Shown piece by piece: positions 1 to 37,509 of a stretch of DNA of 37,509 nt. The stretch is taken from assembly GCA_024280475.1 (NCBI GenBank), contig JAJRQA010000070.1, positions 1 to 37,509 of the forward strand, given 5' to 3'. Source of the stretch: Alphaproteobacteria bacterium. Its GTDB lineage: Bacteria > Pseudomonadota > Alphaproteobacteria > Rhizobiales > JAKIUO01. The position numbers and the translations under genes were made by a program. Under the pieces are notes generated by a model that had not been told where the DNA came from, did not search any database, and saw only the letters and a program-made list of their open reading frames with translations. How positions within the stretch are numbered: position 1 is the stretch's first letter; every line of letters begins with the position of its first letter.

Positions 1-1
1 T

Positions 2-499
2 GGCTCCTATACGCGGCGTGAAATTTTGCATATACGCCATCACAGCCTGTTTGCGCCGCGCGATTTTGACCTGTCGCCCTATTTCAAGATCGTCAAGCCA
101 ACGGTGGAGCATGGTTTCGATTATAAGGCGCTGGAATGGGGTACGTTGACGTATGACAAGGAAGAAACAGACGAACTCGATATAAAGCAGATTGAAGAGG
201 CTGTTGAGCCTGAAAAGGTTCATATAAAAAAAGCAGCCGATACGAGTGCTGCTGCTTCGAAAGCCAAGGATAACAAGGGCAGCAAACCCAAGAAAAAGGC
301 CGATAGCAAGACACAAAATAATGATCGAACTCTGGTGCTCAATAATAGTATTCACGCTCTTTCACGCGGTTCCCTCAACAAGTTTGCGCGCAGTGGCAAT
401 CAAGCGTTTTGGAAGAACGGCTTTCCTGTCAGCCTATTCGGTGATCTCGCTGGTCATGTTCGCTTGGCTGTTCATCGCCTTTTGGCGCGCCGAACATAG
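2..499 (+). CDS. Unidentified protein, 3' part only
   Basis: This is the 3' end of a gene that begins before the window. The open frame starts at base 2 and reads GSYTRREILHIRHHSLF at its visible start, followed by a compact stretch with PYFKIVKPTVEHGFDYKALE. I do not recognise the family. From about base 200 the product becomes a Lys/Ala/Ser-rich, low-complexity tail. From base 321 it overlaps the NnrU gene in another frame for 179 bases, and the predicted residues there no longer look like a designed protein end. The natural stop may therefore have been lost, or a frameshift may lie in the lysine-rich stretch (bases 225-320, which contains A-runs). The coding sense of the first 200 bases is reasonably convincing; the final 60 residues are doubtful. 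Confidence 0.5.
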   Translation, partial: GSYTRREILHIRHHSLFAPRDFDLSPYFKIVKPTVEHGFDYKALEWGTLTYDKEETDELDIKQIEEAVEPEKVHIKKAADTSAAASKAKDNKGSKPKKKADSKTQNNDRTLVLNNSIHALSRGSLNKFARSGNQAFWKNGFPVSLFGDLAGHVRLAVHRLLARRT

Positions 500-1010
500 C
501 GGCGCTTATTTTGTAACCTCCCCCAGCGTGCGCGTTCTGAGTGCCGTTTTGATGCTGACAGCGTTTTGGCTGTTTGCCGCCGCCCTCATTCGCAAACCTC
601 CTATCTTGTTGACGGCTGAAACGGTCCTGCGCGAGCAAGGCGCCATCTTTGGTGTTCTGCGCATTACCCGTCATCCCTTCTTGTGGTCGCTGGTTTTGTG
701 GTCCGCCATACATATGTTGAATAATGCCGATCCAGCCGGTCTCTCCTTGTTTGGTTATTTCTTGCTTTTGGCGCTATTTGGGACTTGGCCCATCGACAAA
801 AGGCGGGCGCGATTAATTGGCGGGGAGCGTTGGCAACAAGTGCTGGCTGAGACCTCAAACCTGCCGTTCGCCGCCATTATTTCAGGTCGCCAGAAAATCC
901 TGCCTGGAATTCGGGAAATGGGTTGGCTGGTACCGTTCGTAGCTATTGCCGCCTGGGCGTTTGTTTTGACATTTCATGAAAATTTCTTTGGACTACCGGT
1001 ATTTTATTGA
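321..1010 (+). CDS. NnrU family integral membrane protein
   Basis: The product is about 229 residues with an N-terminal hydrophobic helix and about six membrane segments in all. The NnrU family is named after a protein linked to nitrite/nitric oxide metabolism, but its biochemistry is unknown. Family features visible here are the start MIELWCSIIVFTLFHAVPST, the RFGRTAFLSAYSVISL region after the first helix, and the segment GVLRITRHPFLWSLVLW, which resembles the RHP signature of the NnrU/isoprenylcysteine-methyltransferase-like fold. I chose the ATG at 321 because the family-like sequence starts there; an upstream in-frame ATG at 246 would add a basic, non-homologous leader. There is no strong ribosome site before 321, consistent with coupling to the upstream reading frame. 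The 3' end overlaps the opposite-strand membrane protein gene by 68 bases. Confidence 0.8.
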   Translation: MIELWCSIIVFTLFHAVPSTSLRAVAIKRFGRTAFLSAYSVISLVMFAWLFIAFWRAEHSGAYFVTSPSVRVLSAVLMLTAFWLFAAALIRKPPILLTAETVLREQGAIFGVLRITRHPFLWSLVLWSAIHMLNNADPAGLSLFGYFLLLALFGTWPIDKRRARLIGGERWQQVLAETSNLPFAAIISGRQKILPGIREMGWLVPFVAIAAWAFVLTFHENFFGLPVFY

Positions 1011-1365
1011 TCATCGGAATAATGGTTGCGCAAAAGGCTTTGACCAAAACATTGTGGCTGATCAGCTGGGATGTTCTGAACGCGGCGTTGCCACTTGCCA
1101 GTAGCGCAATTGCGATGGCAACAAGGGCCAGCCAACGGGGAAATCGGGGATTTGCCCGCCATACCCAGATGCAAAGCAGGATCGAACTTACCCAGATCAG
1201 TGCTGCAAACAGCACAAATACCAATTCGCTATCAGTGTCGCAGTCAACAATTGGGGTCGCTGATCCCTCATATTTATTGAACCGCAATAGCGACGCTGAG
1301 GCGCTGAGCAGGACAATCCACAAAAGCAATAGTGAGATTAGCAGCCGCCGGGGGATTAATCGCAT
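943..1365 (-). CDS. Small membrane protein of unknown function
   Basis: This is a 140-residue protein with an N-terminal hydrophobic segment (ISLLLLWIVLLSASASLL), a second helix around LVFVLFAALIWVSSILLC, and a third around WLALVAIAIALLASG. I do not recognise the family. It lies 10 bases after the stop of the penicillin-binding protein 1C gene on the same strand, so it is probably the last gene of the alpha-2-macroglobulin/pbpC operon. The ATG at 1365 is preferred; a GTG one codon upstream is possible. Its last 68 bases run antisense into the 3' end of the NnrU gene. Translation seems likely because hydrophobic segments alternate with charged loops across the whole frame, but function cannot be inferred beyond a possible envelope role from its neighbours. 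Confidence 0.6.
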   Translation of the reverse strand: MRLIPRRLLISLLLLWIVLLSASASLLRFNKYEGSATPIVDCDTDSELVFVLFAALIWVSSILLCIWVWRANPRFPRWLALVAIAIALLASGNAAFRTSQLISHNVLVKAFCATIIPMINKIPVVQRNFHEMSKQTPRRQ

Positions 1366-1375
1366 CACCCCGATC

Positions 1376-3481
1376 CTACTCTACCCGCACCAGCACACTA
1401 TCGGCGCGGCCCAGCGCATCCAGTACGCCAAGCCGCACAAAACCTTTTTCATTGGGTTTCCAAAAGGTTGTGCGCCGGGCGCGGTTGGCCTTGATAGGGG
1501 CGCCATTGATCATCCAGGTCAGGGGCAGTTTGCCCCCTTCCGCCTTCATGGCCAAAAATTCGAAATGGCCGTTTTGATTGAGGGAAAGTGCCAGCTGTGA
1601 ACCATTGTGCGGGAAGGCAATTTTTACGGGCGGATTAAGAGCGGCGCGTTCCGCAAATTGCGTATCGACACGCTCGAAATGGCGCATGGTGGCGGGGAGG
1701 TCTGCGGACGAATGGGCCATCAAGGTACCACTTGGTGCCGGCGCGAGAGGTGCCAATGGGCGGCCCAGCTGCTCAAAGGCGTTGAACAAGGCGGGCGCTG
1801 CCGCGGTTCTTCCTGTGAGGCCGGGGCTGGCCGTGCCATCGGGGCGCCCGGCCCAGACGATGATGGTGGTTTTGCCATCGAAGCCGGCGGCCCAGGCATC
1901 GCGATAGCCATAAGAAGTGCCGGTTTTATAAGCGATCTGACCTTTGCGGGCATTTTTTGGAGGTGGGGCATTGGCCAGAATATTGCCAACCTGCCACGCG
2001 GCCTGCTCGCTCATCAAGCGCACACCGGTGCCGCGCCTGCTTTGCTGATCAATTGATTTGCGCCAGCTCAGATCAATCATCTCACCGCCGCGCGCCAGTC
2101 CCACATAAGAACGGGCAAGGTCCTGCACTGTTATGCCAAGGCCGCCCAGCACCATCGAGAGGTTTGGTTTGGCACCAATGGGCGTTTTGAGATCAACGCC
2201 GATCTGGCGAAAACGGGCAAACATGCGGGCCGGCCCCACCTTGTCCAGCAGTTTGACCGCAGGAATATTGAGGGATAATTGCAACGCCCTGGCGACGCTT
2301 AACGTGCCGCTCCAGCTGTCATCAAAATTCTTTGGCTTATAGTGGCCAAAGCGGGTGGGCACATCATCAATCAGGGTTTGCGGATGGGCCAGCCCTTCTT
2401 CGAATGCCAGCCCATAGATAAAGGGTTTGAGTGAGGAGCCGGGAGATCGTACCGCCTTGATCATATCGATGGGACCATGAAACCGCTCTTCCAGGAAATT
2501 GGGGGAGCCGACATAGGCACGTATCTCTCCGCTTTTATGATCAATGGCGAGGATGGCCAGCGAATGTTTGTCACCAAGTCTTGCAGCATGGGTCAAGGCC
2601 AGTGACTGCAGGCGTTGCTGCAAGCCCTTGTCGATGGTCAAGCGGTGAATGCTTTTGGCCGGGCAAGATTTATTCTCGCTTTGCGCCAGATGTGGCGCAA
2701 GCTTTGGAAAGCTCAAGCGCTTATCTGGTACAGCTTCCAGCATGGCGCGTTTGGCGGCTGCCAGCGATATGACACCGCCTGCTACAGCACGCATCAAGAC
2801 GCGGTTACGGGCTTTTTGGGCGCGTTTATGGCGCCGGTCAGGGCGGCGCATTTCGGGAGATTGTGGGAGCGCCACCAGTAGCGCGGCTTCAGCCAGCGAC
2901 AGGTGACGAGGTTCGCGGCCAAAATAGGCCAGCGACGCGGCGCGAACCCCTTCCAGATTACCGCCAAAGGGGGCAAGGCGGAGATAAAGCGACAAGATTT
3001 CACGTTTTGAAAATTGACGTTCAAGTTCAAGGGCTCTGATCGTCTGGCGAAATTTGGCAGCCAAGGTGCGCTTGTCGCGAGGCTCCAGCAGGCGCGCCAC
3101 CTGCATGGTGAGGGTGGAGGCGCCAGAGATGATGCGCCCATTGAAGACCAGCTGCTTGAGTGCGCGCAAGCTGGCCAGAAAATCAATTCCTTTATGGCCA
3201 TAAAAGCGTTTGTCTTCATAGTTTAGCAAGAGCTTCAAGTAAGTGGGATCAACTTTTTCGGGTTGAACCGGCAAGCGCCAGCGCTGCGATTTGGTGGTGA
3301 ACGCGCGCAATAGTTCGCCGTGGCGATCCAGCACGATGGTTGAGAGATCGTCGGCCTTGGCAAGAGACAGTGGACCCATTTTCTGAGTGGCGAGCTTGAT
3401 GGTTCCATAAGCTGCGAGCAAGGCGGTAATTATTAGTAGTCCGCCAATTTTACTCGCAAGCTTCAGGGACTTATTTACCAT
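1376..3481 (-). CDS. pbpC: Penicillin-binding protein 1C (bifunctional glycosyltransferase/transpeptidase)
   Basis: This class A penicillin-binding protein polymerises and cross-links peptidoglycan on the outer face of the inner membrane. It has about 701 residues: a short cytoplasmic start, one membrane anchor (residues 12-30), then the glycosyltransferase domain with the EDKRFYGHKGID catalytic motif (Glu89) and the transpeptidase domain with SSLK (nucleophile Ser349), SLN (in SLNIPAVKLL) and KTGT (in KTGTSYGYRDAWAAG). A C-terminal BiPBP_C domain (region NPPVKIAFPHNG to the end) identifies it as the 1C type. The ATG at 3481 is chosen because GGAGGT sits six bases upstream; an earlier in-frame start would add a non-membrane leader read from within the upstream gene. 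It overlaps the alpha-2-macroglobulin gene by 11 bases. In enterobacteria pbpC and yfhM are also adjacent, and the pair is thought to sense or repair envelope damage. Confidence 0.95.
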   Translation of the reverse strand: MVNKSLKLASKIGGLLIITALLAAYGTIKLATQKMGPLSLAKADDLSTIVLDRHGELLRAFTTKSQRWRLPVQPEKVDPTYLKLLLNYEDKRFYGHKGIDFLASLRALKQLVFNGRIISGASTLTMQVARLLEPRDKRTLAAKFRQTIRALELERQFSKREILSLYLRLAPFGGNLEGVRAASLAYFGREPRHLSLAEAALLVALPQSPEMRRPDRRHKRAQKARNRVLMRAVAGGVISLAAAKRAMLEAVPDKRLSFPKLAPHLAQSENKSCPAKSIHRLTIDKGLQQRLQSLALTHAARLGDKHSLAILAIDHKSGEIRAYVGSPNFLEERFHGPIDMIKAVRSPGSSLKPFIYGLAFEEGLAHPQTLIDDVPTRFGHYKPKNFDDSWSGTLSVARALQLSLNIPAVKLLDKVGPARMFARFRQIGVDLKTPIGAKPNLSMVLGGLGITVQDLARSYVGLARGGEMIDLSWRKSIDQQSRRGTGVRLMSEQAAWQVGNILANAPPPKNARKGQIAYKTGTSYGYRDAWAAGFDGKTTIIVWAGRPDGTASPGLTGRTAAAPALFNAFEQLGRPLAPLAPAPSGTLMAHSSADLPATMRHFERVDTQFAERAALNPPVKIAFPHNGSQLALSLNQNGHFEFLAMKAEGGKLPLTWMINGAPIKANRARRTTFWKPNEKGFVRLGVLDALGRADSVLVRVE

Positions 3482-6400
3482 TGACGACCTCCACGAAACC
3501 GCTTTTCGTGCTTGCGACGCGCTCGGGGCGGTACATGTCTTCGACGCTGGCTGGACCATGGGTATAACGTCCAGGAGCTACCGCGCGGATCACATAGGCG
3601 GTGGTGATCGAGCTGGCATTGCCTTTTTTGAGATCATAAGCGGCGAGAAACCGATCATCCCGGAACTCCACATGTTTGGGCGTTGATTTTTCCAGCCATG
3701 ACAGGGCGGATAGATCAGCCGAGAAGACAAGCCGCGGATTGTCGATTTCAAAACCGGCGGGCAAGGGATCAGAGATCATGATCTGACCGCCGATTGGCTT
3801 GCCTTCATGCACTTTGATGACCGTGATCAGCCGGGTGTTTTGCGCGACCCTTGAGGGATCGACCTTTTCACCAGCCAAGGTGAAATATTCGCGTGAAATC
3901 GTGAAGCCATTGGCGCGCGGTGGCTCTGGGGTCTGCGGCGAACCAGTGATGGTGATGGTCGCGCGTGCATTGGCGTCCCCCATATTGGTGACTTGATAGG
4001 GGTTTAGCAAATCATCGCTCGCCAGGCTTTTGATCAAGGTACCGGTATGGCGCGTGCCATTCAAATCGAGCTGATAGCTCTTGGCTTCTTCAAATAAAGC
4101 GTTGGCGGCAAGCAGCAGCCAGGCCTGTTCTTGTGTGTTGGTATGGGGGGCTGCCATATTGCTCTGATGTTTTTCCAAAATACCTGACAGGGTGGGAAGC
4201 AGGCTTTGGCGCAGGCCGGTTTCTGAAACAAGCGCCAGGGTTGCGGCCCCGTCACGCAGGGATGAGCCATAGTCTGAGCTGAAGCGGCGCCGGTTCACAC
4301 CAGGTTCTTTGTCGAGGATGCTCATGGCGTTGTAAAAGACCTTTTTGGCGCGCACCTGATCACCATACATTGAGAGGGCGGTTGCCAGTTGAGCCTTGGC
4401 CATGGGATTGGCGAACGCATTGAGCTTTACGTCGGCATAATAGCGCAACTCGGAGAGCCGTGCTCGCTTGTTGCGGGCTAGCACATAGAGCGAATAGGCC
4501 ACCGCTTCGCCGCCATATTTAAAATCGGAAGCGTAGTTGAGCGTATTGGAGAGCTTGTCGAGCGCAAAGGTCAGATTGCGCTGTGGCACATCAAATCCCT
4601 TTTCGCGGGCTCTGGTCAAAAACTCGGTGACATAGGCGGTCAGCCACGGAGTGCCATTGCTTGCCGACCACAGGCCAAAGCTGCCATTATGGCCTTGCCG
4701 GGAAATCAGCTTGTCGATGGCTTTTTGAATAGTTTTTTTGAGGTCCTGCTCTTTGTCCTCAAAGATGCCAGCGCGTTCTGCAACGCTTGAGAGATAAAGC
4801 AGGGGCAGGGCTCTGGAGGTGATTTGCTCCGAGCAGCCATAGGGATAACGATCCAGCGAGGCCAGCAATCCTGGAATATCTGGCAGGCTGGCTGGGCCGA
4901 TGGTCAAGGTGGCTTTTCCTGTTCCAGGTACCAGACCCGTGAAGACATCGCTTGACAGGATCAGCTTGTTGCCAGCCGAGACCGTGCGCACTGATTGGCG
5001 CGTGATGCTGGGATAGGCAGGTTTGACCGGGATGACATAGTCTCTGGCAATATTGATACCGTCTGGTCCGGTCAGGTGAATGCTCACCACTCCCGTGCCA
5101 ATGGCATTGGGCGTGAGAGGGATGCGTATGGTGCGTTTTTGATCAACCGCCAGTTTGAGCTTTAAATTTTGTGCCTTCGTGATGGCACCGTCACGACCAA
5201 GCGCGCTGGTCAACTGGAGATCATACTCGCCTTGCGGGCCTTCCACATTGTGCAACACCAGATGTAATTGTGAGCGATCACCCTTGGCAAGGAAGCGCGG
5301 CGTTGTACCAGTGACAATCACCCGGTCGCGCACGAAAACATCCTTGGCGGCATGGCCCATCTTGTTCTGGCTCCATGCGACAGCCATTACTTTGACGCTG
5401 CCGTTAAAGGCGGGGATATCGAAATGCAGGACCGCTTTGCCCTGTTCGTCGACGGCCACAACACCGCTAAACAAAGCCAGCGGGCGTTGGTCGGGAGGGT
5501 TGCCGTTCATATTCATGCCGCCAGCAGCGCCTGGGCCATCACCGCCGGAGCGAATGGAGCCGCGCACGCCTTGCATGCCGTCAATCAAGCGGCCATAGAG
5601 ATCGCGAAATTCAGTGCCGAGCTTGCGCTGGGAGAGGAAATGTTTTTCCGGGGATGGAGGCTTGTAACCGGTGAGGTTCAAGATACCCACATCAACCGCG
5701 CTGGCCACGACATAGGCCTTGGCGCCAGGTGCCAGACCCTTGAGGGTAATTGGCACATCAAGGGATTCATTGGGGCGGATTTTTTTGGGCGTTTGCAGAT
5801 CGATGGTCAAGACGCGCTTATTGTGTCCGGCGTTCAGCCATGTGATGCCAATGGCGCGGCTCGGCATGCGTTTATTGATAATATTCATGGGCCGGTAGAG
5901 GCTGACCGCGACATAGGCCCCGGCGCCCCAGCTGTCATCGACAACCATATCGGTGGTGCTGGCACCCTTTGGCACGCTGACTGTTTTCATGGCGCGGATG
6001 CCGCCATTTAGCACCGTTATGAGGGCTTTGCCAGCCATGCGAGAAACGATGCGCAGCTTGGCAGTTTCGCCAACATTATAATCGGTTTTATCAAGCGCCA
6101 CATCGAGCATGTCGGGAGTATCGGAGACGGCAGTTGCGTACCAGCCAGCATTAAATTCGTAGCTGGCGGCTGGGCGCCCATTGTCATCTGAGCGCACTTC
6201 AAGGCGGAACTGCCCCCATTTGATCGGCGATGAAAGGCGGATGGGCTGATCGGCCAGCGCATCAATTGTGCCGGTGGCGAGGCGTTCCTCGGAGGTGATC
6301 CGCTCATGGCGCCAGCGACCATCATTCTGGTACCATTGATAGCGGCTGTTCAGCTTCACCAGCTCCCAGGTGAGATTTTTAAAGCCGCGCTGTTTGCCGT

Positions 6401-8717
6401 TGACGCCCATCACCGCGACATCGAAAGCGGCGGTACTGTTTTCTGACAGATCATCAAACAATGGCTTGATACCAATGAGTGCAGTTTGGGGTTCAACCGG
6501 AACGCTGATCTTGCGTTCAATAGAGCGACCAGAGGGATCGCGCAGGCGCAGGGTAATTTTAGCCCGTAGCGGTTTGGTGCTATCTGGCAGGGCAGGCAGT
6601 TTGGCGATGGCGACGGCCTTGCCGGCATCATCTGTCCTTGGCAGATCCTTGAAGATGTGGCGGATGGCTTTGACTTTTTCATCCGTGAGGCCAAAATGAT
6701 AGCCTTTGAAGCCTGCGATTTGACTGGTGTTCTCGGTAATCTGCATCTCGCCTTCAAGGGCATGATCCTTGGCCGGAGCGCCATAGAGATATTTGCCGTC
6801 AAGATCGATTTTGAGCGGCGATTGTGCAGACAACGATGTTGATTTACTCGACAGGGTCAAATCCATACGCTCTGGCACAAAGTCTTCGACAAGGAATGAG
6901 GTTTCGCCCAGCGCGTCACCTTTGACGTCGGTATAAGCCAGTACCTGCCAGGTGCCGGTCTTTGCGGACGCTGGCAGGCTGAGGGAGAAGGTGCGGCCAC
7001 CAAGGCCCTGGTCCTTGACCACATAGCGTTTATATTCGCGGTTATCGGGGCGCATGAATTTGAAGGTCAGCGGCAGGTTCGAGAGGGCCTTGGCTTCAAG
7101 GTCACGAACAAGCCCTGTAACATGCACGACTTCGCCCGGTTTGTAGACACCTCGTTCAGAGAACAGTTGCACATCTACCGGGCCGGGGGTTGCGCGCCCG
7201 GTAACGCCGCGATCGGAGAGATCAAAAGCGGGGCTGGTGAGATCGAGAAAGGCGTAATCGCCGTGCGCCGTCTGCGCCACCAGCATGGCGGGGCTCATGC
7301 CCCCTTCACCTCTGGCAAGGGCGGCGGAAAAACTGACAAAACCGCCGCCATCGGTGGTCTGAGTGCCTAGTACCTGATTGTTTTTGGCGATCAGGCGGAT
7401 GGTGGCGCCAGAGATCATGTCGGCGCTCTCCAGTGAGCGCACAAAGGCGTGGACGCCATCGGCAGCAATCAAGCCCGTTAGGCCAAGATCGGAGACGATG
7501 AACCATTGTGTGGCCTTTTGCTTCCAGTCATCAGCAGGTTTGTTGGTGGCATCGGCGACCATCACATAGACGCCGGACTGCAGATCAGGAATGGCCTTTT
7601 GCACGGGAAAGGCAGTGATCACATCCTTGTTGAGTTTTTGTGCGACATCCAGCGTACCCTCCCAGATATGCTGGCCGATCCGGTCTTTCAGCTCGCTAAC
7701 ATTATATCCCGCCAGCTGCTTGAGAAAGTCGCCTTGCACGGCGCTGCCAAGACCGCGATCGCTGAAGCGGTAAATTTTTGTATAGATTACTTTGGTGTTG
7801 ACGCTGGTCACGGGAATGCCGATCTGGCCTGAACGTGGCAGCACATATTTGTTGCCGGACAGACGAACGGAGGGGGAGCGGTCTTTGACATAAACAGAAA
7901 GCTCTACCGATTTTTTCAGATCATCTTCGATCTGGGCGGGGATGCCAGCGCGTAACTTGACCTTGTAGCGTTTGCCGTGCTGCAAGCCATCAATGCACAG
8001 CTGTCTGCCTGAAGTTGTCACCGCTGGTTTGTCGTTGCCTTGCAAGACCGTGTATTTTGCGTAGTCCGCGCCTTTTTGCAGTGTTTCGGAAAAATTGATG
8101 CATAGGCGCGGTGCTGTGCTGTCACTGTCAATATTATAGTCGAGCATGCGAAAGCCATGCTTTTTGTAGAGCTTGGCATACTTATATTGCGCTGTGGGCA
8201 GGGATTTGTGTTCAATCGATGATTCATAGGCGGTGAGGGCATTACGCCAGGATTGGCGTTTCTCAAATGCAATGCCAAGCAGCGTCAACGCAGATGCCTT
8301 GTCGGAGATGTTGGTGGCGCCTTTATAGGCCAAATAGGCGGCAGCTCCAGATTGTTCCGGGAACTTGTAGCGCTCCTGATAAGTTTTCGTCGTGATGTTA
8401 AGCAGAGATCTTGAAAGCTGGTTCAGGGCATGAGTCCCACCGCCAGCAACATAGGCGGCACCAAAGTTTTGGACGGCGGCGCGATAATCTTTTTTGTCTT
8501 TGGCAGCGTATCCACGTTTGAGCAAAATTTGATAGTGCGTTGTGTTCTTGGCGTGGGTCTGTTTCAACAAGGCATCATATTGCCCGGCTTCGGCAGCCAC
8601 TTGTTTATTGGTATAAACGCTTGCGGCATTGGCCGGGAGCATCATCAATAGGAACGAGACAATCATGGAGAAGAGCAAGAAGGGGGTGGCGCGAGCGGTA
8701 GGGCGGGGGGCGATCAT
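3471..8717 (-). CDS. Bacterial alpha-2-macroglobulin family protein (YfhM-like)
   Basis: This very large (about 1748 residues) secreted protein belongs to the bacterial alpha-2-macroglobulins. These are periplasmic protease traps that react through an internal thioester when the bait region is cut. Visible features in order: a signal peptide (hydrophobic core SMIVSFLLMMLP, likely cleavage after ANA), an N-terminal helical repeat-like region, several MG-type beta domains including the segment VFSERGVYKPGEVVHVTG (actually beginning LFSERGVYKPGE), a glycine-rich bait-like stretch (RSGGDGPGAAGGMNMNGN), and the thioester motif YPYGCSEQITSRALP with Cys at about residue 1295. E. coli YfhM is a lipoprotein, but no lipobox cysteine is visible here, so this one may be soluble in the periplasm. 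The ATG at 8717 is chosen because it directly precedes the signal peptide; an in-frame TTG at 8747 is an alternative. The gene leads the pbpC operon. Confidence 0.94.
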   Translation of the reverse strand: MIAPRPTARATPFLLFSMIVSFLLMMLPANAASVYTNKQVAAEAGQYDALLKQTHAKNTTHYQILLKRGYAAKDKKDYRAAVQNFGAAYVAGGGTHALNQLSRSLLNITTKTYQERYKFPEQSGAAAYLAYKGATNISDKASALTLLGIAFEKRQSWRNALTAYESSIEHKSLPTAQYKYAKLYKKHGFRMLDYNIDSDSTAPRLCINFSETLQKGADYAKYTVLQGNDKPAVTTSGRQLCIDGLQHGKRYKVKLRAGIPAQIEDDLKKSVELSVYVKDRSPSVRLSGNKYVLPRSGQIGIPVTSVNTKVIYTKIYRFSDRGLGSAVQGDFLKQLAGYNVSELKDRIGQHIWEGTLDVAQKLNKDVITAFPVQKAIPDLQSGVYVMVADATNKPADDWKQKATQWFIVSDLGLTGLIAADGVHAFVRSLESADMISGATIRLIAKNNQVLGTQTTDGGGFVSFSAALARGEGGMSPAMLVAQTAHGDYAFLDLTSPAFDLSDRGVTGRATPGPVDVQLFSERGVYKPGEVVHVTGLVRDLEAKALSNLPLTFKFMRPDNREYKRYVVKDQGLGGRTFSLSLPASAKTGTWQVLAYTDVKGDALGETSFLVEDFVPERMDLTLSSKSTSLSAQSPLKIDLDGKYLYGAPAKDHALEGEMQITENTSQIAGFKGYHFGLTDEKVKAIRHIFKDLPRTDDAGKAVAIAKLPALPDSTKPLRAKITLRLRDPSGRSIERKISVPVEPQTALIGIKPLFDDLSENSTAAFDVAVMGVNGKQRGFKNLTWELVKLNSRYQWYQNDGRWRHERITSEERLATGTIDALADQPIRLSSPIKWGQFRLEVRSDDNGRPAASYEFNAGWYATAVSDTPDMLDVALDKTDYNVGETAKLRIVSRMAGKALITVLNGGIRAMKTVSVPKGASTTDMVVDDSWGAGAYVAVSLYRPMNIINKRMPSRAIGITWLNAGHNKRVLTIDLQTPKKIRPNESLDVPITLKGLAPGAKAYVVASAVDVGILNLTGYKPPSPEKHFLSQRKLGTEFRDLYGRLIDGMQGVRGSIRSGGDGPGAAGGMNMNGNPPDQRPLALFSGVVAVDEQGKAVLHFDIPAFNGSVKVMAVAWSQNKMGHAAKDVFVRDRVIVTGTTPRFLAKGDRSQLHLVLHNVEGPQGEYDLQLTSALGRDGAITKAQNLKLKLAVDQKRTIRIPLTPNAIGTGVVSIHLTGPDGINIARDYVIPVKPAYPSITRQSVRTVSAGNKLILSSDVFTGLVPGTGKATLTIGPASLPDIPGLLASLDRYPYGCSEQITSRALPLLYLSSVAERAGIFEDKEQDLKKTIQKAIDKLISRQGHNGSFGLWSASNGTPWLTAYVTEFLTRAREKGFDVPQRNLTFALDKLSNTLNYASDFKYGGEAVAYSLYVLARNKRARLSELRYYADVKLNAFANPMAKAQLATALSMYGDQVRAKKVFYNAMSILDKEPGVNRRRFSSDYGSSLRDGAATLALVSETGLRQSLLPTLSGILEKHQSNMAAPHTNTQEQAWLLLAANALFEEAKSYQLDLNGTRHTGTLIKSLASDDLLNPYQVTNMGDANARATITITGSPQTPEPPRANGFTISREYFTLAGEKVDPSRVAQNTRLITVIKVHEGKPIGGQIMISDPLPAGFEIDNPRLVFSADLSALSWLEKSTPKHVEFRDDRFLAAYDLKKGNASSITTAYVIRAVAPGRYTHGPASVEDMYRPERVASTKSGFVEVVNGK

Positions 8718-8951
8718 CTGATTTTCTTTCAGTGTTGCGGTGGGCAAAAATTTATTTGTGGCGAGGTGCGCAAGTGTTGCATGGGTTTAACTTAGGACAC
8801 AATGTCGCAGGAATGAAGGGGGGGAGCAGGGCGATACGCACTTTATTTCTTTCAAAACATTTCTTTTTTGGAAGTGGTTTGATAGTTTTTGATGGTAAAA
8901 CACCAGATTGGGCTGATGGCGACCTCCAAAGGGCAAGGATATGCAGAAAAT

Positions 8952-9947
8952 ATGACGGAGCGACCCGATCACCCCTCGACCAGTTCACGGCCCGCGCAGG
9001 GACCTGATACGCGCGTCATGGATGCCCGCTCGAACAACTGGGTCGATGTTCTGGCACCAGAGTGGGCACGCCCCTATTTGCGGCTCATGCGGGCCGATCG
9101 ACCGATTGGTTTCTGGCTGTTGTTCTGGCCGTGTGCCTGGTCCTTGACGCTTGGTTCCATCGCGGAAAAGGAAGTCTGGTTAAATCTTTGGTTTGGACGC
9201 AATCTGTTGCTCTTTCTCATCGGGGCGATTGTCATGCGCGGGGCCGGGTGCGTTTGGAATGATATCACTGACCGTCACCTGGATGCGCAGGTGGCGCGCA
9301 CGAAAATGAGGCCGATCCCTTCTGGTCAGGTAAGTGTAAAAAAAGCTCTATTGTTGATGATTGCACTTTGCCTCATCGGTTTGAGTGTGTTGTTGCAATT
9401 TGACTGGTTTACCGTTTATCTGGGGCTATCTTCCGTGCTGATTGTGGCGATTTATCCGTTTATGAAGCGTTTTACCAATTGGCCGCAAGCTGTGCTGGGG
9501 CTGGCCTTTGGCTGGGGGGCATTGATGGGTTGGGCAAGTATGCGCGATATGATCGAGTTGCCAGCCCTTTTGCTATATGCGGGAACAATATGCTGGATTA
9601 TCGGTTATGATACCATTTATGCGCATCAAGACCGCGAAGATGATGCGCTGATGGGCATGAAATCAACGGCCTTGCGATTTGGAGAGCGCACAAAAACATG
9701 GCTTGTTGTGTTTTTTGGCCTGACGGTCGTTTTTCTGCTTGCGGCTGCCCTTGCGACCATTGGTGGCACGATTTCTCTGTCGAGGATGGCTATATTGATG
9801 CTCGGAATGGGCCTTGCTGGGGGATTGCTGCTCTGGCAGATCGTGACACTGGACATTAATGACGCAGATAACTGCCTTGATCGTTTTCGCCATGCTCACA
9901 TCTTTGGGTTTTGCGTGTTCGTGGTGTTTGCAATAGTGTGGCTATGA
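8952..9947 (+). CDS. ubiA: 4-hydroxybenzoate polyprenyltransferase
   Basis: UbiA joins the polyprenyl tail to 4-hydroxybenzoate in ubiquinone synthesis, within the inner membrane. The roughly 331-residue product has the two aspartate-rich, magnesium/diphosphate-binding motifs of the family: NDITDRHLDAQVARTKMRP (Asn at about residue 103), followed directly by IPSGQ, and YDTIYAHQDREDD (first Asp at about residue 220). Eight or nine hydrophobic helices surround them. The N-terminal 40-odd residues are polar and poorly conserved, so the start is uncertain; ATG 8952 (MTERPDH) has AAGGA twelve bases upstream, and ATG 8916 or 8889 would only lengthen the tail. The gene is divergent from the alpha-2-macroglobulin operon, with about 230 noncoding bases between them, and appears monocistronic, as a terminator-like hairpin follows. 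Confidence 0.93.
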   Translation: MTERPDHPSTSSRPAQGPDTRVMDARSNNWVDVLAPEWARPYLRLMRADRPIGFWLLFWPCAWSLTLGSIAEKEVWLNLWFGRNLLLFLIGAIVMRGAGCVWNDITDRHLDAQVARTKMRPIPSGQVSVKKALLLMIALCLIGLSVLLQFDWFTVYLGLSSVLIVAIYPFMKRFTNWPQAVLGLAFGWGALMGWASMRDMIELPALLLYAGTICWIIGYDTIYAHQDREDDALMGMKSTALRFGERTKTWLVVFFGLTVVFLLAAALATIGGTISLSRMAILMLGMGLAGGLLLWQIVTLDINDADNCLDRFRHAHIFGFCVFVVFAIVWL

Positions 9948-9974
9948 TCAAGTCTGGGGGCACGCACGCTAACA

Positions 9975-10026
9975 CACAAACCGGCTTCCTCATTTTTGAA
10001 GAAACCGGTCTGTGCTTTTGTTTTGG
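9975..10026 (+). terminator. Probable terminator after ubiA
   Basis: CACA-ACCGG-CTTC pairs with GAAG-(AA)-ACCGGT-TGTG across a short T-rich loop, and the hairpin is followed by a T-rich stretch (CTTTTGTTTT). The stem is interrupted by a small bulge and a mismatch, so this is a plausible but imperfect rho-independent terminator. Two smaller hairpins follow in the same 257-base gap: 10064-10082, and 10109-10127 with an AAACGG/CCGTTT stem. No gene is evident in the gap. Confidence 0.5.
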
Positions 10027-10204
10027 ACGCCTGACCTGTAAGCTCCCTGCGAGCATCGATGAGCGAACCTCTATTGGGTTCGTCTCTATCTTTTATCAGT
10101 ATAGCGACAAACGGTTTATTGCCGTTTAAAGCTGTTGGTTAAAACAGTATGAAATTCAAAGGGTCGGTTCTGCAAAGGCCGGCCTTGAACTTATTTTTAA
10201 GAAA

Positions 10205-11065
10205 GTGATCAATCACTTTATGAATGTTGAGAAACGCAGCGAGCAAGCGGCCGATAGTGCAGGCGATCTTGACCTCATGAGAAATGCGGTGAAAGACGCA
10301 GGGCAGTTGGCGCTTGAGTTTTTTGGTGATCGTGCCAATGACAAATGGCAAAAAGACGATGGTAGTTTTGTGAGTGACGCGGATATGGCGCTCGACAAGC
10401 TGTTGCATCAACGCCTGCTGGAGGGGCGTCAAGGCTATGGTTGGTTGTCAGAAGAGACCGAAGACGATCTTGTGCGGTTGAGCAAGTCTCATGTTTGGAT
10501 TGTTGACCCGATCGATGGCACACGGGCTTTTATACATGACAAGCCCCATTGGGTTGTCTCAGTGGCGCTGGTGGTTGATGGTGTGGTGCGCATGGGCTGT
10601 TTGTATAATCCCGTCAAAGAAGAGTTTTTTGAAGCCGTGCTCGGGGGCGGGGCAAAGCTCAACGGCCAAAAGATGCTCATCAATGGGTAAAGTGACATTG
10701 AGGGCGCGACCATTATTTCTGCACCGGGGCGCTTTAAAAGCAAGATCTGGCAGACCCCTTGGCCGCGCGTCGAGAGTTTTATGGTCAATTCGGTGGCTTA
10801 TCGCATGGCGCTTGTCGCAGCTAACAAGGCTGACGCGCTATTGACCCTGTCTGGCAAAAGCGACTGGGATTTGGCCGCGGCCGATCTGTTGGTGCGCGAA
10901 GCAGGTGGTGTGGTCAGTGACCATCAGGGCTTTGAACTGACATTCAATCGTAAAAATACGCGTCACCCCAGCGTGCTTGTTGCCAACGCCGATTTATACC
11001 CGAAATTGCTGGCACGCACCAAACTGGTGGCGGCGAGCAAGCGCACCGGTTGTTCCCATAATTAA
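10205..11065 (+). pseudogene. CysQ-like 3'(2'),5'-bisphosphate nucleotidase / inositol monophosphatase, broken by an in-frame stop
   Basis: The translation on both sides of a TAA codon at 10688-10690 makes one complete inositol-monophosphatase superfamily protein. Before the stop are the metal-binding motifs WLSEETEDD and DPIDGTRAF; after it, in the same frame, are SVAYRMA and WDLAAADLLVREAGG. CysQ-type members remove the 3' phosphate from PAP made during sulfate assimilation; other members act on inositol phosphates, and I cannot separate these by eye. The stop falls in the loop after LNGQKMLING, where a codon one base away from TAA (CAA, GAA or AAA) is expected. The start is GTG 10205 or ATG 10220. 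The remaining sequence is otherwise intact, so the mutation is recent, a sequencing error, or suppressed. The gene heads the lipid A block, a position where a similar phosphatase gene is often found in Rhizobiales. Confidence 0.85.
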
Positions 11066-11135
11066 TAATACAAGCCAAAAGTAGAAATCGCGGTTTCGGT
11101 AGATTGCGCGACAGGCCAATAATAAGGACAAAAAT

Positions 11136-11396
11136 ATGAGCGAGCAAAATGAAACCCCGCAAAAGCAACTCCTGCATATGGTGTTTGGCGGCGAATTGAG
11201 TGATTTGTCGAAAGTGCATTTCCGTGATCTCGATAAGCTTGATGTGGTTGGTATTTTTCCCAATTATGCAACAGCATTTGATGCCTGGAAGCAGGCGGCG
11301 CACCGCACAGTCGACAATGCGCATATGCGTTATTTCATTGTTCATATGCACCGCTTGTTCGATCCGGTGGACGAGAAAGACGTGGAAGTTGAATAA
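11136..11396 (+). CDS. DUF4170 domain protein
   Basis: This 86-residue soluble protein carries the DUF4170 signature: FGGELSDLSKVHFRDLDK, then VGIFPNYATAFDAWKQAA, then AHMRYFIVHMHRLFDP. The family is small, alphaproteobacterial and of unknown function, and in Rhizobiales it typically sits beside the inositol-monophosphatase-like gene and the waaA-lpxK genes, as here. ATG 11136 has AAGGAC seven bases upstream. It lies 70 bases after the broken phosphatase gene and 69 bases before the ABC exporter, so co-transcription is plausible. Its constant presence in lipid A clusters suggests a lipopolysaccharide-linked role, which is inference only. Confidence 0.85.
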   Translation: MSEQNETPQKQLLHMVFGGELSDLSKVHFRDLDKLDVVGIFPNYATAFDAWKQAAHRTVDNAHMRYFIVHMHRLFDPVDEKDVEVE

Positions 11397-11465
11397 AGCA
11401 GCCCAACCAGCTATTTTTGTAGCAATAATGCGAAGATCCACCGGACTAGAAAAGGCCTCCAGAAC

Positions 11466-13277
11466 GTGAAAGACAGCCTATTTAAGGATGTGCGCGACAT
11501 CGAGCGGGAGGATGATGCCCTCCAGAAGAATTATTCCACGAGGGAGATTGTCGAGCGTGTCTGGCGCGAAAACCTCTATCCGCGCCGCAAACTGGTGATA
11601 TTGGCCCTGGTCGCAATGCTGTTTGCGGCGGTAACAACCGGGCTTATGGTGCCGGTTATCAAATTCGCCATTGATGATATCTTCATGGCGCGAAAAATGG
11701 AATTTGTCTATTATCTGGCTGGGGCAACCTTTCTTATTACTCTCATCAAATCGGTTTCGGAATATGTCTCAAAACTGACGATGGGCTATCTTGGCAACCG
11801 GTTCATCGCCGATATTCGTATCGCACTGTATGAAAAACTGACCTATGCCGATATGCAATGGATCGAGGCCACCCATTCTGGTTTGTTTTTGTCCAATTTC
11901 CTTAATGATACCAATTTCATTCGAGATACGGCCAGCCGGGTGATCATTGCGCTGGGCGAAAATCTCACCAAGGCGGTGTTTCTGGCGCTGGCCATGATCT
12001 GGCTTGATCCGCTGATGTCGATGATTATACTGGCCTCCATGCCGCCTGCGATCTTTTTTATGAACCGCCAACGCGGGGAGATGAACCTTGCCACCAAGAA
12101 AACCCTGCAAGAAACCGGCAATCTGAGCAAGCTGATCACACAGACACTGCGCTCTTTGCGCGTGGTGAGGGCTTATGGTCAGGAAGAGCGCGAAATAAAA
12201 CGCGCCAAACATACCATTGAACGCGCCCTTGAATTTAGTATGCGGTCCCTGCGGGCCAGAGCAAAATCTGGACCGGTGGTGGAGCTGTTGGCCGGGATCG
12301 GTTTTTCAGTGGCGATTTTGTTTGCTGGTATGGAAGGGGCGCAGGGGCGCATGACAATTGGCGAGTTCAGCGCCTTTCTGGCCGCTGCCATGTTGCTCTA
12401 TCAACCGCTCAAAGCACTGGCGCAATTGCAGATCAGTTTGCAAGAAGGGGTGGCCGCATCCGGGCGGGTATTTGGCATCATTGACCAGCCGCAAACAATG
12501 CTCGAGCCAGCTGGTGCGTCCGATTTGAAGCTGAAGAAGGGATCTATCAGCTTCAAGAAACTTGATTTTGCTTATGAGGATGGCAATCTGGTACTGAGCG
12601 ATTTCTCCCTTGATATTCCGGCAGGAAAATCCGTGGCGCTGGTGGGGCCGTCGGGAGCTGGAAAAAGCACCATTCTCAATCTTGTGTTACGGTTCTTTGA
12701 CCCTGTGAAGGGAAAAATTTTGATTGATGGTCAAGATATTTCGCAGCTCAAGCTCAGCTCGCTGCGAGCCCATATTGCCCTTGTCACACAAGATCCCATT
12801 TTATTTGACGATACTCTGGAAGCCAATATCGCTTACGGCTCCAAAAAGCTCGATACGGGCAAGGTGAAAAAGGCTGCCAAGGCCGCCGCCGCTCATGATT
12901 TCATCATGGCATTTTCGCAAGGCTATCAATCACCGGCAGGAGAGGCTGGCAATAATCTGTCGGGTGGTGAGCGGCAGAGGATCGCCATTGCGAGGGCCTT
13001 GATGCATGATGCGCCAATATTGCTGTTGGACGAACCAACCAGCGCGCTCGACAGTCAGGCGGAAGAAAAGGTTCAAAAGGCTTTGTCTCATTTGATGAAG
13101 GACAGGACCGTATTAATGATTGCTCATCGTCTGTCGACCATCAGGGATGTTGATATTATTTGTGTTCTTGACAAGGGGCGTATTGTCGAACAGGGCACTC
13201 ATGACGTCTTGCTGGCATCAGGTGGCCTTTATTCGAAGCTATACAAGACGCAGTTTGAAGAGCAAGCCGAGACGTAA
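11466..13277 (+). CDS. MsbA-like ABC exporter (permease fused to ATPase)
   Basis: This 603-residue half-transporter has about six N-terminal membrane helices (from residue 40) and a C-terminal nucleotide-binding domain. The latter has Walker A GPSGAGKST (Lys at about residue 400), the signature NNLSGGERQRIAIARAL, Walker B ILLLDEPTSALD and the switch histidine in IAHRLSTIRD. Such homodimers flip lipids across the inner membrane, and MsbA moves lipid A-core. Placement between DUF4170 and the acyltransferase-WaaA-LpxK genes supports a lipid A flippase role over drug export. The start is a GTG at 11466 shortly after an AAGG-type site; the N-terminal 35 residues are charged and cytoplasmic. The family is broad and sequence alone does not prove the substrate. 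Confidence 0.88.
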   Translation: MKDSLFKDVRDIEREDDALQKNYSTREIVERVWRENLYPRRKLVILALVAMLFAAVTTGLMVPVIKFAIDDIFMARKMEFVYYLAGATFLITLIKSVSEYVSKLTMGYLGNRFIADIRIALYEKLTYADMQWIEATHSGLFLSNFLNDTNFIRDTASRVIIALGENLTKAVFLALAMIWLDPLMSMIILASMPPAIFFMNRQRGEMNLATKKTLQETGNLSKLITQTLRSLRVVRAYGQEEREIKRAKHTIERALEFSMRSLRARAKSGPVVELLAGIGFSVAILFAGMEGAQGRMTIGEFSAFLAAAMLLYQPLKALAQLQISLQEGVAASGRVFGIIDQPQTMLEPAGASDLKLKKGSISFKKLDFAYEDGNLVLSDFSLDIPAGKSVALVGPSGAGKSTILNLVLRFFDPVKGKILIDGQDISQLKLSSLRAHIALVTQDPILFDDTLEANIAYGSKKLDTGKVKKAAKAAAAHDFIMAFSQGYQSPAGEAGNNLSGGERQRIAIARALMHDAPILLLDEPTSALDSQAEEKVQKALSHLMKDRTVLMIAHRLSTIRDVDIICVLDKGRIVEQGTHDVLLASGGLYSKLYKTQFEEQAET

Positions 13278-13323
13278 ACCAGTCGATGACAATAGATAAC
13301 TTATAACAGACAGTGCGAGACCC

Positions 13324-15354
13324 GTGAAAGACAAGAATGCAGAGCGCATAGACAACCTGACAGCAAAGGCGATGGCTGGCTATATCCGTTTGGTGTTCGC
13401 GACCTCAAGGCGTGATGACGATTATGGGCAGCTCAAAGACAGTTTTGCGACCAACGCGCCGCTGATCATTGGCGGCTGGCATGGTACTTTTTTGCTGGCG
13501 CCGGTCTTGATGCCCGAACCTGGCAACGTCAGTGCCGTTGTTGCCCGTCATGGCGATGCAGCGGTGATGGGACGCATGCTTGAGCGCTTTGGCGTCAAGC
13601 TGATCAGGGGCGCCGGAGCAGGGGGTAAAAAGAAAGACAAGGGCGGCATGTTTGCGCTGCGCGCTTCCTTGAGAGAGCTAAAAGCGGGACGCTCTATTGC
13701 CATGACGGCGGACGTGCCGCCAGGTCCAGCGCGCCAGGCCGGGCTTGGGATTATCACCATTGCGCGTCTGTCGGGGCGCCCCATTTTGCCTTGCGCCGCC
13801 GTTACGTCCCGTTTCAAAGTGCTCAATAGCTGGAGCCGGTTCGTCGTCAATCTGCCATTTTCAAAATTGGTGTTGCTGGCGGGGGAACCTGTGTATGTGC
13901 CAGCTGATGCCGACAAGAGGATGATGGAAGACAAGCGCGTTGAACTGGAAACCAAAATCAATGATCTGGTGGCGCGCGGGCATGAAATGGTTGGCGCTGA
14001 CCCCTTGTTGAGTGCACCGCCAGAAGTTGGCGTGCATCAAAAGCTGGGGCTGGCGCTCAAGGCTTATCGCGGTGGCATGAAGCTGGCGCAACCTCTGGCG
14101 CGCCCAATATTGCGGCGCCGCGCCAAGCGAGGCAAAGAAGATTTATCGCGCATGTCCGAGCGCTTTGGTCGGGCAACGATCCAAAGACCGGCGGGCGATT
14201 TGATCTGGCTCCATGCGGCCAGCGTTGGCGAAACCAATGCGGTGCTGCCACTGATCACCTTGTTGTTGGAAAAAACCCCGGGACAATCCATCTTGCTCAC
14301 GACCGGCACGCTGACCTCGGCGCGTATTGCTGCAAAGCGATTGCCCGCAGGGGCCTTGCATCAGTTCATACCCCTCGATACGCCAGATTTCATGAACCGC
14401 TTTCTAGATCATTGGCACCCCGATCTGGCTTTGCTGGTGGAATCAGAAATCTGGCCTAATCTGATGCTCGAAACCAGTGCTCGCGATATACCCATCGCGC
14501 TCATAAACGGCATCATATCGCATAAAAGTTTTCGAGGCTGGCGACGTTGGAGCAGTCTTTCGCGGCCCCTTTTTGGGCGTTTTGACCTTGTGCTGGTGCA
14601 AAATGAACAATTGCAGAAACGCATTTTGCGGCTTGGTGCGCCAGACGTGCGCGTGGTGGGCAATCTGAAAACTGATGCCCCGGCTCTGCCTGTTGACGAG
14701 TTGAAAAAACATCAAATGTTGAAATGGATCGGCACGCGCCCTCATTTTCTTGCAGCCAGCACTCATCCTGGTGAAGAACGCCAGATCATTGAAGCTCACA
14801 AGAGATTACGCCAACAATTTCCTGATCTGCTAACCATCATTGTACCGCGCCATCCAGAGCGCGGCGAGGAAATTGCCCAACTGGTTAGTGATAGTGGTTT
14901 TGATTGTTTGAAACGTTCAAGCGGTGAGGCTCTCACAAACAAAACCAATCTTTATATTGCTGACACGCTTGGTGAGCTTGGCCTGTTTTTCGATATTTCA
15001 AACATCACTTTTCTGGGTGGCTCGCTGGTGGAAATTGGCGGTCACAATCCGATTGAAGCTGTGCGCTTTGGCACCGCGGTTGTCACTGGTCCCAACTGGC
15101 ACACTCAGACTGATAGTTTTAGTGCTTTATTGAAAGGCAAGGGGGCGCGTGAAGTTTCATCGGTACGCGAGCTGGCCGATAGCATAGAAGCTTTGATGAG
15201 CAATGAACAAGAACGTTTGCAGCTGGTCGCCAATGCAGAAAAGATCGTCGAGGAAATGACTGGTGCAACCGATCGCACCTTGGCGGCGATTTCTCCCATG
15301 TTGCCAGCAGGCAAGCGGGCAAAATCCAAGCCAAATATTGAGCTGGCGACATGA
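13324..15354 (+). CDS. waaA: Fusion of DUF374 acyltransferase-like domain with Kdo transferase WaaA
   Basis: One uninterrupted 676-residue frame holds two proteins that are usually separate. Residues 1 to about 235 form a DUF374 (lysophospholipid-acyltransferase-like) domain, with IIGGWHGTFLLAPVL and the downstream IAMTADVPPGPARQAGLG. From about residue 240 the sequence is 3-deoxy-D-manno-octulosonic acid transferase, which adds Kdo to lipid IVA at the inner membrane. It begins with a basic amphipathic stretch, and shows the catalytic-Glu region ASVGETNAVLPL (about residue 300), VESEIWPNL, and the C-terminal FLGGSLVEIGGHNPIEA motif. The linker (VGADPLLSAPPEVGVHQKLG) has no stop, but WaaA's usual N-terminal membrane anchor looks short. 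The start is GTG 13324. lpxK overlaps the stop by four bases, so translation is coupled. The waaA assignment is secure; what the DUF374 domain does is unknown. Confidence 0.92.
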   Translation: MKDKNAERIDNLTAKAMAGYIRLVFATSRRDDDYGQLKDSFATNAPLIIGGWHGTFLLAPVLMPEPGNVSAVVARHGDAAVMGRMLERFGVKLIRGAGAGGKKKDKGGMFALRASLRELKAGRSIAMTADVPPGPARQAGLGIITIARLSGRPILPCAAVTSRFKVLNSWSRFVVNLPFSKLVLLAGEPVYVPADADKRMMEDKRVELETKINDLVARGHEMVGADPLLSAPPEVGVHQKLGLALKAYRGGMKLAQPLARPILRRRAKRGKEDLSRMSERFGRATIQRPAGDLIWLHAASVGETNAVLPLITLLLEKTPGQSILLTTGTLTSARIAAKRLPAGALHQFIPLDTPDFMNRFLDHWHPDLALLVESEIWPNLMLETSARDIPIALINGIISHKSFRGWRRWSSLSRPLFGRFDLVLVQNEQLQKRILRLGAPDVRVVGNLKTDAPALPVDELKKHQMLKWIGTRPHFLAASTHPGEERQIIEAHKRLRQQFPDLLTIIVPRHPERGEEIAQLVSDSGFDCLKRSSGEALTNKTNLYIADTLGELGLFFDISNITFLGGSLVEIGGHNPIEAVRFGTAVVTGPNWHTQTDSFSALLKGKGAREVSSVRELADSIEALMSNEQERLQLVANAEKIVEEMTGATDRTLAAISPMLPAGKRAKSKPNIELAT

Positions 15355-16370
15355 GCGTGTTGGCCAAGGCTCCCAAATGGTGGGATCAACAGCATCATCC
15401 TGTCTCCTATCTGCTTGGCCCTTTTGGTTTGATCTATGGCCTTGCTGTTAAGCTGCGCTTTGCGCTGACCAAATCCTATCGCTCAACATTACCGGTTATT
15501 TGTATCGGTAATTTTACAGTGGGCGGCGGCGGTAAGACGCCTTTGGCGGTTGAACTTGCTGATCTTTTAAGCGCTGTAGGCCACAAGCCGGTTGTGCTGA
15601 CCAGAGGTTATGGCGGGCAGAAAAAAGGGCCACACCTAGTAGATCTGTCAAGAGACAGCGCTATTGAAGTTGGCGACGAGCCATTGATCCTTGCGCAACA
15701 CGCTCCTGTCGTGGTGTGCGCGGATCGGGCCAAGGGTGCGCGCTTTATAGAGCAGATGGACGCCGATGTGATCTTGATGGATGACGGGTTCCAAAACCCG
15801 GGCCTTCACAAGGACCTTTCGCTTATCGTGCTGGATGCGGGTTCAGGCATCGGCAATGGCCGTATTTTCCCAGCCGGACCACTGCGGGCGGGGTTGGATT
15901 TTCAACTGGAGAAAACGGGTGTGTTGGCAATCGTCGACAAAGGCACTGATCTCATAAAAATCGAGCAGGCCTTTGGGGGAGAGGTGTTTCACCTCGAGAT
16001 CGAGCCACTACATGATGAAGCCTGGCTGGCAAAGACGCGCGTATGCGTCGTCAGCGGCATCGCTCGTCCCGGCAAGTTTTATGCAAGCCTTGAAAATCTT
16101 GGCGCTGTTATCGCGCAAAAACACGAATTTCCAGATCATCATATGTTTGGCCAAAAAGATGCCCAAGCGATCTTGAAAGCTGCTGCAAGAGATGGCCTGC
16201 CAATTGTCATGACGCAAAAGGACTGGGTGAGATTGCCCAAAACCGATGAGCGCGGGCATTTGCGAAAAGCGGCCCGTGTGCTGCAGGTGCGCATGAAGAT
16301 CGACGAGCCGCAAAAACTTGTCTCTCGGCTACAAAAAACGATTTCATCAAACACAAAGAGTGCGGATTAA
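15351..16370 (+). CDS. lpxK: Tetraacyldisaccharide 4'-kinase
   Basis: LpxK phosphorylates the 4' position of the lipid A disaccharide to give lipid IVA, the acceptor used by WaaA encoded just upstream. The 339-residue product has an N-terminal membrane-associated helix (LLGPFGLIYGLAVKLRF), the P-loop GNFTVGGGGKTP (Lys at about residue 62), and LTRGYGG, GDEPLILA and ILMDDGFQNP, all typical of the family. The length is normal. Its ATG overlaps the waaA stop (ATGA), so the two are translationally coupled. The stop codon lies inside a 10-bp inverted repeat that may end the operon. Confidence 0.96.
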   Translation: MSVLAKAPKWWDQQHHPVSYLLGPFGLIYGLAVKLRFALTKSYRSTLPVICIGNFTVGGGGKTPLAVELADLLSAVGHKPVVLTRGYGGQKKGPHLVDLSRDSAIEVGDEPLILAQHAPVVVCADRAKGARFIEQMDADVILMDDGFQNPGLHKDLSLIVLDAGSGIGNGRIFPAGPLRAGLDFQLEKTGVLAIVDKGTDLIKIEQAFGGEVFHLEIEPLHDEAWLAKTRVCVVSGIARPGKFYASLENLGAVIAQKHEFPDHHMFGQKDAQAILKAAARDGLPIVMTQKDWVRLPKTDERGHLRKAARVLQVRMKIDEPQKLVSRLQKTISSNTKSAD

Positions 16371-16380
16371 CTCTTTGTGT
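16351..16380 (+). terminator. Hairpin at the lpxK stop codon
   Basis: ACACAAAGAG and CTCTTTGTGT form a perfect 10-bp stem around a 10-base loop that contains the lpxK stop codon. There is no following T-run, so it may act as a transcript stabiliser or combine with the palindromic element that begins at 16378. Confidence 0.45.
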
Positions 16381-16504
16381 CATCCTCGCGAAGGCGGGGA
16401 TCCATACTCCCAAGGCTATCGAATTAAATTCGGTACTCGCCTGGTACTCGGTCGATAAACCTCAAAACCTGAGGTTATGGTTCCCAGCCTTCGCTGGGAT
16501 GACA
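16378..16504. repeat. Palindromic intergenic repeat (MITE/REP-like)
   Basis: Two 28-base arms, 16378-16405 and 16477-16504, are inverted copies that match at 24 of 28 positions. Their outer ends read TGTCATCC and GGGATGACA. The roughly 70 bases between them contain further small stems (for example AACCTC/GAGGTT and GAATT/AATTC). The arm core with GCGAAGGC is of a type seen many times in alphaproteobacterial genomes as a dispersed, non-coding, foldable element. No transposase is present. Confidence 0.75.
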
Positions 16505-16602
16505 GCTTTGGGTCGTTTTCAAGACTAGTAAAATTTTGAGAATGATTAATTAGTATGTTTCTTGAGAGAGATTGTTGCTGGTCAAATCAAGGAGCAAGGA
16601 CG

Positions 16603-16842
16603 ATGGCAAGAATGAAAACAAAGCCAAATTCACGCGGCTGGTACTGGCAGTTCTTTGCTGGTATTGTCCATGGCCTGCTTTTATTGGTCATTTTTCTCCT
16701 GACCATGGGAACATTGGTCCGGGGGCCCGCATTATGGGTGCTGACGGGTTTGCCAATCATTTTCATTCTTGGAACAACGTTTTTTGGTCATTGGTCCCAT
16801 TTGGTCGAACTGCAAAAAAAAGCTTACCCTGAAAGGGGTTGA
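16603..16842 (+). CDS. Small membrane protein of unknown function
   Basis: This 79-residue protein has a basic start (MARMKTKPNSRGWYW) and two hydrophobic helices (FAGIVHGLLLLVIFLLTMGT and ALWVLTGLPIIFILGTTFF), ending in a short charged tail. I do not recognise the family. ATG 16603 has AAGGA five bases upstream; an earlier in-frame ATG at 16555 lacks one and would add a Cys-rich leader. It follows the palindromic repeat after lpxK and precedes the convergent DUF2093 gene. The good ribosome site and two clear helices support translation, but no function can be assigned. Confidence 0.6.
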   Translation: MARMKTKPNSRGWYWQFFAGIVHGLLLLVIFLLTMGTLVRGPALWVLTGLPIIFILGTTFFGHWSHLVELQKKAYPERG

Positions 16843-16843
16843 T

Positions 16844-16912
16844 ATGCGGCGTCCAAAACGCTTGACGCGTCTGTTTGAAAAGTTTCTGGATGCGGCATCT
16901 AGCGGATTTTGA
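16844..16912 (+). CDS. Possible 22-residue peptide
   Basis: One base after the stop of the small membrane protein gene, an ATG opens a 22-codon frame (MRRPKRLTRLFEKFLDAASS, then GF and stop). AAGGGG lies about six bases upstream of this ATG. The peptide is basic and could form an amphipathic helix. It may be a real coupled mini-gene or the remnant of a longer one; nothing beyond position and spacing supports it. Confidence 0.2.
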   Translation: MRRPKRLTRLFEKFLDAASSGF

Positions 16913-16957
16913 GAGCTATGCCGAGATATCGTCCAGTGATGTAACCGACAAATCCCG

Positions 16958-17182
16958 CTATTTCTGCTGCAACTCGATATGTCGCTTAAGAGAAATATCG
17001 GCAGTTTTGTAGGCCTCTTGCCGGTCTACCGACCAATAGCGGAGGTCATCAAGGTCAATCGGGTCTCCCGTGACCGCACATTTGACGAAGGTGCCGTGTT
17101 TGAGGACCTGATAGTCACCATCTTGATAAACTACTTTGGCCTCGGTCGCCCCCGAAAGGGGAGTTTGAAATCTCTTCAGCAT
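16958..17182 (-). CDS. DUF2093 domain protein
   Basis: This 74-residue protein matches the DUF2093 family: KVVYQDGDYQVLKHGTFVKC, then AVTGDPIDLDDLRYWSVDRQ and EAYKTADISLKRH. The family is short, mostly alphaproteobacterial, and of unknown function. The single cysteine in VKCAVTG is part of the conserved core. In Rhizobiales it is commonly found close to lpxK, which agrees with its place here, although it points the opposite way. The start at 17182 gives the normal family length. Confidence 0.85.
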   Translation of the reverse strand: MLKRFQTPLSGATEAKVVYQDGDYQVLKHGTFVKCAVTGDPIDLDDLRYWSVDRQEAYKTADISLKRHIELQQK

Positions 17183-17221
17183 AATTCTTCCACAATATTA
17201 AAGCGCAAGTGATGAGCTATA

Positions 17222-17701
17222 CTAGTTGCCTGTGGCCTCTTTGACAATGCCGTTCAGCAGCTTGTCGATGGCATTGAGGGCTTTTTGCGAGGCCTCGCCT
17301 GCGGCTCCTTGCGGGCGCTTATAGCCAACCACCACGGTGCCGGGTTTTTTGATGGTTTCATAGACATATACAATATAGGGGCAAACGCCCATATTGGCGG
17401 GATCGGCTTCCATCATTTTGCGCGACAGGCGTGCCGAACAAAACTGCATGAATAGCGCTCCTTTGTAGATTTTTTCCGTGCCACCAAGATCTTTACGGGT
17501 GCGATCGAGCATTCCGCCAATGTTGCCGCGATAGTCGATATTGAGGCCAGCGTCCTGAATGGCGTCTTCCACATCCTGGATCACCTCGGCATATTCACCT
17601 TGTGTCGAATATGATCTAAGGGCAGCTTCATTGGCGAACGCATATGATGAAAATGACATCATCAGGATCATCGTTGCTAGCAGGTTCAGGGCCGGTTTCA
17701 T
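17222..17701 (-). CDS. Secreted DUF302 domain protein
   Basis: This 159-residue protein has a signal peptide (LLATMILMMSFSSYAFA, likely cleavage before NEA), so it is probably periplasmic. The rest (EVIQDVEDAIQDAGLNI to YETIKKPGTVVVGYKRPQG) fits the DUF302 fold, a small alpha/beta domain of unknown function. A short C-terminal helix (GEASQKALNAIDKLLNGIVK) follows. ATG 17701 is chosen because GGGAG lies eight bases upstream and the signal peptide starts there; a longer in-frame start would place basic residues before the signal. A TATAAT-like sequence lies about 43 bases upstream. It is divergent from the large membrane protein gene and has a relative at 26199-26717. Confidence 0.75.
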   Translation of the reverse strand: MKPALNLLATMILMMSFSSYAFANEAALRSYSTQGEYAEVIQDVEDAIQDAGLNIDYRGNIGGMLDRTRKDLGGTEKIYKGALFMQFCSARLSRKMMEADPANMGVCPYIVYVYETIKKPGTVVVGYKRPQGAAGEASQKALNAIDKLLNGIVKEATGN

Positions 17702-17727
17702 GTCAGTGCTCCCGTTTGAATGATAAT

Positions 17728-17752
17728 TGCGTTGTCTATATATATTATATTT
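17728..17752 (-). promoter_or_regulatory. Possible -10 region for the DUF302 gene
   Basis: An A/T-only stretch includes TATAAT on the minus strand (17744-17749), 43 bases before the ATG at 17701. No good -35 sits at 17-bp spacing; TTGC-containing hexamers lie at 15 and 20 bp. It occupies the gap between two divergent genes. Confidence 0.3.
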
Positions 17753-17872
17753 AGAACGAGCAGGGAGCAAGGCAAGGGAGCAGCGGGCCAGATAGGCATA
17801 TTTGCGCCGCAAACAGACGCTATTTTGGCGGAGCTTTTAAAGCAGGCAACACAAATAGATGGGAAATGTCAT

Positions 17873-19276
17873 ATGTCGAGAGATCTGACCCCCATAAGCG
17901 CACAAGACGAACAGGGGCACAAAAACAAGGAGGGGCTGGCACCGCTGCAAGGTGAGGTTTTGCCGCCTGTTTCCGTACAGCCAACGCCCATAAAAGTCAA
18001 AAGATACGGGTTTTTGGGCGCATTTTTGCGTCCCATTGGTATTGCTGTTGCCTTGCTCATTCTGGGTTTTGGCTCGCTGACTATTGGCACGAGTTATTAT
18101 CGCAGCTATCAGCGCCACGTGGAATATTCAAAGATCACCCATAGCGATGATAGCTATATGACGGTGCTGCTTGGCATGGCCGGTCCGGCGCTTTCCACTG
18201 GCCAGACTAAATTTATCTATCGTGATATCGATGGCAAGCTGCACCGCGTGGTGGCGGCCAAAAGCGCCCTCAACGAGTTCATCAATAAAACCCTCATACA
18301 ACTGGATAATGAGCGCGACGACATTCTGCTCGGCGTCAAAACTGATTTGGACGCCGTATTCAAAAAGGCCTTTGCCGACCGGGGTGAGGTGATCGAAAAT
18401 TATGCCGACTGGTTTTTTGAATGGAAACGCTCCTATGTCATTTTGAAAGAAGCGATCAAATCCAGCGCTACAAGATTTGTGCAACTTGGCCAATATGAGA
18501 GTCTCAAAGAGGCGGTCGAGCGCGACGTCAAAGACTATTTTCTCAAGAACTATAATGAGCGGGTGTTAAAGCCTGAAACCCGCGACAAGATTATCGCGAT
18601 GCAAATGGAAGCATTGGTGCTGCGGGCGCATGAACGCTATCGGCGGGCTATTGTGCGCTCTGATGAGCAATTGCAAAGCTTTTTGTTCGCCCATACCAAG
18701 GTGCTCGAAGAATTTCCGCGCGACCGCAAAATTATTAATCTAGGACTCAACTGGGATGCCCAGAAATGGAAGTCTCCGGCCTATATGGTGCAAGACAGAG
18801 CCTTTGACGGCGTTGTGGGCGTCGGCAGTGTGGCTATCGGTGGTACATTTGGCGCTCTGGCGCTTGGTCCCTTGATGACCCGTACGGTGGCGGCCTCCTT
18901 TGCGACGCTGTCTCGGGGAGTGGTCACCAGTATGGGCTCAAGGATTGCTTTTGCGGAAGGGGGTGCGTTGGCTGGAACAGCGGCAGCTCCTGGGGTTGGG
19001 ACGGCGATTGGCACGGCGGCCGGGTTGGCGCTGGGCGCAGCAGCCGACTATTATATGAACAAGCAGCGCGCCAAAAACGGTCGCGAAAGCTTTGTCAAAA
19101 CCAATGGCGAGGCGCTGGATTTGACCATCTCGCAATGGAAAAACAAACTTAATGGCAATGTCGAGGGCGCGGTCAATCGCTGGTTCGACGATGCCCGTGC
19201 CGGCGTCGTGCTGTCGCGCAAAAGACTTCCTCAAAAGTCAGGCAAAACCGGTCTCGAAAACACACCCATGCTGTAA
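17873..19276 (+). CDS. Unrecognised membrane protein with glycine-zipper-like C-terminal region
   Basis: This 467-residue protein fits no family I recognise. Order of parts: a polar, proline-containing N-terminus (about 45 residues); a membrane helix (FLRPIGIAVALLILGFGSLT, about residues 50-70); a long, highly charged, probably helical domain (about residues 75-300) with repeated Tyr/Arg/Glu-rich segments such as YADWFFEWKRSYVILKEAIK; then a small-residue-rich hydrophobic region (about 310-400) including VGVGSVAIGGTFGALALGP and GTAAAPGVGTAIGTAAGLAL, which looks like paired glycine-zipper helices; and a charged C-terminal tail. ATG 17873 is selected because GGGA precedes it by about eight bases; upstream in-frame starts would cross the divergent promoter. 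The topology suggests a single-anchor protein with a large periplasmic helical domain and a second membrane-inserting unit. No enzymatic motif is visible. Confidence 0.7.
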   Translation: MSRDLTPISAQDEQGHKNKEGLAPLQGEVLPPVSVQPTPIKVKRYGFLGAFLRPIGIAVALLILGFGSLTIGTSYYRSYQRHVEYSKITHSDDSYMTVLLGMAGPALSTGQTKFIYRDIDGKLHRVVAAKSALNEFINKTLIQLDNERDDILLGVKTDLDAVFKKAFADRGEVIENYADWFFEWKRSYVILKEAIKSSATRFVQLGQYESLKEAVERDVKDYFLKNYNERVLKPETRDKIIAMQMEALVLRAHERYRRAIVRSDEQLQSFLFAHTKVLEEFPRDRKIINLGLNWDAQKWKSPAYMVQDRAFDGVVGVGSVAIGGTFGALALGPLMTRTVAASFATLSRGVVTSMGSRIAFAEGGALAGTAAAPGVGTAIGTAAGLALGAAADYYMNKQRAKNGRESFVKTNGEALDLTISQWKNKLNGNVEGAVNRWFDDARAGVVLSRKRLPQKSGKTGLENTPML

Positions 19277-19370
19277 TCTTCCCCTTATCTTGTTTCCTCT
19301 TTTTCTTTCATTGTAATCCGATGCGATTACGGGTGTAATCATCATAAAATATGCTGATTCGATCAGCGCA

Positions 19371-19515
19371 GTGCTTCTCGAAAAGTGGGTACCGGTTTTT
19401 GGATAAGAAGCACGGCTAACAGTGCTTCTCGAAAAGTGGGTACCGGTTTTTGGATAAGAAGCACGGCTAACAGTGCTTCCGGAAAAGTGGGTACCGGTTT
19501 TCCGATAAGAAGCAC
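19371..19515. repeat. Three tandem 51-bp palindromic repeats
   Basis: Units start at 19371, 19422 and 19473. Each is 43 bases plus an 8-base spacer (GGCTAACA in the first two gaps). Each unit is itself an imperfect palindrome, with ends GTGCTTC and GAAGCAC and a core containing GTGGGTACCGGTTTT. Units 1 and 2 are identical; unit 3 differs at a few positions (GTGCTTCCGG, TTTTCCGATAAG) that keep the pairing. Similar AAAAGTGGGTACCGGTTTT elements are dispersed intergenic repeats in Rhizobiales. The last unit ends 21 bases before the chpT start. Confidence 0.9.
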
Positions 19516-19536
19516 GGCATAAAAGAGGAGCAGGGC

Positions 19537-20184
19537 ATGGGTGATTTTGCGGAGTTGAGTGATCTTGATCTGGCAGCGCTGGTTGCCAGTAAAATCTGTC
19601 ATGACGCTATTGGCCCGATGACGGCTATTGGTTTTGGGCTGGATGTGCTTGATGAAGATGAGGATGATGAAGAGCAGCGCGAAAGTGCTCTTTCGATGAT
19701 CCGCAATGGCGTCAGCACCATTACTTCCAAGCTACAATTTTCACGGTTGGCTTTTGGAGCCGCTGGATCTTCTGGTTTCGAAATCGATTTACAGGATGCG
19801 CAGGCTGTCGCACGCAATTATGTGGAAAGTGAAAACAAGCACAAGATTGAATGGAACTGCACAATCGCCACCTTGCCGAAAAATCACGTTAAACTGCTGC
19901 TTAATCTGGTGGCCGTCTCTATGGGGACAGTGCCTCGTGGTGGCGTCATTACGATCAATATTGACGGGGACAATGATCGTCCGTCTTTTATGATTAAAAC
20001 AAGCGGCCCAAAAGCGCGCGTCCCGGCCGGGATTGTTGATCTTGTCAATTGCTCCCCCACTGAAGAAGTAGATGCTCGCTCGATCCAGCCTTATTTTGCC
20101 GGCCGCGTTGCGATTGCAACCGGCGCGAACATCACCATTGCCATGGATGGCGAGGATGTTTTACTGAACGCAACCTTCTCTTGA
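19537..20184 (+). CDS. chpT: Histidine phosphotransferase ChpT
   Basis: ChpT passes phosphate from the hybrid kinase CckA to the cell-cycle regulators CtrA and CpdR in alphaproteobacteria. The 215-residue product has a DHp-like start with SKICHDAIGPMTAIGFGLDV, where His22 is the expected phospho-acceptor, followed by a degenerate Bergerat-like domain lacking clear ATP-binding boxes, as in the family. ATG 19537 has GAGGAG upstream at good spacing. The gene sits immediately after the triple repeat and 165 bases before a hybrid cheA. The acidic loop DEDEDDEEQRE between the two helices is notable but not diagnostic. Assignment rests on family pattern, not on alignment. Confidence 0.85.
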   Translation: MGDFAELSDLDLAALVASKICHDAIGPMTAIGFGLDVLDEDEDDEEQRESALSMIRNGVSTITSKLQFSRLAFGAAGSSGFEIDLQDAQAVARNYVESENKHKIEWNCTIATLPKNHVKLLLNLVAVSMGTVPRGGVITINIDGDNDRPSFMIKTSGPKARVPAGIVDLVNCSPTEEVDARSIQPYFAGRVAIATGANITIAMDGEDVLLNATFS

Positions 20185-20349
20185 TGACGCATTGGTTGTG
20201 AGGATTATAAATGCAACTAGTGAGCGTTTAAGGTTAATAAAGTTTAGTCTATCTTAAGACTCTTTTCCCATTATGGCACACAACCTTTCCTCAGCTGGCT
20301 CCAAAGCTGGTCGGGAGTGAGCGAATAATGAAAAAAGGGAAAAGGCGAA

Positions 20350-23148
20350 ATGGACGATCTGCTGCAAGAGTTTCTGACCGAAACTGTGGAAAGTCTCGAT
20401 GTCGTTGATGTCGAACTTGTGAAATTTGAGCAAGACCCGAATAATGAAGCAATATTGGCGAATATTTTTCGGCTGGTTCATACCATCAAGGGAACATGTG
20501 GGTTCCTTGGCTTGCCGCGTCTAGGTTCCTTGGCTCATGCCGCCGAAACGCTGATGGGAAAATATCGCGACGGGTCCCCTGTCACAGGTGATGGTGTGTC
20601 GCTGATTTTGCAGACGATTGACCGCTTGAAAGAAATTCTTGAAGTGCTGGAAGAACAGCAAACGGAGCCACAAGGCACCGACGATGATCTGATTACCCTG
20701 CTTGATAAAATGTCGCTTGGCGATGAGGTTGCAGCCGTTGCCGAGCAACCGGCGGCACCAGCGCCAGTCGTTGCTGAAGTTGTTAGCGGTGATATGGCTG
20801 ACGTTGCCGACCCTGCTTTGAACATTGTTGAGCGTGAATTGAAACCAGGGGAAGTTTCCCTGGACGATCTGGAACGCGCCTTTAACGAGGCACCCGGCCC
20901 TGACGATTTCGCTGCCCCGCAGCCAGAAACCGATCTTGTTGCCGCCAATGATATGCCAGAATCGGTCGAAGCGCCTGTAGCAGCTGAGCCGGTTGTAGAA
21001 AAACCTGTTGAGGAAAAGCGGACAGACGCTGACCGGCGCAAACAGGATCGTCGCACAGAGAGCGCTCCCAAGGGAGCGGTCAAAAATCAGACAATCCGTG
21101 TCAGCGTTGAAACGCTTGAGCAATTAATGACGATGGTTTCTGAACTTGTGTTGACCCGCAATCAGCTTCTGGAAATGGTCCGCAAGCACGATGACAGCGA
21201 GTTCAAGGGGCCGTTGCAGCGCTTGTCGAATGTCACTGCCGAGCTGCAAGAGGGCGTCATGAAAACGCGCATGCAGCCGATTGGCAATGCCTGGCAGAAA
21301 TTGCCAAGGATTGTGCGCGACCTTTCGCTGTCTCTCGACAAGAAAATTGATCTGGAAATGATCGGTGCCGAAACAGAGCTTGATCGGCAGATCCTCGAGC
21401 TGATCAAAGACCCGCTTACGCATATGGTGCGCAATTCGGCCGATCATGGTCTTGAAGCCAATTCTGATCGCGTCATGCTGGGCAAGCCGGAAATCGGCAA
21501 TATCACCTTGTCAGCCTACCATGAAGGTGGCCAGATTATCATCAAGATCGTTGATGATGGGCGCGGTATTGATGCTGAAAAACTCAAATCAAAAATATTG
21601 GAGCGGGGACTGGCCAGTGAAGATGAGCTGGACCGCATGTCTGAAGGACAGATCCAGAAATTCATATTCCATCCTGGTTTCTCGATGGCCAAAGAGGTGA
21701 CGGCTGTTTCTGGTCGCGGTGTCGGCATGGATGTTGTACGTACCAATATCGAACTGATTGGTGGCACGGTCGATATGAATTCCGTGGTCGGCAAGGGCAC
21801 GAGCTTTATTATTAAAATCCCGCTGACACTGGCGATTGTGTCAGCGCTTATTATTGAGGTCAGCGGTCAGCGCTTTGCCATTCCGCAGCTCTCGGTCGTA
21901 GAACTGGTGCGCACGCATGGAGAAGCGGGCCACAGCATCGAAATGATCAATGACACGCCCGTATTGCGATTGCGCAACAAGCTGCTGCCACTGATATATC
22001 TCAATAAACAACTCAGTCTGGAACGCTCGACGCAAGAAGCCGAGCGCGCAGCAGGAAAAGAATTTGTGATCGTCACGCAGGTTGGCTCGCAGACCTTTGG
22101 TGTAGTTGTCGATAGCGTCTTCCACACAGAAGAAATTGTCGTCAAGCCGATGTCAAACATGCTGCGAGAGATCACCATGTTTTCGGGCAATACCATCCTT
22201 GGGGATGGTAGCGTGATCATGATCATTGATCCCAACGGCATTGCTCAAAATGTTGCAGCTGACGCCGGGGCGCAAGCCGCTGTTGCTGGACAAGAAAAAG
22301 ATCACTCAGGGGCTGATCAGCCAGACCTTACGACATTGCTGGTGTTTACAGCTGGTTCCAAAGAACTTAAAGCGGTACCTCTTTCTCTTGTCACGCGCCT
22401 TGAAGAGATTGATGTCACAAAAATCGAGCACTCCAATGGACGCAAGCTGGTGCAATATCGCGGCAAGCTGATGCCTTTGGTCTATCTTGATGGCTATGAT
22501 CCTGAAAATATCGCAGAAAAGACCAGGCAGCCCATTCTCGTCTTTACAGATGAAGATCGCTCAATGGGTCTTGTGGTGGATGAAATCGTCGATATTGTTG
22601 AAGATCGTCTGGTGATCGAAATTCAATCCGATGTCGCCGGCGTTCTCGGATCTGCCGTTATCCGTGAAAGTGCCACGGAATTGATAGATATCGCCCATTA
22701 TCTGCCGATGGCTTTTGACGACTGGCTGGTGCGTCATGATCGCAAGGCAGCTGTTAATCTGCAAAAGAACCTCAATCTGCTGCTCGTCGATGATAGTGCA
22801 TTTTTCCGCAATATGCTGGCGCCATTGCTAGGGTCGGCTGGATACCATGTGACACTGGCGGCAAGTGGTAGCGAAGCGCTGGCGCTTAAAGAGCGCGGGA
22901 TCGTTTTCGATCTCATTGTTTCTGATATCGAAATGCCTGGCATGACCGGCATCGAATTTGCCGAGAAACTCAAATTTGATCCTGATTGGGGAGACACGCC
23001 GATCATTGCTTTGTCATCTCATGCGGAGCCCGACATTATTGCGCAATCGAAAGAGGCCGGTTTTCATGAATATGTCGGCAAGTTTGATCGGGAAGGGCTC
23101 GTTGAGACCCTTCGTGAAGTGAGAGTTGGTATGGAGGAAGCCTCATGA
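20350..23148 (+). CDS. cheA: Hybrid chemotaxis kinase CheA with C-terminal receiver
   Basis: This 932-residue histidine kinase autophosphorylates and feeds phosphate to CheY and CheB. Domains: HPt (residues 1 to about 105, His44 in RLVHTIKGTCGFLG), an acidic/proline-alanine linker, dimerisation (from about 240, NQTIRVSVETLEQLM), ATPase (N-box HMVRNSADHGLE, G1 DDGRGID, G2 GRGVGMDVVRTNIE), a CheW-like domain (ALIIEVSGQRFAIPQ), a second CheW-like domain (TTLLVFTAGSKELKAVPLSL), and a receiver (LLLVDDSAFFRNML, acceptor Asp859 in VSDIEMPG, Lys in YVGKFDRE). Two CheW units plus a receiver make it larger than the classical 650-residue CheA. The receiver could be a phosphate sink or a relay to ChpT-like proteins. 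cheW overlaps the stop by four bases. ATG 20350 follows GGGAAAAGGCGAA. Confidence 0.95.
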   Translation: MDDLLQEFLTETVESLDVVDVELVKFEQDPNNEAILANIFRLVHTIKGTCGFLGLPRLGSLAHAAETLMGKYRDGSPVTGDGVSLILQTIDRLKEILEVLEEQQTEPQGTDDDLITLLDKMSLGDEVAAVAEQPAAPAPVVAEVVSGDMADVADPALNIVERELKPGEVSLDDLERAFNEAPGPDDFAAPQPETDLVAANDMPESVEAPVAAEPVVEKPVEEKRTDADRRKQDRRTESAPKGAVKNQTIRVSVETLEQLMTMVSELVLTRNQLLEMVRKHDDSEFKGPLQRLSNVTAELQEGVMKTRMQPIGNAWQKLPRIVRDLSLSLDKKIDLEMIGAETELDRQILELIKDPLTHMVRNSADHGLEANSDRVMLGKPEIGNITLSAYHEGGQIIIKIVDDGRGIDAEKLKSKILERGLASEDELDRMSEGQIQKFIFHPGFSMAKEVTAVSGRGVGMDVVRTNIELIGGTVDMNSVVGKGTSFIIKIPLTLAIVSALIIEVSGQRFAIPQLSVVELVRTHGEAGHSIEMINDTPVLRLRNKLLPLIYLNKQLSLERSTQEAERAAGKEFVIVTQVGSQTFGVVVDSVFHTEEIVVKPMSNMLREITMFSGNTILGDGSVIMIIDPNGIAQNVAADAGAQAAVAGQEKDHSGADQPDLTTLLVFTAGSKELKAVPLSLVTRLEEIDVTKIEHSNGRKLVQYRGKLMPLVYLDGYDPENIAEKTRQPILVFTDEDRSMGLVVDEIVDIVEDRLVIEIQSDVAGVLGSAVIRESATELIDIAHYLPMAFDDWLVRHDRKAAVNLQKNLNLLLVDDSAFFRNMLAPLLGSAGYHVTLAASGSEALALKERGIVFDLIVSDIEMPGMTGIEFAEKLKFDPDWGDTPIIALSSHAEPDIIAQSKEAGFHEYVGKFDREGLVETLREVRVGMEEAS

Positions 23149-23621
23149 GTGAACCACAAGTAAGAAACGAGAACCGCGGTCCGATGGAAGAGTTTGTAAC
23201 GGTGATCATAGCCGGACAACTATTTGGTCTTCCCATCAGCCGGGTTCAAGATGTCTTTATGCTGAAGGATATGACGGTAGTACCCTTGTCGATCCCGGAG
23301 ATTGCAGGCGTTTTGAATTTGCGCGGTCGCATTATCACGGCGATTGATATGCGAGAACGTCTTGGTTTACCGCCTCGAGATGATGGGGAACCGCCCATGG
23401 CGGTCGGCATTGAAATGGATCGCGAAAGCTTTGGGCTGGTGATCGATCGCATCGGAGATGTTCTGCATCTGCCGGTCAATGACTTTGATGCCAATCCGGT
23501 CAATCTTGATCCGCGTTGGAAAAGTGTCGCGCAAAGCATATTCATGCTGGAAGACCAGCTACTTGTTCTTCTTGATGTTGACCGGGTTCTTGAGCTTGGT
23601 GACCGTGAAGTTGCGGCTTGA
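23145..23621 (+). CDS. cheW: Chemotaxis coupling protein CheW
   Basis: CheW links the kinase CheA to receptor arrays at the membrane. The 158-residue protein is one CheW domain: EFVTVIIAGQLFGLPISRVQ, IAGVLNLRGRIITAIDMRER and the later FGLVIDRIGDVLHL. The LNLRGR segment is the receptor/kinase-contact region. Start and cheA stop share ATGA, so translation is coupled. It is followed by a gap that holds a perfect hairpin before cheY. Confidence 0.95.
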   Translation: MSEPQVRNENRGPMEEFVTVIIAGQLFGLPISRVQDVFMLKDMTVVPLSIPEIAGVLNLRGRIITAIDMRERLGLPPRDDGEPPMAVGIEMDRESFGLVIDRIGDVLHLPVNDFDANPVNLDPRWKSVAQSIFMLEDQLLVLLDVDRVLELGDREVAA

Positions 23622-23670
23622 GCGAAGTGCCCCTGAACTGTCTACGATAATTGGAAGCATGGGGAAACTC

Positions 23671-23700
23671 ATGAGCGAGCAAAAAAATGTGCTCGCTCAT
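23671..23700 (+). terminator. Perfect 11-bp hairpin between cheW and cheY
   Basis: ATGAGCGAGCA (23671-23681) and TGCTCGCTCAT (23690-23700) pair perfectly around an A-rich 8-base loop. No T-run follows, so full rho-independent termination is unlikely; it may stabilise an mRNA end or lower cheY expression relative to cheA/cheW. Confidence 0.6.
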
Positions 23701-23731
23701 TGATTGACCCTCACTAGGTGGAGAAACAAAC

Positions 23732-24100
23732 ATGTCTTATTGTCTGATCGTTGATGATAGCGCAGTTATTCGCAAAGTCGCAAAACATATCGTAGAGAGT
23801 TTTAAATTTGAAACCGACGAGGCTGCAGATGGCAGTGTCGCGCTGGCAAAATGCCGCGAGCTGATGCCCGATGCGGTTTTGCTTGATTGGAATATGCCCC
23901 AAATGGATGGCATTGCTTTCATCAAGGCTTTGCGTCAGGAAAAAAATGGCGACCGCCCAAAAGTTATTTTTTGTACTACGGAAAATGATACCAAGCATAT
24001 TTCCATTGCCATGAAAGCGGGAGCCGATGAATTTGTCATGAAGCCCTTTGATAAATCCATTCTGGAAACAAAATTCCAACAGGTCGGTCTTATCGATTAG
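23732..24100 (+). CDS. cheY: Response regulator CheY
   Basis: This is a stand-alone receiver of 122 residues. It has the acidic pair in CLIVDDSAVIRK, the acceptor Asp52 in LLDWNMPQMDG, the Thr in FCTTEND and the Lys in FVMKPFDKS, so all switch residues are present. It is presumably phosphorylated by the CheA in this cluster and binds the flagellar motor or another output. GTGGAG lies ahead of ATG 23732. The 110-base gap from cheW is the largest inside the cluster and carries the hairpin. Confidence 0.95.
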   Translation: MSYCLIVDDSAVIRKVAKHIVESFKFETDEAADGSVALAKCRELMPDAVLLDWNMPQMDGIAFIKALRQEKNGDRPKVIFCTTENDTKHISIAMKAGADEFVMKPFDKSILETKFQQVGLID

Positions 24101-24134
24101 GCGAAATTTTATATAAAAAGCAGGTAGTGGTCCA

Positions 24135-25286
24135 ATGGGATTGGCAGTAAATACGCCTTCGCTGAATAATAAGAATATGCCGATTTCATCCCTCCATGCC
24201 ATCAAGGTCATGGTTGTCGATGATAGTGCTGTGGTGCGCGGCCTCGTTTCTCGTTGGGTTGGCGAAGAGAACGGTATGGAGATTGTCGCGCGCCATGCGA
24301 ACGGATTAAAAGCGGTTGAAGATGTGGCGTCCAGCCAACCAGACATTATTATTCTTGATGTCGAAATGCCGGTGATGGATGGCCTTGAGGCTTTGCCGAA
24401 GCTTTTGCGGGGCAAGCCCGGCGTCAAAATTGTGATGGCCTCGACTTTGACACAGCGCAATGCCGAGATCAGCATGAAGGCCTTGTCCCTTGGTGCAACG
24501 GATTATATTCCCAAACCAGATAGTAATTCTGGCATCACCACATCCGCCAGTTTTCGTACAGACCTTATCGCAAGGATCCGGTCTTTGGGCGGTGCACGAA
24601 GAGCGCCAACGCCCAGTATTGGATCATCAACCCTTGCACGAGCTAGCACCATTTCCAAAGCGTCGGTCGAAAAGCCATCAGATACTCCAAAGCTGCGCTC
24701 GTTTTCTGCGGTTGCCCCGCGCATTTTGCTCGTTGGCAGCTCGACCGGAGGGCCGCAAGCACTGGCCAAGCTATTTACGGCTATCGGGCCAAAAATTGGT
24801 AAAGTTCCCGTGCTTGTTACCCAACATATGCCGGCAACATTTACGGCTATTCTCGCCAAGCATCTGGGTGATGCATCGGGGCGCCCGAGCAAGGAAGCAC
24901 AGCATCAAGAAGTGCTGGTGCCAGGGCATATTTATGTGGCGCCAGGGGGCTATCACATGCGCTTGAAAGCGGCTGCAGCTGGCGCTTTAATTGCGCTGGA
25001 CCAAGGACCCGAAATTAATTTTTGCCGACCAGCAGTTGATCCCATGTTCGAGACCGCCGCGCAAATCTATCGAAGCGGCCTTTTGGCGATCATATTAACC
25101 GGGATGGGTTCTGATGGCGCCAAGGGTGGCAGGGCTATTTCAGCTGCTGGTGGCGCAATCATCGCACAAGACGAAGTAACCAGTGTTGTTTGGGGGATGC
25201 CTGGTGCTGCCGCTGCAGCTGGTATCTGCAGTGCCATTTTACCGTTAGGTGAAATTGGCCCTAAAATAAATTCATTGCTCAGGTGA
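24135..25286 (+). CDS. cheB: Chemotaxis methylesterase/glutaminase CheB
   Basis: CheB removes methyl groups from chemoreceptors and is switched on by CheA phosphate. The 383-residue protein has an N-terminal receiver (VMVVDDSAVVRGLVSR, acceptor Asp75 in ILDVEMPVMDG, Lys in YIPKPDS), a Ser/Thr-rich linker of about 50 residues, and the catalytic domain with GSSTGGPQ (Ser203), VTQHMPATF (His) and TGMGSDGA (Asp). Length and order are normal. The start ATG 24135 is preceded by AGGTAGTGG; a later ATG at 24177 would remove only a short polar tail. A tight gap of eight bases leads to cheR. Confidence 0.95.
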   Translation: MGLAVNTPSLNNKNMPISSLHAIKVMVVDDSAVVRGLVSRWVGEENGMEIVARHANGLKAVEDVASSQPDIIILDVEMPVMDGLEALPKLLRGKPGVKIVMASTLTQRNAEISMKALSLGATDYIPKPDSNSGITTSASFRTDLIARIRSLGGARRAPTPSIGSSTLARASTISKASVEKPSDTPKLRSFSAVAPRILLVGSSTGGPQALAKLFTAIGPKIGKVPVLVTQHMPATFTAILAKHLGDASGRPSKEAQHQEVLVPGHIYVAPGGYHMRLKAAAAGALIALDQGPEINFCRPAVDPMFETAAQIYRSGLLAIILTGMGSDGAKGGRAISAAGGAIIAQDEVTSVVWGMPGAAAAAGICSAILPLGEIGPKINSLLR

Positions 25287-25293
25287 GGACATC

Positions 25294-26202
25294 ATGACGT
25301 CAGAACAATTTAATTTCCTTCGCAGCTTTCTCAAAGAGCAATCGGGGCTGGTGCTTGGCGAAGACAAACGCTATTTACTTGATAGTCGGCTCAATCCCGT
25401 GGCCCGCGAATTCGGCTTTGAGAATCTTGCGGAGATGGTCGTTGCTTTAAAGCGCCCAGGATCGCAAAAGCTGGCCACCCGTATCACAGAAGCCATGACT
25501 ATCAATGAGTCGTTTTTCTTTCGCGATATGACGCCATTTGATAATTTCCGCAAGGTCATGCTGCCCCATATGTTGAAGGAGCGTGCCAATACCCGGCGCT
25601 TGCGCATCTGGAGTGCTGCCGCCTCGACTGGTCAAGAAGGCTATTCTCTTGCTATCGAGTTACTGGAGCAAAAATCTAAAATACCGGGCTGGAAAATAGA
25701 AATTTTCGGCACTGATCTGTCGAGCGAAGCGCTTGCCAAGGCGAGCGCTGGTAAATATAGCCAGTTTGAAGTTCAGCGCGGCATGCCAACGACAATGTTG
25801 ATGAAATATTTCAAACAGGACGGCGCCGAGTGGGTGGTTGAGCCGGCGGTGAAATCAATGGTTAGTTTCAGGCATTTCAACCTGCTCAAAGACTACCGCT
25901 CGCTGGGAACATTCGACATCGTTTTTTGCCGCAATGTATTGATCTACTTTGATCGCGAAACGAAATCGGATATTTTGAACCGCATGGCCAGGCAAATGGC
26001 TCCCGACGGCTATCTTGTGCTGGGTGCCGCCGAGACGATTATTGGCCTCAGCGACGAGTTTGAAATGGTCACTGGTTCGCGCGGACTTTATCAGCGCCGC
26101 ACTCAAAAAGGGGCGACTACCCAAACTCCTGCGCGTCTTGTCGGCGCGAATAAGGGGATCGCACCGACCGCTTTATATAACAGGGGTCTAAAGGCGTCCT
26201 AA
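25294..26202 (+). CDS. cheR: Chemotaxis methyltransferase CheR
   Basis: CheR methylates receptor glutamates using S-adenosylmethionine and opposes CheB. The 302-residue product has the N-terminal helical domain, the ESFFFRD motif, the SAM-binding segment RIWSAAASTGQEGYSLAI, then IFGTDLS and IVFCRNVLIYFD. No C-terminal pentapeptide-binding extension or TPR is present; the last 30 residues are a basic tail. GAGGA sits six bases before ATG 25294. The stop overlaps the stop region of the opposite-strand DUF302 gene by four bases, marking the end of the cluster. Confidence 0.95.
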   Translation: MTSEQFNFLRSFLKEQSGLVLGEDKRYLLDSRLNPVAREFGFENLAEMVVALKRPGSQKLATRITEAMTINESFFFRDMTPFDNFRKVMLPHMLKERANTRRLRIWSAAASTGQEGYSLAIELLEQKSKIPGWKIEIFGTDLSSEALAKASAGKYSQFEVQRGMPTTMLMKYFKQDGAEWVVEPAVKSMVSFRHFNLLKDYRSLGTFDIVFCRNVLIYFDRETKSDILNRMARQMAPDGYLVLGAAETIIGLSDEFEMVTGSRGLYQRRTQKGATTQTPARLVGANKGIAPTALYNRGLKAS

Positions 26203-26717
26203 TTGGAGCCCCGTGGAGCGGGTTTGCTCATGGCCTTTTTAGCGGTCTTGGCGACAGCTTTATCGGTCAGTTTTCCAAGCGCGCCCTTCATTTTACCAAA
26301 CACTTTGTCGCGTGCAGAAATATTATAGGCCTGCTTGAGATCGTCGGCCTTACGATAGGACAGCCAGACTTTTTTATCCTTGTCTTCATAGGCAAGGGCT
26401 TTGAGGGGCAGGGCCAGTCCGATGCGTTGATCAGCCAGCATCAACGGGGTGCCCATTTTGGGATTGCCAAAGATCAGCACCTGCGTTGCTCGCAGTTCCA
26501 TCCCGACCTTTTTGGCACCGGCTGCGTGATCAACGCGCGCAAAGATCGTAATGCCTTTTGATTTTAAGATTTTAGTAAGGCGGTCTAGGGTTTCCGTGAC
26601 GCTGTAATTGCTTTGCTTGATGACCAACTCATCGGCCGCTAGTGAGGGGCCGGCAAACAGGGCGGTGAGAGCCAATGACAGACAGATCATGGTCGAGAAA
26701 ACTATTGAAGAGCGCAT
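26199..26717 (-). CDS. Secreted DUF302 domain protein
   Basis: This 172-residue protein has a signal peptide (VFSTMICLSLALTALFAGPS, cleavage likely after LAA), so it is likely periplasmic. The mature part (NYSVTETLDRLTKILKSKGI, FARVDHAAGAKKVG and VLIFGNPKMGTPLM) is a clear DUF302 domain, whose function is unknown. A Lys/Ala-rich C-terminal helix follows (KVFGKMKGALGKLTDKAVAK). ATG 26717 has AAGGA at good spacing. It converges on cheR with a four-base overlap. It is more typical of the family than the relative at 17222-17701, which lacks the GNPKMGTPLM part. Confidence 0.85.
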   Translation of the reverse strand: MRSSIVFSTMICLSLALTALFAGPSLAADELVIKQSNYSVTETLDRLTKILKSKGITIFARVDHAAGAKKVGMELRATQVLIFGNPKMGTPLMLADQRIGLALPLKALAYEDKDKKVWLSYRKADDLKQAYNISARDKVFGKMKGALGKLTDKAVAKTAKKAMSKPAPRGSN

Positions 26718-27005
26718 TTGTGGTTCCTTAATCGCAAATAAAATCAATACAGTTCCCCATCTTACAAGGGGTATGTGAGCACGTCTTGTCCTGATTGAAC
26801 AAATTTTCGTGATGTTCTGGCACAAGGTTTAGCCCGCCGTTAAGCTTGATTGTAGATCGCGGGCATTTATAGATTTTTAGCGTTCAAATTAGTCAAAACT
26901 TGCTGATATGTAGTAAGGGCACCTATGATCTTATAAAGAGGTGAAACCGGACAGGCATATGCGCGCTCGCATGCCTTGCATTGGCTGGTGTGCGGGAGAA
27001 ATGTT

Positions 27006-28550
27006 TTGACCAATGCGGATAGCGAAACCAATGGTTTGATGCGCATCGCTGTATTTGTTGATCCAGCGATGATCTGGCGATGGCATAAATGGCTTGTCGA
27101 GGCGCTGGCAATGAGCGGCCACCAGGTTGATCTTTGCATCAATGGTCGGGCGCATGTGCTGCCTGGCAAACTGCGCCTGTTGCTACAGCTTGAGCGCCTG
27201 CTCTATCGCACGAGCGGCGACAATGCCAGCGATTTCATTACCCTTGAGCAATTTGACAATGTAGCGATCCTCGCCCAGCCAGCTCATAGCGCGTATGATC
27301 TGGTGATTGATCTTGCTGGTGAGACGAAATTGTCTTCATTTCGCGCTCGACGGTTTCGCCCGCTTTATGATGGCCTGGTTGGTGCCGATGATTTGATCGG
27401 GATGTTGCTGGATGGTCATGCACCAAGTCTGTCCCTTGAAGATAGTGCGCTATCGCAACCTCGCCGATTTGGGCTTTGTGCTGTTGAACAACCGCAATTG
27501 ATTGCGCAGGGTCTAAACAATGTGTTTTCGCGCATGGCGAGCTTTTTGCGAAAATCAGTGCATGAGATAACCGAAAATATTGCCCAGACATCATCTGATG
27601 CGCAGCCCGGAGGGTCTCGGGATCGAAAGCGGCGTATTCTTCCGATGAAAGCCGGGCGTTTTTTGCTTGGTAATCTTGGCGTAAAGGTCGCCAATCGGCT
27701 GAACGCGCTTGTACGCACGGAGCAAGGCAATGCCATCAGGTGGGGGGTTGGCTGGCGTTTTACGAACGGCCAGCCTTTGCGCTTGACTAACCATCTATGC
27801 CTTGAAGACTATACAAGACTGTTGGATGATGGACAGCGCTTCTATGCTGATCCGTTCGTTATTTTTCATCAAGATCTTTATCATGTGTTTGTCGAAGAGT
27901 TTCCCTTCGATACTCAAAAAGGCATTATTTCCCATTTTACAATTGATAAGAAGGGCAATGCCAGTGTGCCCAAAATGGTGTTGTCCCGTCCATATCATTT
28001 GTCCTATCCGTTCATATTCGAGCACGATGGGCAATTCTGGATGATCCCGGAGACCTCTGCGAACAATGCCGTAGAGCTTTATCGCGCGGCCAGGTTTCCC
28101 GACAAATGGGTGTTTGAAAAAACATTGATAGAGGAAGTCAGGGCCGATGATGTAACCCTGGTTCGACGCCGCGATCGATGGTGGCTGTTTGCTGCGGTCA
28201 GCGAGTGGCAAAGTTCGCAATGGGATACGCTGGGGTTATTTTACGCTGACGACCTATTTGGCGAATGGCATGCGCATCAGGCCAATCCGGTGTTGCTTGA
28301 CGCAAGGGCGGCCAGACCGGCTGGAGCCATGTATATGCATGAGGGGGCGCTTTGGCGGCCAGCCCAGGATTGTAGCTCAATTTATGGTGGCGGGCTTTCT
28401 TTGTGCCGCGTCGATCATCTTGATCCAGAGCGCTTCGAGCAGACCGTGATGCATCGCTTTGCGCCAGATGCCAAAGGTAAATTGCGCGGCTTTCATACTC
28501 TCAACGAACATCAAGGCCTTGAGGTCGTCGACTTTTTTGGTCGCCTTTAA
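27006..28550 (+). CDS. GINT1-like sugar transferase family protein
   Basis: The product of about 514 residues resembles bacterial proteins annotated as glucosamine inositolphosphorylceramide transferase family. The C-terminal half has a repeated beta-propeller-like pattern: RFYADPFVIFHQDLYHVFVE, then RPYHLSYPFIFEHDG, MIPETSANNAVELYRA, WWLFAAVSEWQ and RPAGAMYMHEGALWRPAQDC. The N-terminal part (MRIAVFVDPAMIWRWHKWLV) is the partner domain with a nucleotide-binding look. The plant relatives transfer sugar to sphingolipids; bacterial activity is unproven. Start uncertain: TTG 27006 has GGAG seven bases upstream, ATG 27039 begins the conserved part, and ATG 26976 lies further out. It is a single gene between two convergent or divergent minus-strand genes, with no other glycosyltransferases nearby. 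Confidence 0.75.
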   Translation: MTNADSETNGLMRIAVFVDPAMIWRWHKWLVEALAMSGHQVDLCINGRAHVLPGKLRLLLQLERLLYRTSGDNASDFITLEQFDNVAILAQPAHSAYDLVIDLAGETKLSSFRARRFRPLYDGLVGADDLIGMLLDGHAPSLSLEDSALSQPRRFGLCAVEQPQLIAQGLNNVFSRMASFLRKSVHEITENIAQTSSDAQPGGSRDRKRRILPMKAGRFLLGNLGVKVANRLNALVRTEQGNAIRWGVGWRFTNGQPLRLTNHLCLEDYTRLLDDGQRFYADPFVIFHQDLYHVFVEEFPFDTQKGIISHFTIDKKGNASVPKMVLSRPYHLSYPFIFEHDGQFWMIPETSANNAVELYRAARFPDKWVFEKTLIEEVRADDVTLVRRRDRWWLFAAVSEWQSSQWDTLGLFYADDLFGEWHAHQANPVLLDARAARPAGAMYMHEGALWRPAQDCSSIYGGGLSLCRVDHLDPERFEQTVMHRFAPDAKGKLRGFHTLNEHQGLEVVDFFGRL

Positions 28551-28562
28551 GAACAGATCCAA

Positions 28563-30602
28563 TCAACTCGTTGGGGTAGTTTTTTCGGTTCGCCGCGCAG
28601 CTGTCGCGGATTTCTCGTTGCTGGCAGGGTCTTTTGTTTTGCGTTTCTTTTTAGCGGCCGTTTTTGGTGCTTTTTCGGGTTGTAGCACTTCGCCAGTTAG
28701 CTCAATCACGGCTTCATGAGGGGACATGAACACTTCTCCCGGAGATAGATGCATCAAGAAATGTGACCGCTCAAGCATATCCATCAGCGGTCCCTTGACC
28801 GAGGCAAGGTGAATGAGTACGCCGGCATCGCGATAGCTGTCGATCAGATTTTCAAGGGTCTCAAGGGCGGAGGCATCAATCAGGCTCACCGCATCCATCA
28901 CCAATACGACGTGCTTGACATCCGGGCGATCAGCGATTTCTGCCAGCATGCGGTCTTCGAGATAGGCGGCATTGGCAAAGAACAGATTATCATCGACGCG
29001 GATCAATAGCAGATTGTCATAGGTGCGGGTCTTATGGCGCTTGGCCGAGCGAAAATTCTCGGACTTACCAACGCGCCCCAGCACGGGCATGCGCGGCTGG
29101 CTTGAGCGAAAAAGATACATGCCAATTGATAGGGAAATCCCCAGCAGGATACCAACCTCGACGCCAGAAGCGAGCACGGCAATAAAGGTGACAAAGAAGG
29201 CCAGACCGTCTGGTTTATAATATTTCCATGCTGACACAAGTGGGCTGAAATCAATAAGTGTGGTCACTGCAACAATGATAATCACCGCCAGCGTGGCTTT
29301 GGGAATGTGATAGAGCAGGGGGGTGAAAAAGATCAGCACCACGGCGATCAAAAAGGCGGTAATGATGGCCGATAGCTGGGTATTGTTGCCGGAGGTGAAA
29401 TTGACAACGGAGCGCGAAAAACTGCCCGTTACCGGATAACCACCGGTCATGGCGGCCCCAAAATTTGCAGCGCCAAGACCGATCAGTTCCTGATTGGGGT
29501 CAACCTTTTGCCGCTTGCGGGTGGCGAGTGCCTTGGCGACCGACAAGCTTTCAACGAGCCCTACAACCGAGATAAGAACAGCGGCGGGGAGCAGTTGTTT
29601 CCATACGTCATAGTCAAAGCTTGGGGGAGCAATGGCCGGAAAGCCGGGGGGGATGGCGCCGACAATGGCGACCCCGGCTGTTTGATCGATGCTGAACGCC
29701 CAGGCATAGGTGGCGCTGATGACGACCAGCAACAAGGCCATGCCTTTGGGCAGCGCCATCGAAATGCCTTCGGAAAAGCCCATTTCGCGTAATCGATGAC
29801 GAAACTGGGCGCGCGAAATCATAATGACGACGCCGAGCAGCGAGAGAAGCAGGGTGGTGGGGTTGACATTGTGCAGGTTCGCATAAATGACGGTCAGCAG
29901 TTCCCAGAGGTTTTTGGTCGGGGGCAGGGATAGCCCGAGCATGTGTTTTAACTGCGAACAAGCGATAATGATGGCCGCTGCTGTGGTGAAACCCGCGATC
30001 ACCGGGTGGCCAATGAAATTGGTCAAAAACCCCAGTCGCAATAGTCCCGCCGAGATCAGCACCAGGGAGCTCATCATGGCCAGAACGAGGGCAAGGCCGA
30101 TATATTCCACGGAACCTGGGGTGGCAATGGGGGCGAGCGCGTGGGCGACCATCAAGGAGATAATAGCCACGGGGCCAACGCCTAATGAACGGCTTGAGCC
30201 AAAAAAGGCATAGAAAATGAGCGGTAGAACCGCTGTATAGAGGCCAATTTGGGGGGGCAGACCCGCAAGCATGGCATAGGCCATTGACTGCGGCATCAAC
30301 ATGATGGCCACCACCATACCGGCCATCATGTCACCTGACAGATCCTCGCGTTTGTAGTTTTTGCCCCAGTTCCAAATCGGCAGATAAGTGCTTACCAGCT
30401 TGCCGCGTTTGCGCCAGATTTTACGAAAGCGGGCCTTGACGCGCCGTTCGCCCAGCTCTTTGGTGACGGGCAGTAACTTTCCGCCCAGTTTTGAATGAGA
30501 AAAACGACGGGTAATATTGTGCAAGCTGGATTGCTGACGACCGCGCCACACCACCTTGGACAAGGGGCGTAAATGTTTGCGGATTGATTTTGACTTTGGC
30601 AT
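28563..30602 (-). CDS. SulP family anion transporter with STAS domain
   Basis: This 679-residue inner-membrane protein belongs to the SulP/SLC26 group, which carries sulfate, bicarbonate or other anions. Signatures: MLMPQSMAYAMLAGLPPQIG near the first helices, VGPVAIISLMVAHALAP, and NFGAAMTGGYPVTGSFSRS, where GSFSRS is the conserved transport loop. About ten to twelve helices are followed by a cytoplasmic STAS domain (VVLVMDAVSLIDASALETLE). Odd points are a basic N-terminal extension of about 80 residues before the first helix and a Lys/Arg-rich C-terminal tail (KAPKTAAKKKRKTKD). The substrate cannot be read from sequence. ATG 30602 is chosen; GTG 30653 is an alternative, and neither has a good ribosome site. 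A universal stress protein gene lies upstream on the same strand. Confidence 0.9.
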   Translation of the reverse strand: MPKSKSIRKHLRPLSKVVWRGRQQSSLHNITRRFSHSKLGGKLLPVTKELGERRVKARFRKIWRKRGKLVSTYLPIWNWGKNYKREDLSGDMMAGMVVAIMLMPQSMAYAMLAGLPPQIGLYTAVLPLIFYAFFGSSRSLGVGPVAIISLMVAHALAPIATPGSVEYIGLALVLAMMSSLVLISAGLLRLGFLTNFIGHPVIAGFTTAAAIIIACSQLKHMLGLSLPPTKNLWELLTVIYANLHNVNPTTLLLSLLGVVIMISRAQFRHRLREMGFSEGISMALPKGMALLLVVISATYAWAFSIDQTAGVAIVGAIPPGFPAIAPPSFDYDVWKQLLPAAVLISVVGLVESLSVAKALATRKRQKVDPNQELIGLGAANFGAAMTGGYPVTGSFSRSVVNFTSGNNTQLSAIITAFLIAVVLIFFTPLLYHIPKATLAVIIIVAVTTLIDFSPLVSAWKYYKPDGLAFFVTFIAVLASGVEVGILLGISLSIGMYLFRSSQPRMPVLGRVGKSENFRSAKRHKTRTYDNLLLIRVDDNLFFANAAYLEDRMLAEIADRPDVKHVVLVMDAVSLIDASALETLENLIDSYRDAGVLIHLASVKGPLMDMLERSHFLMHLSPGEVFMSPHEAVIELTGEVLQPEKAPKTAAKKKRKTKDPASNEKSATAARRTEKTTPTS

Positions 30603-30653
30603 AATGCTATTACTTTTTACCAATCCAGATCCTGTTTTCAATCCATAGCTCAC

Positions 30654-30831
30654 TGATTCCAGTAGACAAACCAGCCCAACCAGATAAATATAAATATAGA
30701 ATTATATCATATAATACAGTATTTTATTTTACATACGGTTAGCAATATCAGAAATGGTTATTTTTACACTTTGTGGATGCGAGTAAAGCTTGTTCGCGAT
30801 TTATAGTTCGATCATTTTTCTGTGTTAGATA
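30654..30831. other. AT-rich gap between the stress protein and transporter genes
   Basis: The gap holds an almost pure A/T block at about 30683-30736 next to the SulP start. No gene or clean terminator was seen. It may carry the SulP promoter. Confidence 0.35.
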
Positions 30832-31776
30832 CTACCTGATGATCATCACCGAATTTTTGGCTTTTTTCAAAATACTGTGGGAGGTGCTACCAAGGAACAT
30901 TTGTTTGAGCCTTGACTTTTCTGTCGCGGAAATAACGATCAGCGAATAGTCCTGTCCTCGTTCGGTAATCCTCCAGACGGGATCTCCCACTTCTGCCGTT
31001 TTATCACTGACTTTACCGCCGGCTTTTTCGACGACGCTTTGTGCGCGTTCAAGAGCATTTTGGGCAGCTGGTAGTCCCTCTTCTTCGCGGGCCACTGAAT
31101 AGAGATAGATCGGGCATCCACAACGCGCTGCCATCAAAGCGTCTTTGTGGACCATTTCCATGGACATTTCAGTGTCTTTGACGCAGACAAAATGGCCATG
31201 CTCTTCTTCCAGCTCGCGTACCAGAATGACAGTGCCATCATGTTCGGTGGCAACACCAATAGCGGTGTACATATCGATATGACCGGTGCCGCCACCACTT
31301 TCCTCGGAGGCAGAGACAATGACAATATTATAGGAATAAAAATGAGCTTCATCGAGAATGCCGGTGAGGACAGAACTTGATTCTCGGACAATCAATGAGA
31401 TGCGTTGTCCGGTTTTTTTGCTGCTATATTTGATGATGTGGTCACCAGCACGCGAGCCGCGGAATTTTTTGGTGATATCCTCGCCATCCCATTCTTCGCC
31501 CAAAAAGCCACTTTCGACCAGCATGTCCCGTGCGCGCTTAAGAGATTTAAGGCCCGGCAATTCAAGGTTCCAGTCGAGCATGTTTTCATGGGTCAATTCC
31601 ATATTGAGACCTGAAGAGCGGCCACCAGCCCCGGAAGAACGTACATATAAAAGGGCAATATCAGTGTCGGTGTGGTCAAGGCTGAATTTAATAGCATAAT
31701 GCAGGCCGCGATAGCCCTCTTCTGATCCATCGATACATACCAGAATATTGAACATGTGGGGGGTGCTGTCGCTCAT
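30832..31776 (-). CDS. Two-domain universal stress protein
   Basis: The 314-residue protein carries a UspA-type N-terminal fold (FNILVCIDGSEEGYRGLHYA, later YNIVIVSASEES) and a second one with the C-terminal SLIVISATEKSRLKQMFLGS followed by TSHSILKKAKNSVMIIR. The second domain keeps a G-x9-G-S/T-like ATP-binding loop. Usp proteins are cytoplasmic, often dimeric, and rise under stress or growth arrest; the exact role is unknown. Between the domains is an insertion with an acidic/basic segment (EEWDGEDITKKFRGSRAGDH) that is not typical of short UspA proteins. ATG 31776 has AAGGA seven bases upstream. It faces the same way as the downstream SulP gene, 229 bases away, so a shared transcript is possible. 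Confidence 0.82.
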   Translation of the reverse strand: MSDSTPHMFNILVCIDGSEEGYRGLHYAIKFSLDHTDTDIALLYVRSSGAGGRSSGLNMELTHENMLDWNLELPGLKSLKRARDMLVESGFLGEEWDGEDITKKFRGSRAGDHIIKYSSKKTGQRISLIVRESSSVLTGILDEAHFYSYNIVIVSASEESGGGTGHIDMYTAIGVATEHDGTVILVRELEEEHGHFVCVKDTEMSMEMVHKDALMAARCGCPIYLYSVAREEEGLPAAQNALERAQSVVEKAGGKVSDKTAEVGDPVWRITERGQDYSLIVISATEKSRLKQMFLGSTSHSILKKAKNSVMIIR

Positions 31777-31813
31777 TAATGCTTCCTTGTACTAATGGTC
31801 CAGAATTTGCACT

Positions 31814-31841
31814 TGCAAGAAGGTAAATGCAAGAAGGCAAA
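31814..31841. repeat. Tandem 14-bp direct repeat upstream of the stress protein gene
   Basis: TGCAAGAAGGTAAA is followed directly by TGCAAGAAGGCAAA (13 of 14 identical), 38 to 65 bases before the ATG of the universal stress gene. The spacing fits a promoter-proximal regulator site or a chance duplication. Confidence 0.45.
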
Positions 31842-32137
31842 ATCATCCTATATTTTCTGCGCTCGCGCTCATCGGGCGTTTTATCGCTTCGCGAAAAGCA
31901 AATTCGCTCACGAGAGCAGCGCCGATGTGGGGGGATTTGTTTCTGACGTGGCGGGCACGATCTGGCATGGGCATTTTGATGCCATGCAGTTGCACTTAGG
32001 CGCCATATCACAGAAAACAGCCCCGATATTCTGTTTGTCGCTTCGGGGTAAGGGTAGCATGAAAACCGCGTGACAGCTAGTACTCAATCATGTCGCAGTT
32101 CTGCAGGGAAAAGGGGTTGTGAGCCCATTGAAAAGTT
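31842..32137. other. Noncoding region between the stress protein gene and tRNA-His
   Basis: Together with the repeat just before it, this makes about 360 bases without a gene. Small frames exist but none has a ribosome site or recognisable domain. I see no terminator with a T-run on the tRNA side. Confidence 0.5.
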
Positions 32138-32214
32138 TGGTACCGCTGATCTGAATTGAACAGATGACCTCCTGATCCACAATCAGGCGCTCTAACCAAC
32201 TGAGCTACAGCGGC
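32138..32214 (-). tRNA. tRNA-His (GTG)
   Basis: The minus strand folds into a complete 77-base cloverleaf including encoded CCA: acceptor GCCGCTG/CAGCGGT, D-arm GCTC/GAGC, anticodon arm CCTGA/TCAGG with loop TTGTGGA (anticodon GTG), and T-arm ATCTG/CAGAT. The discriminator is A73, position 72 is U, and no extra G is encoded at position -1. This matches the unusual tRNA-His of many alphaproteobacteria, whose histidyl-tRNA synthetase does not need G-1. Confidence 0.97.
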
Positions 32215-32554
32215 ATACACAAGAAATATACAAGGGTATTTTCCTGTGCCTGTTTAGCGTGAACTTTATGGCAATACAAGAGCTAAAGCATGCGCCTTTC
32301 ATTCTTGTGGCGAAATTTGCATTGCTGCCATCCAAGGCTGGTAAAGAGTCTAAATATCAGATATTAGGCGGTAATTCAGAACGAAATAATGCATTTGTGG
32401 ACGAACATGTCCCTGATAGGGTAATTTGAATATAGTACAGGTTCAATCAAGGAGGTTCGGTCGGAGCGAAAAGTCTAAAACCACCCTTGCCAATCGATCA
32501 TTTGCCAATCCAAATGGTATTTGCGCGAAGGCATCGGGTCGCGCCCTCCCAATC
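32215..32554. other. Region upstream of the histidine kinase gene
   Basis: This region holds the tRNA-His promoter (minus direction) and the 5' end of the kinase transcript. A perfect AAGGAGGT at 32449-32456 is not followed by a start codon at usable spacing. If translation starts at TTG 32426, part of this is coding. No other gene is seen. Confidence 0.4.
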
Positions 32555-34561
32555 ATGACAGCAACAACCCCCTTCATAAATAGCGATCATTGCGAACAGC
32601 TTTGGAGCGGCCCCGTGCCCGTATGGCTGTGGGATGCTGAGCAGTCCCGTATTGCCTGGGCCAATCGAGCTTGCCTTGCCTTTAGCGGTGCGTTGTCAAT
32701 GAACGAATTAACCCGCTTGAAATTTCAGAGTAGCGCGCCTTTTGCTCGTCAGCTGGCACTCTTGTCAAAGCGCCAGGTCGAAGAGGCAGGTTCGCGTGAG
32801 CTTTTGCGTTTTCCAGCCAGGGGGGGGGAGTTCATCCTCGATTGTCTTTGCTCTTCGTTGGAATTCGAGCCTGGGCAGATGGGTGTATTGGTGGAGCTTG
32901 TTGCTGACAAGGGGATGGTCAAGCCGGTGCCTGACCCCGTCCCGGTTTACAAGAACGGACATTTGAAAAACTCTGAAAAAGAGCTTGATTTGATGGCTGA
33001 CCCTGTTGTTCAAGCCAATTTAAAAGAGCCGCCAAAATATACGCCGCCAGCAAACAATTTGGTAGAACAGGTTGCGCTTGCTGACGCGCAAAAACCAGAA
33101 CCCGCGATGAATGGATTTGAAATTGAAGCGGCGCGGGTCGATGAGGAAGATATGCGCACTTTGCGCGAAATCGCCCGCATGATCAATGGACCGGGTGGCG
33201 GGGCCGCTTTGGGGGTGGCACCCGCAAATATGCCACCTGGTTTCCAGGATGGGGATGGGCGCCCCGTTGTCGCCACGCGCAAAACCGGCACAACAGAAAA
33301 TGTCGAAAAGCCGGCGTCACAGGTAGAAAAAGAGATGCCGTCGGCAGATCATAACGCAAGGGCTGAAAGACAAGACGGTAAACCTGCTCCGATTGTCGCG
33401 GGCGAGCGTAATTACTTTCTTGAAAGCCTGCCAGCTGCCCTTGCTATTGCCATGGGCGGGCGCTTGATGCGGGCCAATGAGACCTTTTTGTATGCGTTTG
33501 GTTTTGGTTCTGAAAGCGAGCTGCGTAAAGCGGGCGGTTTGGCAACACTGTTTCCGCAAAGTCAAAACGGCGTGTTGATCGAAGACAAGGCAACTGCTGT
33601 TTCCCAGCAAAGCATGCGCCAAAAAAGCCATTCGGCCCGGATCAAAACACTGGCTATCTCACGCTCGGGGCGCCAGCGGCAAATTCCGATTGCCTTTCGC
33701 AATGTGTCTACGGGGCGTGAGCCAGTGCAAATTTTGATCCTGCATGAAGACGCGTTTTGGCAAGATGATAAACGTCCAAAAGAGCCAGAAATGGGGGATC
33801 AGGAACATCTGGACGAGGATGATCAGAAAAATATTGGCCAAGACAGTATCGATTTTCTGGCGACGGTGTCTCATGAAGTGCGCACCCCGCTCAATTCGAT
33901 AATCGGTTTTTCAGAATTGATGAAAGATGAGCGTTTTGGCGCGGTCGATGCCAACCGTTTCAGAGGCTATGCCGCTGATATTCACGCCAGCGCCATCCAT
34001 GCCCTCAGCCTGATCAATGATCTGCTCTATATCACCAAGATCATCGCAGGAAAGCCGGACCTTGATTTTGCAGAGGTCAAGATTGACGGGGTCATTATAG
34101 ATGCGTTGAACGGCATGCGCACGCAAGCTCGCAAAAAACAGATTACCTTGCAATCCTCAATAGAGGACGGGCTGCCCGCTCTGTTTGCGGACAAGCGCAG
34201 CTTGAAACAAATCCTGCTCAACCTGGTTTCCAATGCTGTTAAATTCACGGAGCCTGGAGGACAGGTGAGTGTTTCTGCGCGGCCCAGCGCAAGCGAGGGT
34301 GTCATCTTGAGTGTCACGGATACCGGCATTGGCATGCACGCAGATGACATTGGCACCGCCCTTGAACCTTTCGCGCAAATCAAGTCGGCACAAAATAGCA
34401 ATCAAGATGATATGTCAGGGACCCAAAAGGGCACGGGTCTTGGATTGCCGCTGACCAAGGCGTTGGTCAAGGCACACCATGCCAGCTTCGATATTGTCAG
34501 CACACCAGGGCATGGGACCAGCATTGATATTCACTTCCCGGCGGATCGCTTGGTGCACTGA
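32555..34561 (+). CDS. PAS-domain sensor histidine kinase (PdhS/PleC/DivJ-like)
   Basis: The protein of about 668 residues lacks membrane helices and is probably cytoplasmic. A PAS-like N-terminus (WSGPVPVWLWDAEQSRIAWA) is followed by a long low-conservation linker, a second PAS-like region (NYFLESLPAALAIAMGGRLM), then HisKA with the phospho-acceptor His440 in FLATVSHEVRTPLNSIIGFS. The ATPase has LLNLVSNAVKF, DTGIGMHADD and GTGLGLPLTKALVKAHHA. The segment after His, ERFGAVDANRFRGYAADIHA, is the pattern shared by PdhS, PleC and DivJ, kinases that act on DivK/PleD in alphaproteobacterial cell-cycle control. That role is inferred. The start is uncertain: ATG 32555 begins the conserved part; TTG 32426 would add 43 basic residues. 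Confidence 0.85.
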   Translation: MTATTPFINSDHCEQLWSGPVPVWLWDAEQSRIAWANRACLAFSGALSMNELTRLKFQSSAPFARQLALLSKRQVEEAGSRELLRFPARGGEFILDCLCSSLEFEPGQMGVLVELVADKGMVKPVPDPVPVYKNGHLKNSEKELDLMADPVVQANLKEPPKYTPPANNLVEQVALADAQKPEPAMNGFEIEAARVDEEDMRTLREIARMINGPGGGAALGVAPANMPPGFQDGDGRPVVATRKTGTTENVEKPASQVEKEMPSADHNARAERQDGKPAPIVAGERNYFLESLPAALAIAMGGRLMRANETFLYAFGFGSESELRKAGGLATLFPQSQNGVLIEDKATAVSQQSMRQKSHSARIKTLAISRSGRQRQIPIAFRNVSTGREPVQILILHEDAFWQDDKRPKEPEMGDQEHLDEDDQKNIGQDSIDFLATVSHEVRTPLNSIIGFSELMKDERFGAVDANRFRGYAADIHASAIHALSLINDLLYITKIIAGKPDLDFAEVKIDGVIIDALNGMRTQARKKQITLQSSIEDGLPALFADKRSLKQILLNLVSNAVKFTEPGGQVSVSARPSASEGVILSVTDTGIGMHADDIGTALEPFAQIKSAQNSNQDDMSGTQKGTGLGLPLTKALVKAHHASFDIVSTPGHGTSIDIHFPADRLVH

Positions 34562-34572
34562 TTATAGGCACA

Positions 34573-34633
34573 GTGAATTTGCAGCACGCCAGTCAATAGG
34601 CGGCTCATAGAGGCTGATTGTGCGCAAATTCAC
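34573..34633. repeat. Inverted repeat between the kinase and transpeptidase genes
   Basis: GTGAATTTGC and GCAAATTCAC are perfect 10-base inverted copies separated by 41 bases; with one bulge the stem extends through GCAC/GTGC. The enclosed loop has a smaller GCC/GGC stem. No T-run follows. This may be the mRNA end of the kinase gene or a regulatory structure. Apart from it, the 217-base gap shows nothing. Confidence 0.4.
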
Positions 34634-34778
34634 GTTAATTGGATCAACTGTTTGTGAGTGCGGCTATTTTTCACTTATAAAATGGTTGCTTTTACGGGGG
34701 GACAGCGATATTGCAGTTGCAGTTGGCAGGCTTTTAAATGCAAGCTGTTGTTGAGTATGCTTATTGGAGACTGGTTAG

Positions 34779-35618
34779 ATGATTATCCGTATTTTTCTGT
34801 CCTCGCTTGTTGTTGGACTGTTCCTTGGTTTTGCCTCTGTTGGCAGCGTATCGGCGCTGAGTTCAGGAGACTTCGAGACCGCTCAGTCGATCAAAAAACA
34901 ATCAAAAATCAAAAAACGCGCGCAGCGCAAGGCGATCGTAAAGCGCAAAATCCGTGTAAAGCGCAAAGCTGTTAAAAAAACGAACGTCCTGAAGCGCAAA
35001 CAGACCGCCCGGTTGCGCTCTAAAAAACCTGTCATCGGCTATCAGAGTAATGGCAAGAAAGTCACCCGTGCCTCGTTGAGCATGAACAGCATCAAGAATG
35101 CGCGTCATGCCAAATTGACTTCCAGAGGCCGCATGAGTGTTGCCAAGGATACCAGACGGAAAACCGTTCGTAATTTTGGCAAGCGTGTCAGCTATAAATA
35201 TCGCCCCGGCACTGTTGTGTTGAGTAATTATACGCGTCGGCTCTATTATGTCGTGCGCCCCGGTAAAGTCATCAGCTACCCGATCGCCACACCGCGTCCC
35301 GATGAAGTCTGGTCTGGCAGCACAAAAATCACCAAAAAGAAGCTCAATCCGGATTGGTATCCAACTCCCGCCATGCGCGAGAAAAACCCCGACCTTCCTG
35401 TCAAAGTCGTCGGCGGATCAGCGGCCAATCCGTTTGGCAAGCGTGCCTTGTATCTGGGTAGCTCACTTTATCGCATACATGGCACCAACCGTCCCGGCTC
35501 AATCGGCAAATCGGCCTCCGCTGGTTGCTATCGGATGCGCAATGGCGATATTGCCAAGCTTTGGCGTAAGGTCAAGCCTGGCACGCCGGTTGTCGTCCTG
35601 ACACGCAAAAAGATCTAA
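34779..35618 (+). CDS. L,D-transpeptidase (YkuD domain)
   Basis: YkuD enzymes make 3-3 peptidoglycan cross-links or attach proteins to the wall in the periplasm. The 279-residue protein has a signal peptide (FLSSLVVGLFLGFASVGSVS, cleavage near SALS), then a strongly basic Lys/Arg-rich segment (about residues 38-85) that may bind wall or lipopolysaccharide anions. The catalytic domain follows, with YYVVRPGKVISYPIATPRPD and the active-site region IHGTNRPGSIGKSASAGCYR, where Cys250 is the nucleophile. The catalytic His/Ser/Gly/Cys/Arg pattern is complete. GGAG lies about nine bases before ATG 34779. A strong terminator ends the gene, so it is probably monocistronic. Confidence 0.93.
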   Translation: MIIRIFLSSLVVGLFLGFASVGSVSALSSGDFETAQSIKKQSKIKKRAQRKAIVKRKIRVKRKAVKKTNVLKRKQTARLRSKKPVIGYQSNGKKVTRASLSMNSIKNARHAKLTSRGRMSVAKDTRRKTVRNFGKRVSYKYRPGTVVLSNYTRRLYYVVRPGKVISYPIATPRPDEVWSGSTKITKKKLNPDWYPTPAMREKNPDLPVKVVGGSAANPFGKRALYLGSSLYRIHGTNRPGSIGKSASAGCYRMRNGDIAKLWRKVKPGTPVVVLTRKKI

Positions 35619-35658
35619 CATTTGGCTTGATGTTTTCACATTGTCGAATAGAAAATTC

Positions 35659-35696
35659 AACAGCTGATGATCGAGGATCATCAGCTGTTTGTTTTT
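35659..35696 (+). terminator. Strong rho-independent terminator
   Basis: AACAGCTGATGATC and GATCATCAGCTGTT form a perfect 14-bp stem around a GAG loop, followed by TGTTTTT. It ends the L,D-transpeptidase transcript. Confidence 0.93.
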
Positions 35697-35888
35697 GGCC
35701 TTGCCATCGACCTTACATGGTAGCAAAAAAGTGGGGGAGAGTGCGCGCCAAGACCAATTGACCGCTTGCGTTTGTTGAGACAAGACGTTATACGCTTGAG
35801 AACGCAAATCAGCTCCTTTGGCAAACATCTGCAAGAGGGGCAAATTCTTATCCATTCATGCGTTTTTGACGCATCTAAATCAACTTTG

Positions 35889-35965
35889 GCGCCGGTAGCT
35901 CAGCTGGATAGAGCACTAGACTACGAATCTAGGGGTCGGGGGTTCGAATCCTCCCCGGCGCGCCA
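35889..35965 (+). tRNA. tRNA-Arg (ACG)
   Basis: A complete 77-base cloverleaf with encoded CCA: acceptor GCGCCGG/CCGGCGC, anticodon arm CTAGA/TCTAG with loop CTACGAA (anticodon ACG, read as ICG), and T-loop TTCGAAT. The discriminator is G73. Integrase debris lies about 600 bases downstream, and this tRNA gene is a plausible old insertion site. Confidence 0.97.
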
Positions 35966-36090
35966 TTGATTTCAATGGGTTAGTATTGCGATACTGCAAA
36001 ATACTCCGAGGTAACACTGGGGTAACAAAACGGCTTAAACTAATAGATTTTTTTCCGAATAAGCCTGTAAATTGTTTTTGCTAATTTGTG

Positions 36091-36558
36091 CTAGTAGCAC
36101 CATCTTTCGTGCGCCAGTGGTTGGCTTTTCAGAATATGCCTGCTCAAGCGCCAGCTTGGCATAAACTGATCCATCAGCTTTTTGAATTTCTCGTCATGCC
36201 GGCGCTCATGCAGATGCACCAGTTCATACACAATGATATATTCCAGGCATGCCGGTGACTTCTGGGCCAACTCCGGATTGACCAGAATGCGTCTGCGCCC
36301 GGTATTGCAGCTTACCCATTTAGTTTTCATTTTCCGCACCTGCGAGTTGGCGACTTCTTTTCCGACTATGGACTGCCAGATCTCAAGCAGAGTTGGAATG
36401 CTCTTTTTACGGTGATGCCTATACCAGCTATCGACAACAAGGGCGCGGTTGTCCAGTGTTGTTCCAGGCCGAACATAGAGGATTATTTCCCTGTTCCCCT
36501 TGAGCACCAGCTCATACTTGCCGTAGCGCTCCACTACTTCCAGTAAATATCACTTGCC
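36091..36558 (-). pseudogene. YgjP-like zinc metalloprotease fragment
   Basis: The readable part (YLLEVVERYGKYELVLKGNR, then ILYVRPGTTLDNRALVVD, QVRKMKTKWVSCNTGRRRI and FMPSWRLSRHILKSQPLAHE) is the C-terminal two thirds of the YgjP-like (DUF45) family, whose full proteins exceed 220 residues. The N-terminal third is missing. A TGA at 36550-36552 sits where an Arg codon (CGA) would be expected in a GKRYLLEVVE-like run. The zinc site HExxH reads YELVH, so the first ligand His is now Tyr, although ERRHDEKF with the third ligand survives. These three defects together mark a decaying gene. Family members often accompany type I restriction-modification genes on islands. A GTG at 36534 could still start a 147-residue product. 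Confidence 0.75.
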
Positions 36559-36834
36559 TTAAAAAGTGACTTTCACCCGAAATATGGTTGCGTTGTGACT
36601 GGCGGGGCTGCTCGGCAAAACCCGCTTGCTGTTTTTTGTTTTCACTTTTTGCAGTGGGTTTTGTGACAGTAGTGTTTTATCAGTATCACAGTGCTTTAGC
36701 TTGAGGGAAATCAGCGCGCCATCACGAACGCCAGTGATGGCAGTTAGTACAATCATTGCCCGGTCACGCTTTTCAATGGCGGTGTCGTGTGCCATTGCGG
36801 CAACCACTTATTCAACCATTTGCAGGGTTGGTTA
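36559..36834 (-). pseudogene. Tyrosine integrase fragment
   Basis: The minus strand encodes PTLQMVE, a TAA (36808-36810), then VVAAMAHDTAIEKRDRAMIV and LTAITGVRDGALISLKLKHC, ending near KVKTKNSKRVLPSSPASHN. This is the start of the catalytic domain of a phage-type integrase, with the conserved Arg in TGVRDGALISL. The N-terminal arm-binding part and the C-terminal HxxR and Tyr boxes are absent, so it cannot be active. The TAA replaces a residue that is usually Tyr in relatives. The fragment stops two codons from the YgjP fragment in the same frame, which shows a deletion joining two island genes. Confidence 0.75.
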
Positions 36835-36862
36835 AAAGATCGGAGCTGATGTTGACGTCGGT

Positions 36863-37153
36863 CTAGTCGTTCTTAAATTCTATCTCGACGAAAACAAATT
36901 CATGGTCATTGGTGTTAATGACGTTGTGTTCTACGCCCAAGTCGCGAAAATACGGCACTCCGATTGTGAGATTTGCAAGACGTTCGTGACCATTGGGTTC
37001 TTGCAGTTTTAACTGTCCCGAATTCACTGGCACAACGACATAATCCATTTCATGACGGTGCCAGCCCGTCTCGGCCCCGGGTGCGAAACACCATTGCGTC
37101 ACACGTGTACGCTGGTTATCGATGAGCAGTGTCGCAACCGCTTGTTTTGACAT
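36863..37153 (-). CDS. Small cupin-domain protein
   Basis: This 96-residue single cupin barrel has the first metal-binding motif in FAPGAETGWHRHEMDYVVVP (HxH with a downstream Asp/Val region) and a second region near LGVEHNVINTNDHEFVFVEI, where the conserved His falls in VEHNV. Enzymatic or binding role is open. AAGGTG lies about six bases before ATG 37153. It is 57 bases downstream of the ABC permease gene on the same strand, so the two may form an operon, the cupin perhaps acting on the transported compound. The gene seems intact although it borders the integrase remnant. Confidence 0.8.
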   Translation of the reverse strand: MSKQAVATLLIDNQRTRVTQWCFAPGAETGWHRHEMDYVVVPVNSGQLKLQEPNGHERLANLTIGVPYFRDLGVEHNVINTNDHEFVFVEIEFKND

Positions 37154-37210
37154 GTCGGCACCTTTTATTTGAGCTGAACGCAGCTTGCTATAACTGTGCG
37201 ACCTGCACCT

Positions 37211-37509
37211 CTATGAGGCTACTCCGCGTAACTTTTCGCTACGCCTGCGCAATAGTTCGATCATTAGTAACAAAGTGGCTGATACGATAATCAGCAGGGT
37301 GGCGACAGCAAGAATGGTGGGATTGATTTGCTCACGTAGTCCTGAAAACATTTGCCGTGGAATGGTGCGTTGTTCGGGCCCAGCCAGAAACAACACCAGC
37401 ACGATCTCATCAAATGAGGTGACAAAGGCAAACAGGGCACCTGAAATGACACCCGGCCGGATCAGTGGCACCACAACGTTCCAAAAGACTTTGACGGGAG
37501 AGGCTCCCA
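37211..37509 (-). CDS. ABC transporter permease (PotC-like), 3' part only
   Basis: The gene runs out of the window; only about the last 99 codons are present. The coupling loop (GASPVKVFWNVVVPLIRPG) matches the EAA-loop of binding-protein-dependent permeases, and SFDEIVLVLFLAGPEQRTIP followed by QMFSGLREQINPTILAVAT is typical of the spermidine/putrescine (PotC) permease group. It ends in a membrane helix and a basic tail. The substrate is likely a polyamine or similar cationic compound, but the binding protein and ATPase are outside the window. Confidence 0.88.
   Translation of the reverse strand, partial: GASPVKVFWNVVVPLIRPGVISGALFAFVTSFDEIVLVLFLAGPEQRTIPRQMFSGLREQINPTILAVATLLIIVSATLLLMIELLRRRSEKLRGVAS

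Follow-up and report, generated by a model that had tools for sequence, protein, structure and literature searches.

The fused gene and its neighbours

The window, by which we mean the whole stretch of DNA analysed here (37,509 nucleotides of the alphaproteobacterial contig JAJRQA010000070.1), carries on its forward strand a gene of 676 aa with a GTG start (13324..15354) that joins an LpxJ-like DUF374 domain to the Kdo transferase WaaA. The initial annotation had described a single frame running through both domains and this was confirmed, 13324-15354 being open throughout; upstream the frame is bounded by TAA (13297-13299), and the TGA that ends it shares bases with the ATG of lpxK (ATGA at 15351). 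An msbA-type lipid A exporter gene lies directly upstream (11466..13277, forward strand; TIGR02203, 6.3e-154, a score below the cut-off of that model) and lpxK, encoding tetraacyldisaccharide 4'-kinase, downstream (15351..16370, forward strand; assigned from profile matches). All three genes belong to lipid A/LPS.

The N-terminal half of the protein is a DUF374 domain and the C-terminal half a complete WaaA. The DUF374 domain, putatively of LPLAT type, was placed at residues 1-228 (13324..14007, forward strand) using the Pfam match to PF04028 at residues 67-136 (1.7e-18, 66.4 bits against a cut-off of 26.8), its conserved residues and the structural model. A linker of ~12 residues follows (residues 229-240; 14008..14043, forward strand), delimited by profile boundaries and modelled with a pLDDT of ~72 at residues 231-240; measured in the same way, the linker is 12 residues long in the window's genus and 6-21 across the fused clade, Pro-rich and unconserved. 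The WaaA domain, of GT-B fold (14044..15351, forward strand), was assigned from profiles, fold match and conserved residues. It begins with the N-terminal helix region (residues 241-270; 14044..14133, forward strand; helix at 243-268 in the model), whose homologue in unfused WaaA is the membrane-associated helix, and continues with Glycos_transf_N (PF04413) at residues 276-451 (1.9e-62, above cut-off) and Glycos_transf_1 at 487-640. Residues 243-660 match the NCBIfam WaaA model at 3.4e-128, with a score below the own cut-off of that subfamily model.

The model of the whole fused protein (pLDDT 93.7, pTM 0.87) could be superposed on Aquifex WaaA (2xci; Z 33.7, rmsd 5.5 over 352 residues) and on the Acinetobacter enzyme (4bfc; Z 28.9, rmsd 1.6 over 190 residues). 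Among the matches listed for this model there was no acyltransferase fold, the lists being filled by WaaA-type GT-B chains, and the DUF374 half modelled alone from its single sequence gave an unusable model (pLDDT 35). At the level of profiles, DUF374 matched PlsC (5kym) weakly (E 0.0076), and a few DUF374 members match PF01553 (Acyltransferase) and PF03279 (Lip_A_acyltrans), also weakly. The WaaA half retains E303, E373, E375, K449, H510 and E578 in the window. E303 (in HAASVGE) and E373 (in ESEIWPN) are present in 46 of 46 fused proteins, whilst position 375 is Glu or Asp; the acidic residues of these two motifs have a catalytic role in Aquifex WaaA.

Replacement of a reduced WaaA membrane anchor by the DUF374 domain, one of the roles proposed in the initial annotation, finds little support and is no general explanation for the fusion, since the fused proteins keep the N-terminal WaaA helix (median peak hydropathy 0.89, versus 1.01 in split proteins). 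The peak in the window's own species is low (0.28), and a tethering role may apply locally there. Production of WaaA additionally on its own, from an internal start in the linker, would be compatible with the 17 of 46 fused loci in which a possible start has a Shine-Dalgarno match scoring -4 or better, yet we regard it as highly improbable: fused junctions have a median of -2.55, near the -2.1 of control windows inside WaaA, whereas split junctions are stronger (-4.1, p 0.0015), and the best match in the window (-2.9) lies inside the helix. The fused gene is expected to yield one polypeptide.

Distribution and origin of the fusion

The same uninterrupted frame was found in four relatives of the window's genus (70-89% identity), which excludes the missed stop or sequencing frameshift at the junction that had to be considered for the window itself. 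An artefact of missed stop, frameshift or assembly could be invoked on the grounds that the assembly of the window's bin is fragmented and 5.2% contaminated; with the identical open frame in four genus relatives and the fusion in 15 families, this reading is already refuted and keeps practically no probability. In that same bin two syntenic, closely similar LpxL-type loci lie on different contigs (L125, G000:C150; L126, G000:C106), which suggests, in line with the contamination figure, two mixed strains or species.

Across an order-wide sample of 297 genomes, 248 of which had a match, both domains lay in one open frame in ~48 of the 248. Taken together with the genus relatives, these cover at least 15 families (f1, 2, 3, 7, 9, 10, 16, 18, 25, 30, 31, 32, 33, 39 and 46, the f32 locus being cut by a contig end), represented by 46 fused loci. 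The fusion is hence shared with related species, as had been asked of it, and is no peculiarity of this genome; for the order in general, the initial annotation was correct in taking adjacent but separate genes as the commoner arrangement. Sampling 289 genomes from the class and 199 from the phylum gave no full-length uninterrupted match beyond the order, and no published account of a DUF374-WaaA fusion turned up in the literature searched.

In split genomes DUF374 and waaA are adjacent on the same strand, usually overlapping or nearly so, the DUF374 stop mostly falling within ~30 bases of the start of the WaaA domain. At more than 12 split loci the two genes lie in the same frame and only one stop separates them, so that loss of one stop codon would be enough to create the fusion. 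In the WaaA tree the fused rows group together with the exception of family f7, whilst in the tree of concatenated DUF374 and WaaA 41 of 43 fused-group rows fall on one branch (support 99) and the other two, from f7, elsewhere (support 65). Constraining all 43 rows together gave a likelihood 9.9 units above that of the free search (AU p 0.726). Several independent fusions, as the placement of f7 with split rows in the WaaA-only tree might imply, were thus set aside, the constrained concatenated tree being the better one and not rejected. With the 43 rows held together scoring better, one gain is the simplest reading and the fusion probably has a single origin: in the ancestor of a subclade of the order, the stop between an adjacent, co-directional lpxJ-like (DUF374) gene and waaA would have been lost once.

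The fused gene of two f31 genomes (L088 in G260 and L089 in G195) is frameshifted, in one at the linker and in the other inside the DUF374 domain. We considered these loci as ancestral splits and rejected this, as they lie inside the fused clade and are frameshifted, and would be recent breaks or errors.

Three rows inside the fused clade have kept WaaA and lost the fused domain (G236, G252 and G155). In the f2 genomes G236 (100% complete) and G252 (99%) DUF374 is absent altogether, and G155 (f31) has a WaaA standing alone behind msbA together with an unlinked DUF374 protein. The latter (L121, G155:C30, minus strand, 1074-1832, between gltX-like and cysN/cysC-like genes) carries TPDGPRGP and SWDRF motifs and Asp at the position of Asp173, the canonical form, and it looks as if a foreign canonical LpxJ had taken the place of the fused domain. 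Since three lineages have dropped the DUF374 domain and retained WaaA, it is, on this genomic evidence, dispensable and separable from WaaA function. At the loci of the two f2 genera (L123 in G252, L124 in G236) waaA-lpxK is present, msbA is not beside waaA, and its place there is taken by a divergent phosphatase-like frame that carries the motif HCKSGADR. G236 has two neighbouring LpxL-type genes, and we asked whether loss of DUF374 is tied to extra genes of this type; nothing firm emerged, as fused G290 also has two, unlinked, and G252 has one.

A probably altered active site in the DUF374 domain

DUF374 had been treated as a domain of unknown function, which is outdated: its studied members, in Helicobacter, Campylobacter, Wolinella and Rickettsia, are LpxJ late acyltransferases that add the 3' secondary acyl chain of lipid A (PMC6148475). 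LpxJ acts on lipid IVA, and the Helicobacter, Campylobacter and Wolinella enzymes can or must precede LpxL and even Kdo transfer (PMC6148475). The earlier suggestion that the DUF374 domain works on the same lipid A precursor as Kdo transfer is supported by this substrate, and the pairing of DUF374 with WaaA makes pathway sense because LpxJ is able to precede Kdo transfer. A single LpxL/LpxM-type gene is present in most genomes of the order, fused and split alike, which would leave the second late-acylation step free for a DUF374 enzyme. Genomes of six families (f5, f6, f22, f36, f37 and f50) show neither WaaA, apart from one weak match in f6, nor an LpxL-type acyltransferase, and may be without ordinary LPS.

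The LpxJ family lacks the HX4D motif, and in the Rickettsia enzyme activity is abolished by W60A, H61A, D86A, D132A, W172A and D173A, whilst H84 is dispensable (PMC6148475). Five of these six essential residues are retained in the window and the sixth, Asp173, is changed. In the alignment with split relatives, all 46 fused proteins share W52, H53 and W170 of the window; D78 is kept in 45 of 46 and D130 in 43, the other three (L006, L014 and L098) having Glu at this Asp132 position. At the Asp173 position (S171 in the window) 45 of the 46 fused proteins have Ser and one Asn, whilst all 59 intact split relatives have Asp; two apparent 'split' exceptions are the frameshifted f31 loci, which stand outside the 59. 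Two further positions differ, position 56 being mostly His in split and Phe in fused proteins, and position 133 Lys/Arg in split and Pro in fused proteins. As the fused group probably forms a single clade, the association of the Asp-to-Ser change with fusion counts as a single correlated event rather than a statistical trend. Some split proteins (L094, L095 (f43), L096, L105 (f44)) have Asn at the position of the proposed catalytic Asp132. As Asp173 is absent, we class the fused domain as LpxJ-like and not as LpxJ.

A decaying DUF374 domain was considered and rejected on evolutionary rates. The ratio of DUF374 to WaaA distances is 1.10 for fused pairs and 1.11 for split pairs of the order, whereas a dead, drifting domain would give a higher ratio.

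Proposed function and comparison with known enzymes

We favour, with a probability of about 0.57, a protein fused once that combines an ordinary WaaA with a putatively LPLAT-type late acyltransferase, likely active with an altered site. The WaaA half would supply the lipid A precursor with Kdo on the inner side of the membrane, and the DUF374 half would most likely still acylate that precursor with a secondary chain beside the Kdo step, replacing an LpxM. Asp173 has become Ser, and nearby His has given way to Phe (position 56) and Lys/Arg to Pro (position 133); the donor, the acceptor or the order in which this half acts is thus probably unlike that of studied LpxJ, and tethering might hand the lipid from one active site to the other. 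The fuller version, a bifunctional Kdo transferase-acyltransferase whose site has been re-built through the Asp173 to Ser change, with a new donor, acceptor or order and with acylation coupled to Kdo transfer, we put forward tentatively, as possible and somewhat short of an even chance.

What speaks against activity is above all the residue itself: Asp173 is essential in Rickettsia LpxJ, D173A being inactive (PMC6148475), and with this residue absent from the fused domain activity may be lost or different. The two near-complete genomes of the fused clade that carry WaaA without any DUF374 further argue against a need for its function. The same observations would suit a non-catalytic DUF374 half, a lipid-binding or membrane-docking module presenting lipid IVA to WaaA, which could explain the Ser or Asn at the Asp173 position of every fused protein (46 of 46), the loss of the domain in three lineages with WaaA kept and the low WaaA helix hydropathy in the window's own genus. 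We nevertheless think such a module unlikely, as His53 and Asp130, proposed as the catalytic dyad, have been kept over deep divergence together with the remaining essential residues and DUF374 evolves no faster than in split genomes. An altered but active acyltransferase is favoured over a pseudo-enzyme because the domain is constrained (1.10 versus 1.11), and it gains from G155, where the canonical, unlinked DUF374 protein stands beside a lone WaaA as if the fused domain had been replaced.

The fusion might, on the other hand, be neutral, an ordinary LpxJ and WaaA sharing one polypeptide with Ser tolerated and functioning as in split relatives. Genes that were adjacent and often overlapping beforehand, a short, variable and unconserved linker and equal evolutionary rates are all what such a fusion would look like. 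Against it stand the substitution at position 173, which is fixed along the fused branch whilst intact split proteins universally have Asp, and the changes at 56 and 133, and we judge it rather improbable. What is newly seen here is the change of Asp173 in the fused domain, the LpxJ role of DUF374 being already known.

To our knowledge, late acylation and Kdo transfer lie on separate proteins in the lipid A pathways studied so far. A natural fusion would put both at one place, and offers a tool with which to ask whether alphaproteobacterial LpxJ-type enzymes precede or follow Kdo transfer. Loss of an essential residue, fixed in a domain that is still constrained, likewise provides a direct test of the DUF374 acyltransferase mechanism.

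Among known systems, LpxJ shares with the fused domain the Pfam domain PF04028, the lack of HX4D at the conserved His, the equivalents of Trp60, His61, Asp86, Asp132 and Trp172 (W52, H53, D78, D130 and W170 of the window) and a host order mostly with one LpxL-type gene; the window protein differs in being fused to WaaA and in having Ser in place of the essential Asp173. The split DUF374/waaA pairs of other Alphaproteobacteria consist of the same two genes in the same order and on the same strand, some of them in frame and one stop apart, but make two proteins and have Asp at position 173. Likeness to WaaA/KdtA (GT-B; 2xci, 4bfc) extends over the whole domain, its glutamates, the fold and the lpx neighbours, whereas the fused protein adds an N-terminal acyltransferase-like domain to what in Aquifex is a stand-alone enzyme.

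What the first reader, a model, noticed from the sequence alone, without database searches (positions are those of the whole stretch)
19371..19515. Three near-identical 51-bp palindromes directly upstream of chpT
Perfect periodicity, compensating changes in unit 3 and closeness to the chpT start (21 bases) mean the repeats must lie in its promoter or leader. They could form hairpins in the mRNA or serve as a binding array. Tandem expansion of a normally solitary dispersed repeat is unusual.
Basis: partly seen in the sequence, partly recalled or inferred. Interest (0 to 1): 0.5.

Follow-up and report, generated by a model that had tools for sequence, protein, structure and literature searches.

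The report
Mobile-element hairpins repeated before chpT
Three copies in a row of a hairpin that elsewhere forms one end of a small jumping DNA element sit just before the cell-cycle gene chpT; the number of copies differs between related species, which looks more like repeat drift than a dedicated switch.

Summary
In detail: three head-to-tail copies (period 51 bp, 43-bp hairpin each) end 21 bases before chpT. The interpretation needs changing. The unit is hairpin 1 of a widespread alphaproteobacterial mobile repeat resembling the published CIR and Bru-RS elements. Its core AAAAGTGGGNACCGGTTTT is conserved, while the outer arms differ between loci yet stay complementary. In a sister species (G004) the same hairpin opens a dispersed element of about 104 bp with a second inverted repeat. 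At one insertion two relatives show the empty site, fitting TA duplication at a YTAR target. Tandem copies are usual in this genome (6 of 8 loci). At chpT the genus has 3, 2, 1, at least 1 and 0 units. The 91 bp upstream keep their exact length in two relatives and are about as conserved as the ORF, while the array varies and decays. So the array probably lies in the transcribed leader. A dedicated regulatory role is not supported: arms show no excess of G-U over A-C, and co-direction with the downstream gene is seen in this genus but not in other array-bearing genomes. No transcript data were available. New variant of a known kind.

The parts
19369..19521 (+). tandem array, three units of 51 bp (units 1 and 2 identical, unit 3 88%)
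19371..19413 (+). hairpin unit 1; core 19381-19399
   Evidence: R1 43.5 bits; fold -18.2 kcal/mol on + strand, -9.6 on - strand
19422..19464 (+). hairpin unit 2; core 19432-19450
   Evidence: R1 43.5 bits; identical to unit 1
19473..19515 (+). hairpin unit 3; core 19483-19501; 94% identical over about 52 bp to the dispersed element of G004
   Evidence: R1 49.5 bits; fold -22.0 on +, -16.3 on -; match
19277..19367 (+). conserved 91-bp block before the array, probable promoter region (inferred)
   Evidence: same length, no gaps in G002 (83 of 91 identical) and G001 (79 of 91); no sigma-70 consensus promoter found on + strand
19353..19367 (.). small palindrome GCTGATTCGATCAGC holding a GANTC site (19356-19360), kept in G001 and G002; GATTC also in G003
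19525..19530 (+). Shine-Dalgarno-like GAGGAG
   Evidence: sequence
19537..20184 (+). chpT, 215 aa
17720..19276 (+). upstream ORF, 518 aa in the ORF list, no Pfam family found

Best explanation
The array is a local head-to-tail triplication of the first hairpin of an alphaproteobacterial miniature mobile repeat (CIR-like, with TA ends). An ancestral copy landed, or was left behind, between the chpT promoter and its ribosome-binding site; replication slippage or unequal exchange then changed the copy number and partly homogenised the units, while single units decay. Shown here: the unit's membership in a repeat family, its structure, the element's mobility in a sister species, the copy-number variation and decay at chpT. 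Inferred: that the array is transcribed as part of the chpT leader, that slippage made it, and that its effect on chpT is passive and mild (folding of the leader, possibly altered mRNA stability) rather than a dedicated switch.
For: Same core at 14 places in this genome and in 40 of 121 relatives, with one match of the reversed control pattern in all. Arms complementary but locus-specific: 67 different 7-nt left arms among 138 distinct units; 108 of 138 units have at least 6 of 7 pairs, against 6.6% of swapped pairs. In G004 the hairpin opens a dispersed element with a second inverted repeat; 16 of 17 exact right ends lie beside a hairpin hit. Empty site of the L112 insertion in G002 and G001, with target TTAA and a TA at both ends of the insert; a second insertion (L116) is about 100-124 bases shorter in G000, G001 and G002, not resolved to the base. 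chpT unit 3 is 94% identical to that element over about 52 bp. Copy number at chpT: 3, 2 (one decayed), 1 (decayed), at least 1 (contig edge), 0. None of the 25 chpT loci fetched from outside the genus has a unit. Upstream 91-bp block: 83 of 91 and 79 of 91 identical without gaps, ORF 575 of 645 and 564 of 645. Insolitispirillum L311 shows hairpin 1 duplicated in front of a second palindrome.
Against: In this genus, tandem arrays all point at the downstream gene where one could be assigned (G000 6 of 6, G002 5 of 5, G004 5 of 5 with 3 of 8 unassigned; orthologous loci, so not independent), which drift alone does not predict. The + strand folds better than the - strand for both unit types tested. 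Units 1 and 2 are identical, so some process keeps or renews them. The chpT array itself lacks a TA/CTAG left end and a second hairpin, so its derivation from a full element is inferred. A YTAR lies just left of the hairpin in only 33 of 87 named copies.
Confidence: 0.65

Rival explanations
1. A leader RNA array that regulates chpT and other genes: each hairpin, with its GNA triloop, A-rich bulge and conserved core, is a binding site for an RNA-binding protein or RNase, and copy number sets the response.
For: Conserved core with variable but complementary arms; arrays in this genus co-directional with the downstream gene, among them chpT, cysE, gyrA and rplU; better folding of the + strand.
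Against: G-T and A-C mispairs are equally common in the arms (29 against 30 in 122 units), whereas selection on one RNA strand should favour G-U. Outside the genus no orientation preference: downstream gene co-directional for 5 of 11 arrays in G020 and 5 of 10 assignable arrays in six other genomes. Units decay in G001 and G002 and are absent in G003 at chpT. When the whole leader is folded, the best structure pairs unit 1 with unit 2 instead of making three separate hairpins.
Confidence: 0.2
2. A DNA-level binding array (transcription factor, nucleoid protein or chromosome-organising factor) that uses the palindrome as double-stranded DNA.
For: Arms complementary without strand preference in mispairs; head-to-tail arrays with periods of 51-60 bp in 7 of 14 genomes listed.
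Against: The period tracks hairpin plus short spacer; the core is not a symmetric DNA site (G.G opposition, off-centre bulge); the arms, about a third of the site, have no fixed sequence.
Confidence: 0.1
3. A REP/BIME repeat moved by a Y1 (RAYT) transposase.
For: Short extragenic palindromes, often in clusters; Y1 transposase genes exist in G000 (2), G001 (25) and G002 (1).
Against: No Y1_Tnp match in G004, G020, G063 or G106, the genomes richest in copies among those I searched with R1. The units lack the GTAG or CGTC foot that marks the two REP super-families. No head-to-head or tail-to-tail neighbours within 200 bp among 164 listed copies. The empty site fits a TA duplication, not a Y1-type insertion.
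Confidence: 0.04

Closest known systems
CIR elements (CcrM-associated intergenic repeats; Chen and Shapiro 2003, seen only through PMC2229807)
   Same: About 110 bp, two inverted-repeat arms joined by a linker, GANTC at a terminal loop, TA at the ends: met by many copies in G106 (second inverted repeat 17 of 27 hits, GANTC in its loop 13 of 27).
   Different: The chpT array is hairpin 1 alone, repeated; it has no second arm. In G004 the second arm carries no GANTC (0 of 39 hits with it in a loop). A TA duplication was listed as unknown for CIR in that review; an empty site is shown here for a related element.
Bru-RS1/RS2 of Brucella (Halling and Bricker 1994, not held; described in PMC2266754, PMC3163539, PMC2267715)
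   Same: 103-105 bp palindromic intergenic repeat; Brucella pituitosa L303 carries a two-hairpin element with our core.
   Different: No reference sequence of Bru-RS was available, so identity was not tested.
RIME / A, B, C palindromes of Rhizobium (Osteras 1995, not held; mentioned in PMC2573895)
   Same: Intergenic palindromic mosaic repeats of rhizobia, dozens per genome; composite insertions seen here (L115).
   Different: Sequence not compared; the link is from description and memory.
GTAG/CGTC REP elements with RAYT transposases (PMC3733652)
   Same: Short extragenic palindromes, abundant and patchy, CGTC type mostly in Alphaproteobacteria.
   Different: No GTAG/CGTC foot, strictly head-to-tail, no Y1 transposase in four copy-rich genomes.

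Membership tests
CIR element | about 110 bp with two inverted-repeat arms and a linker | tested here: not met
   Array at chpT has only hairpin 1 repeated. Met by dispersed relatives in G106 (17 of 27) and in G004 (16 of 39 by script, one of which is a neighbouring hairpin 1).
CIR element | GANTC at a terminal loop of one arm | tested here: not met
   No GANTC inside the three units; one lies upstream in a separate small palindrome at 19353-19367. In relatives: 13 of 27 in G106, 2 of 22 in G063, 0 of 39 in G004.
CIR element | TA at the termini | tested here: inconclusive
   Absent at the chpT array; present at G004 insertions, with TA at both ends of the L112 insert; YTAR near the left end in 33 of 87 named copies.
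MITE (non-autonomous DNA element) | dispersed near-identical copies, no coding capacity | tested here: met
   For the family, not the chpT array: G004 has 37 R1 hits with unrelated left flanks.
MITE (non-autonomous DNA element) | target-site duplication shown by an empty site | tested here: met
   L112 in G004 against G002 and G001: TTAA target, TA on both sides of the insert; one site at base level, the C/T before TA has diverged.
MITE (non-autonomous DNA element) | terminal inverted repeats shared with an autonomous element | tested here: inconclusive
   G004 ends GAGTGCTTCCG and GGGTCTTTCCG are imperfectly alike (by eye); one right end without hairpin 1 (C96) was read and showed no obvious longer element; no transposase was tied to the ends.
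REP with RAYT | GTAG or CGTC foot | tested here: not met
   Unit feet are GTGC/GCAC; definition from PMC3733652.
REP with RAYT | Y1 transposase in the genome | tested here: not met
   Absent in G003, G004, G020, G063, G106; present in G000, G001, G002.
Known Rfam RNA family | match at gathering score | tested here: not met
   Only two tRNAs in the window.

The most novel reading that the evidence does not exclude
In this genus a mobile-element hairpin has been domesticated as a copy-number-tuned leader module: tandem arrays in front of chpT, gyrA, rplU, cysE and others form a regulon read by one RNA- or DNA-binding factor, linking cell-cycle phosphorelay, topology, translation and cysteine synthesis.
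Probability: 0.12. Interest if true: 0.7.

Novelty: new variant of a known kind. Interest (0 to 1): 0.36.

Why it matters
It ties a puzzling repeat at an essential cell-cycle gene to a class-wide mobile repeat whose way of moving was still called unclear in a 2007 review (PMC2229807), and supplies an empty site with a TA duplication for it. It also shows that isolated hairpins of such elements recur as head-to-tail arrays in several families, at orthologous places with species-specific copy number, which makes a clean natural series (0, 1, 2, 3 units) for asking whether such leaders do anything.

Tried and rejected
Chance: rejected. RNA-strand selection from wobble pairs: I first expected it from the better + strand fold, but mispairs are 29 G-T against 30 A-C, so I dropped it. 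A general leader function: suggested by this genus, not by other genomes. REP/RAYT: rejected. Rfam RNA: none. Sigma-70 promoter scan: nothing on the + strand, one site on the - strand, no more than shuffles give. Search for named chpT relatives found none. The array has no match in the plasmid collection, while a full element from G106 (L197) matches 142 plasmid records, 120 of them Rhizobium, none over 80% of its length. Six literal motif strings occur in no held paper. The MAFFT alignment A2 misplaced the right arms of 7-bp units, so the model R1 was built from nine ungapped units only. One search left two of 38 units (L035, L043) with poor lower helices, and L029 and L031 with unusual ones; they were kept where fetched. 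Gene calls come from a small ORF scorer of my own, with uncertain start codons. Regions in G020 were chosen partly because they held arrays, and those of G106 and G063 from the top of a score-sorted, capped list, so their tandem shares are not random samples.

Full report
Observation. The window holds one tandem array, 19369-19518 with period 51, made of three copies at 19369, 19420 and 19471. Each contains a 43-bp hairpin. The last hairpin ends 21 bases before the ATG of an ORF that meets the NCBIfam cut-off for ChpT. Units 1 and 2 are identical; unit 3 keeps the stem through one double change and two wobble-to-Watson-Crick changes.

Family. The core AAAAGTGGGNACCGGTTTT occurs exactly 14 times in the window's genome and in 40 of 121 relatives, while the reversed control pattern matched once. 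In a class-wide sample 17 of 289 genomes have a match at 1e-6 under stricter filters.

Structure. A lower helix of 7-8 bp, a 3' bulge usually of 3-5 nt (often AYAA or TCC), an upper helix of 3 bp plus AAAA/UUUU, a G.G opposition, a U.G pair, two G-C pairs and a GNA triloop. The arms have no common sequence but pair with their own partner: 6.17 of 7 pairs on average against 3.65 for swapped partners; 108 of 138 distinct units reach 6, against 6.6% of swaps. In 87 named copies 72 reach 6. The + strand folds better than the - strand in the two unit types tested, -18.2 against -9.6 and -22.0 against -16.3 kcal/mol, because of fixed G-U pairs. Yet across the arms G-T and A-C mispairs are equal, 29 and 30 in 122 units, so I see no sign of selection on one RNA strand. 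The whole leader folds better than shuffles (z -4.92), but its best structure pairs units 1 and 2 with each other.

Mobility. In the congener G004 the same hairpin, GTGCTTCC...GAAGCAC, opens a dispersed element of about 104 bp between its terminal TAs, with a second inverted repeat ending CGGAAAGACCCTA. That end occurs 17 times; 16 lie beside a hairpin hit, one of them interrupted by another inserted repeat. The insertion in L112 is missing from G002 and G001, whose sequence there reads TTTAAAG and ATTAAAG; in G004 the insert has TA on both sides. This fits a TA duplication at YTAR, the target reported for IS711 (PMC2266754 and PMC3163539, passages read). A second insertion, L116, is absent from G000, G001 and G002 by length. 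A fixed, older full-length copy lies at orthologous places in G000 (C238) and G002 (C84). Unit 3 of the chpT array is 94% identical to the G004 element over about 52 bp. No transposase was identified; Y1 transposases are missing from G004.

chpT in the genus. The upstream region aligns across congeners. G000 has three units; G002 two, the first decayed; G001 one, decayed; G004 at least one, at the start of a contig; G003 none. None of the 25 chpT loci fetched from outside the genus shows a unit. The 91 bases between the upstream stop codon and the end of the GATTC palindrome have exactly the same length in G000, G001 and G002 and are 83 of 91 and 79 of 91 identical, against 575 of 645 and 564 of 645 for the ORF. 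The likeliest reading is a conserved promoter region followed by a length-variable leader. A consensus scan found no sigma-70 promoter on the + strand, and no transcript data were available, so this is inference.

Other arrays. In this genome 6 of 8 loci are tandem. Arrays recur at orthologous places with differing copy number, judged from shared flanks, for instance before cysE (3, 2, 1 in G000, G002, G004) and a SUKH-family gene (2, 2, 2, 1 in G000, G002, G004, G001). Genes downstream include chpT, cysE, a solute-binding protein, a SUKH protein, rplU (G002, G004) and gyrA (G001, G002, G004). In this genus every array with an assignable downstream gene points towards it: 6 of 6, 5 of 5, and 5 of 5 with 3 unassigned; these overlap by orthology. 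Elsewhere there is no preference: 5 of 11 in G020 and 5 of 10 assignable in six further genomes. Among the listed exact copies of 14 genomes, 54 of 164 are tandem, with periods of 51-60, in 7 of 14 genomes, and no neighbour within 200 bp is on the opposite strand (lists capped). Insolitispirillum L311 has hairpin 1 twice before a second palindrome, a plausible step in array formation.

Comparison with known systems. The review PMC2229807 (section 7 and passages read) describes CIR elements as about 110 bp with two inverted-repeat arms, a linker, GANTC in a terminal loop and TA termini, with mobility unresolved. G106 copies meet this often (second inverted repeat in 17 of 27, GANTC in its loop in 13 of 27), G063 less (5 and 2 of 22), and G004 copies have the second arm without GANTC. 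The chpT array itself fails the two-arm and GANTC tests, so I call it a derivative of a CIR-like element, not a CIR. REP elements of the GTAG and CGTC type (PMC3733652, passages and one section) and Br-REP1/2 (PMC5082802, passages) differ in sequence and foot. My literature searches showed no description of tandem hairpin-1 arrays in what I read; subscription journals are mostly not held.

Judgement. Most likely this is a mobile-repeat relic, locally multiplied in the chpT leader, with at most a mild effect. I put 0.65 on this, 0.2 on a real RNA regulator and 0.1 on a DNA site.

Noticed in passing
L198-L217 (G063), L158-L176 (G020), L244-L249 (G073): Hairpin 1 often starts 0-2 nt after the stop codon of a gene read in the same direction: about 15 of 22 places in G063, 12 of 24 in G020 and 5 of 9 in G073 by my gene calls. 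In G106 there is no such direction preference (11 same, 14 opposite of 25 singles). The orientation bias is unexplained.
   Followed up: partly
L115 around 2700-3045; also flanks in L118 and L120: A second type of palindromic repeat (starting AGAGCAGTTTGCGTTCAC, about 190 bp) sits inside or beside the G004 element at CTAG sites, giving composite mosaics.
   Followed up: no
L142, L155, L111 (gyrA) and L134, L104 (rplU): Arrays before gyrA and rplU share the GGCATAAA 3' flank with the chpT array.
   Followed up: partly
L105, L107, L047 (G004); L234, L237 (G017): Several arrays coincide with contig ends, so copy numbers in draft assemblies may be underestimates.
   Followed up: no
window 19353-19367: A small palindrome with a GANTC (CcrM) site just upstream of the array, kept in G001 and G002; GATTC also in G003. 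It may mark a methylation-sensitive chpT promoter.
   Followed up: partly
L311 (Insolitispirillum peregrinum): Hairpin 1 duplicated head to tail in front of a second palindrome, outside the order of the window's genome.
   Followed up: no
L230 around 2019 (G004 C96): A right end of the G004 element without hairpin 1 beside it.
   Followed up: partly
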